A stretch of DNA of 53,680 nucleotides from Terriglobia bacterium (GTDB lineage: Bacteria > Acidobacteriota > Terriglobia > Terriglobales > Acidobacteriaceae). The stretch's first letter is position 1. Every line of letters starts with the position of its first letter. Location of the stretch: assembly GCA_020073105.1 (NCBI GenBank), contig JAIQFW010000001.1, positions 1 through 53,680 of the forward strand, written 5' to 3'. Below, one piece after another: positions 1-53,680 of the stretch. The notes beneath the pieces were generated by a model. It did no database searches and was not told the DNA's origin. It was given only the letters and a program-made list of their open reading frames with translations. The translations under genes were made by a program, and so were the position numbers.

Positions 1-1
1 A

Positions 2-214
2 GTCTATATCCGCGCCGATGCCGCCCTGGACGTGGGCTCCAACGTCGAGTTCGAGATTGCCCTTCCCCCGGAGGTCACCGGGGCCAAAGAGAACGTCATT
101 GTCCAGTGCCGGGGGCGCGTGGTACGCACCGACGAGCCCGCATCCGGCAAAGGCACGGAGGCCCGGGGCGTGGCCTGCGTGATCGACTCCTACGATTTTA
201 TTCGCCATGAGTAG
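2..214 (+). CDS. PilZ-like domain protein, 3' end only
   Basis: The reading frame is open from the window edge, so the true start lies upstream. The visible 70 residues form a run of beta strands (V-E-F-E-I-A-L, V-I-V-Q-C-R-G-R-V-V-R) ending in a G-V-A-C-V-I-D segment. This pattern is typical of the C-terminal half of PilZ domains, which bind cyclic di-GMP in cytosolic regulators. The RxxxR and D/NxSxxG ligand motifs would lie upstream and cannot be checked. The gene ends 17 bases before the LuxR-type regulator and is probably co-transcribed with it. Assignment to PilZ is inferred from fold-like pattern only. Confidence 0.6.
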   Translation, partial: VYIRADAALDVGSNVEFEIALPPEVTGAKENVIVQCRGRVVRTDEPASGKGTEARGVACVIDSYDFIRHE

Positions 215-231
215 TCGCGAGGACAGAAGCT

Positions 232-903
232 ATGTTGAAACTAATTCTGGCCGATAATCAGGCAATCTTTCGAGCGGGAATCGCCAAGGTACTGGCGGTG
301 GAAGATGAGATGCGCATTGTGGCGCAAGCGCAGACCGCCGAGCAGATGTTCATGGCGCTGGATAAATTCCGCGCGGCCGTGCTGGTGGTCGCCGGCGGGT
401 TCCACAATGACTTCAACGCCGTGCTGCAGTCCGCCACGAAAGTTAAGACCCGGGTGGTGGTGTTGGCCGATACCGGCGAAAGCGCTCAACGCTACATGGG
501 GAATGGCGCCCACGGCGTGGTGTATCGCAATGTGACCAGCGGAGCGCTGGTGGATTGCGTGCGCAAAGTAGCGCGCGGCGAAACCTGGGTGCAGGACATT
601 GCAGTGCCCAGCGAACTCACCGAAAACGATATGGTCGGGCTGCGGGTACGCGATCGCCTGACCGCGAAGGAACTGCGCATTGTGGCGCTGATCGTGCAGG
701 GATACAAGAACAAGGAGATCGCGTCGCAGCTGGGCACGACCGAGCAGGTCATCAAGAATTATCTGCGCAACGTGTATGACAAGATCGGCGTCTCAGACCG
801 GCTGGAACTGGCGCTGTTCACCATCCACCACCGGATATTGAACGAAGCCGCCGCTGCGACTGCAGCCACGATTCCGCAAGCCGGGCAGGCTGTGCCGTCA
901 TAA
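232..903 (+). CDS. LuxR/NarL-type regulator with degenerate receiver domain
   Basis: This 223-residue protein has the two-domain layout of NarL-family response regulators. An N-terminal receiver-like domain (about 1-120) is followed by a LuxR-type helix-turn-helix (about 145-205; LTAKELRIVALIVQGYKNKE and the following recognition helix are clear). The receiver lacks key residues. The acidic pair after strand 1 reads ADNQ instead of ADDH, and the strand that should end in the phosphorylated Asp reads AVLVVAGG. The usual Lys in the GA-G-(Y/F)-(L/I)-x-K motif reads GAHGVVYRN. It therefore probably acts without phosphotransfer. It follows the PilZ-like gene by 17 bases, and a strong terminator lies 20 bases after its stop. 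DNA targets are unknown. Confidence 0.85.
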   Translation: MLKLILADNQAIFRAGIAKVLAVEDEMRIVAQAQTAEQMFMALDKFRAAVLVVAGGFHNDFNAVLQSATKVKTRVVVLADTGESAQRYMGNGAHGVVYRNVTSGALVDCVRKVARGETWVQDIAVPSELTENDMVGLRVRDRLTAKELRIVALIVQGYKNKEIASQLGTTEQVIKNYLRNVYDKIGVSDRLELALFTIHHRILNEAAAATAATIPQAGQAVPS

Positions 904-921
904 GCTTTTGAGATGTGGGGA

Positions 922-948
922 AAGGCCGCCGAAAGGCGGCCTTTTTTG
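922..948 (+). terminator. Rho-independent terminator
   Basis: A perfect 9-bp stem (AAGGCCGCC / GGCGGCCTT) with a GAAA tetraloop runs into a T tract. It lies 19 bases after the stop of the LuxR-type regulator and should end the PilZ/regulator transcript. Confidence 0.9.
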
Positions 949-1113
949 TCAGAAGCAGAACTTTGGCAGCGTCAGGTTGGCGTTGTCACGATACTGGACA
1001 TTGGGCGAACTGTCCTGTGCAACTTTTTGCACGTTGCCTTTCCGTGCCGCTCTGGCTCATAATCTTGGGGCTCGACGGCTCCCCTTTCGAGTGGCTTATC
1101 AGGCCCGGGGTGG

Positions 1114-1146
1114 CCCATCTTTGCGCGTTCTTTGCGCAAAGCTGGG
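1114..1146. repeat. Palindromic element upstream of the FG-GAP gene
   Basis: The inverted repeat has 13-bp arms with one mismatch (1114-1126 and 1134-1146) and a 7-base loop. The arms begin CCCA and end TGGG, with GCGC next to the loop. It lies 18 bases upstream of the AGGAGGT ribosome binding site of the next gene, within its probable leader. It resembles the hairpin at 3064-3100 in design and in its flank (GGTGGCCCA here, GGTGCCCCA there). Confidence 0.7.
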
Positions 1147-1176
1147 ATTCCACAGATTTTCTTAGGAGGTTCTCCC

Positions 1177-2973
1177 ATGCAAACTCTGCGCCTGATTCTC
1201 ACAGTCGCGCTTTTCTCGGCTCTTTCCGCCGGCGCTTCGGACAACGGCGTTGCGGGCTTGTCCAGTTTGCCGGTTGCCGCTCAGGCGAACATTTCGGCAG
1301 CATTGGGACGAGATGGGTTTGAGTATTATGCGCACCCGGTTTCGGGTGGATTCGAGGCGCACAGCGGAGGCCTGGCATCCCGGTTCACCCGAGCGGCAGT
1401 GGAGGTGAACAGCGGAAGTGCGCGATGGGGATTGGCGTTACGCGCCTACGGGTACGGAGATGCGCTAAAGACAGTTCATGCGATTGAGCCGCTGGCGGAC
1501 AAGAACCGGGTGGAGTACCGCCGTGGGGCGCTCACCGAGTGGTATGTGAATGGGCCGATGGGTCTGGAGCAGGGATTCACGATCCGGGAACGGCCCGGCG
1601 GGAAGGCGGATGGCTTGCTGACCATCGCTCTGCAAACCTGGGGAGAGCTGAAGGCGGTTGAAGATGCCAGCGGGGGTGGCCTCAAGTTGGCAGATAGAGA
1701 CGGCGGAGGGCTGCTGCGCTACACGGGGCTTTCGGCTTTCGATGCGGATCAGCAAGACCTGCATGCTTCGCTGCGAGTACAAGGTCAGCGGCTATTACTG
1801 GAAGTTGATGATAGTCATGCGCGCTACCCCATCGTAGTCGATCCAGTCGTGCAGTTGGCCAAGCTGACTGCGTCGGACGGATCTTTGGGGCTCACGATTT
1901 CAATCAGCGGCGATGTGATTGTAGCGGGAACCGAGACCAATGCTGCCTATGTATTCGTAAAGCCGCCGACTGGTTGGAAGGACATGACTCAAACTGCGAA
2001 GCTGACGTCTTCGGATGGAACAGCCCAGGACTTGTTCGGGATTAGGGTTGCCATCAGCGGCAATGTGATTGTCGTCGGCGCTCCGGGAGCAAACGAAAAT
2101 CGGGGCGCAGCATACGTATTCACGAGGCCGCCGAATGGATGGAAGGACATGACCGAAACTGCCAAGCTGGTGGCTTCAGATGGAGTGCCTGGCGATACCT
2201 TCGGGATTGTGGGTATCAATGGCGGGACAGTAGTCGTTGGTGCGCTCAATGCGACGGTAAATGGCAATCAATTTCAGGGAGCTGCTTACGTATTTGTGAG
2301 ACCAATGGGTGGGTGGGCGAATTCGAACAGGGTGATCTTGACCGAAAGCGCGAAGCTGAATGCTTCGGACGGCAAAGCGGATTCTTTCTTCGGTAGCGCA
2401 GTCTCTGTTGCGGGGGAGGCTGTCGTGGTTGGAGCGCCATTCGCCAACGGCGGAACTGGTGCCGCCTATGTATTCGTGAAGCCTCCGTCAGGCTGGGTAG
2501 ATATGACTGAAACGGCGGAGTTGTCTCCCTCGGATTTCGGCGGAGGAGTGGGGACTTCTGTTGCGACCAATGGAGACGTTGTGGTCGCGGGGGCACTTGA
2601 AGCCGGTACGGGTGGGTCCGCATATGTGTTCATCAAGCCTAAGAATGGTTGGGCGGACATAACTGAAGTTGCGCAACTGCTGCCGACGAAGATTGGGTGG
2701 AGCTTTGGCATCTCAGTAGCGACTGACGGAACCGGTCATGTAATCGCGGTGGGCGCGTATCAAGGAAACGGTCACGAGAATGGCGCTGGAGATGTATTCG
2801 TCTTCGTCGAACCGCCGTCTGGGTGGCAAACCACAAAGCAATACAAGTACAGAGTATTTGCGTCTGATGGGAAATTCGGCGACGGTTTCGGTTATGCAAC
2901 TTCTTTCAGCAAAGGAGCGATGGCAGTCGTAGATGCCGGAGGGGGCTCGGCATACGTGTTTGCCAAGCAATGA
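1177..2973 (+). CDS. Exported FG-GAP/integrin-alpha-like repeat protein
   Basis: The 598-residue protein has a signal peptide (about 1-21, cut near SAG-AS). About 200 residues of unassigned beta-rich sequence follow, ending at YPIVVDPV. The rest is at least six repeats of about 55-60 residues of the form 'AKL-SDG...FG..V.ISG.VIVVGAP....GAAYVFV.PP.GW.DMT'. This is the FG-GAP type of beta-propeller blade found in integrin alpha chains and many bacterial surface proteins. The start was placed at the ATG at 1177 because a perfect AGGAGGT (1164-1170) precedes it; an ATG-like start at 1132 lies inside the upstream palindrome. The calcium ligands of classical FG-GAP blades are not obvious. The ligand is unknown, and secretion or surface location is inferred from the signal peptide. 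Confidence 0.85.
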   Translation: MQTLRLILTVALFSALSAGASDNGVAGLSSLPVAAQANISAALGRDGFEYYAHPVSGGFEAHSGGLASRFTRAAVEVNSGSARWGLALRAYGYGDALKTVHAIEPLADKNRVEYRRGALTEWYVNGPMGLEQGFTIRERPGGKADGLLTIALQTWGELKAVEDASGGGLKLADRDGGGLLRYTGLSAFDADQQDLHASLRVQGQRLLLEVDDSHARYPIVVDPVVQLAKLTASDGSLGLTISISGDVIVAGTETNAAYVFVKPPTGWKDMTQTAKLTSSDGTAQDLFGIRVAISGNVIVVGAPGANENRGAAYVFTRPPNGWKDMTETAKLVASDGVPGDTFGIVGINGGTVVVGALNATVNGNQFQGAAYVFVRPMGGWANSNRVILTESAKLNASDGKADSFFGSAVSVAGEAVVVGAPFANGGTGAAYVFVKPPSGWVDMTETAELSPSDFGGGVGTSVATNGDVVVAGALEAGTGGSAYVFIKPKNGWADITEVAQLLPTKIGWSFGISVATDGTGHVIAVGAYQGNGHENGAGDVFVFVEPPSGWQTTKQYKYRVFASDGKFGDGFGYATSFSKGAMAVVDAGGGSAYVFAKQ

Positions 2974-3063
2974 AGGGCACCTTCCCCGCTGCTGATATCG
3001 AAACGCTGTACTCGCACGGCAAGTTATCTGTTCTGGTACCTATCTTAAGTTGTTGCCTGGTGC

Positions 3064-3100
3064 CCCAGGTTCGCGCCCCGGTGTTGGGCGCTAACCTGGG
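3064..3100. repeat. Long palindromic hairpin between convergent genes
   Basis: The arms are 15 bp with one mismatch (3064-3078 and 3086-3100) around a 7-base loop. It lies between the stops of the FG-GAP gene (plus) and P5C dehydrogenase (minus). There is no T tract on either side, so it is more likely a dispersed palindrome than a canonical terminator, although it may block transcription both ways. Its design is like the element at 1114-1146. Confidence 0.75.
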
Positions 3101-3148
3101 TTGAGAAACACTCCCACCGGTCCGCCCCGGGTCACTGTTTCCCGCTTT

Positions 3149-4738
3149 CTAGGTGATCTTCTCTCCAATCGACTTTGCCTGCGTGAACAGGTAGAGATAG
3201 TCCGGGCCGCCGGACTTGGAATCCGTCCCCGACATGTTGAATCCGCCGAACGGGTGCGCGCCCACCATCGCCCCCGTGCATTTGCGGTTGATGTACAGGT
3301 TGCCCACGTGGAATTCGCGTTTGGCGCGCTCGATCTTGTCTTTTGATTTGGTATAGACCGCACCGGTCAGACCGAACTCCGTATCATTGGCGATCTCCAT
3401 CGCGTGGTCGAAGTTCTTCGACTTAATCACCGCCAGCACCGGCCCGAAAATTTCTTCCTGCTCCAGCTTTGACTTGGGTTTGATATCGGCGATCACGGTG
3501 GGCTGAACAAAGTATCCCTCGCCCGGCGCGCGTCCGCCGCCGGTAATCACCCGTCCGTCCTTCTTGCCGTATTCAATGTAATCCAGGATCGACTTCATCG
3601 AGCCTTCGTTAATGACCGCGCCCATGTTGGGGTTCTCCGTGGGATCGCCGACGGTGATCTTCTCCACTCGCGCCTTCAACGCGTCAAGGAACTTGTCATA
3701 GATGCGCTCGTCGATGATCGCCCGCGAACAAGCTGAGCACTTCTGGCCTTGGAAGCCAAACGCGGCTTGCGCCACGCCCTCGACCGCAGCGTCAAAATCG
3801 GCATCGGCGTCGACGACGATGGCGTCTTTGCCGCCCATTTCGAGGACAGTGCGCTTGATCCAGGTCTGGCCGGGGGCGACGTCGGCAGCGCGCTTGTTGA
3901 TGTCCAGCCCAACCTCACGCGAGCCCGTGAAGGCAATGTAGCGGGTCTTGGGATGCGCAACCACCGCGTTGCCAAAACTCGCGCCCGCGCCCGGGCAGAA
4001 ATTGACTACGCCTTCGGGAATCCCGGCTTCTTCCAGCAGTTCTACGAACTTGGCAGCGATGGTGGGAGAATCGCTCGATGGCTTCAAGATGACCGTGTTC
4101 CCCGAAACAATCGAAGCCAGCGTCATCCCGGCCATGATCGCGCAAGGGAAGTTCCACGGCGGAATCACCGCCCCCACACCCAGCGGAATGTAGTGCAGGG
4201 AATCGCGCTCTCCGGGAAGCTGGATGTCGGTCTTGACCTTGGAAAGCCGTAGGGCCTCTCGGCTGTAGTACTCGCAAAAATCGATGGTCTCGGCGACGTC
4301 GCCGTCGGCCTCGGCCCAATTCTTGCTGACTTCAAACACCATCCAGGCGGCGAACTCTAACTTGCGTTCCCGCAGCAGGTCACCGACGCGGAACAGCAGG
4401 CTGGCACGCTCTTCGACCGAGGTGTTCTTCCACTGCTCAAACGCTCGCAGCGCCGCCTGCATCGCCGGTTCGACGTGTTCTTTGCCGGCTTTTTGGTGGA
4501 GTCCGACTACCTGCGAAGGTTTCGCCGGGTTCAGCGACTTGATCTTGTCCTGGGTCTTGATCCGCTTGCCACCAATGATAAGGTCGTATTCGCGGCCTAG
4601 TTGCCCTCGAACTTTCTCAATGGCGGCGCGCATCTTGCGGGCATTCTCGTCCTTGCTGAAATCGGTGAACGGCTCACTTGCAAACGGACCTTCATGAAGG
4701 CGAATCTGGGGCTGTACAGGGGCTTCTATGGTTGCCAT
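3149..4738 (-). CDS. pruA: L-glutamate gamma-semialdehyde (P5C) dehydrogenase
   Basis: The 529-residue protein is an NAD-dependent aldehyde dehydrogenase of the RocA/PruA type. It oxidises glutamate semialdehyde, the hydrolysed form of pyrroline-5-carboxylate, to glutamate, the last step of proline and arginine breakdown. Visible motifs are PPWNFP near 193, FTGSREVG near 270, the general base Glu in LEMGGK near 300, and the nucleophile Cys in GQKCSACSR near 334. Length fits stand-alone RocA-type enzymes (about 515-530), not the PutA fusion. No proline dehydrogenase gene is adjacent in this window. The start is an ATG with MATIEAP..., where the homologous core begins. The assignment among ALDH subfamilies is by overall resemblance and is strong. 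Confidence 0.93.
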   Translation of the reverse strand: MATIEAPVQPQIRLHEGPFASEPFTDFSKDENARKMRAAIEKVRGQLGREYDLIIGGKRIKTQDKIKSLNPAKPSQVVGLHQKAGKEHVEPAMQAALRAFEQWKNTSVEERASLLFRVGDLLRERKLEFAAWMVFEVSKNWAEADGDVAETIDFCEYYSREALRLSKVKTDIQLPGERDSLHYIPLGVGAVIPPWNFPCAIMAGMTLASIVSGNTVILKPSSDSPTIAAKFVELLEEAGIPEGVVNFCPGAGASFGNAVVAHPKTRYIAFTGSREVGLDINKRAADVAPGQTWIKRTVLEMGGKDAIVVDADADFDAAVEGVAQAAFGFQGQKCSACSRAIIDERIYDKFLDALKARVEKITVGDPTENPNMGAVINEGSMKSILDYIEYGKKDGRVITGGGRAPGEGYFVQPTVIADIKPKSKLEQEEIFGPVLAVIKSKNFDHAMEIANDTEFGLTGAVYTKSKDKIERAKREFHVGNLYINRKCTGAMVGAHPFGGFNMSGTDSKSGGPDYLYLFTQAKSIGEKIT

Positions 4739-4841
4739 AAGTGGACCTCGGAGATATATGGATGCCTTCGAACCTGGCTACGAACCCTAAATTGTAGCAC
4801 CGGGGAGGGGCCTGGGCTGCGGGGAGAGCAGTCCCTAAATT

Positions 4842-4984
4842 CATTAACCACAGAGGACACGAAGGCTAATTCATCGGGCCACAAAGGACACTGTTCGACT
4901 CGGCCTAGGACGGTTTCGAGAACGCAAGGGTTTGGGTCCTAAGGATTTCCTTCGTGTTCCTTTGTGCTCTTTGTGGTTAGTGAA
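4842..4984. repeat. Imperfect long inverted repeat (CCACAGAGGACAC family)
   Basis: The ends pair as TTCATTAACCACAGAGGACA near 4840-4860 and the complement of 4947-4984, which reads TTCACTAACCACAAAGAGCA on the other strand. A CACAAAGGA-like copy also lies inside, at 4880-4889. The element fills most of the gap between the pruA start and the stop of the PQQ-propeller gene; its end is 2 bases from that stop. It looks like a dispersed palindromic repeat, not a gene. Confidence 0.7.
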
Positions 4985-4986
4985 TA

Positions 4987-6516
4987 CTATCGTCTCGACA
5001 GCTTGAATACGTACAACCTGCCGTGTGGCGGAGACAGCTGATCCGCCGAGCCGAAGTACACAGTCCCATTGACCACCGCCGCCGACGAGGAAACGATGGG
5101 CTCATTGTGAGTCAACAACTGGGTGAGCGGCAGACAGATGGGCTGGCCGCAGCCCCTCGCGTCGAATACTTCCATCATGCCGTTGTTTTCACCGACATAC
5201 ACCACGCCGTTGGCGACGGTGGGCGACGACACCATCGCCGCCTGTGCACCCACCGCCGACCCTCGCCACAAGGGTTGGCAGACCGGGCCGCCACACCCAT
5301 GCGCGTCGAAGGCGTATAGAAGGTCATCTCCTCCTCCCAGGTAGACCACGCCGTTGGCCACGGCCGGCGATGACTCGATAAATTCGCCGGTCGCCCCCAC
5401 CCACAACGGGGAACAGGTGGGTTGTCCACAACCTTGCGCGTTGAAAACGTAGAGGTCTTGATCGAAGGCAGCAACATACAGCAAGCCGTTGACGATGGTT
5501 GCACTCGATCCAGAGATCGACGAACCTGTCTGGGCGGTCCAGATCGGTTGACAAGTGGGCTGGCCACAGCCCTGCGCGTTGAAGGCGTACAGTTTGCCAT
5601 CCGTCGCACCGATGTAAACCACGCCCGCGGCCACGGCGGCGGTGGAGTAAATGTGTTGGCCGGTGGTCGCCGTCCAGACGGCGGAACAGCGGTTCTGTCC
5701 GCAACCCTTGGCGTCGAAGGCATAGAGCTTGCCGTCCGCTGCGCCGATATACACGAAGCCGCCGGCAACCACGGGAGAGCTCTCGACAACTCCTGAACCC
5801 AACGTTCCTGTCCACAACGGTTGGCACGTGGGTTGGCCGCAGCCCTTGGCCTTGAAGGCATAAAGCTTGCGGTCGGCAGAGCCGATGTACACCACGCCAT
5901 TCGCCACCGCCGGAGAGGAAGTAATGTCGTTATTGGTCGGCCCGCTCCACAGCGGTGAACAGAACTCCTGGCCGCAGCCATTGGCGTCGAACGCGTAGAG
6001 GCTGCCGTCAAAAGAGCCGATGTAGACCACTCCGTCCACCACCGCTGGGGAGGAGAAGTCCACCAAGTCCCCCATCAGGCCGGTCCACGCAGGCGTCAAA
6101 AACTTGGCGTTCTTGGGAGTAATGGTGTTTTCAAATGGGTTGAAGCCCAGTCCGGTGACGGTTCCGCGGAACGTCGGCCAGTTCGTGGCCACGGTGAAGA
6201 TATGCTGGGCGCTGTCTCCGCTGGTCTCACCCGTGGCCTTCACGTCATACGGGCCGGGCTGCGCGGACCGCGGGACCTTCAATTCCTTGGAGAAGCTGCC
6301 TGTGTTGTCAGCCGGGATTTTGACTAGAATCATCGAGCCCACGGAGAGATCGACGATTTCGAGAGGCGCGAAGCCAGACCCCCTGGCAGTCACTTTGGAC
6401 GTAGGCGGCCCGGCTGGGGGCTTCATGGAAAGTGTGGCAGCCGAGCCAAGCTGCCCGGCCAGAAGGATTACGCACAAAGACGGGATGCGACGGAGCACGC
6501 GCGAGATCAGGACCAT
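4987..6516 (-). CDS. Exported PQQ-type beta-propeller with a Cys pair per repeat
   Basis: The 509-residue protein has a signal peptide (about 1-27) and an Ig-like or IPT-like beta domain (about 30-115, KVTARGSGFAP). It then has about seven blades of the form 'SSPAVANGVVYIGS.DGKLYAFDAKGCGQ..C.PLW'. The VVYIGS-DGKLYAFDA core is that of PQQ/BamB-type propeller repeats. Each repeat adds GCGxxxC just before a conserved PLW, giving one Cys pair per blade. The start was placed at ATG 6516, six bases after GAGGAG; a TTG 12 bases upstream overlaps that site. No dehydrogenase active site is visible, so a structural or binding role on the cell surface is more likely than an enzyme. Confidence 0.85.
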   Translation of the reverse strand: MVLISRVLRRIPSLCVILLAGQLGSAATLSMKPPAGPPTSKVTARGSGFAPLEIVDLSVGSMILVKIPADNTGSFSKELKVPRSAQPGPYDVKATGETSGDSAQHIFTVATNWPTFRGTVTGLGFNPFENTITPKNAKFLTPAWTGLMGDLVDFSSPAVVDGVVYIGSFDGSLYAFDANGCGQEFCSPLWSGPTNNDITSSPAVANGVVYIGSADRKLYAFKAKGCGQPTCQPLWTGTLGSGVVESSPVVAGGFVYIGAADGKLYAFDAKGCGQNRCSAVWTATTGQHIYSTAAVAAGVVYIGATDGKLYAFNAQGCGQPTCQPIWTAQTGSSISGSSATIVNGLLYVAAFDQDLYVFNAQGCGQPTCSPLWVGATGEFIESSPAVANGVVYLGGGDDLLYAFDAHGCGGPVCQPLWRGSAVGAQAAMVSSPTVANGVVYVGENNGMMEVFDARGCGQPICLPLTQLLTHNEPIVSSSAAVVNGTVYFGSADQLSPPHGRLYVFKLSRR

Positions 6517-6654
6517 GGTTCTCCTCAAGTTTCCAAACGGTCACTTATCTTGAAAGAGGAGGGGCCGTGAAGTGTCTTGCGGATGTAAAGAATTTGTCAA
6601 GAATTTTGCATGTGGACTAAGGAGGTTTACACCCAACGGCCAAGCGATCCCGCT

Positions 6655-8028
6655 TCACACAGCGTGCAGCACCGCTTGCTCTACCGGTTCCAGCCGCGCC
6701 GTAAAGTGCCGCAGGAAGGGCGCTTCGTAGGTGAGTTTCAATCCTTGAATGGAGTCGCGCTTCTTCCACACCTCCAGAATGACTTCAACCACGTAGTCAA
6801 TGTGGCTCTGAGTGTAGACGCGGCGCGGGATCGCCAGGCGAACCAGGTCCATTTTAGCGGCGCCGCCGAACATGAGAGACCCGATTTCCACCGAGCGAAT
6901 TCCACCTTCCAGATAAAGTTCCGCTGCCAAAGCCACCCCGGGGAACTGCGCAGGCGGGATGTGAGGAAGAAATGCGCGCGCATCCAGATAGATGGCGTGT
7001 CCTCCCGGCGGTTGCACGATGGGCACTCCTTGCGCCGCGATGTGAGTGCCGAGGTAGGCGGTCGAAGCAATGCGGTAACGCAGATAGTCCTCTTCCAGCG
7101 CCTCCTGCACCCCGACCGCGATGGCTTCCAGATCACGCCCGGCAAGGCCGCCGTAGGTTGGGTAGCCCTCGGTCAGGATCAGCAGATTTTTCTCCTGCTG
7201 GGCAAGCAGATCGTCGTTGGTGCACAAGAATCCACCGATATTCGCCAAGCCATCTTTCTTCGCCGACATGGTGCAACCGTCGCCGTATGCGAACATTTCC
7301 CGAGCGATCTGCTTGGGAGACTTCAACGCGTATCCCGGCTCCCGCAACTTGATGAAATAAGCGTTCTCGGCAAAGCGACAGGCGTCGAAGTACAGAGGAA
7401 TGCGATGCCGCCGGCAGACCGCGCTAACCTGCCGCACGTTCGCCATGGAGACCGGTTGGCCACCGCCGGAGTTGTTGGTTACCGTGATCATGACCAGGGG
7501 AATCCGCTCGCGCCCTACTCGCTGGATCAAGTTCTCCAAGGCTTCCACGTCCATGTTGCCTTTGAAGGGATGGACCAAGCTGGGCTGCTTGCCTTCGGCA
7601 ATGACCAAGTCCACGGCCTCCGCGCCGACAAATTCCACATTGGCGCGGGTAGTGTCGAAATGGGTGTTGTTGGGGACGACGTCGTCCTTCTTACACATCA
7701 CGCTAAACAGAATGCGCTCGGCGGCGCGGCCCTGGTGGGTGGGAATCACATGGCGATAGCCGAAGATGTCCTGGATCGAATCGCGGAAGTGATCGAAGCT
7801 CTTGCTGCCGGCGTAACTCTCGTCCCCTACCATGATCGCGGCCCACTGTTTGGTGGACATCGCACCCGTACCGGAGTCGGTCAGCAGGTCGATGAGCACG
7901 TCTTCCGCTGGCAGTTGGAACAGGTTGTAGTGCGCCGAGAGCAGCAGTTGCCCGCGTTCCTGGCGCGTGGTCCAGCGGATGGGCTCGACGCTCTTGATGC
8001 GGAAAGGTTCAATGATGGTTTTGGCCAT
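6655..8028 (-). CDS. tnaA: Tryptophanase / tyrosine phenol-lyase family PLP enzyme
   Basis: The 457-residue beta-eliminating lyase resembles tryptophanase and tyrosine phenol-lyase along its whole length: EPFRIKSVEP at the N terminus, IDLLTDSGTGAMS, IPTHQGRAAE and FAENAYFIK. The PLP-binding Lys lies in SAKKD (about 260), followed by GGHAIYLDAR and a carboxylate-binding Arg in IPRRVYTQ. Where tyrosine phenol-lyase has MERG with the phenol-recognising Arg (Arg381 in Citrobacter, from memory), this protein has VEIG, as in tryptophanase. Conversion of tryptophan to indole, pyruvate and ammonia is therefore favoured. No tnaC-like leader peptide and no tryptophan permease gene are adjacent. GGAG lies nine bases before the ATG. 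Confidence 0.85.
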   Translation of the reverse strand: MAKTIIEPFRIKSVEPIRWTTRQERGQLLLSAHYNLFQLPAEDVLIDLLTDSGTGAMSTKQWAAIMVGDESYAGSKSFDHFRDSIQDIFGYRHVIPTHQGRAAERILFSVMCKKDDVVPNNTHFDTTRANVEFVGAEAVDLVIAEGKQPSLVHPFKGNMDVEALENLIQRVGRERIPLVMITVTNNSGGGQPVSMANVRQVSAVCRRHRIPLYFDACRFAENAYFIKLREPGYALKSPKQIAREMFAYGDGCTMSAKKDGLANIGGFLCTNDDLLAQQEKNLLILTEGYPTYGGLAGRDLEAIAVGVQEALEEDYLRYRIASTAYLGTHIAAQGVPIVQPPGGHAIYLDARAFLPHIPPAQFPGVALAAELYLEGGIRSVEIGSLMFGGAAKMDLVRLAIPRRVYTQSHIDYVVEVILEVWKKRDSIQGLKLTYEAPFLRHFTARLEPVEQAVLHAV

Positions 8029-8116
8029 GACAGAGTGCTCCGTTCATAGGACACACCATGGCCAAACAGGTGTCTGTGACGGGAATCACGGGGTGTAACT
8101 GCCTGATTTCTAGTGG

Positions 8117-11100
8117 CTAGTGGACCTTCGCTGACTCCCGGGTCTCCGGGGATTTGAAGCTCATGGCAGCCGTACGTTCCAGCTTGTCCCAGGCGAAGGG
8201 CTGGCCTCCGATTGCACGCTTCACTGTCCTGAACAGAACGATGGAGAACAACTGACGGTAAGCGAACCGCTGCAGCCATACCTGACTGAGCAGCCACACA
8301 TCCTCTTTCGCTTCCGGCTGGCGGCGTTCCAGGGCAAATGCGATGGCAGAAGTGATGAAGTCGATGATAAGGAATGCGGCGAAGAACAGCACCAGCCGCT
8401 GAAAGCTGGCCGGGTCGGTGGAATCCGGGTGGAAGTGTTTTTGCACAAAATACCAGACCGCCCCAGCCACAAACATCAAGTCAATGAAGGGCGAGACCAG
8501 AGGCAGAAGGATCTGAAAAATCACAATGTTGGGCAGCGCCACCCAGCCCAGTACTCCCTTGCGCGCGAAGGCAGCACGATGCTTCCACACCGATTGCAGA
8601 ATGCCGAACGACCATCGAAATCGCTGCCGCATAAGTCCATTTGCGCTCACCGGGGCCTCAGTGTAGGCCAGTGCCAAGTCTTCATACTCCACGCGATAGC
8701 CGCGGCGCAACAGCGCCATGGTGAGATCGGCGTCTTCCGCCACCGTGTCCGTGTGATACCCACCAGCTTCACGAATAGCCGAGGTGCGCCACGCACCAAT
8801 GGCTCCGGGAACCACACTCACCGCGCCCATCACGTTGAGGGCACGGCGCTCAAAATTCTGGCTGGTGATGTACTCCAGGGCCTGCCAGCGGGTCCACAGA
8901 TTTACTCGGTTTCCGACCTTGGCGTTCCCGGCCACGGCCGCCACCTTGGAATTCAGGAAGTGTGGCACCAGACGGGAGATCGCGTTCGGCGCGATGACGG
9001 TGTCAGCGTCGATGCCGACAAATATTTCTTCATCGCGCACATGCTCCAGGCCGAAGTTCAAGGCGTCGGCTTTGCCAGAGTTGGACTTGGTCAGAATGAG
9101 CACCTGGCCCGAAGCTTCTTCGGTCACAAATGCCCGGCGTGCAACCTGCAACGTGTTGTCCCGCGATCCGTCGTCGATGACGATGACCCGCAGTTCGGGA
9201 TAATTCGAGGCCAACGCCGCGCGCACCGTTCGTTCGATGACCTTTCCCTCGTTATAGGCGGGGATCAACACCGCGACTTTCGGCCGGTAGGAATCCACTG
9301 CTTCCGGGACGTACTTCCGTGCCCGCAGCCGGTCGAGAATGGCGAAGGCACCGATAAACAGCAACCGGCCCGTCATGAGCAGGTCGCCGAGAAAGAATAT
9401 CCAGACAATGCCGTTGCTGCCGAAATCCCACAGGGCAAACCCAATCCAGTCCAGGCGGGCCACCCAACGCTGGTTGGCAGGCAGCGGCGGCATCACATCG
9501 GCCCTGGTTTTTCCCAGGAGCTGATAGAGAGGAACAATCTGCAGCCCCTTGGCGCGAATGCCCTCAATGATTCTCGGCAAGGCGGCAACGGTCTGGCTGC
9601 GGTTCCCGCCGCCGTCGTGCAATAAGATGATGCTGCCGCAGTACCGGGTGTCTGTACCGCAGGGCGGAAGATGAGTAATCACGCGATCGGCGATTTCCGC
9701 CGCACTGGGGCGCGGATTGTCCCGCCAATCGTTGGGATCGATCTTGTCTCCGATGCTGATGTACCCCATGTCCTGGGCCCACTTCAATGGACGCACCTGG
9801 TCTGAGGTGTCAGGCTCCTGATCGATCGAGTAGGGCGGCCGGAAGAGAATCGTGTTTGCCCCTAAGCGGCTGGCAAACAATTGCGCGGTCAGGTTGATTT
9901 CCAGTTCGTTATAACGAAGGCCGATGTTACTGATGTCCGGATGCGTAAACGTGTGGTTCCCGACCTCGTGTCCTTCGCGGTAGATGCGTGACGTAAGGCC
10001 GCCAAATCGATCGGCCTGCAGCCCAATCAGGAAGAAACTCGCGAGTGCCTGCTCTCGCTTGAGGATATCCAGAATTTTCGGGGTCCAGTTGGGATCGGGC
10101 CCATCATCGAAGGTTATCGCCACCTGGTTCGGGTTGTAGCCATAGCGCGCGACCCGGTAAGGCTCGGGCAGAGAATCAAAGTTTTCGTCAGTAATCAACC
10201 CAGAAGCTGGATCCACGGTCAGCACACGCTGGCCGTCGGAAGGTTCGGCTTCAATCCGGAAAATCTCTCCGATTCCTTCCATATCCACATCATCGCCGGG
10301 AGGAACGTCTTTCAATTTGTCCACGGAATCGGCCTGTCCCGGCACGTCCCACACTTTCCAGAGCGAGCGGTCTTCCGACCCGAGGCGCCAGAGAGCGAAC
10401 GCGTGGATGCCAAGAGTCTGTGCGGAACGCATCTCGTTGAGCGCGGTTACAGCATCGAGAAACCACACGTCGTGCCGGACATTCTGCTCGTCCAGGTAGC
10501 TCACGTGGGGATTCATGCTGTCGCCGTCAAAATCGACATCTTCTTCTGAATCCCGCGCCGTCAGCCAGGCATCCTGCACCGACGAGTTGGTGTCTTTCAT
10601 TCCCGGCGGCAACTTCCCCTGCTTAGTTCTCTGGGGCCAGTCGTAACCGTAGTTGCCAATGGCGCAGATGAACTTGTCCAAAGGGATCGATTCCTTGGCA
10701 ACTTGCAAGCTCTTGACGAACCAATCCTGCGAGGCAATGGGGCCCGGTGTTCCTCCCGGGTAGTGCTGGTCGTAGTCCATGACTACGATGCCATCGGCAG
10801 CCGCTGAAATCGCCTTGTAATTGAAATCCTCGTTCCGTGGCTGCACGCTGACGTACAGCTTCATGCCCTTGGCGTGAAGGTCGTGGGAAAGTTCGTCCAG
10901 AAGTGTGTTGTAGCCGGGCTGGCCGTTCTTCGGGAAGTCCTCAAAGTCCACCATCAGCCCGTGATACTTGTCGGTGGCCAGGAACGCCGCGATCTGCTGC
11001 CGGAACAGGGCGTGGGCTGCTGGGTCATTGAGGAACGAGGCGATGTCCACCCAGTTCGTGCCGTCGGAATTGTTGACCATGGGAAAGACTTCCATGCCCG

Positions 11101-11632
11101 AGTCTTCCGTCTTCAGGAACGGCATGATTTTGTCATCCACCGGACTGACCGTAGAACCTTGCACCACATCAAAGAACTTGCTGGTACTTTCGTCGATCGA
11201 TTGCAAACGCCCGTCTGGAGTCAAAACATGTAGCCACTCGGGGTAAAGCAGGTCGATCTGGTGGGAATATTCCCTCAGGGAAGAGAAACTGGCGGCATCC
11301 CATGAAACATAGAACGCAGCTCGAATGCCCTCCTGGGAGTTGAGTTGGATCGTCGAGGGCGATTTCCGCCGGCGGTGTCCATGCTGCGCCGCGAGCTTGC
11401 GGCGGTGCTCCCGGGCTCTCTCTTTTTCGTTCTCCTTCAGCGCATGGTAAGGTCTTTTCTCGGTGGCCCAACCCAGCTTGGGAAGCTGTTCCCCATGCAA
11501 GGCGTTGTAAATAAAGAAAATGACCAGCAACGTAAAGCAGACGGCAAGAGTGTCAAACAAACGCCGGAGCCGCCTCCAGCGCGCCTGCCGGGGATCGTAG
11601 AAAACTGGTTGGGCCATGAAGATTAGGCTCAC
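8117..11632 (-). CDS. GH18-like / NodB deacetylase / GT2 synthase fusion, exopolysaccharide-type
   Basis: The 1171-residue protein joins three catalytic modules. After a membrane anchor (about 25-43) and a basic linker comes a GH18-like hydrolase fold (about 105-430; VDFED near 228-232). A NodB polysaccharide deacetylase follows (about 502-690; TFDDGPD, HTFTH, RPPY, LHDGG). After a second membrane segment (735-765) comes a family 2 glycosyltransferase (about 785-1010; DDGSRDN, DADT, EDAD, QRFRW), then two more hydrophobic stretches (about 1028-1062, 1078-1102). GT2 plus deacetylase plus hydrolase are the activities of PgaC and PgaB in poly-N-acetylglucosamine export, here in one chain. The GH18 signature lacks its first acidic residues. 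The product is inferred. The start is GTG 11632 or ATG 11617; neither has a strong ribosome site. Confidence 0.88.
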   Translation of the reverse strand: MSLIFMAQPVFYDPRQARWRRLRRLFDTLAVCFTLLVIFFIYNALHGEQLPKLGWATEKRPYHALKENEKERAREHRRKLAAQHGHRRRKSPSTIQLNSQEGIRAAFYVSWDAASFSSLREYSHQIDLLYPEWLHVLTPDGRLQSIDESTSKFFDVVQGSTVSPVDDKIMPFLKTEDSGMEVFPMVNNSDGTNWVDIASFLNDPAAHALFRQQIAAFLATDKYHGLMVDFEDFPKNGQPGYNTLLDELSHDLHAKGMKLYVSVQPRNEDFNYKAISAAADGIVVMDYDQHYPGGTPGPIASQDWFVKSLQVAKESIPLDKFICAIGNYGYDWPQRTKQGKLPPGMKDTNSSVQDAWLTARDSEEDVDFDGDSMNPHVSYLDEQNVRHDVWFLDAVTALNEMRSAQTLGIHAFALWRLGSEDRSLWKVWDVPGQADSVDKLKDVPPGDDVDMEGIGEIFRIEAEPSDGQRVLTVDPASGLITDENFDSLPEPYRVARYGYNPNQVAITFDDGPDPNWTPKILDILKREQALASFFLIGLQADRFGGLTSRIYREGHEVGNHTFTHPDISNIGLRYNELEINLTAQLFASRLGANTILFRPPYSIDQEPDTSDQVRPLKWAQDMGYISIGDKIDPNDWRDNPRPSAAEIADRVITHLPPCGTDTRYCGSIILLHDGGGNRSQTVAALPRIIEGIRAKGLQIVPLYQLLGKTRADVMPPLPANQRWVARLDWIGFALWDFGSNGIVWIFFLGDLLMTGRLLFIGAFAILDRLRARKYVPEAVDSYRPKVAVLIPAYNEGKVIERTVRAALASNYPELRVIVIDDGSRDNTLQVARRAFVTEEASGQVLILTKSNSGKADALNFGLEHVRDEEIFVGIDADTVIAPNAISRLVPHFLNSKVAAVAGNAKVGNRVNLWTRWQALEYITSQNFERRALNVMGAVSVVPGAIGAWRTSAIREAGGYHTDTVAEDADLTMALLRRGYRVEYEDLALAYTEAPVSANGLMRQRFRWSFGILQSVWKHRAAFARKGVLGWVALPNIVIFQILLPLVSPFIDLMFVAGAVWYFVQKHFHPDSTDPASFQRLVLFFAAFLIIDFITSAIAFALERRQPEAKEDVWLLSQVWLQRFAYRQLFSIVLFRTVKRAIGGQPFAWDKLERTAAMSFKSPETRESAKVH

Positions 11633-11696
11633 TCCATCCTAAGCTCGGCCAAAAGCAGGGTCAAACCGAAACGGGGCAAGCTGCTATATTGCCTCT

Positions 11697-13112
11697 GTGC
11701 GCCAACTCGTGCGCCAGAATTTCCGTTTCTTTTTGTTCGGCACTCTTGCTGCCCTCGCGCTGCGCCTGCTTTTTCTCTTTCGCTTTCCCGCAATCACCGC
11801 TGACTCTTTCGTCTATGGAGACATCGCCAAGAACTGGCTGCAACACGGAATCTATGGCCTGAGCGGCATCGCCGACATCACTCCCACCTACATCCGCCTG
11901 CCCGGCTACCCGGCGTTTCTAGCTGCGGTGTTTGCCATCTTTGGCATGGAGCACTACCGCGCGGTGCTGGTGCTGCAGATGTTCGTGGATCTCGGCACAT
12001 GCCTTCTGATCGCCGATATGGCGCATCGCCTGGTCTCGCCCCGCGCAGCCAAAGCTGCGTTTCTGTTGAGCGCGCTTTGCCCCTTTCTTGCGAATTACGC
12101 TGCCGCCGCACTGACCGAAACTTGGGAGATCTTCTTTACCGTGCTTGCGTTGGATTTGGCACTGGTTGGGCTCGCCGAGCTGCACGTGCCTCGCGTCCGC
12201 CCATGGTTGGGCTGTGGACTGGCGATTGGGGCGGCCATCTTGTTGCGTCCGGATGGCGGACTGCTTCTGCTGGCGGTTGGCGTTTATCTCGGGGCTCGAA
12301 TGTTCTTGGATCTGGCAAGGCAGTCGCGGGCAGGGGTGTCGGCGCTACACGCGGTTCATCTGTTGCGGGCTGGGCTCATCGTCCTGGTTGCTGCGATAAC
12401 ACCGCTCGTTCCCTGGACTCTGCGCAATCTGCGCACCTTCCACGAGTTCCAGCCGCTCTCGCCACGCTACGCGAACGAACCGAACACATTCGTGCCCATG
12501 GGCTTCAACCGCTGGGTAAAAACCTGGATGGCAAACTACGCCTCGGTCGAAGAAGTCTATTGGATGGTTCCGGGTAGCCCCGTCGATATCGATCTGCTTC
12601 CTGGCCGGGCATTCGATTCTCCGGAGCAACACGACGAAACCGAGCAATTGCTTGACGACTATAACCAGGCGTTGCACGTGACGCCTGCTCTGGATACTCG
12701 TTTCGCGGTGCTTGCGGCGGAACGCATCCACCGCGCTCCCTGGCGCTACTACTTGTGGTCACCGCTACTGCGTGTCGCCGACATGTGGCTGCGTCCGCGC
12801 ACCGAAATCATGCCGTGCAGCACAAGATGGTGGGAGTTCGACGAGGAGCCAGAATGGCTGGTTGTGGGCGTCGTCCTCGGAATCGTTAATCTTCTGTATG
12901 TCGGTGCCGCACTGGTGGGCCTAGCGCGCGGACAATTCGCTCCCGGCCTCGGATTGCTGCTCATCTTTGTGGTGCTGCGAACGGCCTTTCTGGCCACTCT
13001 CGAGAACCCTGAACCACGCTACACAATGGAGTGTTATCCCGTCGTGATTGTGTTGGCTTCAGCGCTGTTCCTGCGATTCACGGCCGCGCAGATGCTTGAC
13101 TCAAGGTCATAG
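11697..13112 (+). CDS. GT39-like membrane glycosyltransferase
   Basis: The 471-residue integral membrane protein has about ten hydrophobic segments. Near residues 39-57 it carries an acidic loop, DSFVYGDIAKNWLQHG, placed as in lipid-phosphate-sugar transferases of the GT39/ArnT/PMT group. These use polyprenyl-phosphate sugars at the outer face of the inner membrane. The start is a GTG at 11697, the first start in the frame. It is divergent from the GH18/NodB/GT2 fusion with only 64 bases between the starts, suggesting shared regulation and a shared role in surface glycan assembly. The sugar donor and acceptor cannot be told from sequence. Confidence 0.75.
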   Translation: MRQLVRQNFRFFLFGTLAALALRLLFLFRFPAITADSFVYGDIAKNWLQHGIYGLSGIADITPTYIRLPGYPAFLAAVFAIFGMEHYRAVLVLQMFVDLGTCLLIADMAHRLVSPRAAKAAFLLSALCPFLANYAAAALTETWEIFFTVLALDLALVGLAELHVPRVRPWLGCGLAIGAAILLRPDGGLLLLAVGVYLGARMFLDLARQSRAGVSALHAVHLLRAGLIVLVAAITPLVPWTLRNLRTFHEFQPLSPRYANEPNTFVPMGFNRWVKTWMANYASVEEVYWMVPGSPVDIDLLPGRAFDSPEQHDETEQLLDDYNQALHVTPALDTRFAVLAAERIHRAPWRYYLWSPLLRVADMWLRPRTEIMPCSTRWWEFDEEPEWLVVGVVLGIVNLLYVGAALVGLARGQFAPGLGLLLIFVVLRTAFLATLENPEPRYTMECYPVVIVLASALFLRFTAAQMLDSRS

Positions 13113-13308
13113 CTCCAAAATTTAGTACGCGTTCCTTCTGGATTGTGTATAAAATGCCAATTCCAACAGGCTAATTCGTTTTAACAGTGTGTTTTCGTCT
13201 GGTTAGGGGATTGCAGCAACGGGATCCCAAGCCGTCGAGTCTTTTGCCTAGGTTATGACCCGGGCCCACCAATCCGGTAGCGCAACTGAATATCCAGCGA
13301 GGATTACC

Positions 13309-16300
13309 ATGAAGCACGTCTCTGCTTTGTTCGGTCGCTTGTCCCTCGTTCTATTTCTCACCACATTCACCTTGACCTTCAACGGACCTCGTGCGTCTGC
13401 TCAGCAGGCCACCGCCCAGATTACAGGAACGGTAAGAGATCCGTCGGGCGCAGTTCTCGTTGGAGCAGAGGTCACGCTGAAGAACTCCAACACGAACATT
13501 GCGCGCTCCACGAAAACAGGCAAGGAGGGCGAGTACCTGTTCACCCTGGTCCCGATCGGAACCTATGAGGTCGCGGTTGAGCAGTCGGGGTTCGGCAGAT
13601 TTTTGCAAAAGGGCATAACTCTTCAGATCAATCAGAATGCGCGTCTCGATGTGACCCTGCAAGTGGGAACGCAGTCCCAGATAGTGGAGGTGACCGGAGA
13701 TTTGGCCCAGGTGGACACCGTGAGCGCGACCTTGGGCAAGGTAGAGACCACGCAACGCATTCTGGAACTGCCGCTGGTAGAACGTGACACCATGCAACTG
13801 GGACTCTTGCAGGCGGGGGTCTTCGCGCCTGAGCAAGAGGATGGGTCGGGCAACGCCTTCTCAGTGGGTGGGCAACGCTCCGAATCCTTGACGTTCCTCA
13901 TCGATGGCGCCGACAACAACGATTTCCTTGGCAACAACATGGTGGTAAATCCGAACCCAGATGCGGTCGCCGAATTCAAGATCCTGACCAACAACTACGA
14001 AGCGGAATATGGGCGCACTTCGGGCGGGATCGTCAACCAGGTGATCAAGTCAGGGTCCAACAACATTCACGGCAGCCTGTTCGAGTTTTTCCGTAACACT
14101 GACCTGGATGCGGCTGACTATTTCACCCATGCCGTGCCGGAGTTCAAGCGGAATTTGTTCGGCGGGTCAATTGGCTTGCCGATCGTGAAAGACAAGGCCT
14201 TCTTCTTCGCTTCTTACCAGGGGGCGAGGCGTCGCGAGGGCCAGAATGCGCCGCCCTTTCAGACCTTGAGCCAGGCGGAGAGAAGCGGGGATTTCAGCGA
14301 ACTGCTGGCCGACGGGACTCAGTTGGTTAATCCGGTGACGGGTCTTGACTATCCCGGCAATCAAGTGCCGGTGGACCCGGTGATTGCAAATTACATTGCC
14401 AGGTATGTACCGCTGCCCAACTTGCCGGGAAACCAATTTGTATCCTCGCCAGTCGGAAAGCTTCAGGACGATCAGTTTATTTTCCGTTTAGATTACAACC
14501 TGTCGAGCAAGGATGCGCTGTCGGCGTTTTATATCTTCGACGATCAGCCGCAGATCTATCCTTTCCAGATTATCCATGGCGCGTCGAGCGGGGGAGACGT
14601 GCCGGTAGGTTCCGGCTTCAGCAACGCGCAACGCTTCCAGACAGGATCGCTGAGCTGGACCCGAACCATCTCCCCCACCATGGTGAACGAGTTCAGGTTT
14701 GCGGCCAACCGTTCAGCGACCTTCCAGTCGGTTCCAACCGATAAGACAACCCCGGCGGCGCTCGGCTTTTCTGCGGTAAACCCGGACGATCCTGCCGGGG
14801 CGGCCCCGCCGCTCATGTACGTGAACGGATCATTCACCCTGGGCCCGTCTCCGCAGGGTCCGACCAAGCTGCACGATGTGACCTTCCAGTATCAGGACAC
14901 GTTATCCTGGACCCGCGGGCGGCATGATCTGAAATTCGGAGTGGATCTGCGCTGGGTGCGGAACAACTTCAGGTACGACTTCTACAACAATGGCAGCTTT
15001 TTCTTTGGCGATTTCGGCGCCTTTACCGGTGACAACCTGGCCGATTTCGTGGGTGGTTTCTTCGATAACTACTATCAGTTCTCCACCGCCAAATACGGCA
15101 TCCGCACCCATTCGCTGTATTTCTTTGGTCAGGATGCCTGGAAAGTCACTAACCGATTCACTCTGGATTACGGGCTGCGCTACGAATACAACTCCCCGCA
15201 GATCGACCCCGGGAATGAGATTATCGGGTGGTTCCCCGGGAAGCAGTCCACGGTGTTTCCCGGCGCTCCTCCGAACTTCCTGTATCCCGGCGATCCCGGC
15301 ACTCCGAATCGCGGCATGATTTATACGGACCGTAACAATTTCGCCCCGCGGATCGGTTTCTCTTGGGACGTCTTGGGTAATGCCAAGCTGGTTATGCGCG
15401 GCGGCGGCGGGATGTTCTACGACATCGAAGATGGCGCCCTCAACTTGCAGTTTGGCGGCCAGCCGCCATTCGGATATGTCGCAAACAATTACCCGAATTG
15501 CTTTGGTTCCAATGCCTCCGGGTGTATCGACTCGCCCGGCGGCTCCTTCGTGGCCGATCCATTCCAAAGCTTATACGCCAACCCCTACCCATTCGCCCTG
15601 CAGGGCAAGATTGGGACGTTCCTCAGTCCCAAGGTTCCATTCGCGTACGTAGTGAGTCCGCAGTTCCGCACTCCGTACGCCTACAACTTCAATTATGGCT
15701 TCCAGTACCAATTGACAAAAACCACCATGGCTGAGGCGGTCTATGTGGGCAGCTTGAGCCGCAAGGCGATTGGGACAAACGAGACCAACTATCCTCTTCT
15801 CTCGGTTCTGCAACAACAACTTGCCGCAGGAGGGGGCGATCCGGATGCACTTAACCCGGAGTGTGCCCGCCCGCTCGCAGCGTGCGACCCCAACGGAATC
15901 CCGACGGGCGCCCAGACGATCCTTACCAACGTTAGCAATGCCAATTCCTCCAGCCACCAGTTACAGCTGACGGTGGATAAGCAGGTGAGCCACAGTTTCC
16001 AGTTCCGCGCGGCTTACACTTTGTCAAAGACCATCGATGTGAGTTCGGGCTTCCGCGCACGGTCGACGCAATACACGGATCCAACCAATCCCGCCTTCGA
16101 TCGCGGGTTGGCGGACTTTGATGCCCGGCAGCGCTTCGTGATCAGCCCGATCTGGCAGATACCTTTCGGATCGCATGGCAACTCATTACTCGGCAAGGTC
16201 GCCGGAGGCTGGACTGTCTCTGCCATCATCAGCTTCCAGTCCGGAAACCCATTCAGTATCTTTTCCAACAACAATTCCGGCGAGCTGAATAACTATCTGG

Positions 16301-16782
16301 ATCGGGCCAACGTTATCGGGCCGGTCACGATTTTCGACAATCCGCGGCAGATCCGGACCTTCAGCCCCAGTCCTGACGGTATCCATGGAAGCTGCCTGGG
16401 CGGCACGGAGACTGGTCCCTTCTGGTTCGATCCGACGAACATCTCGTGCACGGTTGGACCGCCAGGGGCGACTGACGGCAGTGTGCCGCTGTTCTCCCAT
16501 GGCAACATGGGACGGAATTCGCTCCGTGGCCCCGGCATCAATAACTGGGATATCTCCATCCTCAAAGACTTCAGGTTCACGGAGAGCAAGTCTTTGCAGT
16601 TCCAAGCCAACTTCTTTAACGCCTTCAACCACGTCCAGTTCTACGGGCCAAGCGCGTCGGAAGGAGCCTCGGGCTTCAGCGGCAATTTTGGACAGGTCAC
16701 CTCGGACAGCACGGCTTCAACGGCGACCGCGTACTATCGCGGGCCGCGCCTGATTCAGTTCGCGCTGAAGTTTCTCTTCTAA
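13309..16782 (+). CDS. TonB-dependent receptor, Oar-like, with carboxypeptidase-regulatory domain
   Basis: The 1157-residue outer membrane protein has a signal peptide (cut near ASAQQ, about 31). A carboxypeptidase-regulatory-like beta sandwich follows (about 35-115; ITGTVRDPSGAVLVGAEVTL). A plug domain comes next (about 120-260; SVGGQRSESLTFLIDGADNN, NNYEAEYGRTSGGIVN), then a large beta-barrel ending in an aromatic C terminus (FALKFLF). This is the Oar/TonB architecture greatly expanded in Acidobacteriota, usually linked to uptake of polymers or peptides; its substrate is unknown. The start at ATG 13309 was chosen because GCGAGGA lies just upstream and the signal peptide begins there; an in-frame ATG at 13255 would add 18 charged residues. 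A strong terminator follows. Confidence 0.93.
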   Translation: MKHVSALFGRLSLVLFLTTFTLTFNGPRASAQQATAQITGTVRDPSGAVLVGAEVTLKNSNTNIARSTKTGKEGEYLFTLVPIGTYEVAVEQSGFGRFLQKGITLQINQNARLDVTLQVGTQSQIVEVTGDLAQVDTVSATLGKVETTQRILELPLVERDTMQLGLLQAGVFAPEQEDGSGNAFSVGGQRSESLTFLIDGADNNDFLGNNMVVNPNPDAVAEFKILTNNYEAEYGRTSGGIVNQVIKSGSNNIHGSLFEFFRNTDLDAADYFTHAVPEFKRNLFGGSIGLPIVKDKAFFFASYQGARRREGQNAPPFQTLSQAERSGDFSELLADGTQLVNPVTGLDYPGNQVPVDPVIANYIARYVPLPNLPGNQFVSSPVGKLQDDQFIFRLDYNLSSKDALSAFYIFDDQPQIYPFQIIHGASSGGDVPVGSGFSNAQRFQTGSLSWTRTISPTMVNEFRFAANRSATFQSVPTDKTTPAALGFSAVNPDDPAGAAPPLMYVNGSFTLGPSPQGPTKLHDVTFQYQDTLSWTRGRHDLKFGVDLRWVRNNFRYDFYNNGSFFFGDFGAFTGDNLADFVGGFFDNYYQFSTAKYGIRTHSLYFFGQDAWKVTNRFTLDYGLRYEYNSPQIDPGNEIIGWFPGKQSTVFPGAPPNFLYPGDPGTPNRGMIYTDRNNFAPRIGFSWDVLGNAKLVMRGGGGMFYDIEDGALNLQFGGQPPFGYVANNYPNCFGSNASGCIDSPGGSFVADPFQSLYANPYPFALQGKIGTFLSPKVPFAYVVSPQFRTPYAYNFNYGFQYQLTKTTMAEAVYVGSLSRKAIGTNETNYPLLSVLQQQLAAGGGDPDALNPECARPLAACDPNGIPTGAQTILTNVSNANSSSHQLQLTVDKQVSHSFQFRAAYTLSKTIDVSSGFRARSTQYTDPTNPAFDRGLADFDARQRFVISPIWQIPFGSHGNSLLGKVAGGWTVSAIISFQSGNPFSIFSNNNSGELNNYLDRANVIGPVTIFDNPRQIRTFSPSPDGIHGSCLGGTETGPFWFDPTNISCTVGPPGATDGSVPLFSHGNMGRNSLRGPGINNWDISILKDFRFTESKSLQFQANFFNAFNHVQFYGPSASEGASGFSGNFGQVTSDSTASTATAYYRGPRLIQFALKFLF

Positions 16783-16806
16783 GAAGTCCCGCGCAGAAAA
16801 TGATAA

Positions 16807-16838
16807 AGGGGAGCTTTCGCTCCCCTCTTTCTTTTTTC
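16807..16838 (+). terminator. Rho-independent terminator of the TonB receptor gene
   Basis: A perfect 8-bp stem AGGGGAGC / GCTCCCCT with a TTTC loop is followed by a T-rich tract (CTTTCTTTTTT). It lies 25 bases after the receptor stop codon. Confidence 0.9.
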
Positions 16839-16861
16839 CTAACTCTCGTGGAGACTCGCCC

Positions 16862-17080
16862 CTACCCCAGCGGCGAATCGGTCATGCGGAACCGCGTGCG
16901 GACGTGCTCGGAGATCCATTCGATGGCACGGCGATTACCCACGGGATCGGCTTGGGTCAAGTACTTCATGGCTTCGACCAGCAGGCGCTGTCCGTCCACG
17001 TAGCGCGGATCCGAAGTTCGCTCCCGCCGTCTGCTCGGCCCCATTTTCGGAGGGACCGGAATTGTAAAAACCTTGGCCAT
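16862..17080 (-). CDS. Small hypothetical protein, 72 residues
   Basis: The open frame sits in the gap between the TonB receptor and the LolA-like gene. The product is basic at the N terminus, then has one amphipathic helical stretch (LLVEAMKYLTQADPVGNRRA) and a WISEHVRTRF helix. Composition and codon pattern look like a real protein. No domain is recognised, and there is no signal peptide. The ribosome site before the ATG is weak. The gene reads toward the TonB terminator, which would be read through in the opposite sense. Function is unknown. Confidence 0.5.
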   Translation of the reverse strand: MAKVFTIPVPPKMGPSRRRERTSDPRYVDGQRLLVEAMKYLTQADPVGNRRAIEWISEHVRTRFRMTDSPLG

Positions 17081-17205
17081 GAGGTCGGCTGCCTTATCAA
17101 ATAAGTTGGTGCTGCTGATTACGAGACGTATTTTCGAGTATAACGCCCGGCGCCAGGTTTTTCAGCCCTTAATCTTTCCTCCTGTCCGGCAAGGTCAGAT
17201 CCTCG

Positions 17206-17928
17206 TTAACCATTGGGAGACAAGAACTTAGTCTTCCCGGTCGTCTTCAGCCTAAAGATCCCGTCAGCAATCTTTTCGTTCAGACGAATGTCGGAGTACG
17301 CTGCCAATCGGTAATCCCCGTTGGGAGCAAACAGTTGCTGGCGCAGCGATACCCCCCGCGCGGGATCGATCCACAGCCAAATATGATTAAACGTATTCCG
17401 CACTTTGGTGGACTTCGGCACCAGATCCAGCTTTGCGGTATCGACGCCGTCCAAACCCTCGGTTCCAAGGTAAGTCACGTCGAAAGATTTCAGCATGTCC
17501 TGCCCGCTGCCGCCGAAGCCCAAGACGAGGAAGCTCTCAAAGGCTGCACGGTCCTTGCCGGTGTTGTACTCGGTCACCTGATCGATCTTGGTCTGATAAA
17601 CCTGGACCTTGCTGCCGGTGAAGAGCACATACTTGGGAGGTGCGGGTTCGCTGATGTCAGCGGCCATTTCGACCTGGTTTCCAGAACGGCGAAAATACAC
17701 GGTGCCCTTCTGAATGTCAGTTTCATCCACGATCTTGGTGTATTGAGTCCAGACGAAGGTGGCTTGGGTGGTATGAAAGTTCGCCGCCGTGCGATCCATC
17801 TGCGTGAGGACGCTCTGCAGGTGAGAATCAGGCGTCTGCTGCGCTGAGGATGCAGCCAAGAGGGCACTGATGAGGAGCCCAATCGTGGACAGTCCTACTG
17901 CTCTTTGCTGGCGCAATCGCTTCCTCAC
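17206..17928 (-). CDS. LolA-like outer-membrane lipoprotein carrier family protein
   Basis: The 240-residue protein has a signal peptide (about 1-29, ending ASSAQQ). Its beta-rich body is patterned like the LolA/LolB fold: an N-terminal helix (LQSVLTQMDRTAANFHT), then antiparallel strands such as GTVYFRRSGNQVEMAADI, PPKYVLFTGSKVQVYQ and FNHIWLWIDPARGVSLRQQL. Such proteins carry lipoproteins through the periplasm or bind hydrophobic ligands. It starts with GTG in a four-base GTGA overlap with the upstream gene's stop, so the two are translationally coupled. The canonical lolA partners lolC and lolD are 33 kb away. A divergent LolA-like carrier for a special client is as likely as the housekeeping LolA. 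Confidence 0.7.
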   Translation of the reverse strand: MRKRLRQQRAVGLSTIGLLISALLAASSAQQTPDSHLQSVLTQMDRTAANFHTTQATFVWTQYTKIVDETDIQKGTVYFRRSGNQVEMAADISEPAPPKYVLFTGSKVQVYQTKIDQVTEYNTGKDRAAFESFLVLGFGGSGQDMLKSFDVTYLGTEGLDGVDTAKLDLVPKSTKVRNTFNHIWLWIDPARGVSLRQQLFAPNGDYRLAAYSDIRLNEKIADGIFRLKTTGKTKFLSPNG

Positions 17929-18326
17929 CTCTCCACGAAGACCTTGTACGCCTCGATGCGTCCTGCCTTGTCGCGCACGATCTCGTAGTTAGAAATGGTG
18001 ACCTCGCCCGAAATGGGCTCGATGATCTGCAACAGTTCGGCCCGGATGGCCGGGTCATCTTTGCCCTTTACGGCCACAGCTTCAACTTGGTAGATGAGGC
18101 CACCGTGGCCGTCAGGCACAACTGCCACTCCGGTGCGCTGGGGATTACGTTCGACCGGTTTGTCGTTGAAATTGATCAGCCGGGGCGATAAGAAAACGAA
18201 GAGCAGAATCAACGTGACCATCACGTCGTACTGGATGGTGCCCCGCTCGTGAGACCACAGGATGTAGCTTCGGATTGTCTGCCAGATTCCCCGCATCGGC
18301 ACCACGGGCGTGGCCGCAATCGTCAT
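17925..18326 (-). CDS. Membrane-anchored hypothetical protein coupled to the LolA-like gene
   Basis: The 133-residue protein has one transmembrane segment (VMVTLILLFVFLSPRLINF, about 36-55) after a short cytosolic part. A periplasmic domain follows with alternating strands (GVAVVPDGHGGLIYQVEAVAV, VTISNYEIVRDKAGRIEAYK). The ATG at 18326 was chosen because GAGG lies five bases upstream; a TTG further upstream is less likely. Its stop overlaps the start of the LolA-like gene by four bases. No family is recognised. The coupling suggests it anchors or works with the LolA-like protein at the inner membrane. Confidence 0.7.
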   Translation of the reverse strand: MTIAATPVVPMRGIWQTIRSYILWSHERGTIQYDVMVTLILLFVFLSPRLINFNDKPVERNPQRTGVAVVPDGHGGLIYQVEAVAVKGKDDPAIRAELLQIIEPISGEVTISNYEIVRDKAGRIEAYKVFVER

Positions 18327-18417
18327 ATTCGCCTCAGCCCTGTCCAAGTCTACGTTCTCTCCCTTTGGGTTAGCAATGTAGATTGCGATTCGGCGGCCAA
18401 AGTTGCTCTCCCCCGTC

Positions 18418-19710
18418 CTAAAACTTCTTCGGCGTGAGCCGGTCGGTCCCCATGTACGGGCGTAGAACCTCTGGAATGAGCACGCTACCGTCGGCTTGCT
18501 GGTAATTTTCTACGATGGCCAGCCAGGTGCGGCCAATGGCCAGTCCGCTGCCATTCAATGTGTGTACGAACTCAGTCTTGTTCTTGCCCTCCGGGCGAAA
18601 GCGAATGTTGGCCCGTCGCGCCTGGAAGGCCTCGAAGTTCGAACACGAAGAGATTTCCCGGAAGAGCTGCTGTCCCGGCAGCCACACTTCAAGGTCATAG
18701 GTTTTTGCCGAGGACCAGCCCATGTCGCCGGTGCACAGTTTCACCATGCGATAGTGGAGACCCAGCTTCTGCAAAACCTCCTCGGCGTCATGGGTAAGCT
18801 TTTCCAGTTCTTCGTAGGAATGCTCGGGCCGGGAAAACTTCACCAGCTCTACCTTCTGAAACTGATGCTGACGAATGATGCCGCGCACGTCCTTGCCGTA
18901 GGAACCCGCTTCGCTGCGGAAACAGGGGGTGTAGGCGGTGAGGCTGATGGGCAAACGTGACGCGTCCAGAACCTCGTTGCGGTACAGGTTGGTGACCGGA
19001 ACCTCCGCCGTGGGAATCAGCCACAAATCCTTCTCACCATGCGGGACACGGAAGAGATCGGAGGCGAACTTGGGAAGCTGTCCAGTGCCATACATAGAAT
19101 CGGAATTGACCAGGTACGGGGGCAGCACTTCCGTGTAGCCGTGGTGGCGGGTATGCAGGTCGAGCATGAAGTTGGCCAGCGCCCGCTCCAGCCGCGCCCC
19201 CAGATCCCAGTAAACCGCAAAGCGCGCGCCTGTGAGCTTGACCGCCCGCTCCAGGTCGAGGACGCCGAGCTGCTCCCCGAGCTCCCAATGCGGTTTGGGT
19301 GGGAAGCCAAATTTCGGCGGCGCACCCCAGCGGCGGGCCTCCACGTTCTCCTCTGCGCTGTTGCCGACCGGCACACTGGTGTGCGGCAGGTTGGGGATGC
19401 CGGTAAGAATCTGCCGCAAACTGGTGTCGTACTCCTCGGCGGCCTTCTCCAGATCCTGAATCTCCTGGCGCAACTCTTTGGTCTCCGCCATCAGGATCGA
19501 TGCATCCTGGCCGCTTTTCTTCAGCTTCGCAATCTCTTCAGATTTCTGATTGCGGTGCGCCTTCATGGTCTCGGCGCTGGTGATGGCCTGGCGGCGCTGG
19601 GCGTCGACCTGGCGGAAGTCCTTGAGGATCTCCGCAGGATGCAGTCCACGCTGGCGCAGCTTTTCCTCGACCAGCGGCAGATTGTCGCGCACAAAACTCA
19701 GATCAAGCAT
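18418..19710 (-). CDS. serS: Seryl-tRNA synthetase
   Basis: The 430-residue class II synthetase charges tRNA-Ser. The N-terminal coiled-coil arm (about 25-105; rich in K/E/Q heptads) is followed by the catalytic domain. Motif 2 is visible as [20 protein letters not shown], and motif 3 in [20 protein letters not shown] near the C terminus. The length fits bacterial SerRS. The ATG at 19710 ([10 protein letters not shown]) matches the usual family start; a TTG nine bases upstream is possible. It is transcribed in the same direction as the S55 gene upstream, with about 110 bases between. Confidence 0.97.
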
Positions 19711-19820
19711 GGAAGACAATACTCTATCGAAAAAGTGGGCGGGAATGCACCTTCTTGAGCAACAACTTCTCGAGCAGGCAGCCTGCTTGCAGAGCTTGCC
19801 CAGGTTCCAGGGAAAGGCGG

Positions 19821-21602
19821 CTACTTGATATTGATGGTCAGCACCTGCGCGCCAGCCACCACGTAGTCGAGGGGTGCTGTGGCAGCTTCATTGACCGACG
19901 ATTCGTTCGACACCAGCATGTCCTGGGTGCCACGCATGCCATCCAGCACATTCATGATGGAGAGCGGTAACGAGGGCATGACCTTGTCAGCGATCATGGC
20001 TTCCGGATCGGCTTCCAGCAATGAAACATAAACCCGATTATTGACGTGCTCCTTATTCAGGAACGCGATGGTCGACGCGAGATCCAGTTTGCGTACCAGA
20101 AGCGGGGTGCCGTGGCGCAATCGGTCCAGCGTATCGCCGTCGCTGACCAGAATGCGCAGCGGTCCTTTTGATGTGGATGTGGGGATGCGGATCGGAATGT
20201 GTTGAATCAGACCCCCGCCACGGTACGGCCGAAGCATGGTTTCGATGGTGATTTCGTCTCCCGGCCGGGCCTCGGTAATGTCGGTCCGCGCACTCTCCAG
20301 ACGCGCCCAGCGGCGTTCGTGGAGCATGTCGAAATCAAGCTGAACACTGCGGATTTCCGGCGTGCTGTACGGGTTGTCGTAGATGCGGCTGAAGCGTTCC
20401 CCCAGGGAAGTGGCAGCCAGCATGGCTCCCGGCTGTCCGCCATCGACGGCCGCGAACATGTCCTGCAGGGACACCTCGGGATAGCCATCCACGCGGATGC
20501 GACCGTTCATGTGGTAGGTGGTTTCCTCACCGTACTCATTCACCCCGTGCAGTGCATTGAAAACCGTGGCCATCATCGCCACCGGACTCAGGTGCGCATT
20601 GTTCAGCACCTCGTAATGGAATTGCTTGTCGCTGGATTCACTATGGATCGTAAGTGTGACCGGGATCATGGCCGGCTTCTTGCCGAACTCGCCGAGAATT
20701 CCGGTGTGGCGGTCCTGCACGAAGGCGCCGACAGCTTCGGTGGCGTTCACGATCTTGAAGGCATTGAGCGGCGAGGGCACGGTGGCCAACACCTGTGCCT
20801 TGGTCATGGGCAGGTCGATCGTGCCAAACTGCATCAGCGGGTGGCCACACGCCAACAGATGCGCGGCATCCATGTAGGTGACGGTACAAGTGGCGGCAAT
20901 ATCCATGTCGCCGCGCACCAGGATTGCGCTCACCGCCGAACCCGGCTCCATCGCTTGTGGCTGTTTCTCGTCACTCACTGAGCCCGCACCCATGACGGGC
21001 ACAATCCCGGCAGCCGCAAACTTTGAGGCAAAGCGCTGCACCGCCTCTTCGGAAAAGCCATTGAAAACCAGCGGAGTCTCAATCGGACGCAGATAGTTGG
21101 CGAAGTTCTGAACCGGGACGTGGGCATCACCCGGGCCGGCGGTTTTGCTGGGAGAAGCTACGGCGGCCTTCACTTCGATCGGCGGCGCTGTGAGGCTGCG
21201 ATCGACCGCGCTGATCTCGAGCATCTCCGCGATCGGGGTCACACCCGCAATCGGCTCCTTGGAAAACTCCCCGATTCGGAAGGCCACGGCCCCTGCCAGC
21301 TTGCCGTTAAAGTAGACGGGGCTACCACTCATGCCGGCAACCACGCCGGTGTATTCGACCTTAGCGCCACCCAGTCGAACCAGGATTACATCACCTTTGG
21401 GACCATTGACATTTTTCAGGATGCCCAGAACCTCGACGTCCATGGCTTCCGGCTTGGTGCCCTGAAACACGGTGTAGGCCACGCCGTGCATGCCAGCATG
21501 AATCTCGTTGATCGGAAGGGTCTCCACCGAAGCGGCGGGCTGGGCGCTGATCGCGGGGGATACTGAAAGGCAAAATACAGCGGCGAGAACTGCTGGTCTC
21601 AT
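19821..21602 (-). CDS. Exported SpoIVB/S55-type peptidase domain protein
   Basis: The 593-residue protein has a signal peptide (about 1-20). The S55-like domain follows: [20 protein letters not shown] (about 31-50) and [20 protein letters not shown] (about 86-105), the second holding the candidate catalytic Ser94 in SGSP. A second conserved block has HLLACGHPL. In spore formers SpoIVB cleaves SpoIVFA, but Acidobacteriota do not sporulate, and the family is common in their exported proteins. The long C-terminal half is beta-rich and unassigned. Its target and whether it cleaves itself are unknown. Confidence 0.8.
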
Positions 21603-21755
21603 CCAATTTTCCCCAAGGGCCTGCCAACGAGCCCCAAAACCAAAGACTTACACTCCGCGCTCTTATCTCGAGTTTGCCGGGTGGGAGGGTAGCAGAAGCC
21701 TAGCAAAACATCCCAATCGCGAAGCTCTGCGTCTATACTAGCACAGGGTTTTCTG

Positions 21756-22964
21756 ATGACTTCAAGGTTTTCTTCGCTTTACGGAAGGGCCATGAGCTGG
21801 GGGCGGAGCCCGCTGGCGGTGGTTCTCGCTCTCGTGATGGTGGCTGCGACCAGCCTCTCCCTGCCAGCCCAGGAACAGTCACAGCCTTCTCCAAACCAGC
21901 AAACGCCGCCTCCCGAGGCGGGCGGCCCGCAAAGCGATGTGGGGCCTTACGCTATCCCCAGGAAGAAAGAAGAACCTCCGCCTCCACCCCCACCGACCAA
22001 ACCCAAGAAGATCGAGGGCATGCCGGACTACTCCATCCAAGTGACCGTGCCTCTAGTGACGGTGCCAGTCAGTGTGACCACCAAGGACGGCCAGTTCATC
22101 TCCAGCCTGAAAAAGGATAACTTCCGGGTTTATGAGGATGGGGTACAACAGAACGTATCGGGCTTCAACGTGTCGGAGGCGCCGATCACCGCGGTGTTGC
22201 TGGTAGAGTTTGCATCAATCGCCTACCGTTTCACGATCGAAACCTTGCGGGCCTCTTATACCTTCACTCAAATGTTGAAAAAGGACGATTGGGTGGCGGT
22301 GGAGTCGTATGACATGCGCCCCCAGATCCTGGTGGATTTCACCCAAGACAAGGGAGCGATCCTCGGTGCGCTGAACGAATTGCAGATGCCCGGTTTCGCT
22401 GAGACCAACATCTTTGATGCCCTGTACGACACTTTGGACCGGCTGGACCGCATCGAAGGACACAAATACATCATTCTGATTAGCAGTGGGTTCGACAGTT
22501 TCAGCCGGGTCAACCTCAACCAGATCCTGACCAAGATCAAGGACACTAAAGACATCACCATTTTTCCCATCAGCATCGGGTGGACGCTGCGCGAATATTG
22601 CGAAACCCGTGGCTGTACCGGCTACACACGAGGTGGAGCCATCCCAGTAGGCCGCATGGACTACTTGCAGGCGGACAACGAAATGCAGACCTACGCCAGG
22701 TTGACTGGCGGCCGCTTCTATCAACCGCGCTTTCAGGCAGAATACCCGGAGGTCTTCCGCGATATCGCCAGCGATATTCGCAACCAGTACAACCTTGCTT
22801 ATCGCCCCACCAACCCCAAGCTCGATGGCACTTACCGGAAATTGAAAGTGGAGGTAGTAGCGCCGGATGGGGGGCCGCTGAAAGTTAAAGACCAGAAGGG
22901 GAAGGACGTGAAGTTTCAGATCATCGCGCGCGAAGGGTACACCGCGAAGCACACCGTTGAGTAA
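21756..22964 (+). CDS. Exported VWFA-related acidobacterial-type protein
   Basis: The 402-residue protein has an N-terminal signal segment (ending near LPAQ, about 42), then a Pro-rich linker with a run of seven prolines. Next come a strand-rich lead (VPLVTVPVSVTTKDGQFISS, YEDGVQQNVSGF) and a von Willebrand A-like domain (about 140-345). This is the layout of the 'VWFA-related acidobacterial domain' family. The metal-binding DxSxS motif is replaced by EFASI in LLVEFASIAY, so metal-dependent adhesion is doubtful. Its stop is only three bases from the stop of the convergent ZIP gene. The N-terminal start could also be the ATG at 21792. Confidence 0.85.
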   Translation: MTSRFSSLYGRAMSWGRSPLAVVLALVMVAATSLSLPAQEQSQPSPNQQTPPPEAGGPQSDVGPYAIPRKKEEPPPPPPPTKPKKIEGMPDYSIQVTVPLVTVPVSVTTKDGQFISSLKKDNFRVYEDGVQQNVSGFNVSEAPITAVLLVEFASIAYRFTIETLRASYTFTQMLKKDDWVAVESYDMRPQILVDFTQDKGAILGALNELQMPGFAETNIFDALYDTLDRLDRIEGHKYIILISSGFDSFSRVNLNQILTKIKDTKDITIFPISIGWTLREYCETRGCTGYTRGGAIPVGRMDYLQADNEMQTYARLTGGRFYQPRFQAEYPEVFRDIASDIRNQYNLAYRPTNPKLDGTYRKLKVEVVAPDGGPLKVKDQKGKDVKFQIIAREGYTAKHTVE

Positions 22965-22967
22965 CGG

Positions 22968-23699
22968 CTAGTGCATGTGAAAGAAGTGGTCTAGCAGAAA
23001 CAGAAACCCAACTCCAAAGAAAACTACCAAAGCCATTTTCACTCCAGGCTCGCGATTGACTTCCGGTATAAGGTCGGAAGCAGCCACATAGATCGTCACC
23101 CCTGCTGAGAGCGGCAATCCAAAACTCACCTGGTGTTTGAAAAGGGCCATAGTCAGTACCCCCGCAAACGTGGCCGCGCCCAGCAAGACCGACGCCCCCC
23201 AGGCAACGGGGCGGCTCTGGCCACTCGCCAGCATGACCGATGTGATCGTAAAACCTTCGGGAATCTTGTGCAGGAAGATGGCGAGGAAAATAATCCATCC
23301 CAGCCAGTTGGACACCAGAAAACCGGAGGTGATGGCGATCCCGTCAAAGAAAGTGTGAATGGTCAGACCTAGCAGAACCGAGTAGCCCTTGTGGGCATGG
23401 ACGAACTGATCTTGATGTGTCTCTTCGCCAAAATGGAAGTGGGGCGTCACCGTGTGTTCAAAGAAATGAACGATCAGGTAACCGACCAGGACGAGGAAAG
23501 CAGCATCCTTGCCGCGCAGCTCCAGGCTGGCAGGGAAAACCTCCACGATGGCGGTCGCCAACATGAATCCCGCGCCCAGCGCAACGAAGTATTTGAGATA
23601 GGAGCGGTCCCAGTGCTTCTGAACGATGATCGCGCCGCCGAACACATTGGCGGCGGCTGCGGTGAGACCGAGCGAGAGGCTGAGAATAATGGGATGCAT
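22968..23699 (-). CDS. ZIP family divalent metal transporter
   Basis: The 243-residue inner membrane protein has about eight hydrophobic segments. The ZIP metal-site motifs are HTFFDG in the fourth and HKIPEG in the fifth segment. The loop between segments 3 and 4 is rich in His (HFHFGEETHQ, HAHK), as in many zinc or iron importers. The likely job is uptake of Zn2+, Fe2+ or Mn2+ into the cytosol; the metal cannot be told from sequence. The ATG at 23699 gives the usual short extracellular N terminus. The gene is tail to tail with the VWA gene. Confidence 0.9.
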   Translation of the reverse strand: MHPIILSLSLGLTAAAANVFGGAIIVQKHWDRSYLKYFVALGAGFMLATAIVEVFPASLELRGKDAAFLVLVGYLIVHFFEHTVTPHFHFGEETHQDQFVHAHKGYSVLLGLTIHTFFDGIAITSGFLVSNWLGWIIFLAIFLHKIPEGFTITSVMLASGQSRPVAWGASVLLGAATFAGVLTMALFKHQVSFGLPLSAGVTIYVAASDLIPEVNREPGVKMALVVFFGVGFLFLLDHFFHMH

Positions 23700-23717
23700 T
23701 CGTGCCGAGGAATAATA

Positions 23718-23751
23718 CCAGTTCTCGGTTCCCAGTTCCCGGTTCTCAGTT
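23718..23751. repeat. ACTGAGAACT-type low-complexity repeat
   Basis: On the minus strand it is a tandem of GAACTG/GAACCG units (ACTGAGAACC, GGGAACTGGG). It touches the TAA stop of the four-helix-bundle gene (23750-23752). Further copies lie at 24168-24192, 25891-25923 and inside dnaE2 at 38152-38185. Confidence 0.8.
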
Positions 23752-24112
23752 ATGCGGCGGGTTTGATAGATCCAATCAGGCCGTTGAGAATGCGCCCCAT
23801 CTCTCCGGCTTTGTCCAGGATATTCTTGCCTTGTTCTGGGGTTATGTAACCCAGATTCTGAGCAATCATGAGCTGGGTTTCGACTTCAACCAGCGACCCT
23901 CGGGCACGGCTCAGGAAGAAGTGGAACTCCTGCGCTGAGTAACGTGCCTGTCCTTCAGCTATGTTCGTGGGAATCAGCACGGCAGATCTTCTCAGTTGAC
24001 TTGCCAGGCCGTAGATTTCGTCGCGAGGGAAGAGCTTTGTCACGCCATATACATCCATTACGAAATCCATGGCTTTCTGCCACGCAATCAGATCGCGGTA
24101 AGACTGTCCCAT
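23750..24112 (-). CDS. Four-helix-bundle protein (S23/IVP family)
   Basis: The 120-residue protein matches the four-helix-bundle family first found in intervening sequences of 23S rRNA genes. The N-terminal YRDLIAWQKAMDFVMDVY helix is followed by FPRDEIYGLASQLRRSAVLI, then PTNIAEGQAR, then two more helices. The family forms pentamers and is proposed to bind nucleic acid; its role is unproven. It is not inside an rRNA gene here. The gene is bracketed by ACTGAGAACT-type repeats in opposite orientation (23718-23751 and 24168-24192). Confidence 0.9.
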   Translation of the reverse strand: MGQSYRDLIAWQKAMDFVMDVYGVTKLFPRDEIYGLASQLRRSAVLIPTNIAEGQARYSAQEFHFFLSRARGSLVEVETQLMIAQNLGYITPEQGKNILDKAGEMGRILNGLIGSIKPAA

Positions 24113-24167
24113 GGCAACCTCCAGGACTCAATCATGGAGGTTCGCAGTCCGCAAGGCTGTGACATCT

Positions 24168-24192
24168 GAACACTGAGAACTGAGAACTGGGG
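24168..24192. repeat. ACTGAGAACT-type repeat at the ychF stop
   Basis: Tandem units of ACTGAGA read on the plus strand, opposite to the copy at 23718-23751. It ends one base from the TAA stop of ychF (24194-24196). Confidence 0.8.
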
Positions 24193-24193
24193 T

Positions 24194-25279
24194 TTATCCG
24201 CTGTGCCGTATGTGCATCACGTCGCCGTCCTGCACAATGTAGTCTTTGCCTTCCAGACGCAGTGTGCCACGGGCACGGGCGTTGGCCTCTGACCCGGCTT
24301 CCAGCAGTTGGTCCCAGCGGATGGTTTCGGCGCGGATGAAGTGGTGCTGCAGGTCCGAGTGAATTGCTCCGGCGGCTTCGACCGCGCGGGTGCGCACGGG
24401 AATGGTCCAGGCGCGGCACTCATCCTCACCAGCGGTAAAGAAGGACATCAGCCCGAGTAAGGCGTACGTGCTGCGGATCAGCCGCACCAGTCCGCTCTCT
24501 TTGAGGCCGTAACTGGACAGGAATTCGGCGGCATCGGCGTCACTCATTTCGGCGAGTTCGGCCTCGACTTTGCCGCAGATGGCAGCGGCGGCCGCATTCG
24601 GCCGCGATGCCACTTCGTTCAGCTTGTACTTGCTGACAGCAGCTTCGAGGTCAGTCCCAAGAGCCGTACTCTCGCTTACGTTCAGGACGAACAGAATCGG
24701 TTTCTCGCTGAGAAACATGAACCCGCGAAAGCGTTTCTTGTCTTCGGGAGTCATCTCCAGCTCGCGCAATGGGCGCTCGGTTTCCAAATGAACTTTGGCT
24801 CGTTTGAGCAAGTCGAATTCTTTTTCCAGGTCGGCCGATCGCATCTTCTTCAGGTCCTTTTCCACGCGCTCCAGGCGTTTTTCAATCTGACCCAGATCGC
24901 TGACCATCAGATCGAACTCCACGTTCTTGAGGTCACGCAGGGGGTCAATCGGGCCGACGTGCGCGATGGCGGGATCGTCGAAGGCGCGGATCACGTGAGC
25001 GAGGGCGTCCACGCCGCGCAAGTGGCCGAGGTACGCGCTCTCTTTGAGTGCCTCTTGGCCAATCGCCCCCACGTCCACGTATTCAACCGAGGCGTGGGTC
25101 AGCTTCTTCGGGTTGTAGAGTGCAGCCAGGCGGTCGAGCCGCTCGTCAGGTACTTTGGCAACGCCCACGTGGGCCTCGCGAGGGTTGGCTTTGGCATGCT
25201 CAGAGAGCTGCGCCTTGGTCAATATGCGAAACAGAGATGTCTTGCCTACCTGGGGCAGGCCAATAATGCCGGTTTTCAT
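24194..25279 (-). CDS. ychF: Ribosome-binding ATPase YchF
   Basis: The 361-residue Obg-type P-loop protein binds ribosomes and hydrolyses ATP rather than GTP. The Walker A is GLPQVGKTS (7-15). The base-specifying motif reads NVSE instead of NKxD, as expected for the ATP-using YchF group. A coiled-coil insert (EKRLERVEKDLKKM) and a C-terminal TGS-like domain (about 280-361, HSDLQHHFIRAE, DYIVQDGDVMHI) complete the family layout. The length is usual. The leader just upstream of the ATG is filled by a CTAGCTACTAG repeat, and no clear ribosome site is seen there. The stop abuts another repeat. Confidence 0.96.
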   Translation of the reverse strand: MKTGIIGLPQVGKTSLFRILTKAQLSEHAKANPREAHVGVAKVPDERLDRLAALYNPKKLTHASVEYVDVGAIGQEALKESAYLGHLRGVDALAHVIRAFDDPAIAHVGPIDPLRDLKNVEFDLMVSDLGQIEKRLERVEKDLKKMRSADLEKEFDLLKRAKVHLETERPLRELEMTPEDKKRFRGFMFLSEKPILFVLNVSESTALGTDLEAAVSKYKLNEVASRPNAAAAAICGKVEAELAEMSDADAAEFLSSYGLKESGLVRLIRSTYALLGLMSFFTAGEDECRAWTIPVRTRAVEAAGAIHSDLQHHFIRAETIRWDQLLEAGSEANARARGTLRLEGKDYIVQDGDVMHIRHSG

Positions 25280-25284
25280 GAAGC

Positions 25285-25320
25285 AGCTTCTGGCTACTAG
25301 CTACTAGCTCCTAGCAACTC
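25285..25320. repeat. CTAGCTACTAG repeat, left arm of an inverted pair
   Basis: It lies five bases before the ychF start and pairs with the copy at 25380-25405. The two share AGCTTCT at one end and AGCTCCTAGCAA at the other when one is reverse-complemented. The pair brackets 59 bases in the short gap between ychF and the DUF4149 gene. Confidence 0.8.
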
Positions 25321-25379
25321 TATTCGAGAATAACTGATGGGTGAGAAATTGCCCACTGAAGGGCCTGAAGCCAAAGGCG

Positions 25380-25405
25380 TTGCTAGGAGCTAGCAACTAG
25401 AAGCT
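25380..25405. repeat. CTAGCTACTAG repeat, right arm; supplies a stop codon
   Basis: Read on the minus strand it is AGCTTCTAGTTGCTAGCTCC then TAG. It encodes the last residues (LLVASS) and the stop of the DUF4149 gene, so the 3' end of that gene comes from the repeat. Confidence 0.8.
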
Positions 25406-25868
25406 GACCCGTCAGATACACCACCACCAACCCCAGCAAAAACACTCCGCCCTCCACTCGTGTCGACCAGATATGCAGAGAGTCAAACTGCACGCGAGCA
25501 GGATTGTCGGGAGGAACGGAGTCAATCTCACCGATCGACGCGCGCAGTGTATCCATGCGAGGAATGATGCCGAACTGCGAAACCAGAGTCAGTGCGAGCA
25601 TCACGACGATCAAGACGTGGCGGGCGGCGAATGGGTGGGGTGTGCCTCGGGTCAGTTGACTATAGAGCAGGGAACTAGCCAGGTAGATGACACCAGAGAA
25701 GATGCCCATCCAGTGCAGAATGCCGAGAGTTCGGCCCACCATGTTTCCAGCCAGGTGTCTGGTAGGCAGGACAGCGAAGGCTGCGGGGGCGACAACAAAA
25801 GCGAAGAAGATCAACCCACCGATCCAGGCGATCAAGGACAAGAGCATGAGGTAACGAAGAAAAGACAT
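25383..25868 (-). CDS. DUF4149-type membrane protein
   Basis: The 161-residue protein has four transmembrane segments (about 5-30, 48-70, 80-100, 135-156). The first carries a conserved WIGGLIFFAFVVAPAAF stretch, and the second follows VGRTLGILHWMG, as in the TMEM205/DUF4149 group. The family's function is not known. The last residues (LLVASS) and the stop codon are encoded by a dispersed repeat, so the native C terminus may have been altered. Confidence 0.8.
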   Translation of the reverse strand: MSFLRYLMLLSLIAWIGGLIFFAFVVAPAAFAVLPTRHLAGNMVGRTLGILHWMGIFSGVIYLASSLLYSQLTRGTPHPFAARHVLIVVMLALTLVSQFGIIPRMDTLRASIGEIDSVPPDNPARVQFDSLHIWSTRVEGGVFLLGLVVVYLTGQLLVASS

Positions 25869-25890
25869 GGCGGAACATTATCGCGGTTGG

Positions 25891-25923
25891 GACTGAGAAC
25901 TGACAACCGGGAACTGAGAACTG
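25891..25923. repeat. ACTGAGAACT-type repeat at the MoxR stop
   Basis: Tandem ACTGAGAACTG / ACCGGGAACTG units. It ends two bases from the TAG stop of the MoxR gene (25926-25928). Confidence 0.8.
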
Positions 25924-25925
25924 CT

Positions 25926-26885
25926 CTACATCGGCACCGGCGTGCTTTCCACAATCTCCTGCAGCACCTGTTCAGCTTGTTCTGACTTCTTGAGCGTTGA
26001 GGCGTAAAGGCCATTCACGACGACGCGGTGAGCAAACACCGGAACAACCAGCGGCTTGAAATCTTCGGGTGTGCAAAAAGCTCGTCCGTCGAGAAATGCC
26101 ATGGCCTGGGCGGCGCGATAGAGCATCTGCGAACCGCGGGGGGAAACACCCAGGGACAGGTGTTCCGACTCGCGGGTTTTGCCGACAATCGCCAGTGCAT
26201 AGCTCACCAGTGAGTCATCTACGCGAATTTTGGCCAGCGCCTGCTGCATCTCCAGCAGATCGGCCCCGCTGAGTACTGGCCGCATGCCTTCCAATTTCGC
26301 TGCCCCGGCCTCGGAGCGCAAGATCTCGCGTTCCGCGTCGCTGTCGGGATAGCCCATGCGCACCCGCATGAGAAAGCGGTCCAGCTGCGATTCGGGCAGC
26401 GGATACGTGCCGTGATGCTCGACTGGGTTCTGCGTGGCGATGACCAAAAACGGTTGAGGCAGCGGATAAGAATGAGCGTCCACCGTTACTTGGCCTTCGT
26501 TCATGGCTTCCAGCAGTGCCGACTGCGTCTTCGGGGTGGTGCGGTTGATCTCATCCGCCAGCAGAACATTGGTGAAAACCGGCCCGCGCTTGAACTCAAA
26601 CTGCTGCTCCACGGCGGAGTAAATCGAAATTCCCAGAACGTCGGAGGGAAGCATGTCGCTGGTGAACTGCACCCGTTGGAAACTGCAATCGAGCGCCCGC
26701 GCTAAAGCCTGTCCCAGAGTCGTCTTGCCAACCCCGGGGACGCCTTCAATCAGCAGATGTCCGCGGGCCAAAAGAGAAACCACCGCGAGACGAACAACGT
26801 CATTTTTGCCCCGGATCACCTTACACAGGGCATTTTCCAGATGGGCCGCACGGTGGGAAACGGCGCTGGCGGTTTCAGGGGACAT
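25926..26885 (-). CDS. MoxR family AAA+ ATPase
   Basis: The 319-residue AAA+ protein has Walker A GVPGVGKTT (about 48-56) and Walker B LLADEINR (about 110-117). Sensor and lid motifs follow (ATQNPVEHHGTYPLPESQLD, GVSPRGSQML). MoxR ATPases act as chaperones that mature metal enzymes or surface complexes, usually next to DUF58 and VWA genes. Those partners are absent here: the next gene downstream is a DUF4149 protein. The start is ATG 26885, with a GTG one codon upstream. Confidence 0.93.
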   Translation of the reverse strand: MSPETASAVSHRAAHLENALCKVIRGKNDVVRLAVVSLLARGHLLIEGVPGVGKTTLGQALARALDCSFQRVQFTSDMLPSDVLGISIYSAVEQQFEFKRGPVFTNVLLADEINRTTPKTQSALLEAMNEGQVTVDAHSYPLPQPFLVIATQNPVEHHGTYPLPESQLDRFLMRVRMGYPDSDAEREILRSEAGAAKLEGMRPVLSGADLLEMQQALAKIRVDDSLVSYALAIVGKTRESEHLSLGVSPRGSQMLYRAAQAMAFLDGRAFCTPEDFKPLVVPVFAHRVVVNGLYASTLKKSEQAEQVLQEIVESTPVPM

Positions 26886-26940
26886 CACAGCGATTCTACT
26901 ATGGGGCGTGGGGCGCCGGCGGTTACGGAGGTTATGGGGG

Positions 26941-26970
26941 CATTCAGCACTCAGCCGTCAGCATTCAGCC
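26941..26970. repeat. CAGCATTCAG repeat, left arm of an inverted pair
   Basis: It pairs with the copy at 27007-27038; together they form a palindrome of about 98 bases in the gap between the htpX stop and the MoxR start. The units are CAGCACTCAGC/CAGCATTCAGC. A third copy lies inside dnaE2 at 38271-38298. Confidence 0.8.
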
Positions 26971-27006
26971 ATGAAAGATTTTGGTAGTCTCCAGAATTTC
27001 AAGGGA

Positions 27007-27038
27007 CTGAATGCTGACTGCTGAATGCTGAGTGCTTA
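27007..27038. repeat. CAGCATTCAG repeat, right arm; carries the htpX stop
   Basis: Read on the minus strand it begins with the TAA stop of htpX and continues GCACTCAGCATTCAGC. By hand count 25 of 28 bases (27009-27036) match the copy inside dnaE2 at 38271-38298. Confidence 0.8.
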
Positions 27039-27896
27039 CTGAGTAAACTCCGCCGGCCTTCCCGTCAGGCGCTCGATCCGCTTTGCGATCGGTGGATGGG
27101 TCGAGAACAGGCTGCCAAAGTTCATGCCGAGTAGTGGCTGAATAATGAACAAATGGGCGGTCGAGGGCGTTGCCTGCATCGGCAGCCGCCGCGAATAGGC
27201 ATCCAGCTTCGTTAAGGCGCTGGCCAGAGCGTACGGGTTGCCGGTGAAGTGCGCGCCCGTGGCATCGGCTTGATACTCGCGGGAACGCGAAACCGCCAAC
27301 TGAATCAGCGACGCAGCGATCGGTGCGAGGATCAGCATCAGAAGGGCGCCAATACCGCCGCCACGGTCACGGTCATCTCGGCCGCCCATCCCGCCGAAGA
27401 ACATAGCCCAGCGTCCCATACTGGCCAGCATGGTGATAGCTCCGGCGACCGTTGCCGCGACTGAGCTGATGAGAATGTCGCGGTTGTTCACGTGTCCCAA
27501 CTCATGCGCCAGCACGCCTTCCAGTTCCTCGTCGTTGAGCAGGGTGAGAATGCCTTGGGTCACAGCGACAGACGCGTGGCTGGGATTGCGGCCCGTCGCG
27601 AATGCGTTGGGCGAGTCGGTCGGAATCACGTAGAGCTTTGGCATGGGGATGCCAATCTTCTGTGTCAGGCGCTCGACCACTTCGTACGCACGGGGCAATT
27701 GCTCGCGGGTGACCGGCTGGGCGCGGTACATGGCCAAAGCAATCTTGTCCGAGTAAAAGTACGAAACGAAGTTCATGACCGCTGCCAGCGCCAGCGCCAG
27801 GATCATGCCGTTTTGGCCACCGAAGGCCCGGCCAATGAACACCAGCAACAGAGTGAGCAGCGTTAGAAGAAATGCGGTCTTGAATGTATTTCCCAT
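27036..27896 (-). CDS. htpX: Membrane zinc metalloprotease HtpX (M48)
   Basis: The 286-residue integral membrane protease takes part in quality control of membrane proteins. Two N-terminal membrane segments (about 5-25 and 30-48) precede the catalytic HELGH (about 132-136). The third zinc ligand lies in [10 protein letters not shown] (about 209). Two further hydrophobic stretches (about 146-170, 183-203) surround a glycine- and aspartate-rich loop ([14 protein letters not shown]). The length is typical. The ATG is well placed. Confidence 0.96.
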
Positions 27897-28042
27897 TGAG
27901 ATTCTCAGTCTATTAGATGGTACCCCGAGCAGGGGGATTCAACCAGGGACGCGGCGCTGGTTCCGGGTGTAAATAGCTCCGCTGCAATGAGAAGCGTCTG
28001 GCCCCGGCGCCTTGGATACTTGAAGCCATCGTGCCGCCCAAG

Positions 28043-28813
28043 TCAGATCGTCAGAGTGAACCCTCCATCCGGCGTCAGCGTCGTACCCGAGATGTAGCTA
28101 GCCTCGTCCGAGCACAGGAAGACTATAGTTTGGGCGATCTCATCCGGACGCCCTGCGCGCCTCGTATGGACGCGTGGTATCAGAACCTTGTCGTACAAGT
28201 CGTCTCCGACGATGCCGCGCGCCCGGTGATGCATCGGCGTATCGATGAACCCTGGACACACGAGATTGACCCGGATTCCCTGCGGCGCCAGCTCCGCGGA
28301 AACGCTCGTAGTCAGCCCGATTTGCCCGTGTTTCGAGGCGACGTACGCCGCGCCGGTGGGGAAGCCAAGAAAAGAGTTTACAGAACCGACGTTGACAATG
28401 GCACCGCCACGTCCGCCCGCAAGCATGGCCCGGGCCTCGTACTTCAAACACAGAAAGGTCCCCTTCAGGTTCGTGTCGAGAACTCGGTCCCAGTCCTGCT
28501 CGGGTAAATCCGTAATGCCTGCTAATTTCCCCTCGATGCCGGCGTTGTTCACCGCGTAGTCGAGGCAGCCAAATGTCTCAATCGTATGTGCCACCATCTG
28601 TTCGACATCCTTGGCGATTGCGACATCCGTGACCACGAAGCTTGCTCTCCCTCCCCGAGACTCGATCTCACGCGTGAGGGTCGCCAGCTCCTGTTCGCGC
28701 CGCGCCGCAAGAACTACCTTGGCGCCTCGCGCCGCGAAAGCCTCACCGGTCGCTCGGCCAATCCCGCTGCTCGCGCCGGTAATCAGAGCTACTCTGCCAT
28801 TCATGTCTGACAT
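28043..28813 (-). CDS. SDR family NAD(P)-dependent oxidoreductase
   Basis: The 256-residue classical short-chain dehydrogenase has a nucleotide site TGASSGIG (about 13-20), NNAG (about 89-92), catalytic Ser in NVGSVNS, and YVASK (about 157-161). The Arg-rich AARREQE after the second strand suggests NADP(H). It ends with the usual GGFTLTI. The substrate cannot be told from sequence. The gene stands alone, with a 350-base gap upstream to the divergent cupin gene. Confidence 0.92.
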   Translation of the reverse strand: MSDMNGRVALITGASSGIGRATGEAFAARGAKVVLAARREQELATLTREIESRGGRASFVVTDVAIAKDVEQMVAHTIETFGCLDYAVNNAGIEGKLAGITDLPEQDWDRVLDTNLKGTFLCLKYEARAMLAGGRGGAIVNVGSVNSFLGFPTGAAYVASKHGQIGLTTSVSAELAPQGIRVNLVCPGFIDTPMHHRARGIVGDDLYDKVLIPRVHTRRAGRPDEIAQTIVFLCSDEASYISGTTLTPDGGFTLTI

Positions 28814-29166
28814 TTAGTCCTCCCAGGGACCGCTTGGCTCGCCAGCAAAGTTCCTTCCCCCAGGCCGTGACAGCGATATTTCTCCGTTGCGCTGTGGGAT
28901 TGTGATTATAGCGAAGCGGATCTGGGCGCGCCGTGCGAGGTGTCGCGTTCTGCGATAGGCTTGCTTCCTCGCCGAACCGCACCACTGCCAGGCGGCCCTG
29001 GCGTTTGACTTTTTCCCCAATTGGCGTACATTTCCTCTGTTCCTGACATTCAGTTCTGGGATGAGACCTCGCCGAAAAGTCTCAGCACCCCTATAGTCGG
29101 TTCCGGCGCACGGGCCTTGTCTTCGTTGGCCCAGAGTAAAAAAACCCAATCAAGAAGGAGATCAAG
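28814..29166. other. Intergenic region between divergent SDR and cupin genes
   Basis: The 353 bases separate divergent genes and must hold both promoters. A plus-strand promoter candidate lies at 29005-29032, and AAGGAG lies at 29154-29159 before the cupin ATG. The minus-strand open frame here has no ribosome site or protein-like composition and was not called. Confidence 0.6.
29005..29032 (+). promoter_or_regulatory. Candidate sigma-70 promoter for the cupin gene
   Basis: TTGACT (29005-29010) and TACATT (29027-29032) are separated by 16 bases, about 135 bases upstream of the cupin ATG. The match is by eye only. Confidence 0.35.
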
Positions 29167-29559
29167 ATGCGAGTACCATTAGCTCTTCATGGTTTGATGC
29201 TGTGCGTCTGTCTCGTTCCACTTTTGTCCGCACAGGATGCGGTTAAGGTCGATCCCAAGCATTACACGGTCGTGAGCGAGAACGCCCAGGTGCGGATTTT
29301 GAAGGTGCACTACGGCCCGCATGAGAAGTCGGTCATGCACAGCCACCCAGCTACGGTTGCTGTGTTCCTCACTGATGCTAAGGGCGTGTTCAATCTTCCG
29401 GATGGCAAGAGTCAACCCTTTGACATCAAGGCAGGCCAGGCACAATATACCGCCGCCGAAACGCACTTGCCCGAGAACACCAGTGACGCGGGGATGGATG
29501 CGATCGTAGTCGAGCTGAAAGGCAAGGCGGCCAAACCAGCGAATGCGGAGAAGAAGTAG
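29167..29559 (+). CDS. Exported cupin-fold protein
   Basis: The 130-residue protein has a signal peptide (about 1-22, ending LLSAQ). A single small beta-barrel follows with a cupin-like metal site (VMHSHPATVAVFL; HxH) and a second block, FDIKAGQAQYTAAETHLPEN. Such small exported cupins are common and mostly uncharacterised. AAGGAG precedes the ATG by seven bases. The C terminus is Lys/Ala rich. It is the first of a run of small exported proteins on the plus strand. Confidence 0.8.
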   Translation: MRVPLALHGLMLCVCLVPLLSAQDAVKVDPKHYTVVSENAQVRILKVHYGPHEKSVMHSHPATVAVFLTDAKGVFNLPDGKSQPFDIKAGQAQYTAAETHLPENTSDAGMDAIVVELKGKAAKPANAEKK

Positions 29560-29591
29560 ATCTCCGGACGTGGACGGCCAAGGATTTGGTC

Positions 29592-29690
29592 GAGTTCCAA
29601 AACTTCACAGGAGGTAAAGACATGCGCAAATTATGGTTGGTTGGCTGCACTGTATTGCTGCTGGCATCGCTGTCGCTGGCGAAGGACAAG
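29592..29690 (+). repeat. Leader/signal-peptide cassette, copy A
   Basis: The segment holds the leader, AGGAGGT (29609-29615), the ATG at 29622 and the signal peptide coding region. It is closely related to 30278-30372: both read GAGTTC-AAAAC, TCACAGGAGG, TGCG(C/T)AAATT and an identical ATCGCTGTCGCTGGCGAAG. The proteins after the cassette are unrelated. Confidence 0.8.
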
Positions 29691-30113
29691 TTGGTGTCGC
29701 AGTGGAATTGTGGCAAGCCGTCGGACGCGCACAGCATTGATGTGGGCGACCAGGCGAATCATACCTATGCGATCACCAAGACGACTTGCACCGCTGCCAA
29801 AGGCGAGGTGGGCGGGGTGAAGGAGAAAGAAGGTATCGGCACGCAATTCAACGAAACCATGGGCGACACGACCACCTGGCATGGAGTGTTCGTGGTTACC
29901 GCGGAAAATGGCGACAAGATTTACTACCACTACTCCAACTCGGGCAAGGGCATGGTGAAGGATGGGCAATTTCAGTCCGGGGACAATAAGTGGTCCATCG
30001 CCGGCGGCACTGGGAAGTTTGCCGCGGCTAAAGGCGAAGGCAGCTGCTCCGGCAAGGGCAATGCCGATGGGACCGTTACGTGGGATTGCATGGGCACCTA
30101 CGCCCTCAAGTAG
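29622..30113 (+). CDS. Exported hypothetical protein, beta-barrel-like
   Basis: The 163-residue protein starts at ATG 29622, seven bases after a perfect AGGAGGT. It has a signal peptide (MRKLWLVGCTVLLLASLSLA). The mature part is beta-rich, with four Cys residues (two probable disulfides). Near the end a block WSIAGGTGKFAAAKGEGS recalls the GGTGKF-A-GEG signature of allene-oxide-cyclase/dirigent-like barrels; this link is weak. Its leader and signal peptide are near copies of those of the next gene. Function is unknown. Confidence 0.75.
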   Translation: MRKLWLVGCTVLLLASLSLAKDKLVSQWNCGKPSDAHSIDVGDQANHTYAITKTTCTAAKGEVGGVKEKEGIGTQFNETMGDTTTWHGVFVVTAENGDKIYYHYSNSGKGMVKDGQFQSGDNKWSIAGGTGKFAAAKGEGSCSGKGNADGTVTWDCMGTYALK

Positions 30114-30218
30114 GGTCTGGGGGCGGCTGGTGCTGCTTTCAAAGATATGGGTCGAACTGGCTTTGGCATTGGAGTGACAAGAACCTCAACCTGGCAGACT
30201 GCTGGCAGGCACTGGCTC

Positions 30219-30250
30219 CGGAACCCGCTCCACGCTTGTGAGCGGGTCCG
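30219..30250 (+). terminator. Hairpin between small exported-protein genes
   Basis: ACCCGCTC (30223-30230) pairs with GAGCGGGT (30240-30247), extended by CGG/CCG with a one-base bulge. Only a short T run (GCGTTTTG) follows, so it may be a weak terminator or processing site. Confidence 0.4.
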
Positions 30251-30277
30251 GCGTTTTGGGGGACCCGGTCCAGGTGT

Positions 30278-30372
30278 TGAGTTCAAAACCTCACAGGAGG
30301 CGACGAGGACCTGCGTAAATTTGCGTTGATCGGCTGTTCGTTGTTGCTGTTGACATCGCTGTCGCTGGCGAA
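30278..30372 (+). repeat. Leader/signal-peptide cassette, copy B, with CTG for ATG
   Basis: This is the second copy of the cassette at 29592-29690. AGGAGG lies at 30295-30300. The codon that aligns with ATG 29622 is CTG at 30311-30313. A three-base insertion separates the ribosome site from it. Confidence 0.8.
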
Positions 30373-30766
30373 GACGGACGGCTCGGACGAAGAAGCGATC
30401 CGGAAACTTGATACGCAATGGTCGGCTGCGGCGCAGAGCAAAGATGTCGACAAGACGATCTCGTTCTATGCTGAAGACGGTTCCGCGCTTCCTGCCAATG
30501 CACCGAAGGCGACTGGGAAGGAACAGATTCGTGCGGTTTGGTCGCATCTGTTGTCCGAGCTCAAGGCCGACGTGAGCTTTGCGCCAACCAAGATTGAGGT
30601 GTCGAAGTCCAAGGACATGGCTTACGACGTGGGAACCTATGAGTTGAAAGTAAAGGATGCCCAGGGGAACCCCATGACCGAGATCGGCAAATACGTCGTA
30701 GTGTGGAAGAAGCAGCCGGACAAGCAGTGGAAAGTCATGGCTGACATCTTCAATGCGGACAAGTAA
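30311..30766 (+). CDS. Exported SnoaL/NTF2-like (DUF4440-type) protein, CTG start
   Basis: The 151-residue protein has a signal peptide (MRKFALIGCSLLLLTSLSLA) and then a cone-shaped NTF2-like fold: IRKLDTQWSAAAQSKDVDKT, FYAEDGSAL, and a C-terminal strand pair KYVVVWKKQPDKQWKVM. Families of this fold include ketosteroid isomerase and DUF4440 proteins. No catalytic pair is evident. The start is odd: alignment with the paralogous leader at 29.6 kb puts the first codon at CTG 30311, ten bases after AGGAGG. A TTG at 30326 would truncate the basic n-region of the signal peptide. Either CTG initiates or the gene is poorly translated. Confidence 0.75.
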   Translation: MRKFALIGCSLLLLTSLSLAKTDGSDEEAIRKLDTQWSAAAQSKDVDKTISFYAEDGSALPANAPKATGKEQIRAVWSHLLSELKADVSFAPTKIEVSKSKDMAYDVGTYELKVKDAQGNPMTEIGKYVVVWKKQPDKQWKVMADIFNADK

Positions 30767-30914
30767 CGGTATCGCCACGCGGGGTCGAAGCAGCGATCAA
30801 CAATGACACCAATTGACATTCTGTGCTCCGAAGCGTAGCGTTGCCCTGCTTTCCAAAGACCTTTCGTAACGCGGCCCAGCTCTCAGAGGCCGCCATCCCA
30901 ACATTAGGAGCCCC

Positions 30915-31655
30915 ATGCGTAAATTCGCGCTTGTAATCATTTTGCTGTTCCTCGCCATCTCGGTTCTGGCCCAGTCCGGACCCCAGATGGTCTCCGAAGT
31001 AAACATCTCCACCCCCAAGTCTGGGATGACCAGCCAGTGGGAAGCCGGCCGCAAGGAGCATTCCGCTTTCCACGCCGCCCAAAAAGATGCGTGGAGCATA
31101 TTCGTGTGGGAGATCACCACCGGCGAGCGTAGCGGCAGCTACATCATGGCTTCCCCGGGACACAACTGGAAGGACTTCGACTCCCGCGATGCCTTCAACA
31201 AGCTCGACGGCCCCAATGTGCAAAAGACGATGGGCCCCTACGCGGCAGGCGGCGGTACGTTCTACTACGTGTATCGCGATGACCTCAGCCTGACCAAACC
31301 GCCGGCCGTACCGGCCAAGATGCGGACCACCGCGACCTACAACATTATCCCTGAACACCTGAATGACTTCATTGATGCGGTCAAGAAGATCAATGCCGCC
31401 ATTCAGAAGACCAACTACCCGGCCAAGCCCTCTCGCTGGTATGCGCTCGCCAACGGCGGTGACGCGCCCACCTTCGTGCTGGTCACCGACCGCGCTTCCT
31501 GGGGTGACATGGAACCGCCGGAAAAGAAACTCGAAGATGCGCTCAAAGAGACTTACGGTGACGCGAGTGCGCTTGACCAACTGCGCCGCAGCTGCCACCG
31601 CATCGTTACGGAAATGTCGGTATTTCGCGCCGACCTGAGCTACATGCCGAAGTAA
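30915..31655 (+). CDS. Exported hypothetical protein, 246 residues
   Basis: The protein starts at an ATG after TTAGGAG and has a signal peptide of the same MRKFAL... type as the two genes before it (MRKFALVIILLFLAISVLAQ). The mature part contains two similar halves with aromatic strands (SIFVWEITTGERSG, FYYVYRDD; RWYALANGGDAPTFVLVTD). They look like a tandem ferredoxin-like alpha-beta barrel, but no family is recognised. Function is unknown. It is probably in the same exported-protein cluster. Confidence 0.75.
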   Translation: MRKFALVIILLFLAISVLAQSGPQMVSEVNISTPKSGMTSQWEAGRKEHSAFHAAQKDAWSIFVWEITTGERSGSYIMASPGHNWKDFDSRDAFNKLDGPNVQKTMGPYAAGGGTFYYVYRDDLSLTKPPAVPAKMRTTATYNIIPEHLNDFIDAVKKINAAIQKTNYPAKPSRWYALANGGDAPTFVLVTDRASWGDMEPPEKKLEDALKETYGDASALDQLRRSCHRIVTEMSVFRADLSYMPK

Positions 31656-31682
31656 GGCTGGATGGGCCTGCTGTGCCGGGGC

Positions 31683-31710
31683 GTAGCGCAGGGATTCAGC
31701 CCTGCGTTAC
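31683..31710. repeat. Dispersed palindrome upstream of the GNAT gene
   Basis: The arms are 11 bp with one mismatch (31683-31693 and 31700-31710) around ATTCAG. It lies 26 bases before the chosen GNAT start, and an upstream in-frame start would translate it as GVAQGFSPAL. Confidence 0.6.
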
Positions 31711-31736
31711 CAGCCCTTCGCAACGGAAGACGATCG

Positions 31737-32402
31737 ATGCAGGATTCAGCTGAACACGTGCCGATCGAGTATGGCGTCTATGCTCTCTCCGACGCTGATG
31801 CGATGGCAAGGCTCCTGGGCGAGGTGTTCAGTCGTCGCGACCCGCCCGCCGTCGCAGTCGGCCTGACCCCTTCCGAGTTCGAGGCGTTCGTCCGGCTGTT
31901 CTGCCGCAAAGCGGCAGCCGAGGGCCTCACAATCGTGGCGCGTCTGGCCGATACGGGCGAGCTGGTCGGCGCGCTGCTGACTGAGGACTGTGCATCGGCG
32001 CTGCCCGGCGGGATGGATCGGCTGAGCGCAAAGTTCGATCCGATCTTCGATATCCTGGGCCAGTTGGATGCGGAGTACCGGCGAGGCCAGCCAGTTCGTC
32101 CCGGCGAGTCTCTCCATTTGTTCCTGCTCGGGGTCTCCGACCGTGTCGCCGGACGGGGAGTGGGGCATCAGCTTGTCGCAGCCTGCCTTGAGCACGGTGC
32201 GCGTAGAGGCTATCGGATAGCGGTCACCGAGGCGACAAACAAGGTGTCACAGCACATCTTCCGCAAGCAGGGATTCGTGACGCGCGTGCAGCGCTCCTAC
32301 CAGAATTACCGCTTCGACGGACGGGCGGTTTTTGTGTCGATTGCTGAGCACGGTGGCCCGATGCTCATGGAGAAGTCCCTGGCACCGTCCAATCCCGTTT
32401 AG
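31737..32402 (+). CDS. GNAT family N-acetyltransferase
   Basis: The 221-residue protein has the acetyl-CoA binding motif of GNAT enzymes (GRGVGHQL, about 137-144) after the strand LHLFLLGVSD. A later block is IAVTEATNKVSQHIFRKQGF. The ATG at 31737 was chosen, six bases after GGAAGA; an in-frame start at 31662 would translate a dispersed palindrome. The acceptor is unknown. Its stop overlaps by three bases with the stop of the convergent gene, so the two genes end tail to tail. Confidence 0.85.
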   Translation: MQDSAEHVPIEYGVYALSDADAMARLLGEVFSRRDPPAVAVGLTPSEFEAFVRLFCRKAAAEGLTIVARLADTGELVGALLTEDCASALPGGMDRLSAKFDPIFDILGQLDAEYRRGQPVRPGESLHLFLLGVSDRVAGRGVGHQLVAACLEHGARRGYRIAVTEATNKVSQHIFRKQGFVTRVQRSYQNYRFDGRAVFVSIAEHGGPMLMEKSLAPSNPV

Positions 32403-33772
32403 CTGACGGGCGAAGGGGCGCGTCCTCCCCGCTTTACTGCCCGCTCCAGGGTCTGGTCGAGGGCAGCCTTGGCCTTCTCGTACTCTTGCTGCGAGATGCG
32501 TCCCTGCTTGTGCTCGACTTCGAGCTGGAAGATCTCTTCCTTCAGCGCTTCGAGCAACATTGCGGAGTGGTCGGACGCTTTCGGCCGAACGGCGCGGGGA
32601 GTCTCCGGAGCTTCGATATCGGAAGCAACAAAATCGGGCACGCCCGCGGTTGCGGTCTTGGAGCGCCCGGCAATGTAAATGGCGCCCGCGGCCAGCACCA
32701 CGGCGAAACCGCCCAGAATGTACCAGCGGTATTTCTCCAATGGGTCGGGTGCATCGATGGGCGGGCCTAAGCCTCCGCCCGGCCGCGAATCGCGGCCCAC
32801 CGTGGCGCCGCCAACGGGAGTTGGGCTGCCCTGGCTATCGTCCCCGGCTTCGCCCAACGCTCCGGTTCCAGAAATGCTGAAATCCAGCGGCTGGCCGACG
32901 GTGGTATTGGAAGCTACCTGTACGACGGCATCGGACTGGCGTGGGTCCTGCATGGCTTGAAACGCCACGCCTTGCCCGGCAGTGAACTGCATGGTCTTCG
33001 GCAGCATCACCACAAAATGTTGTGCGCCATAAAGCGCGCGAGGGTTGATGCTGACCTGGCCGCTGTATGGCATGTGGAACGAAACCTGGAACTGTGTCTC
33101 TCCCGGCCGCAATGGGAAGATGAAGGCGTAACGGCTCTTTTCTTTTTGCGGAACAGGGGCGGAGTTGATCGGCTGGCCGCCGGCGGTCTCTGCCATGGAT
33201 TGGTCGACCTGCGCCCCGTCGGGAAGATAGAACTCGAAGTTCTGATCGTTCATCTGAGTGCGCGGCGGGCTGGAAGTGTTATTGACGGCGAACAGACGAA
33301 CACCTTGCAGTTCGTTGCCCTGCGCCTGCAATCGCATCACATCGGCGGTCACGCTGATGCCCACAACCTTCTTGGCTACGTCATAGACCTGCACCTCCAC
33401 CGAAGTCGTTCCCGGAGGCGCCATGCGGTGATAAGTCACGCCCTGGTGGATGACCCGGATGAGGTGTGGGCCACTGGCATCGTCGAGCTTGAGCGTGAAG
33501 CCACCCTTGGCATCGCTTTGAGTGCGCCCTGCCTCCTGCATGCCTTGGGAGAGGCTGAGCAGCACGACGTCGTCGCCGGCCGCGGGCTTGCTGGTGGTGA
33601 CGTTGGTGACCGTGCCAGTGAGGGTCTGGGCAGAAGAAATTCCGGCCAGCAGCAAGAAAGCCAGGAGCACACTGGTCCCGCGTGGGAACGGGCGCCCTCG
33701 CAAGCCTGCCCTGAGCGAAGCCGAAGGGTTCAGGCCGGGCGTAAGCCCGCCAGCGAAATTAGACAGTTTCAA
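32399..33772 (-). CDS. Membrane protein with carboxypeptidase-regulatory-like domain, ccm-linked
   Basis: The protein has up to 457 residues. A signal peptide (LLAFLLLAGISSAQ) precedes a carboxypeptidase-regulatory-like beta sandwich (LTGTVTNVTTSKPAAGDDVV). About 200 beta-rich residues follow, then one transmembrane segment (WYILGGFAVVLAAGAIYIAG) and a cytosolic tail. The tail ends in a short helical pair (EEIFQLEVEHKQGRISQQEY) like CcmI or SHOCT tails. The TTG start at 33772 overlaps the upstream stop as TTGA, with GGAG upstream; this would put a dispersed repeat (NPSASLRAGL) into the N terminus. A GTG at 33670 starting right at the signal peptide is the alternative. Its place at the end of the ccm genes suggests a role in cytochrome c maturation. 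Confidence 0.75.
   Translation of the reverse strand: MKLSNFAGGLTPGLNPSASLRAGLRGRPFPRGTSVLLAFLLLAGISSAQTLTGTVTNVTTSKPAAGDDVVLLSLSQGMQEAGRTQSDAKGGFTLKLDDASGPHLIRVIHQGVTYHRMAPPGTTSVEVQVYDVAKKVVGISVTADVMRLQAQGNELQGVRLFAVNNTSSPPRTQMNDQNFEFYLPDGAQVDQSMAETAGGQPINSAPVPQKEKSRYAFIFPLRPGETQFQVSFHMPYSGQVSINPRALYGAQHFVVMLPKTMQFTAGQGVAFQAMQDPRQSDAVVQVASNTTVGQPLDFSISGTGALGEAGDDSQGSPTPVGGATVGRDSRPGGGLGPPIDAPDPLEKYRWYILGGFAVVLAAGAIYIAGRSKTATAGVPDFVASDIEAPETPRAVRPKASDHSAMLLEALKEEIFQLEVEHKQGRISQQEYEKAKAALDQTLERAVKRGGRAPSPVS
33704..33730. repeat. Dispersed repeat (CCTGAGCGAAGCCGAAGGG type)
   Basis: This CCTGAGCGAAG-containing segment reads NPSASLRAGL on the minus strand. It lies between the two candidate starts of the ccm-linked membrane protein, and resembles 34564-34590 and the ends of the element in dnaE2 at 40507-40619. 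Confidence 0.6.
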
Positions 33773-34086
33773 ACCCTTGCTCCTTTGCTATTGCCCACCG
33801 CTGCGTTCGCTGCGGCTTCTTCAAGATGAGCGATCTCCGCCAGGACTGCCGCCGCTTCTTCCTCCAGGGAGGCCTTCATCGCCTGGTAGTCTGCGTCCGG
33901 GAACTTGCCGGCATTGAATTCAAAATTCAGATCGCGCAGGTTCTCGTACACCGCCTCCTTGCGCTCCCGCAAGTAGGAGAGGCGGGTCTTCTGCGGGCCC
34001 AGGTACAACTTTCCAGGCAGGGAAAACACGTACACCAGAGTCCCGGCGGTAACCAACATGCAGGCCATCGCGGCAATCGTGTTCAT
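33769..34086 (-). CDS. CcmI-like small membrane protein
   Basis: The 105-residue protein has one N-terminal membrane segment (MACMLVTAGTLVYVFSLPG). A long helical region follows, with FEFNAGKFPDADYQAMKASL and a Glu/Ala-rich coiled coil. This is the layout of the N-terminal part of CcmI, which delivers apocytochrome c to the heme lyase, or of short CcmH-linked proteins. The ATG at 34086 overlaps the stop of ccmH as ATGA, with AAGGAG upstream, so translation is coupled. The TPR half of full-length CcmI is absent. Confidence 0.7.
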   Translation of the reverse strand: MNTIAAMACMLVTAGTLVYVFSLPGKLYLGPQKTRLSYLRERKEAVYENLRDLNFEFNAGKFPDADYQAMKASLEEEAAAVLAEIAHLEEAAANAAVGNSKGARV

Positions 34087-34625
34087 ACTTCGGTCTCCTT
34101 CTGTGCCTGCTCGCGGAAATGCTCGAGTTCGGCGCCGTGCACGGGCACCGGAGCATCTGCCGGCCTCAGCAGGGGACGGTTCCTCCAGGCACGCACGATA
34201 AACGAGACCAGGCCGATGCCCAGGATCAGAGCGGCGTAGGGCATGATCCATGCCACCCGGTTAAATCCGGCCTTGGTGGGAGCAGCCAGCACGGTCGGGC
34301 CGTACTTCTGCACGAACCCTTGCAGAGTGAGGTCGTCGCTGTCTCCACGATCCACCGCGGTCATCAGCTCGGCCCGCATGCGGTCGGAATAAGAGCAGCC
34401 GACGTGGTTGCACTCCAGCAGAATCTGGTTGCAGCCGCAGGCACACATCATGCGATGGCCGAGCTCATTGAAGCGGGCAGATTCATCGCCCGCGCCCATG
34501 AGAAGCAGAGTGACCGTCAGCAGCAGAGCGATCTTGAAGGCTGGACGAAACCGGCTTTGCATGGCACGTTCGCTACGCTCAGGATTTCCCCTGTCGGGGC
34601 CGACGCCTGCAAAATGGCGCAACAT
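34083..34625 (-). CDS. ccmH: Cytochrome c maturation protein CcmH
   Basis: The protein reduces or holds the CxxCH cysteines of apocytochrome c for heme attachment. After a hydrophobic signal segment (ALLLTVTLLLMGAG) it carries the redox loop MMCACGCNQILLECNH with three close cysteines. A helical bundle (GFVQKYGPTVLAAP) and a C-terminal membrane segment (MPYAALILGIGLVSFIV) follow. The ATG at 34625 overlaps the ccmF stop (TAATG) and gives 180 residues. An ATG at 34562 (MQSRF...) just before the signal segment is possible. The stretch between holds a dispersed repeat read as NPERSERA. Confidence 0.88.
   Translation of the reverse strand: MLRHFAGVGPDRGNPERSERAMQSRFRPAFKIALLLTVTLLLMGAGDESARFNELGHRMMCACGCNQILLECNHVGCSYSDRMRAELMTAVDRGDSDDLTLQGFVQKYGPTVLAAPTKAGFNRVAWIMPYAALILGIGLVSFIVRAWRNRPLLRPADAPVPVHGAELEHFREQAQKETEV
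34564..34590. repeat. Dispersed repeat in the 5' part of ccmH
   Basis: Read on the minus strand it gives NPERSERA (CCTGAGCGTAGCGAACG). It lies between the two possible ccmH starts, so it is either in the leader or in the extreme N terminus. Confidence 0.5.
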
Positions 34626-36640
34626 TAATCCGCCCCCACTGGGGCAGCGTGAATTCGGGCTGGGGCCACCACCCGCACGGTCACCGCATTCGGAATCATG
34701 GCCACGACCGTGCCCGCAATAATGATCCACACCCCGACCCAGATCCACATCACCAGCGGATTCAGGTGTGCCTTGATGATGGGTCGGCCGGTATCCTGGT
34801 TTTGCCCTTCGTAGACCAGGTACAGGTCCTCCAGCGGAGTAGAGCGATTGGCGACGATGGTAGAGGTTTGCTGGCTGGCCTTGTAGAAGCGGCGCTCAGG
34901 GTTGAGTGTGGCGATCTGCTTTCCACCCTTGAAAACGTTCATCACCGCCCACTCGCTGCCGTAATTCGGATTGTCGTCCTGGGTGTAGGACTGGCAGACC
35001 AGAGTGTAGGGGCCGATGGTCATTTTGTCGCCGAAGCCCATTTCCTTCTCTTTGTCCTGATTGAAGGCCGAGCCAGCAAACCCGATCATGATTACGATCA
35101 CGCCGAAGTGCACGATGTAACCGCCGTAGCGCCGCGTGTTGCGGTGGGCGAGCTGCACCATCGAGGCGAACAGGTTCTGGCCGGTGTGCCGCGCGATCAC
35201 CCGTCCCCCGCGGACGAACTCGGAGATCACCGTCAAAGCCACCAGCACTGACAGCATGATGGTCATCAGCGAGTAGAAATACGACGCGTCGTTCCAAGGC
35301 CGAATCCCCAACACGACTAGCAGGACTCCCGTGCCCAGCGCCCCGATCGTGGGCCACAGGAAGTTGCGCTTCAGGCTCTCCACCGAAGTCTTGCGCCAGG
35401 CCAGCAGCGGGCCCACAGCCGTCAAAAGCAGCAGCAACAACGCCACGGGAATGTTCACCCGATTAAAGAACGGCGGGCCGACCGTGACTTTGGTTCCCTG
35501 CACCCATTCCGAAAGCACCGGGAACAGCGTTCCCCACAACACGGTGAAACAAGCCACCAACAGCAGCAGGTTGTTAAAGAGGAAGCTCGATTCCCGCGAG
35601 ACCAGTGACTCCAGCTTGTGCTCACTTCGCAAATGCGACCGGTTTTTCACGTAGAAGTAGACACAAGTGGCAAAAATGAGGGCCAGGAAGCCGACGAACC
35701 AGTCGCCGATCGACGACTGCGCGAAAGCATGCACCGAGCTCACTACGCCGCTACGGGTCAGGAACGTACCGAAAATCGACAGCATGAAGGTGGAGAAGAT
35801 CAGCCACATGTTCCAGGTCTTCAGCATGCCGCGCTTTTCCTGCATCATGACCGAGTGCAGGAACGCAGTGCCGGTCAGCCAGGGCATGAGTGAGGCATTT
35901 TCCACCGGATCCCATCCCCAGTAGCCCCCCCACCCCAGTACCGAGTAGGCCCAGTGTGCGCCGAGGAAGACGCCGCAGGTCAGGAAGCCCCAGGTCACCA
36001 TGGTCCAGCGGCGGGTGATGTGGATCCACTTCTCGCCGGGATAGCGCATGATCAGCGCTGCCAGCGCAAAGGCGAAGGGCACGGTGAATCCCACATAGCC
36101 CAAGTAAAGCATGGGCGGATGGATTACCATCTCGGGATACTGCAGCAAGGGGTTAAGGCCATTCCCATCGGCGGGCAGCGAGCCTTGCATGACGGCGAAT
36201 GGGTGGGCGGCGAAATTCAGCAGCAACAGAAAAAAGATCTGGACGGCCGCAATGATGACCGAGGCATAGGCAAACAGCCGCGTATCAGTCTTGTAGCGCA
36301 GCCGCAGCACCAGCCCGTAGGCGGCCAGCAACAGAGACCAGAACAGCAGGGAGCCTTCCTGTCCTGACCATAGGGTTGCAAATTTATACGGTGCCGGCAG
36401 ATCGCGATTGCTGTGGTGAAAAATGTAGGCGATGGAGAAGTCGTTCTGAAAGGCAGCGACGACCAGTACCACGGCTGCCAGGAAAACGACCGCGAACGTG
36501 GCAATCCCCGCGCGGCGTGCGGTTTCTGCCAGCCGCGCCGAGCCTGGCCCGTCACGGACCAGGGCCATGAGTCCCGCCAGGAAACAATACCCACTGAGCG
36601 CCAACGCGAGCAGGAGGGCAAAACTGCCTATTTGTGACAT
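34625..36640 (-). CDS. ccmF: Heme lyase component CcmF
   Basis: The 671-residue integral membrane protein has about 14-15 hydrophobic segments. The tryptophan-rich heme-handling motif is WGGYWGWDPVENASLMPWL (WWD domain), with conserved His residues in flanking loops (IHPPMLYLGYVG, HSVMM). A large periplasmic domain near the C terminus (about 515-620, GDKMTIGPYTLVCQSY, NPERRFY) fits CcmF. It transfers heme from CcmE to apocytochrome c. ccmH, a ccmI-like gene and a membrane protein follow with overlapping stops and starts. ccmE and ccmABCD are not in the window. Confidence 0.95.
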   Translation of the reverse strand: MSQIGSFALLLALALSGYCFLAGLMALVRDGPGSARLAETARRAGIATFAVVFLAAVVLVVAAFQNDFSIAYIFHHSNRDLPAPYKFATLWSGQEGSLLFWSLLLAAYGLVLRLRYKTDTRLFAYASVIIAAVQIFFLLLLNFAAHPFAVMQGSLPADGNGLNPLLQYPEMVIHPPMLYLGYVGFTVPFAFALAALIMRYPGEKWIHITRRWTMVTWGFLTCGVFLGAHWAYSVLGWGGYWGWDPVENASLMPWLTGTAFLHSVMMQEKRGMLKTWNMWLIFSTFMLSIFGTFLTRSGVVSSVHAFAQSSIGDWFVGFLALIFATCVYFYVKNRSHLRSEHKLESLVSRESSFLFNNLLLLVACFTVLWGTLFPVLSEWVQGTKVTVGPPFFNRVNIPVALLLLLLTAVGPLLAWRKTSVESLKRNFLWPTIGALGTGVLLVVLGIRPWNDASYFYSLMTIMLSVLVALTVISEFVRGGRVIARHTGQNLFASMVQLAHRNTRRYGGYIVHFGVIVIMIGFAGSAFNQDKEKEMGFGDKMTIGPYTLVCQSYTQDDNPNYGSEWAVMNVFKGGKQIATLNPERRFYKASQQTSTIVANRSTPLEDLYLVYEGQNQDTGRPIIKAHLNPLVMWIWVGVWIIIAGTVVAMIPNAVTVRVVAPARIHAAPVGAD

Positions 36641-36862
36641 GGGGAGCCTTGCTGCATTTTTTCAGAAACCATCGGCCGAGGCAACCGGCGAAGTGGAGCG
36701 CCTATAGGTTACACGACGCTTCACGAATACGGAATGGTTGCCCGGACACACAGGGGCAAGGCTTGTTCAGGAAACTGAACGCTCCAGTCGGGCCTTTCGG
36801 ACATACTAATTCCTAGTCCAACAAAGGCGCTCAACCACGCGAAACCACCGTGCATGGCCAAC

Positions 36863-37117
36863 TTAGGCGCTGTGTTGTTGGTTCTGGCGGGCCCGAACCT
36901 CTTGTTCGGCCCGGAACCAATCTTCATTCTCATGGCCGGGGGTGCATCCCCGCGCCTGGTACAACTCGTAAGCCCGCGCACGGATCTGGGTCTCCATGTC
37001 AACGGGCGGAACGCCGGGGAAGCCTTTTCGACCCGCGGTCTTAGATCCAGGTTCCGGCATGGTGATGACTGGTTTGTTGGTGGTTGTGCTGGTGCGGGGT
37101 GTCTTTGCTCTAGGCAT
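36863..37117 (-). CDS. DUF2934 domain protein
   Basis: The 84-residue basic protein ends in the DUF2934 motif: an IRARAYELYQARGCTPGHEN helix-turn followed by EDWFRAEQEV. The family is small and cytosolic, with unknown function. The N-terminal 40 residues are low complexity (Thr/Lys/Pro). AAGGAG lies nine bases before the ATG. It stands alone in a 730-base gap between ccmF and dnaE2, with an AT-rich leader of about 250 bases upstream. Confidence 0.85.
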   Translation of the reverse strand: MPRAKTPRTSTTTNKPVITMPEPGSKTAGRKGFPGVPPVDMETQIRARAYELYQARGCTPGHENEDWFRAEQEVRARQNQQHSA

Positions 37118-37372
37118 CTACCGATACTCCTTTTCTATACATACAGTCCATGAATGAACCGAATTTATGATTGCCCGAATACACCGCAACGACTGGTTGC
37201 TTTGGAGTCCTCACAAAAATTGCATGACGGGTATGAGTAATAATAAACCGAGTCGCTGTGGATGTGTGAGAAGCTGAGAGAAAATTAATTTGTTTGAAAC
37301 ATAAATTTTCTTTATTGCAGTCCGGGGAGAATCGGAACGCAAGTGTTGCGTAACGCAACAGGCGTGGGAGGA
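37118..37372. other. AT-rich leader of the DUF2934 gene
   Basis: The 255 bases are distinctly more AT-rich than the surrounding DNA, especially at 37270-37320. GAAAATT (37280-37286) and AATTTTC (37304-37310) form an inverted repeat. A 17-base palindrome lies at 37344-37360. No gene is seen. Confidence 0.5.
37344..37360. promoter_or_regulatory. Perfect 17-base palindrome TGTTGCGTAACGCAACA
   Basis: The 8-bp arms flank a single central base. It lies 12 bases downstream of the dnaE2 stop and about 230 bases upstream of the DUF2934 start. The shape suits a dimeric repressor site, but no regulator is identified. Confidence 0.35.
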
Positions 37373-40300
37373 TCAGTAGAAGTCGTGCGAGCTGGTCTCA
37401 GCGCGGGTGATGGCCAAAGGCAATACCCGCTCCGCCTTCACCGAAATTACATTGTCCTGATTCTGCAACATTCCCTCGACCATGAGAAATTGCGCGGAGC
37501 TTACCAGCAGCCGGTTCTTCTGAAACAAATCGGGATGAATGATCGCATTGGCCACGCCGGTTTCGTCTTCCAGGCTTAGAAAGACAAATCCCTTGGCTGT
37601 GCCGGGGCGCTGGCGGGCAATGACGCACCCTCCGATGCGTAAATGCTGTCCGTTAGGGATACCGCCAAGTTCGCTGGCCTTGCGGACCCCGATCGCCTGC
37701 ATGCGAGGCCGGTGATAGGCCATAGGGTGGGGACCGACTGTCATGCCCGTCCCCCGAAAGTCTGCCACCAGCCGCTCTTCCGCATTCATCGCACGCAACG
37801 GAGAGGCTGCGTCGGGTTCGGACAGGGCATCGAGCAGAGGACCGGAATGACGAACCGCGCGTTCCACTTGCCAGAGAGCGTCGCGGCGGTGAAGAGGAAG
37901 GTCATAATTTTTGATGGTTGATTGATTGTTGATTTGATCCGCGGGAATCCGCGCAGATCCGTGGCCGGTTTTTATTGAATTTAATGCGCCAATCTCCGCC
38001 AAAGTGTTGAGTTCGTCCTTGCGCAGTTCGGGCACGCGATGCACGAGATCGTGGATGGAAGTGAACGGCGCTGTATTACGTTGATGAACCAGCACCTGTG
38101 CGGCTTCTTCACGCAAACCGCGAGCATAGCGCAGACCCAGTCGCAGCGCCAAACTGGGAACTGGGAACTGGGAACTGACAACTGGTTTTTCAGTTAAAAA
38201 CAGGTCCCTCGACTCACCTTCTCCTTTGTCTTGCAAAGGAGAAGCCTCACTCGGGATGACAGATTGCACTGATTGCTGACTGCTGATTGCTGAATGCTCC
38301 AGCGTGCACTGCCACTCCGACTTCATCACGTCAATCGGCAGGACCTTCAGCCCGTGCCGTTGCGCGTCCTTCACAATCGTCGCCGGGTGATAGAAGCCCA
38401 TCGGCTGATTATTCAGCAGCGCCGCGGTGAACGCCGCCAGGTAATGACACTTCAAATAAGCGCTGGCATACGCAATCAGCGCGAAGCTGGCAGCGTGCGA
38501 TTCGGGAAATCCGTAAAGAGCGAACGAAGTGATCGACAGAATGATCTGTTCCTGGCCTTCCTGCGAGATGCCATTCTGCGTCATACCCGCCCGCAGCCTG
38601 GCTTCGATCTCTTTCATGCGGGCTTGCGAGCGCTTGAATCCCATAGCGCGGCGCAGATCTTCGGCCTCGCCTCCGCTGAAGTTGGCAGCCACCATAGCGA
38701 TGCGCAGCAACTGTTCCTGGAAAAGAGGTACCCCGAGAGTGCGCTTCAGCACCGGTTCCAGCGAAGGATGCGGATAAGTCACCGGTTCGCGCCCCTGGCG
38801 GCGCTGCAAGTAAGGATTCACCATTTGCCCCACAATCGGCCCGGGGCGAATGATGGCGACTTCCACCACAATGTCATAGAAGCACTGCGGACGTAAGCGC
38901 GGCAGGCACGACATCTGCGCCCGGCTCTCGACCTGGAACATGCCGATGGTGTCGGCCTTCTGCAAGGCGGAATAGACCGCAGGATCGTCCGCAGGCAGAT
39001 GGGCCAGGTCCACTTCCTCCTTGTAATGATCGCGGATGAGTTGGAGGGAATCTTCCAGAACCGCCATCATGCCCAGCCCGAGCAGGTCAACTTTGATGAT
39101 GCCAAGATCGGCGCAGTCTTCTTTGTCCCACTGAACGACCACCCGGCCCGGCATGGCCGCCGGTTCCAGCGGGACCACGGAATCAAGTTGCCCCTGGCAG
39201 ATCACCATGCCCCCGGAATGCTGGCCCAGGTGGCGCGGTAAATCCTGTACCGCGACACAGAGCTCGAAATATTTGCGTAACCGTGGATGCTTCACATCCA
39301 GTCCCGCATCACGAAAACGGTGATCGAAGGCATCGTTAGCGTCTCGATATTCCCAGGTGGCAACGGCCGCCGAAAGTTTGTCGAGCGTCTCCGGATCAAA
39401 TCCCAGTGCCTTGCCGATTTCACGCCCCGCCATGCGGCTGCGGTAGGTGATCACGTTGGCAGTCATCGCCGCGCCGCGCTCGCCATAGCGCTTATACAGA
39501 TATTGAATGACGCGTTCGCGCTGGTCGCCGCTGGGGAGATCGAGATCGATGTCAGGCCACTCGCCACGTTCTTCGGAGAGAAAGCGTTCGAAGAGCAACT
39601 CCATGCCCACCGGATCGACGGCGGTAATGCCCAGCGAATAGCAGACGGCGCTGTTGGCTGCCGAGCCGCGTCCTTGCACCAGAATGTTCTGTTCGCGGCA
39701 AAAGCGGACCAGGTCCCAGACAATGAGAAAGTAACCGGCGAGGGCGAGCTTCTCGATCAGTTTCAATTCGCGATCAATTTGGCGGCGGGCGCGTTCTTTC
39801 AAATCTGCAGACGCGCGGCCATAGCGTTGCTGAAAACCTTCCCGAGTGCGCTCCCGCAGGAACGACATCATGGATTCACCTTCGGGCACGGGATATTTGG
39901 GGAATTCGTAACCCAGATCCTCGAGCGTGAATTCGAGACGAGAAGAAAGTTCCGCCGTGTTGGCGATGGCCTCGGGAAGGTCGGCGAAAAGCGCTTGCAT
40001 CTGCTGCGGGGATTTCAGATGACACTCGGAATTGCGTGCCAACAAACGTCCTGCAGTGGCCAGCGTGCGGTGATGGCGAATCGCGGTAAACACGTCGCAC
40101 AGTTCGTGCTCGCGAGTGGTGGTATAACGCACGCCGTTAGTGGCTAGTATCGGGAGTTGGAGGGAGCGTGCAATTTCGATGGCGGCATGATTTTGTCCCT
40201 CCTGTTCGCGATGAAAATGGCGCTGCAGTTCGACGTAAACATTGTCGCGGCCGAAGATGTCGGTCAGACGTTCAGCACAACAGCGTGCTTCTTCCCTGCC

Positions 40301-40837
40301 GCCATTTTTCAGGGCAAAGGCCAAAGGGCCGTCTTCACTGCCGGTCAGGCAAATCAATCCCGCGGCGTGTTCCCGGAGTTCTTCCTCGTGGACTGCTCCT
40401 TCACCTTTTGCCGCCCGCAGCTTCATCTTGGTGATCAGGCGGCAGAGGTTCTGATAGCCGGGACGGGAAGAGGCGATTAAAGGGAGCCGAAACGGTTTTC
40501 TGGGTTTGTCATTCCGAGCAAAGCGAGGAATCCCTATCTTCCTCGCGTATTGCGGGGGGCAGGGATCCTTCGACTCACTTTCCTCGCGCAAGCGCGAGGA
40601 AGAATCGCTCAGGATGACAGGGCTAAAAGTGTCGCATGTTACCTCCGCTCCGATATGCGCCTTGATCCCAGCCTTCTTGGCCGCCATGTGGAAGCGCGGC
40701 GAGCCGTAGACGCCGTCGCGATCGAGCAGCGCCATGGCCGGCATGTTCAGATTGGCGCAGGTTGCAATCAGGGTCTCGGGCAGGGAAGCGCCTTCCAGAA
40801 AGCTGAAGGCAGAGCGGGAATGGAGCTCGATATACAT
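37373..40837 (-). CDS. dnaE2: Error-prone DNA polymerase DnaE2, with three in-frame repeat insertions
   Basis: The 1154-residue C-family polymerase is of the translesion type used in damage-induced mutagenesis with ImuA/ImuB. The N-terminal PHP domain starts MYIELHSRSAFSFLEGASLP. Polymerase motifs include the catalytic acids in PDIDLDLPSG (about 430) and SHAASFALIAYASAYLK. An OB domain near the C terminus (GGCVIARQRPGTAKGFVFLS) completes it. DnaE2 proteins are usually about 1020-1090 long. The excess lies in three low-complexity segments, at about residues 72-112, 846-895 and 954-979, each encoded by dispersed repeats. The frame stays open through all three. imuA and imuB are not adjacent; msrA lies upstream. 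Whether the enzyme is active is unknown. Confidence 0.93.
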   Translation of the reverse strand: MYIELHSRSAFSFLEGASLPETLIATCANLNMPAMALLDRDGVYGSPRFHMAAKKAGIKAHIGAEVTCDTFSPVILSDSSSRLREESESKDPCPPQYARKIGIPRFARNDKPRKPFRLPLIASSRPGYQNLCRLITKMKLRAAKGEGAVHEEELREHAAGLICLTGSEDGPLAFALKNGGREEARCCAERLTDIFGRDNVYVELQRHFHREQEGQNHAAIEIARSLQLPILATNGVRYTTTREHELCDVFTAIRHHRTLATAGRLLARNSECHLKSPQQMQALFADLPEAIANTAELSSRLEFTLEDLGYEFPKYPVPEGESMMSFLRERTREGFQQRYGRASADLKERARRQIDRELKLIEKLALAGYFLIVWDLVRFCREQNILVQGRGSAANSAVCYSLGITAVDPVGMELLFERFLSEERGEWPDIDLDLPSGDQRERVIQYLYKRYGERGAAMTANVITYRSRMAGREIGKALGFDPETLDKLSAAVATWEYRDANDAFDHRFRDAGLDVKHPRLRKYFELCVAVQDLPRHLGQHSGGMVICQGQLDSVVPLEPAAMPGRVVVQWDKEDCADLGIIKVDLLGLGMMAVLEDSLQLIRDHYKEEVDLAHLPADDPAVYSALQKADTIGMFQVESRAQMSCLPRLRPQCFYDIVVEVAIIRPGPIVGQMVNPYLQRRQGREPVTYPHPSLEPVLKRTLGVPLFQEQLLRIAMVAANFSGGEAEDLRRAMGFKRSQARMKEIEARLRAGMTQNGISQEGQEQIILSITSFALYGFPESHAASFALIAYASAYLKCHYLAAFTAALLNNQPMGFYHPATIVKDAQRHGLKVLPIDVMKSEWQCTLEHSAISSQQSVQSVIPSEASPLQDKGEGESRDLFLTEKPVVSSQFPVPSLALRLGLRYARGLREEAAQVLVHQRNTAPFTSIHDLVHRVPELRKDELNTLAEIGALNSIKTGHGSARIPADQINNQSTIKNYDLPLHRRDALWQVERAVRHSGPLLDALSEPDAASPLRAMNAEERLVADFRGTGMTVGPHPMAYHRPRMQAIGVRKASELGGIPNGQHLRIGGCVIARQRPGTAKGFVFLSLEDETGVANAIIHPDLFQKNRLLVSSAQFLMVEGMLQNQDNVISVKAERVLPLAITRAETSSHDFY
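37936..37968. repeat. ATCCGTGG-family repeat inside dnaE2
   Basis: Bases 37937-37966 match 27 of 30 with the intergenic copy at 43171-43200. Read on the minus strand it encodes TGHGSARIPADQ between GALNSI and HRRDALW of DnaE2. Confidence 0.85.
38152..38300. repeat. Composite repeat block inside dnaE2
   Basis: Three elements lie in a row. First is an ACTGGGAACTGG tandem (38152-38185). Next is a hairpin with perfect 11-bp arms (38218-38228 and 38234-38244) inside a CTCGGGATGACA-type element. Last is a GCTGACTGCTGATT tandem (38271-38298). Together they encode about 49 residues, including VIPSEASPL and SSQFPVPS. Confidence 0.85.
40507..40619. repeat. TGTCATTCCGAGC palindromic element inside dnaE2
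   Basis: The 113-base element has ends TGTCATTCCGAGC and GCTCAGGATGACA, which pair with few mismatches. Inner arms are CTTCCTCGCG and CGCGAGGAAG. It encodes about 40 residues (ILSDSSSRLREE, IPRFARND) within the PHP domain of DnaE2. Confidence 0.85.
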
Positions 40838-40861
40838 TAGTCAAAGCGCCACGGCTCTGGG

Positions 40862-40947
40862 CGGCTTTGCACGGGTCAAACCAAATTCATTCTTAATTTT
40901 TCCTTGTCCCGATGCTTCTTCAGTCTAAAGCATCCCGTGCAAAGCCG
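40862..40947. promoter_or_regulatory. Nested inverted repeat between msrA and dnaE2
   Basis: The outer 14-bp arms match perfectly (40862-40875 and 40934-40947; CGGCTTTGCACGGG). Within the 58-base interval, GATGCTT (40911-40917) pairs with AAGCATC (40927-40933). The structure fills the gap from just after the msrA stop to about 25 bases before the dnaE2 start, so it could act as an attenuator or terminator on the minus strand. Confidence 0.55.
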
Positions 40948-40953
40948 TACCGT

Positions 40954-41430
40954 TTACGCTTTGATGTGGCAGGTCGCCAGACCCTTCTTCTCCAGATACT
41001 GCTGGTGGTAGTCCTCGGCTTCGTAGAACGTCGCCTCTGGGACGATCTGGGTGACAATGGGCTTGCTGAAGCGCCCGGATTTCCCCAGGGCTTCCTTGGA
41101 AGCTTTGGCGACAGCTTCCTGTTCGGGGGAAATAAAGAAGATCGCCGACCGGTATTGCGTGCCCCAGTCCGGTCCCTGGCGATTCAGTTGCGTGGGATCG
41201 TGGTTCTCCCAGAAAACCTCGAGCAGCTTGTCGTAGGAAAGCTTGGCCGGGTCGTAGGTGACTTCGACGGCTTCAGCATGCCCGGTGGTGTTGGTGCAAA
41301 CTTCTTTGTAATTGGGGTCTTGGGTCTTCCCGCCGGTATAACCGACCCGGGTCGAAATCACGCCCGGCAATTGGCGAAAAGTGGCTTCGACTCCCCAAAA
41401 ACAGCCTGCGGCAAAAATGGCTTTGGCCAT
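40954..41430 (-). CDS. msrA: Peptide methionine-(S)-S-oxide reductase MsrA
   Basis: The 158-residue enzyme repairs S-epimers of methionine sulfoxide in proteins. The active-site Cys is in AAGCFWGVEATF (about 7-18). Further family motifs are YTGG, TGHAEAVEVTYDP and EDYHQQYLEK. The C-terminal TCHIKA may hold a resolving Cys. Length and start fit the family. Thioredoxin would normally recycle it. The gene ends just upstream of a nested inverted repeat and dnaE2. Confidence 0.96.
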   Translation of the reverse strand: MAKAIFAAGCFWGVEATFRQLPGVISTRVGYTGGKTQDPNYKEVCTNTTGHAEAVEVTYDPAKLSYDKLLEVFWENHDPTQLNRQGPDWGTQYRSAIFFISPEQEAVAKASKEALGKSGRFSKPIVTQIVPEATFYEAEDYHQQYLEKKGLATCHIKA

Positions 41431-41499
41431 GATATATGACTCCCGCTGAAGGTAATGATTCTATTAGATGAGGGAAGGGGGGAGGAAGTGACAAGGCTT

Positions 41500-41541
41500 T
41501 GCCAGCGCCCCCGCAGGGGCGGGACGCCCGTGCCTACATTC
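41500..41541. repeat. GC-rich dispersed-repeat-like segment
   Basis: The segment GCCCCCGCAGGGGCGGGACG, continuing with GCCCGTGCC, lies between msrA and the BNR-repeat gene, with no gene. It looks like a dispersed element but no second copy was found in this window. Confidence 0.3.
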
Positions 41542-41620
41542 CCTTGCCTTCCATTGACTTGCTCCGTCCCCGGCAATAGACTCCAGTAGCGGCTTTCCTC
41601 CCGGGCCGACCCGAGGTATT

Positions 41621-42913
41621 GTGACCCCAGCTTTTTCCAGCCAGCGGTCGCCCGTCGCATTGTTGTGCGCTCTCGTTTTGGTGCTAACCCCTACGGCGTT
41701 GGCTGCCGGCCCGGGTTTCACAGCGCAAACCCGGTTGGGTTTTCCGGTGGGAGACCAATGGGAGCCTGCCATTGCCGCCGACGGATTTGGCCACGTGTAT
41801 GTCCTGTATCCACAGTACGGCCGCTTGCCGGACTGTCCGGGTTGCCCACTACCGTCCATGACACTGGTGGTGAGCGATGACAACGGCGCCAGCTGGCAGC
41901 CACCCCACGCGATCACGCCCCACCTTTCGGGCCAGTTTGATCCGCAGATCGTGGTTGATCCCGTCGATCGCCGCACCGTGTACGCCGCCTGGTTGCAGAA
42001 CGGTAACACCGACGCGGTGGTGGCAAGATCCGTGGACTTTGGGCAGAGCTGGTCCATCACGATTGCCGACCGCGATGGGGAGGACGCTGACAAACCGGTT
42101 CTGGCGGTGCGAGGCCAGGATGTTTACCTCGCCTTCAATCGCGAGCGCAGCATGCGTGTGGCCTCGTCCCACGATGGCGGGATCACCTTTACCTCTGCCG
42201 AGGTGAGCCCGGTGCTCAATCTGGCTCGGGCCCTCGCCGGTGGCGCGACTGTGGACCCCGAACGCAACGTTCATCTTGCCTGGGCGGGCTACACCCGGCG
42301 TAATGGAGCGAAGGGAAGGGTGAACCTCTACATCAGCAAGTCCTCCGACAGTGGCAAGACTTGGGCCACCACTCGGATGGATAGCTCCGGTGCCCCACCC
42401 GATTGTTCGGCCTACCACTGCGAGTGGGGATACCTGGGGCCACAGATCACCATGGCTTCCGACGCAGGCGGGGCGCTGTACGCGCTGTGGAACTCTGGCA
42501 AAAGTGATAAGGCGCCCGAGCGAATTTATTTCACTTCCTCGACTACGGCAGGTGACACGTGGTCAGCCAAGGCCGATGTCTCACGCGCGGCGGCGGGCGT
42601 GGAACACGCCTTTCCGGCACTGGTGGCGGGAACAGCCGGTGATGTGCGTATCGCCTGGATGGACACCCGCAACAGTCCACTCTGGAACACCTACGCTCGC
42701 AGCTCCAGCAACGGCGGTGCGACCTGGTCGGCGGAGACTCGGCTGTCGAGCTATATTCCCGGGTATCGCTACGTTCGATCCAAGGGTTTCAGTTTCCCGT
42801 TTGGCGATTACTTCGAAATGGATATCGATAGCGAAGGCCATACCCAGGCCGTCTGGGGGGAAGGCCTGAACTTCCGCTCTCCGGGCTCGATCTGGTACAG
42901 CCACGAACGGTAA
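41621..42913 (+). CDS. Exported sialidase-fold (BNR/Asp-box) protein
   Basis: The 430-residue protein has a signal peptide (ALLCALVLVLTPTALAAG). A six-bladed sialidase-type propeller follows with at least five Asp-boxes: SDDNGASW, SVDFGQSW, SHDGGITF, SSDSGKTW, SSNGGATW. The Arg triad and Tyr/Glu pair of true sialidases were not convincingly found, so a glycan-binding or other exo-hydrolase role is open. The GTG at 41621 has GAGG five bases upstream. No carbohydrate operon surrounds it. Confidence 0.82.
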   Translation: MTPAFSSQRSPVALLCALVLVLTPTALAAGPGFTAQTRLGFPVGDQWEPAIAADGFGHVYVLYPQYGRLPDCPGCPLPSMTLVVSDDNGASWQPPHAITPHLSGQFDPQIVVDPVDRRTVYAAWLQNGNTDAVVARSVDFGQSWSITIADRDGEDADKPVLAVRGQDVYLAFNRERSMRVASSHDGGITFTSAEVSPVLNLARALAGGATVDPERNVHLAWAGYTRRNGAKGRVNLYISKSSDSGKTWATTRMDSSGAPPDCSAYHCEWGYLGPQITMASDAGGALYALWNSGKSDKAPERIYFTSSTTAGDTWSAKADVSRAAAGVEHAFPALVAGTAGDVRIAWMDTRNSPLWNTYARSSSNGGATWSAETRLSSYIPGYRYVRSKGFSFPFGDYFEMDIDSEGHTQAVWGEGLNFRSPGSIWYSHER

Positions 42914-43065
42914 TCTAGTCAATTCTGTTGACTGAATGTGCAGGCGCTTGCACTTTGCGTCCGGAAAGTTGCGTAGAGGCAAGAGACCCAAGGGCGCCCG
43001 GCCACTTGCGCCACCGGTGCTGTCTTGAGATGATGCCTAGGCGTTCGCTCAGCCTTCCCGTTTGA

Positions 43066-43099
43066 GCCCGCCGGTGACCACCCCTGGCGGGCCTTTTTT
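43066..43099 (+). terminator. Rho-independent terminator
   Basis: A perfect 7-bp stem GCCCGCC / GGCGGGC with a 13-base loop is followed by six T residues. It lies about 150 bases after the BNR-repeat gene. Confidence 0.75.
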
Positions 43100-43106
43100 C
43101 TTAAAT

Positions 43107-43204
43107 CAGCCACAGATTTACACGGATCAACACGGATAAATTTTTGTTAAGAAGAATTGCTTTGACCTTAATCCGTGGAAATCCGCGCTGATCCGTGGCC
43201 GCTA
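43107..43204. repeat. ATCCGTGG-family inverted repeat
   Basis: The left part has CCACAGATTTACACGGATCA and the right part the roughly complementary ATCCGCGCTGATCCGTGGCC. The right arm is the copy that matches the dnaE2 insertion (27 of 30). The repeat ends 12 bases from the pyrD stop. Confidence 0.8.
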
Positions 43205-43215
43205 TTCTGAGTGGA

Positions 43216-44160
43216 TCATTCCACTACCAGCCCGCCCGTCAACTCTGCAATCTTCCCAATTTTGTGCTCTACGCACCAGTCGCGCAGTTCATTCACGATC
43301 TTCTCCGTGGCGCAGGGGTCCCAGTAGCTGGCCGTCCCGATCTGCACCGCAGTCGCCCCTGCAAGCATGAACTCGATGATGTCTGCGGCGGTTGAGATGC
43401 CACCCATGCCGATGACGGGAATCTTCACCGCCTTGGCCGCATCGTAGACCATGCGCAGCGCGATGGGCTTAATGGCGGGGCCCGACAAGCCCGCCGTCAC
43501 ATTGGAGATTCGCGGCTTGCGGGTTTCCGGGTCAATGGCCATGGCGACGAACGTATTCACCAGTGAGATCGCGTCCGCTCCAGCTTCCTGGGCGACATGG
43601 GCCATCTGCGCGATGCTGGTCACATTGGGGGAAAGCTTCACAATCAGCGTCCGCTTGGAATTATGCCGGGCGGTGGCGACCACTTCATCCAGAGCGCGCG
43701 GGTCGCTCCCGAATTGAATTCCGCCATGCGCGGTGTTGGGGCAGGAGACGTTCAATTCGTACGCGGCGATACCTTCGCCTTCGTTCAGGATCTGTATCGT
43801 GCTCTCATAGTCTTCGCGGGTGTAGCCGAACACGTTGGCCAGAACCACAATATTCTTGATTTGACGCAGCTTGGGCAGTTTCTCATTTAGGAACGCCCTA
43901 GCCCCGATGTTCTGCAGGCCAATGGCGTTAAGCATGCCTGCAGGCGTCTCATACAGGCGAGGGGGCGGATTGCCCGCCATCGGTTCCTTGGAGAGGCCCT
44001 TGACCACGAATCCGCCGAGCTTGTCGAGGTGGACGACGTCTTCGAACTCGATCCCGTACCCAAAGGTGCCGCTGGCGGCGATGACAGGATTCTTGAGTTG
44101 GATGCCGGCGAAACTTACACCCATGTCGGGACGGCGAGCGCCATTGGGGGAAGTGGTCAT
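43216..44160 (-). CDS. pyrD: Dihydroorotate dehydrogenase, class 1B type
   Basis: The 314-residue FMN enzyme oxidises dihydroorotate to orotate in pyrimidine synthesis. Motifs are NPVIAASGTFGYG near the N terminus, the catalytic Cys in ELNVSCPNT (class 1 uses Cys as base), and FMN-phosphate binding GMGGIS and GATAVQIGTA. Class 1B partners with PyrK, which is not in this window. The ATG at 44160 was chosen; a further 52-residue upstream extension has no family-like sequence. An ATG at 44124 is also possible. Confidence 0.93.
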   Translation of the reverse strand: MTTSPNGARRPDMGVSFAGIQLKNPVIAASGTFGYGIEFEDVVHLDKLGGFVVKGLSKEPMAGNPPPRLYETPAGMLNAIGLQNIGARAFLNEKLPKLRQIKNIVVLANVFGYTREDYESTIQILNEGEGIAAYELNVSCPNTAHGGIQFGSDPRALDEVVATARHNSKRTLIVKLSPNVTSIAQMAHVAQEAGADAISLVNTFVAMAIDPETRKPRISNVTAGLSGPAIKPIALRMVYDAAKAVKIPVIGMGGISTAADIIEFMLAGATAVQIGTASYWDPCATEKIVNELRDWCVEHKIGKIAELTGGLVVE

Positions 44161-44308
44161 CGCGGTTGTAGTGTACCGCGGGCGGGATGTCCTTCCCAAA
44201 TGACCTGAATCCCAGCTGGATACGCAGTTCGCGGTCAACCGGCCAACAGCCGTGACCCGTGTGTTACCCTGAATCTTCCTTCCCACCACTGCTGAACGAG
44301 GTCTCAAC

Positions 44309-46576
44309 TTGGCCATTCATCTGCGTAGGTTTCCTGCTGTCTTCATCACGCTTTTCCTCACGGGCTCGGTTTTCGCCCAAAACACGCGTACCTGGGAACA
44401 GTCGAAGTTCGAAGACCTGACCAAGGGCACGGTCCACGGCGTGGCCGTTCGCAGTGCCGGGGGTCTGGAACTAGCCCCGTCTTTCAAAGCGCTGTCCACT
44501 ACGCAGTCAGCTTACATTTGGTCGATCGCGGCCGATCGCGATGGCAACGTCTATGCTGCCGCGGGTTCGCCTGCGCGGGTGTATCGAATTACTCCGGACG
44601 GAAAGTCAACCGTGATTTTCGAGCCGCAGGAGTTGCAAGTGCAAACCCTGGTTGTCGACAAGACCGGGGCGATCTACGCAGCCACCAACCCCGATGGGAA
44701 GATCTACAAGCTCGAACATCACGCCAGCTCAGGGAATCAAACCAAGCCAGTCTCGGAGAAGAACTCAGCCGTAGATTCCGGCTGGAGTGCGTCGGTGTAT
44801 TTCGACCCTCAAACCAAATACATCTGGGACCTGGCCCTCGACAACGCGGGCGACCTTTATGCCGCCACCGGCGACCAGGGCCAAATCTTCCGCGTGACCG
44901 CGAAGGGAGAGCACTCGATCTTCTTCAAGAGTGACGAAGCCCATATCCGGGTGCTGGCATTCGATGCCAAAGGCAATCTGATCGCCGGTTCCGATGGCAG
45001 CGGGTTGATCTACCGCATACCGCCAAACGGGGAGGGGTTTGTCCTGTACAGTGCCCCCAAGAAAGAGATCACAGCGCTCGCCATCGACAAGGAAGGGAAC
45101 ATATGCGCCGCCGGCGTCGGAGAGAAGCGTCCGTCAACTCCTGGGGGCAGTCTTCCCGCGATGCCGATTTCGGTCCCGCCGCCGGCTCCCACCGCCGGAA
45201 CCCAGACCGGTATCACCGTCACCGTTACCGGGGCCTCTACAACTCCGCCTGCCATCAACTTTCCGGGGCCAGGGTTGGGAGCCACTGGCGGCTCCGAAGT
45301 CTATCGCATCGCGCCCGATGGATCTCCGGCACGCATCTGGAGTTCCAGGGAAGACTTGGTGTATGCGCTGGCGTTTGATCCCTATGGCATGCTTCTGGCG
45401 GGCACGGGAAATCGCGGACATATTTTTGCGGTCCGTGCGGAGGACCAATTCACCGATCTGGTCACGGCTAGCGCCACTCAGGTGACGGCCTTTGCCAGTG
45501 CTCCAGGTGGCGGACTCTACGCCTCCACCAGCAATCTGGGGAAGGTCTTTCTGCTCGGCGCGGCCCCGGCCACCGAGGGCGGTTACGAGAGCGACGTCTT
45601 CGACGCGCGCATTTTCTCCCTTTGGGGGCGCGCGGAGTTTCGCGGGGCAGGCAACGTCGAGCTCTTTGCCCGCAGCGGCAATGTCGACAACCCCGATCGC
45701 AACTGGAGCGAGTGGAAGAAGGTTGATCTCGACAAGGACGGGCAGGTGGGAGTCCCTTCCGCGCGTTTCGTGCAATGGAAGGCCGTGCTCCACGCTGGCA
45801 ATCCGGCCCCCCGCGTAGACAGCGTCACGCTCAACTACCTTCCCAAGAACGTGGCCCCGGATTTCGACGATGTTTCGGTGCAAGCGGACGTGCGATACCA
45901 ATCGTTACCCAAGCCAAGTGGCGGCGACCCGAACGCGGGCGGACAACAGACGCGTTTCGACGCACCTCCCCCCGCGATTCATGACCGGGATTCCATCGGG
46001 GTGAAGTGGGGCGTCCACGACGACAACGACGACCAGATGGTCTACTCGGTCTACTACCGGGGGGACGGCGAGAGCCGGTGGTTGTTGCTCAAGGACAATC
46101 TTTCCGACAAGTTCTACTCGTTCGATGCCTCCCTCTTGCCCGATGGGGGATACGCCGTCAAAGTGGTGGCTTCGGACGCACCCTCCCACTCGCCGGGTGA
46201 AGCCCTCACGGCGGAGCGGGAAAGCGCGCGCTTTGAGGTGGACACCACGCCACCACAAGTCAGCGGACTGAAGGCTGCGATTGAAGGCGCGCAGATCCAC
46301 GTGACGTTCGGCGCGGCAGACACGTTCTCACCCATTAAGCGGGCCGAATACTCGGTGGATGCAGCTGACTGGCAGTTCGTCGAACCAGTAGGGCACCTGT
46401 CGGACTCAAAGACAGAGAATTACGATTTCCGCATCCCGGTGCCAGCTGAATCACCGCTTTCCTCAACTCCGGCATCCAAGGCCGCTGCCAGCGCCGTGGA
46501 ACATGTCGTGGTGGTGCGGGTTTACGACCGCTACGACAATATGGTTTCGGCGAAAACCGTGATTCGCGGGAAATAG
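44309..46576 (+). CDS. Exported beta-propeller protein, 755 residues
   Basis: The protein has a signal peptide (FITLFLTGSVFAQN, about 10-24) and a long propeller (about 60-450) with blades of the form 'AIDKEGN.YAA....KIYRI.PDG', as in NHL/Vgb-like proteins. A Pro/Thr-rich insert lies near 285-325. The C-terminal 300 residues are beta-rich with Fn3-like strands (YSVYYRGDGESRWLLL, FEVDTTPPQVSGLKA). The start is TTG 44309, with GAGG eight bases upstream; there is no nearby ATG. No catalytic motif is seen, and the ligand is unknown. The stop is immediately followed by a dispersed repeat. Confidence 0.82.
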   Translation: MAIHLRRFPAVFITLFLTGSVFAQNTRTWEQSKFEDLTKGTVHGVAVRSAGGLELAPSFKALSTTQSAYIWSIAADRDGNVYAAAGSPARVYRITPDGKSTVIFEPQELQVQTLVVDKTGAIYAATNPDGKIYKLEHHASSGNQTKPVSEKNSAVDSGWSASVYFDPQTKYIWDLALDNAGDLYAATGDQGQIFRVTAKGEHSIFFKSDEAHIRVLAFDAKGNLIAGSDGSGLIYRIPPNGEGFVLYSAPKKEITALAIDKEGNICAAGVGEKRPSTPGGSLPAMPISVPPPAPTAGTQTGITVTVTGASTTPPAINFPGPGLGATGGSEVYRIAPDGSPARIWSSREDLVYALAFDPYGMLLAGTGNRGHIFAVRAEDQFTDLVTASATQVTAFASAPGGGLYASTSNLGKVFLLGAAPATEGGYESDVFDARIFSLWGRAEFRGAGNVELFARSGNVDNPDRNWSEWKKVDLDKDGQVGVPSARFVQWKAVLHAGNPAPRVDSVTLNYLPKNVAPDFDDVSVQADVRYQSLPKPSGGDPNAGGQQTRFDAPPPAIHDRDSIGVKWGVHDDNDDQMVYSVYYRGDGESRWLLLKDNLSDKFYSFDASLLPDGGYAVKVVASDAPSHSPGEALTAERESARFEVDTTPPQVSGLKAAIEGAQIHVTFGAADTFSPIKRAEYSVDAADWQFVEPVGHLSDSKTENYDFRIPVPAESPLSSTPASKAAASAVEHVVVVRVYDRYDNMVSAKTVIRGK

Positions 46577-46655
46577 CCACGTAGAGACCTTGCTTGCAAC
46601 GTCTCGGTCTGCAAGGTGTGGTGGAACGAGACGTAGCAAGCTACGTCTCTACGGC
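46576..46655. repeat. GTAGAGAC inverted repeat between convergent genes
   Basis: The ends read GCCACGTAGAGAC and, complemented, GCCGTAGAGACG; CTTGC-containing inner arms follow. It begins at the stop of the propeller gene and supplies the last codons (VET) and TAG stop of the MFS gene on the minus strand. Confidence 0.75.
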
Positions 46656-47891
46656 CACGCTGAGTTCATTAGCCCGGCGCAATTCCGGGAACAGCCAGGC
46701 CCACAGCGCTATCACAATCAACGTTCCCACTCCTCCCAACACCACCGCGGGCACGGTCCCGAACCAGTGCGCAGTCAAACCGGATTCGAACTCGCCGAGT
46801 TGATTGGAAGCACCGATGAAAATCATGTCTACGGCGTTCACGCGTCCGCGCATTTCGTCCGGAGTTCCGAGCTGGACCAGGATGGCGCGAATCACCACGC
46901 TCACCATGTCGGTCGCGCCCACCAGGAATAAAGAGATCAAAGAAACCACCAGGCTTCGCGAGAGACCAAAGACGATGGTGAACACGCCGAATCCGCCAAC
47001 GCACCACAACATGGTCAATCCGACTCGATTCTTCAGCGGGCGGTAGGCCAGCAGGATGGCCATGGCGGCCGCGCCTGCTCCCGGAGCGCTGCGCAGCAGG
47101 CCCAGTCCCCACGGGCCGGTGTGGAGGATTTCACGCGCGTAAACCGGCAGCAGCGCCACCGCTCCGCCCAGCAGGACCGCAAACAAATCCAGGGAGATGG
47201 AGCCGAGAACGATCTTCTGTTGCCAGATATAGCGGAAGCCCGTAAGCACGTTGGCCAGGTTGATGGGCGTCCGCGGGCGTGGCTTCTCGCGGGCTCTGAT
47301 CTTGATCGTGGAGACGATCGCTCCCAGGGCGACGAATATTGCGGTGGCATACACGGCAGCGGGGCCACGAAAGAACGCGTACAGCAAGCCGCCAAAAGTT
47401 GGACCAAGAATGGTCGCGCCCTGGAACACGCTGGAGTTCCACGCAACCGCATTGGAAAAGTGGACCTCGGGAACGAGTTGTGGGAGCAGGGCCCGGCTTA
47501 CCGGGAAATTGAAACACCGCACCGTACCGAGCAAAACCGCCACGAAGTAGATCGGCTTCGCGGAGTGGATGCCCCGCAGAGCAAAGAACAACAGCAATCC
47601 CGAACAGGCCGCAAATCCCGCATAGCACAGCATCAGGAGACGGCGGCGGTCGAAACGGTCAGCCGCGTGGCCGGCTGCCAGGAAGAAGGCGATTCCGGGC
47701 AGGAATTGCGCTAGCCCGACCAGTCCCAGATCCAGAGGCCGCTTGGTGATTTCGTAAACCTGCCACCCGATGGCAACCGACTGCATTTCCAGCGCTATCA
47801 CGATGCAAAAGCGGGCGATCGCGTAGGCGGTGAAATCCGGGTACTGGAATGCGATGCGACCGGCAAGCCTGGGATCGGATGATGAAGACAT
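46641..47891 (-). CDS. MFS transporter, EntS-like
   Basis: The 416-residue protein has about 11-12 hydrophobic segments. A loop 2-3 motif of MFS carriers reads AAGHAADRFDRRRL. The layout (QSVAIGWQVYEITKRPLDLG, NFPVSRALLPQLVP, GRVNAVDMIFIGASNQLGEF) resembles MFS_3 exporters of the EntS type, which export siderophores or drugs. No siderophore genes are nearby, so the substrate is open. The ATG at 47891 has AGG upstream. Its stop codon lies in a dispersed repeat. Confidence 0.88.
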   Translation of the reverse strand: MSSSSDPRLAGRIAFQYPDFTAYAIARFCIVIALEMQSVAIGWQVYEITKRPLDLGLVGLAQFLPGIAFFLAAGHAADRFDRRRLLMLCYAGFAACSGLLLFFALRGIHSAKPIYFVAVLLGTVRCFNFPVSRALLPQLVPEVHFSNAVAWNSSVFQGATILGPTFGGLLYAFFRGPAAVYATAIFVALGAIVSTIKIRAREKPRPRTPINLANVLTGFRYIWQQKIVLGSISLDLFAVLLGGAVALLPVYAREILHTGPWGLGLLRSAPGAGAAAMAILLAYRPLKNRVGLTMLWCVGGFGVFTIVFGLSRSLVVSLISLFLVGATDMVSVVIRAILVQLGTPDEMRGRVNAVDMIFIGASNQLGEFESGLTAHWFGTVPAVVLGGVGTLIVIALWAWLFPELRRANELSVAVET

Positions 47892-47930
47892 GAACACCTA
47901 CTGTGCCACAAAAACGATTGTGGAGGGCGG

Positions 47931-48566
47931 GTGTCCCCGCTCGCCAAATGTCGGGTGAGACAATGGCTGCATAGCTCGATGATCTGTTGGCTCAAACTCC
48001 TCGCCTGGCTTGCGTGCGTTGTCTACTCGACCATCCCCTGCTTCTGGTTTCTGGTTCACCCCTGGGCAGAGTATTGGCGTTCCCGGAGGAAGTCGCCTTA
48101 TCGGGTGTTGCTGCCTGCTTGGGTTGCGATGTGGGTCGTCGTCGCGCTGATTACGGCGCGATGGCGGCATCTGGTGCTTTATGCCAGCGGCTGGCCATGG
48201 CCTCCGGCGATAGGCCTGTTTGGCGTTGGACTGTGGCTCTATGCGCATTCCGGCAAGAACTTCACCGCACAGCAACTCGGCGGCCTTCCCGAAGTCATCG
48301 CGGGCAATCGCGAGCAGCGGCTGGTAACTACCGGGATCCGAGCTCATGTGCGGCATCCGGTGTATCTGGCCCACCTTTGTGAAATGCTGGCGTGGAGTCT
48401 CGGGACGGGGCTGGCGGTCTGCTACGGGCTGACCGTGTTCGGGCTGCTGACGGGTGCGGTGATGATTCGGATGGAGGATCGGGAACTGGAAGCGAGATTC
48501 GGCGCGGAGTATCAGCGATACAAGGCACGGGTACCGGCCGTCGTACCGAAGCTGGGCAAGGAATGA
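47931..48566 (+). CDS. ICMT/PEMT-like membrane methyltransferase family protein
   Basis: The 211-residue protein has about five membrane segments. A C-terminal SAM-binding region is typical of isoprenylcysteine carboxyl methyltransferase-like proteins: IRAHVRHPVYLAHLCEM, then MEDRELEARFGAEYQRY and KARVPAVVP. The bacterial members' substrates are mostly unknown, with small lipids or thiols suggested. The GTG at 47931 follows GGAGG by five bases; an ATG at 47979 is possible. It is divergent from the MFS gene, with only 39 bases between. Confidence 0.85.
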   Translation: MSPLAKCRVRQWLHSSMICWLKLLAWLACVVYSTIPCFWFLVHPWAEYWRSRRKSPYRVLLPAWVAMWVVVALITARWRHLVLYASGWPWPPAIGLFGVGLWLYAHSGKNFTAQQLGGLPEVIAGNREQRLVTTGIRAHVRHPVYLAHLCEMLAWSLGTGLAVCYGLTVFGLLTGAVMIRMEDRELEARFGAEYQRYKARVPAVVPKLGKE

Positions 48567-48625
48567 TCGGTGAGCCCTCTCCGGAGGAACGACCAGAGTC
48601 ATCGGCTGCGGCCCCGGGGGTAATA

Positions 48626-48647
48626 ACCGGCCTCTTACGAGGCCGGT
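48626..48647. terminator. Perfect hairpin between convergent genes
   Basis: A 9-bp perfect stem ACCGGCCTC / GAGGCCGGT has a TTAC loop. There is no T tract. It lies 60 bases after the methyltransferase gene and 76 bases from the stop of the convergent GloVer gene. Confidence 0.5.
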
Positions 48648-48722
48648 GATCAGAGTGGCCGGTGGCCAGCCCGGAGCGCAATCGTGAGCAACACGAAAGC
48701 TGGGCCGGGCCGTGCTGCCAGA

Positions 48723-49904
48723 TTACGGCCTGATCTCAAATACGTCTCCGTTCTGTTGGCCGATCAATCCGTTCGAAACCGCGGTTCCATAAAGGTGGCC
48801 CACTTCGTCACGAATCAGTCCGGCCAACGGGAATGCTCCATCCAGGTCCCCGTTGAAGTGGTGTAGGACCTTCACCTGGCCAGCCGGATTCATGGCAAAC
48901 GCGGTCCCATCTCCGCCGCGGCCGCCGGTCTGGGCGGTGCCAAAAAGATTTCCAGCCTCATCCAGGACCAGGCCGCCATTGGGCGTTGACCCATCCGTCC
49001 CCGTGAACCGGTGCAGGACCGTGTACTTGCCGTTGCTGGAGATCTTGAACACGGTGCCGTTCTCGGAGGTGCCGCCTCGGCCGGTGGCGCCGTAGAGGTT
49101 GCCTCCCACTGTGTCCAGCAGAAGGTCGGGCTGAGGGGTTGCACCATCCCCACCATGGAAGGTGTGTAAGACCGTCAGCCTGCCATTGCTCGCGAGTCTG
49201 AACACGGTGCCGCAGCCGGCTTGCGAATGCTCTGAGCAAGCCAAGTCTCCGCCGGATTGGGCCACGCCGTACAGGTTTCCGTTGGCATCTGGAACCAGGG
49301 GTCCGAATGGCTGGCTACCGTCTGCGCCGCCGCTGAAGGAATAAAGCACGTGCAGCTTGCCAGCCGTATCCAGCCGGTATATGGTTCCGCAGCCCAATTG
49401 GCAGTTGCCATTGCCGCCGAATAGAGTTGCTCCATACAGGTTCCCAGATTTGTCCATGAGGAGGCCTCCGGACGGAACTCTGGCGTTACGGCCAAGCCCT
49501 CCCTGAAAGGCGAACAGTATTGTCTCCTCGCCCTCCGGGGAAATCTTGAACACGACACCGGCGCCGCCGGGCCCCTCGTCCGCGGTGCCATACAGGTTAC
49601 CTGCCTGATCCTGAATCAAGGACGAGGCGGGGAAGCCTCCACTCACAGTCGCAGTAAAGGTAAACAGAACCGACTCCGTGCCGGTGCTGTCGATCTTGTA
49701 CACCGTCCCTTCGCCATTTGAGCCGCCGGCGAAGGTGGTTCCATAAAAGTTGCCAGCTGCGTCCCGGAGTAGTTTTGCTTCGGGATTCGCCCCGTCATTT
49801 GTACCGTTAAACTCGTGCAGTGCGGTAAAGTTTTGCCCTTGCGCCGACGGAACCGTGACCGCCAACACCAGCAGGAAGATTGTGGCTGAAACTCGTTTCT
49901 TCAT
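48723..49904 (-). CDS. Exported GloVer tandem-repeat protein
   Basis: The 393-residue protein has a signal peptide (about 1-23) and about eight repeats of roughly 45 residues of the form 'GG....GTVFKI...G..TVLH.F.G.DG..P...L..D..GNLYGT...GG'. This is the 'GloVer' choice-of-anchor tandem repeat found in exported proteins, predicted to fold as a propeller. A few Cys pairs occur (GNCQLGCGT, CSEHSQAGC). The ATG follows GAGGAG by six bases. Function is unknown, and no anchor domain is seen at the C terminus. Confidence 0.88.
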   Translation of the reverse strand: MKKRVSATIFLLVLAVTVPSAQGQNFTALHEFNGTNDGANPEAKLLRDAAGNFYGTTFAGGSNGEGTVYKIDSTGTESVLFTFTATVSGGFPASSLIQDQAGNLYGTADEGPGGAGVVFKISPEGEETILFAFQGGLGRNARVPSGGLLMDKSGNLYGATLFGGNGNCQLGCGTIYRLDTAGKLHVLYSFSGGADGSQPFGPLVPDANGNLYGVAQSGGDLACSEHSQAGCGTVFRLASNGRLTVLHTFHGGDGATPQPDLLLDTVGGNLYGATGRGGTSENGTVFKISSNGKYTVLHRFTGTDGSTPNGGLVLDEAGNLFGTAQTGGRGGDGTAFAMNPAGQVKVLHHFNGDLDGAFPLAGLIRDEVGHLYGTAVSNGLIGQQNGDVFEIRP

Positions 49905-49995
49905 GAAAAGCTCCTCGTTGAATGATTCTTTCTTGGTAAAACAAACTGCCTACATACCCCAGTTCAAGCTTGTGACTGCGCCTGATATGAATAGG

Positions 49996-50020
49996 TGCGG
50001 GAGGGTAAACCCCTCCCGCA
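49996..50020 (-). terminator. Hairpin downstream of the 198-residue exported protein gene
   Basis: Perfect 10-bp arms (TGCGGGAGGG / CCCTCCCGCA) flank a five-base loop. On the minus strand it lies seven bases after the stop of the upstream gene, with no clear U run. Confidence 0.6.
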
Positions 50021-50026
50021 TGATGG

Positions 50027-50623
50027 CTACTTGAGGTTGAGTAATGGACCGTGATCGTCAGTGAAATTACTGGTATTCAGGACCTGAATGCCAGCCTGGT
50101 GGTCGCCGTCGAAGGCCGTCACCGTAGCTGCACAGCCCGCCTTGGAAGCGTCATTGGAATCGGCGAACCACAACCCCAGGTGATAGATCTGAATCGGAGC
50201 GGTGGCTGGATTGCTGGTCGCATCATCGGGAAATACGGAAGGAGCGGGAGCAACGCCGGGCGCATTGATGAAGGTCTCCTGGCTGAAGATACCCGTGAAG
50301 TCTCCGATTCCGTGGCCATGCCGGTCGGTAATGATATCGCCCTGGTACCAGACCAGACCGAACGGCTTATTGGGAACCTGGATCAGAAACGTGGCGAACT
50401 CGGTGTTCGCCGGAAGACCGCCTACCTCGACGTGCATGTTCTGCACCGGGCCTAGATCGTGAATGGTGACCCTTCCCTGGGCCGCCGGAAGGCAGCTTGC
50501 CGCACCGGAAGAGACCACCAGCTTGAATGCGTTAAGGTCGCTAGCGGCTGCGAACGCTCGAGTAGCCGTGCCTAGGAAACCCATGGCAGTCGCCAGGGCT
50601 ATTGTGAGTATTGTTTTCGTCAT
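50027..50623 (-). CDS. Exported hypothetical protein, 198 residues
   Basis: The protein has a signal peptide (about 1-25, ending AFAAAS). Its beta-rich mature body begins LNAFKLVVSS and contains HVEVGGLPANTEFATFLIQV, FGLVWYQGDIITDRHGHGIG and PIQIYHLGLWFAD. The pattern suggests a CHRD-like or superoxide-dismutase-like immunoglobulin fold, but no family is recognised with confidence. Two Cys residues may form a disulfide. AAGGAG lies before the ATG. A strong hairpin follows the gene. Confidence 0.75.
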   Translation of the reverse strand: MTKTILTIALATAMGFLGTATRAFAAASDLNAFKLVVSSGAASCLPAAQGRVTIHDLGPVQNMHVEVGGLPANTEFATFLIQVPNKPFGLVWYQGDIITDRHGHGIGDFTGIFSQETFINAPGVAPAPSVFPDDATSNPATAPIQIYHLGLWFADSNDASKAGCAATVTAFDGDHQAGIQVLNTSNFTDDHGPLLNLK

Positions 50624-51071
50624 GAAACTTTCTCCTTTTTGGTTGTTAGTTTTTATGGTGCTGTTTCTCTCGCTGTTTATTGCTCGGTGCCGCTAAAACC
50701 GCACGTCTTACTGCTTGGTTGGATCTGTCATTTTGTTTTGGCCGTTCTTTGCGAGCTCCTCAGCAGGTATTTTCCATGCTGTTTTGGATCGTCGCCGGCG
50801 GTTGCCAACTGTGATCTGCATCAACCTTACGGGGAATGTTCTGGACAGTCGTCAGCGCGAAGTCAACAGTTTGTAATCAAATCCACAATTCGTTTCCGAG
50901 GATTGCGAGTCATGAATTTTCCATTTCATCTCGCAACTCATCGTTCTGCGGTAACTATGCGGCGAACATGGTGTGTGCATGTCCATGCTTCTGGCTTTTT
51001 TGCTCGCCGGAGAGGTACCATATCTTTCGTTTGTCGCAGCCGAAATCCCGAGCACCGCGAGAGACCTCTTC
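50624..51071. other. Intergenic region upstream of lolC
   Basis: The 448 bases lie between a divergent exported-protein gene and the chosen lolC start; both promoters should lie here. No clear promoter, repeat or small gene was found. The lolC frame stays open back to 50973, but that part reads unlike a LolC N terminus. Confidence 0.5.
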
Positions 51072-52367
51072 GTGAGATTCGAGTTATTTGTCGCGAGCCG
51101 CTACCTGCGCGCCAAGCGCCGGCAAGCCTTCATCGGCGTCATCACCGGCATCTCCATCGCCGGAGTGGCTGCGGGAGTAGCGTCCTTGGTCATTGCGCTC
51201 GCCATCAACAACGGCTTTCGCCAGGACTTGCAAGACCGGTTGCTCGGATCGACCTCGCACATCAATCTGTTGCGCATTGAGAGCGATGGAATCAAGGACT
51301 GGCGTCCGCTCATGGACCGCCTTGCCAGGCAGCCGCATGTCGTTGCCGCGGCGCCGGCAATTTATGAACAGGTTCTGATTTCCCGTGGCCCCCGGGCTCG
51401 TGGGGCAGTGCTGAAAGGCTTGATTCCCACCGCTGAGCGTAAGGTAAGCGATCTACTGAACACGGTGAAGACCGGATCAGCCAATGCACTGGAGGAGTCG
51501 GCGGACAGGAATGTCCGCCCCACACAAGATGTTTCCCCTGACGCTCTTAAAGACGTCCAGCAGCGGGTTGCGGAAATGCCGCCCATCATCCTGGGCAAAG
51601 ATATGGCGGATGATTTGGGGGCGACCGTCGGTTCAGTGGTGTTGGTCACCAGCCCGCAAGGCGAACTGACTCCCTTTGGCATCGTGCCTAAGTACACCCG
51701 GTTTCGCGTAGCCGGAATTTTCAATTCAGGTTTTTACGACTACGACTTCTCCTGGGCCTTCGCGCGCCTGAGCGACACCCAGCGGCTTTTCGGCCTGGGG
51801 GATGAAATCTCGGTCATCGAATTCAAGGTGGATGACATTTATCAGGCAAGCCAGATCGCGAAAGCCATCGAGCAGGCTGCCGGCAAGGGCTTCATGTCGA
51901 CGAACTGGATGGAGCAGAACAAAGCCATTTTCCGCGCCCTGCGTCTAGAGCGCCTGGTGACCTTCATCACCATTGGCCTTATCGTTTTCGTGGCCGCGCT
52001 GAACATTCTCATCTCCCTGACCATGATGGTGATGGAGAAGACCCGTGACATCGCCGTGCTGATGTCGATGGGCACGCGTAGATCCCAGGTGCGCCGCATT
52101 TTCATTTCCCAGGGCGTCTTGATTGGCGTAGTCGGTACCGCCATCGGTCTGGTGCTGGGCTACGCGCTGTCCTGGGTGGGCGGACACTACCACCTGCTGT
52201 CCCTGGCCCCCGAGGTTTACTCAATTGACTATGTTCCCTTTGCTCCCCGAGCCATGGACGGGGTGCTGGTGGCGCTGGTGGCCATCGGCATATCACTGAT
52301 AGCAACGGTATATCCGTCCTGGTCGGCGGCCCGGATTCTGCCCGCCGAGGCGTTGCGTTACGAATAG
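51072..52367 (+). CDS. lolC: LolC/LolE-type lipoprotein-releasing ABC permease
   Basis: The 431-residue inner membrane protein takes lipoproteins from the inner membrane for LolA. The first membrane segment follows FELFVASRYLRAKRRQ and runs through GISIAGVAAGVASLVIALAI. A large periplasmic domain (about 50-295) and three C-terminal membrane segments with a MEKTRDIAVLMSMG loop complete the family layout. The GTG at 51072 was chosen because the family N terminus begins there; 33 residues of open frame precede it from 50973. At residues about 142-153 (SADRNVRPTQD) an in-frame dispersed palindrome is translated. lolD follows after 193 bases. Confidence 0.9.
   Translation: MRFELFVASRYLRAKRRQAFIGVITGISIAGVAAGVASLVIALAINNGFRQDLQDRLLGSTSHINLLRIESDGIKDWRPLMDRLARQPHVVAAAPAIYEQVLISRGPRARGAVLKGLIPTAERKVSDLLNTVKTGSANALEESADRNVRPTQDVSPDALKDVQQRVAEMPPIILGKDMADDLGATVGSVVLVTSPQGELTPFGIVPKYTRFRVAGIFNSGFYDYDFSWAFARLSDTQRLFGLGDEISVIEFKVDDIYQASQIAKAIEQAAGKGFMSTNWMEQNKAIFRALRLERLVTFITIGLIVFVAALNILISLTMMVMEKTRDIAVLMSMGTRRSQVRRIFISQGVLIGVVGTAIGLVLGYALSWVGGHYHLLSLAPEVYSIDYVPFAPRAMDGVLVALVAIGISLIATVYPSWSAARILPAEALRYE
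51500..51519. repeat. GGCGGACA palindrome inside lolC
   Basis: Perfect 8-bp arms GGCGGACA / TGTCCGCC flank a GGAA loop. It is followed by CCACAC and lies in frame within the periplasmic domain of LolC. The opposite strand reads VGRTFLSA, a peptide string I recall from translated dispersed repeats in other genomes. Confidence 0.7.
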
Positions 52368-52497
52368 GGCCGCTCTGTCTAACTGTAGTGACCGAGGTCA
52401 CATCCAGTTTTGTCGCGATTGCAGTACAGTTTTTCTTGCGAGGTGCTCCCGCGAAGTCGGCAGGAACATTCGCGTGCTGCTCGTGTTTTAATGGTTG

Positions 52498-52532
52498 GAG
52501 CGGGCCTCCCGCTTTCACAGATCGGCCCGCTC
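52498..52532 (+). promoter_or_regulatory. Hairpin in the lolC-lolD gap
   Basis: Perfect 9-bp arms GAGCGGGCC / GGCCCGCTC flank a 17-base loop, 28 bases before the lolD start. No long T tract follows, so it may attenuate or stabilise the downstream message. TGACCGAGGTCA at 52389-52400 is a further small palindrome in the same gap. Confidence 0.4.
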
Positions 52533-52560
52533 TTGATTCCTGAGGCGAGGAGCACCGCCG

Positions 52561-53271
52561 TTGCATCTAAACAGCGAGGCCATACTAAGGATCGAAGGCC
52601 TGAGGAAGGTTTTCCGGTCCGGCAAATCGGATCTGGTGCTCTTTGACAACTTGTCCTTCCAGGTGGCGAAGGGGGAGATGCTCGCCATCATCGGCGAATC
52701 CGGCGCGGGAAAGAGTACCCTTTTGCACATCATGGGCGCTCTTGATAGGCCTTCCGCAGGTGACGTATACTGCGCCCACTTGCGATTGAGCTTGCTATCG
52801 GAAGAGGCCGCGGCCGAGTTTCGCAATCGCGAGATCGGTTTTGTTTGGCAGTTCCACTATTTGCTGCCGGAGTTTACCGCGCTGGAGAATGTAGCGATGC
52901 CACTGCTTCTCCGGAATCGTCCCTGGGAGGAGGCACAAGGAGAGGCTTCCCGGTGGCTGCGCGAGGTCGGCTTGGAGCCGCGTGCCCACCATCGTTCCGG
53001 CGAGCTTTCCGGGGGTGAGCAGCAGCGTGTGGCTCTGGCCCGGGCCTTGGTGACCGAGCCCAGGCTTTTGCTGGCGGATGAGCCGACAGGAGACCTCGAT
53101 GGCCGCACTGCAGACTCGGTTTTTGAGTTGATTGCCAGGCTCCATCGAGACTGTCAATTGACCTCCTTGATTGCCACCCACAATGTTATGTTTGCCCGGC
53201 GCTGCCACCGCGTGCTTAGGCTGCAGAACGGACGGATCGAGGAGATTGCGCCCGGAGCTTTGCCCGCATAG
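52561..53271 (+). CDS. lolD: LolD-type ABC ATPase
   Basis: The 236-residue ATPase powers lipoprotein release with LolC/E. Walker A is GESGAGKST, the Q loop is VWQFHYLLPEF (typical of LolD/MacB-type ATPases), the signature is LSGGEQQR, Walker B is LLLADEPTGDLD, and the switch His is in IATHN. The start is a TTG with GAGGAG eight bases upstream; no ATG is near. It follows lolC by 193 bases with a hairpin between. Confidence 0.93.
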   Translation: MHLNSEAILRIEGLRKVFRSGKSDLVLFDNLSFQVAKGEMLAIIGESGAGKSTLLHIMGALDRPSAGDVYCAHLRLSLLSEEAAAEFRNREIGFVWQFHYLLPEFTALENVAMPLLLRNRPWEEAQGEASRWLREVGLEPRAHHRSGELSGGEQQRVALARALVTEPRLLLADEPTGDLDGRTADSVFELIARLHRDCQLTSLIATHNVMFARRCHRVLRLQNGRIEEIAPGALPA

Positions 53272-53526
53272 CACGATATGGCAATTGACTTTTTGTGGCA
53301 TGCCATGCGGGAATGATGAGCAGGGAAGCTGCAACGTGGGGTACATGAAGTTGCAAGCAGTTGCGACAGGAAGGGCGGCGGGGTACCTTTGGTAACTCAC
53401 GGCGAAGGACGGAAGTCACGATATTCTAGGGTGTGAGACGTGGCACCCGGATTGCACCACGAAAAGCGGAAGTGGGGTCGCAGAGTTATTCAACAGTCTC
53501 TGCGAGAGGTCAGGGGGTAGGGTTTT

Positions 53527-53680
53527 ATGTTTGAACGTTATACGGAGAAGGCCCGACGCGTCATCTTTTTTGCACGCTACGAAGCCAGCCAGTTTGGGTC
53601 TCCTTATATTGAGACGGAGCACCTGCTGCTGGGGTTGCTGCGCGAGGACAAAGCCCTGACCAACCGTTTCTTGCGCTCCC
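53527..53680 (+). CDS. clpC: Clp protease ATP-binding subunit (ClpC/ClpA type), 5' end
   Basis: The gene runs off the window; 51 codons are visible. MFERYTEKARRVIFFARYEA and the following ETEHLLLGLLRED match the N-terminal Clp repeat domain of ClpC-type AAA+ unfoldases. These feed proteins to ClpP. A GGGGG/TAGGG purine run lies before the ATG. ClpC is favoured over ClpA or ClpB from the N-terminal wording. The 255 bases upstream contain no gene. Confidence 0.88.
   Translation, partial: MFERYTEKARRVIFFARYEASQFGSPYIETEHLLLGLLREDKALTNRFLRS

Follow-up and report, generated by a model that had tools for sequence, protein, structure and literature searches.

The dnaE2 gene of this Terriglobia bacterium, which encodes a DnaE2 of 1154 residues, carries three segments for which the interpretation given in the initial annotation, i.e. 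dispersed intergenic repeats translated in frame, is supported, with translation itself inferred from open frames. What could not be seen from the window (the whole stretch of 53,680 nucleotides that was analysed) is that, as sequence comparison indicates, identical loops are refilled from species to species, and that imuA and imuB are affected alike. In this group of soil bacteria, the error-prone DNA-synthesis machine (DnaE2 and its two partners) has the appearance of a permanent landing zone for repeats.

Repeat elements in dnaE2 and the modelled protein

The best NCBIfam match of DnaE2 is PRK05672 (error-prone DNA polymerase; 1225 bits, above the cut-off), with a model length of 1047. D429, D431, D433 and D584, presumably the catalytic residues by homology, are unchanged across 43 aligned sequences. 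The three segments had been placed at residues 72-112, 846-895 and 954-979, in agreement with the aligned intervals 69-114, 850-894 and 958-980, and the identities to intergenic spacers that had been given for them are exact, being 27 of 30 bases between insert 3 and positions 43171-43200, and 25 of 28 between insert 2 and positions 27009-27036. In a chance control, 60 random 30-mers from the dnaE2 core reached at best 20 of 30 in the window's spacers (5.8 kb), compared to 27 and 26 for the inserts.

Table 1. Coordinates of dnaE2, its insert sites and the related repeats in the window
Feature	Position	Strand	Basis or remark
dnaE2, error-prone DNA polymerase III alpha-like protein, 1154 aa	37373..40837	-	ORF and NCBIfam
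Insert site 1, residues 70-114, between two strands of the PHP domain	40496..40630	-	alignment and structure model
Complete 113-bp TGTCAT-type inverted-repeat element within site 1	40507..40619	-	repeat comparison
Insert site 2, residues 850-893, between two short strands	38159..38290	-	alignment and structure model
Heptamer repeat (TCAGCAn-type), insert 2	38268..38297	-	repeat comparison
Half of TGTCAT-type element, insert 2	38203..38261	-	repeat comparison
Heptamer repeat (CAGTTCC-type), insert 2	38149..38184	-	matches 23714-23756, inverted orientation
Insert site 3, residues 957-979, between two helices	37901..37972	-	alignment and structure model
Intergenic copy of insert 3 repeat, 85% over 39 nt	43168..43206	+	repeat comparison
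Inverted pair of heptamer repeats between two called genes, copy of insert 2	26940..27036	.	
CAGTTCC-type heptamer repeat between two called genes	23714..23756	.	inverted relative to insert 2

As had also been claimed, several repeat families occur in one polymerase gene, namely the TGTCAT inverted-repeat element, heptamer repeats and the ATCCGCGG repeat. The element of site 1 (40507-40619) has the inverted ends TGTCATCCTGAGC and GCTCGGAATGACA. Such terminal inverted repeats meet a criterion for MITEs, for the TGTCAT family only; target-site duplication, another such criterion, is absent, none of 10 complete TGTCAT elements (20 strand-wise matches) having a direct flanking repeat of at least 2 nt. 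Insert 2 is made up of three repeat units (heptamers, half a TGTCAT element and again heptamers), of which a 31-nt copy (38268-38298) is 90% identical to positions 27006-27036; the intergenic heptamer pair to which these belong extends as far as the stop of the 27036-27896 gene (htpX according to the initial annotation). The intergenic CAGTTCC-type repeat is 84% identical to insert 2 over 43 nt, and overlaps the last bases of one of its flanking genes. Insert 3 consists of the ATCCGCGG-type repeat (37934-37972) and an A-rich tail.

Structure modelling (AlphaFold), which had been suggested as a check, places each of the three inserts between regular structure elements, with low confidence: strands 59-68 and 116-122 flank site 1, strands 845-848 and 896-899 site 2, and helices 940-948 and 984-995 site 3, with pLDDT below 50 at residues 74-93, 95-110, 852-892 and 958-979 (model mean 73.7). 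This low confidence is no proof of disorder, because other, non-insert segments (e.g. residues 535-570) are also under pLDDT 50.

Recurrence and turnover at the three sites

Equally long, conserved segments without repeat sequence at the same places in orthologues would have refuted the interpretation. Long segments are indeed present there in most relatives, but they are mostly unconserved and many of them are other repeats. At least 10 residues are found at sites 1, 2 and 3 in 53, 52 and 56, respectively, of 75 aligned DnaE2 sequences (the window's own included), compared to 5 of 75 at the next site. Site 2 reaches a length of 109 residues in this profile, from which six of 81 rows were dropped (L049, L075, L076, L081, L103 and L110). 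At all three places, linkers are short in several relatives and in three DnaE2 of proteobacteria. An exception to the lack of conservation of the long segments is site 1, where a conserved linker of ~18 residues that does not resemble a repeat (the segment of the window's DnaE2 is longer, with 44 residues) was found in 7 of 30 sequences (L021, L024, L026, L027 and L029-L031) and also in L090, L092, L095 and L293; because of this linker, site 1 must be regarded as variable without repeats too. The named relatives are Acidobacteriota, L095 excepted.

Matches (E<0.01) to a pool of 1058 intergenic spacers were obtained for 106 of 161 inserts, which leaves 55 without a partner in the pool, while the controls gave 14 matches among 483 core segments and 3 among 161 shuffled inserts; identical repeat families recur at differing sites and in spacers. 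In a tree built from 77 sequences, changes among recognised families numbered at least 16 at site 1, 25 at site 2 and 24 at site 3. These counts are rough, with family labels that are hand-made, coarse and in at least one case wrong (site 1 of L035 was called PERT from the letters PERS, yet resembles the ISDF type). Four of the 81 rows were left out of the tree, as well as out of the comparison of close pairs, in which L045 and L073 (94.1% core identity) have dissimilar inserts at site 1, and L079 and L080 (95.3%) have 62 and 0 residues, respectively, at site 2.

The frame had been described as open through all three repeat segments of the window, and this holds for all 161 inserts of the aligned DnaE2. 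No in-frame stop is present in any of these, compared to 90 and 127 of the 161 with a stop in the other forward frames (+1 and +2), and ~223 stops would be expected over the 161 inserts at the off-frame rate. There is a circular element in this result, the ORFs having been picked by similarity. No broken frame was seen at an insert site among the fetched loci (L074 stops early, near residue 1037, outside the insert sites). An assembly artefact, which would also have undone the interpretation, is very unlikely, because dozens of separate assemblies have open frames. As to folding, 82 of 131 inserts of at least 60 nt had a z below -2, compared to 4 of 131 core segments, while 49 lay above; the window's inserts 1, 2 and 3 had values of -5.1, -2.3 and -1.7, respectively.

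The imuA-imuB-dnaE2 cassette and other affected genes

Contig C120 encodes, side by side, a RecA-domain protein (Pfam above the cut-off; 43 bits for the ImuA model, with a cut-off of 150) and an IMS-domain protein (Pfam above the cut-off, no match to the ImuB model). Homologues of this pair precede dnaE2 in order in fetched relatives (e.g. L033), and the names imuA and imuB are used because gene order and domains support them. With matches to at least two spacers as the threshold, 15 of 39 imuA, 8 of 63 imuB and 35 of 74 dnaE2 genes bear repeats (58 of 176 combined, matching spacer repeats of two other genomes). None of 180 neighbouring genes does so, and in the sample from the window's genome the number is 17 of 1092. 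At a threshold of one spacer these numbers are 19 of 41, 15 of 65 and 45 of 76, compared to 10 of 185 other genes and 53 of 1093 in the genome sample. Two of the other genes above the two-spacer threshold (L043:2-1205 and L078:2-947) overlap imuA matches and were therefore reassigned, the count otherwise being 2 of 182, and plus-strand genes lying within 2.7 kb ahead of dnaE2 but identified as neither imuA nor imuB did not count among the other genes. Whole ORFs were obtained from 80 loci for imuA (40) and imuB (64). Five of 81 rows were dropped for the first dnaE2 counts, and the final counts are also without the window's own sequence, L003 and L040 (which coincides with G006).

Below two spacers remain 39 of 74 dnaE2 and 55 of 63 imuB genes, and ImuA and ImuB vary in length to a large extent without recognisable repeats; some of the variable sequence could thus be normal linker, or repeats that have decayed. 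The DnaE1 paralogue of relatives matched at least two spacers in 0 of 28 cases (at least one in 2 of 28), compared to 8 of 28 for their DnaE2, and shows slight variation, with 10-11 residues at one place in 5 of 29.

The initial annotation had also proposed a genome search for the same repeats inside other genes. In a sample of the window's genome (1.39 Mb in 101 stretches, with 1190 called genes and 838 spacers), blastn against the spacers was used, exact 13-mer counting having missed the dnaE2 repeats. The highest number of any gene was found for dnaE2, in which four interior segments together match 23 spacers; an Lhr-type helicase comes next with 11. FolC, DusB, an RNB/S1 ribonuclease, a 4-hydroxybenzoyl-CoA reductase-like subunit and others are affected as well, and the set of 19 affected genes further includes one for a RecF/RecN/SMC-type protein. 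Spacer matches close to gene starts probably reflect over-long gene starts. The helicase has a Pfam WH_Lhr match above the cut-off, while NCBIfam helicase models (including the ligase-associated DNA-damage one) match it below theirs; the matches flanking its insert (residues 198-254) are only 6-12 nt apart in relatives without the insert (G003, G004, G006, G010, G011, G014 and G022). Another affected gene, which we take to be valS and which was used for comparison, shows weak signs of repeats (3 of 28), its loops varying in 7 of 28 and 13 of 28, and the phenomenon therefore extends beyond the cassette. Nine matches above the cut-off to PF01797 (Y1-type, RAYT-like transposase) are present in the window's genome, which fulfils a criterion for REP elements, with no link to these repeats shown.

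Origin of the inserts and relation to known systems

It seems fairly probable that DnaE2 took up several unrelated families of short dispersed repeats by separate events, and that tolerance explains the bias to the cassette. Repeats would be copied or mobilised throughout the genome, and those copies that lie in tolerant loops and preserve the frame would survive, to decay, shrink and eventually give way to later arrivals; meanwhile, the inserts would be translated as probably disordered loops on an otherwise intact polymerase. By a further inference, the ImuA-ImuB-DnaE2 mutasome would be over-represented for being damage-induced, rarely expressed and dispensable, which would make ragged loops cheap. 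Tolerance without benefit is the likeliest reading, with the step to mutasome over-representation the least certain of all. Tolerance alone does not readily explain why the cassette was chosen over many other presumably dispensable genes (only the 17 of 1092 sampled genes qualify), SOS regulation or weak expression of the cassette in this organism is assumed, without data, and the translation of the inserts rests on open frames only.

Insertion could instead be coupled to the SOS response, with repeats moving, or being copied by template switching, during damage repair and entering with preference those genes that are then transcribed, above all the mutasome cassette and other repair genes. 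In line with this, all three cassette genes are hit while neighbouring genes are spared, the second rank of the Lhr-type helicase and the presence of a RecF/RecN/SMC-type protein fit, and REPs are found in uvr, recBCD, polA and dnaE2 of other bacteria (PMC3733652, available in part). The Y1-type transposases are a possible agent. Such coupling nevertheless remains unlikely, since it rests on no SOS-box or expression data, no target-site duplication accompanies the 10 complete TGTCAT elements, and FolC, DusB, the 4-hydroxybenzoyl-CoA reductase-like subunit, the RNB/S1 ribonuclease and valS (as we name it) are metabolic or translational. Slightly less likely still is that the SOS cassette is the preferred target and more than just tolerant, with repeats being inserted in the damage response while imuA-imuB-dnaE2 is transcribed and the mutasome rewriting the loops of its own genes; if true, protein change would have a self-directed source that is coupled to damage, and the bias of REPs to repair genes in unrelated bacteria would be explained. 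The inserts could also be selected, altering how active the mutasome is, what it interacts with or how fast it is turned over, and thereby tuning the mutation rate (as speculated for REPs in repair genes in the accessible part of PMC3733652), for which it can be said that the three loops are long in most sequences despite their changing content and that the cassette is singled out. This is improbable, as sequence, length and presence differ among close relatives (cf. L079 and L080 at site 2), a shared motif was not seen and predicted order is low, although any flexible loop could still serve a function.

A role of the elements as RNA or DNA (e.g. hairpins at domain borders by which translation is slowed, with an incidental peptide) would agree with the better folding of 82 of the 131 inserts relative to shuffled copies and with the position of the sites between folded segments, but the other 49 mean that many inserts are in frame without a marked hairpin, and repeats that are palindromic outside genes would be structured even without function, which makes this role highly improbable. 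That the variable segments are ordinary fast-evolving low-complexity linkers, resembling repeats by chance, has in its favour the inserts without a spacer match, the non-repeat linker at site 1 of some relatives and the unrecognisable variation of ImuA and ImuB; it deserves very little credence in view of the match rates relative to both controls, the exact element ends at site 1 and the families shared between different sites and spacers, and is refuted for the majority of the inserts only. Finally, certain other mobile elements inside genes get spliced out or bypassed by the ribosome, and the inserts could remain untranslated in the same way, which is hardly conceivable given that all frames are open where ~223 stops were expected and that no broken locus was seen among those fetched.

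The old puzzle of palindromic repeats inside dnaE2 and repair genes becomes testable by comparison of the same loops over many species, with a paralogue and neighbouring genes as controls, in what is a natural series of loop replacements within one polymerase. It raises the question whether tolerance, targeting or function is behind the choice of the mutagenesis machine, and for annotators it means that translated repeats can belong genuinely to conserved enzymes.

REPs in dnaE2 are known, whereas the recurrence, turnover and cassette-wide bias of the dnaE2 inserts were not found in the open-licence literature searched. In the accessible part of PMC3733652, short palindromic genomic repeats likewise lie in coding sequence, dnaE2 and other replication and repair genes included, a choice of genes which its authors consider hardly fortuitous and for which they speculate on mutator effects. 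Those REPs are GTAG- or CGTC-tagged, with a length of about 20-40 bp (the site 1 element, the only one so compared, differs in spanning TGTCAT to ATGACA over 113 bp), are reported one species at a time and, within one functional category, lie at different sites, except in recB of two Xanthomonas. Here, several other families occupy three common loops over many species, close relatives differ, and imuA and imuB are affected too. The likeness to Rickettsia palindromic elements (RPE) drawn in the initial annotation is apt in kind only, no homology comparison having been made. RPE are, in the portion of the review PMC10969869 that was available, palindromic, in frame in unrelated genes and structure-compatible by prediction. 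Of these features, the palindromic one is met, though not by all inserts, repeat families are common to spacers and in-frame gene interiors, and unrelated genes are affected at fold-compatible places (with compatibility observed for DnaE2 alone); the differences are another phylum, several unrelated families per gene and recurrent fixed sites. The heptanucleotide direct repeats of Beggiatoaceae and cyanobacteria (PMC4679880, partly available) are, as here, tandem heptamers in intergenic DNA, whereas the present heptamers are different ones, often form inverted pairs and also occur within coding loops. DnaE2, its conserved core included, has been described as shorter than DnaE1 and far more heterogeneous in length (PMC3919608); the part of that source available does not mention intergenic repeats as a reason, while here they account for part of this heterogeneity and are the source of much of the variation at the three sites.

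Repeat-bearing inserts in DnaE2

The window corresponds to contig C170 in a genome of 5.14 Mb and 308 contigs, and the error-prone DNA polymerase model PRK05672 matches its DnaE2 along the full length, the protein being 107 residues longer than the model. The initial annotation had proposed that dnaE2 absorbed three dispersed repeats in frame; the extra length is indeed located at the positions it named (about residues 72-112, 846-895 and 954-979; delimited here as sites 1, 2 and 3 at residues 70-114, 850-893 and 957-979), and the identities to intergenic repeats that it quoted are exact. A 113-bp element, complete and bounded by the inverted ends TGTCAT...ATGACA, is contained in insert 1. Three units make up insert 2: a heptamer array of the TCAGCA type, one half of a TGTCAT element, and a heptamer array of the CAGTTCC type. 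Insert 3 combines a repeat of the ATCCGCGG type and an A-rich tail. In 1.39 Mb of this genome (a sampled quarter), the TGTCAT-family end motif has 29 occurrences in 25 of the 838 intergenic spacers; within the 1190 genes it has 10, spread over 9 genes with dnaE2 among them, and no target-site duplication was found at 10 complete TGTCAT elements.

Locations of the features discussed
Feature	Location	Strand	Remark
dnaE2	37373-40837	minus	error-prone DNA polymerase
imuA-like and imuB-like genes, together	contig C120, locus L299: 319-2010 and 2007-2876		outside the window
Neighbour of dnaE2, presumably msrA	40954-41430		
86-nt unit, six copies	5144-6054		inside ORF 4987-6528
78-nt unit, four copies	1942-2694		inside ORF 1132-2973
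66-nt pair	29619-29684 and 30308-30373		79% identity
Lhr-type helicase gene	contig C217, L279:1-4110		
Y1-type transposase match	contig C218, within L280:801-1493		

The best Foldseek match of DnaE2 is 7pu7, reflecting its likeness to solved DnaE structures, and four acidic residues, which we take by homology to be catalytic, are invariant across 43 sequences. In a structure model built from an alignment of 43 sequences (mean pLDDT 73.7), each insert connects two adjacent regular elements (strands in two cases, helices in the third) and has a pLDDT below 50. Disorder of the inserts is thereby predicted as likely but not demonstrated, since other stretches (e.g. residues 535-570) also fall below 50.

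Elsewhere in the window, the copies of the 86-nt unit are 64-78% identical to the reference copy, and the 66-nt pair, which lies at the beginnings of small adjacent ORFs or close to them, is possibly a local duplication.

Recurrence and turnover among relatives

The nearest named records by DnaE2, among the matches listed, are metagenome-assembled Acidobacteriota, mostly Terriglobales, including Candidatus Sulfotelmatobacter. When the best 80 of 423 named DnaE2 loci were aligned with the DnaE2 of the window (75 sequences kept), intervals of at least 10 residues were present at sites 1, 2 and 3 in 53, 52 and 56 of the 75, the next place reaching 5 of 75. The residues vary by species and often look like translations of other repeats, and identical repeat families reappear at different sites. 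When searched against 1058 pooled spacers, 106 of 161 inserts gave a match at E<0.01; the controls gave 14 of 483 (core segments of the same length) and 3 of 161 (shuffled inserts). None of the 161 inserts has an in-frame stop, as opposed to 90 with stops in frame +1 and 127 in frame +2. Some long intervals are not repeats, such as a conserved linker of ~18 residues at site 1 in 7 of a set of 30 sequences, found also in L090, L092, L095 and L293. The DnaE2 of L095 (VFZK01000241.1, titled Acidimicrobiia bacterium) groups among Acidobacteriota sequences, and this bin may be mislabelled or contaminated.

Short linkers occupy the three sites in the DnaE2 of Burkholderia, Komagataeibacter and Ensifer plasmids, so the inserts would most simply be a derived state. 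Some short linkers (e.g. in L059 and L072, site 1) resemble remnants of inserts that have shrunk, which is an inference. On a tree of conserved columns (77 sequences), the minimum number of changes between recognised families is 16, 25 and 24 at sites 1, 2 and 3, rough counts that rest on hand-made family labels. Among 193 sequence pairs with a core identity of at least 86%, which are not independent, comparison of the inserts at sites 1, 2 and 3 gave 57, 48 and 44 alike cases, 88, 126 and 129 unlike ones, and 43, 17 and 18 in which a long insert faced a short one. Loci L079 and L080 share 95.3% core identity, yet differ by a 62-residue insert at site 2, which makes this pair suited to defining insertion ends.

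The ImuA-ImuB-DnaE2 cassette and control genes

In relatives such as locus L033, imuA and imuB homologues precede dnaE2 in order, adjoining it. The genome of the window has a RecA-domain gene and an IMS-domain gene, interpreted as imuA and imuB on the basis of domains and gene order, and both contain internal repeat matches. Their contig is not that of dnaE2, the neighbours of which are unrelated (among them a ccmF-like gene), and the cassette appears to be split. Intervals of at least 10 residues occur at two places of ImuA (30 and 31 of 41 sequences), which also has a variable N-terminal stretch, and at three places of ImuB (38, 27 and 20 of 65); a large share of this variation contains no recognisable repeat, and in-frame stops were absent from all 102 ImuA and ImuB inserts at the four places tested.

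Interior matches to at least two spacers of the genome of the window and of a second genome (G006), with both genomes themselves left out, were found in 15 of 39 imuA, 8 of 63 imuB and 35 of 74 dnaE2 (58 of 176 in sum). The corresponding counts were 0 of 180 for other genes of the same loci and 17 of 1092 for genes sampled from the genome of the window. Two above-threshold genes, initially counted as other, overlap imuA matches and are excluded from the final 0 of 180. The Fisher p of ~6e-21 (58/176 versus 0/180) is only nominal, since the species are related. Gene length does not explain the excess, because the rates per kilobase (computed ahead of these corrections) are still higher in imuA (0.40), imuB (0.09) and dnaE2 (0.14) than in other (0.012) and sampled genes (0.015).

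The paralogue DnaE1 lacks such sites in relatives, at most 5 of 29 having 10-11 residues at one place, and matches to at least two spacers occur in 0 of 28 DnaE1 versus 8 of 28 DnaE2. Within the sampled quarter, 19 of 1190 genes have interior matches to at least two spacers, with dnaE2 ranked first, and inserts elsewhere are sporadic. Other repeat-matching genes encode an Lhr-type helicase, a RecF/RecN/SMC-type protein, FolC, DusB and an RNB/S1 ribonuclease, and a further one is presumably valS. The helicase has an 82-bp TGTCAT element inside an in-frame insert (residues 198-254) that is absent from at least seven relatives.

Possible origin and known systems

The in-frame repeats, their placement between structure elements, their recurrence, the unlike inserts in close relatives and the cassette-wide pattern are established. 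It is inferred that an unknown agent would mobilise or copy the repeats, that copies breaking frame or fold would be purged by selection, and that a dispensable, rarely used machine would retain the remainder. Candidate movers are Y1-type transposases, with nine domain matches genome-wide (contigs C218, C233, C18, C53, C149, C299, C246 and C41); the one on C218 listed in the table lies in a gene with spacer-repeat matches of its own. Whether insertion is targeted through coupling to SOS, or the inserts have a selected function, remains open alongside this inferred sequence of mobilisation, purging and retention.

No description of the recurrence, turnover or cassette-wide bias was found in the open-licence literature searched. 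Rickettsia is known to have palindromic repeats that code for protein (review PMC10969869), REPs were reported in 2013 inside dnaE2 and other repair genes, a choice that the authors considered hardly fortuitous (PMC3733652), and length heterogeneity of DnaE2 has been noted (PMC3919608). Given these reports, in-gene palindromic repeats are a kind of phenomenon already known, of which the DnaE2 case is a variant.
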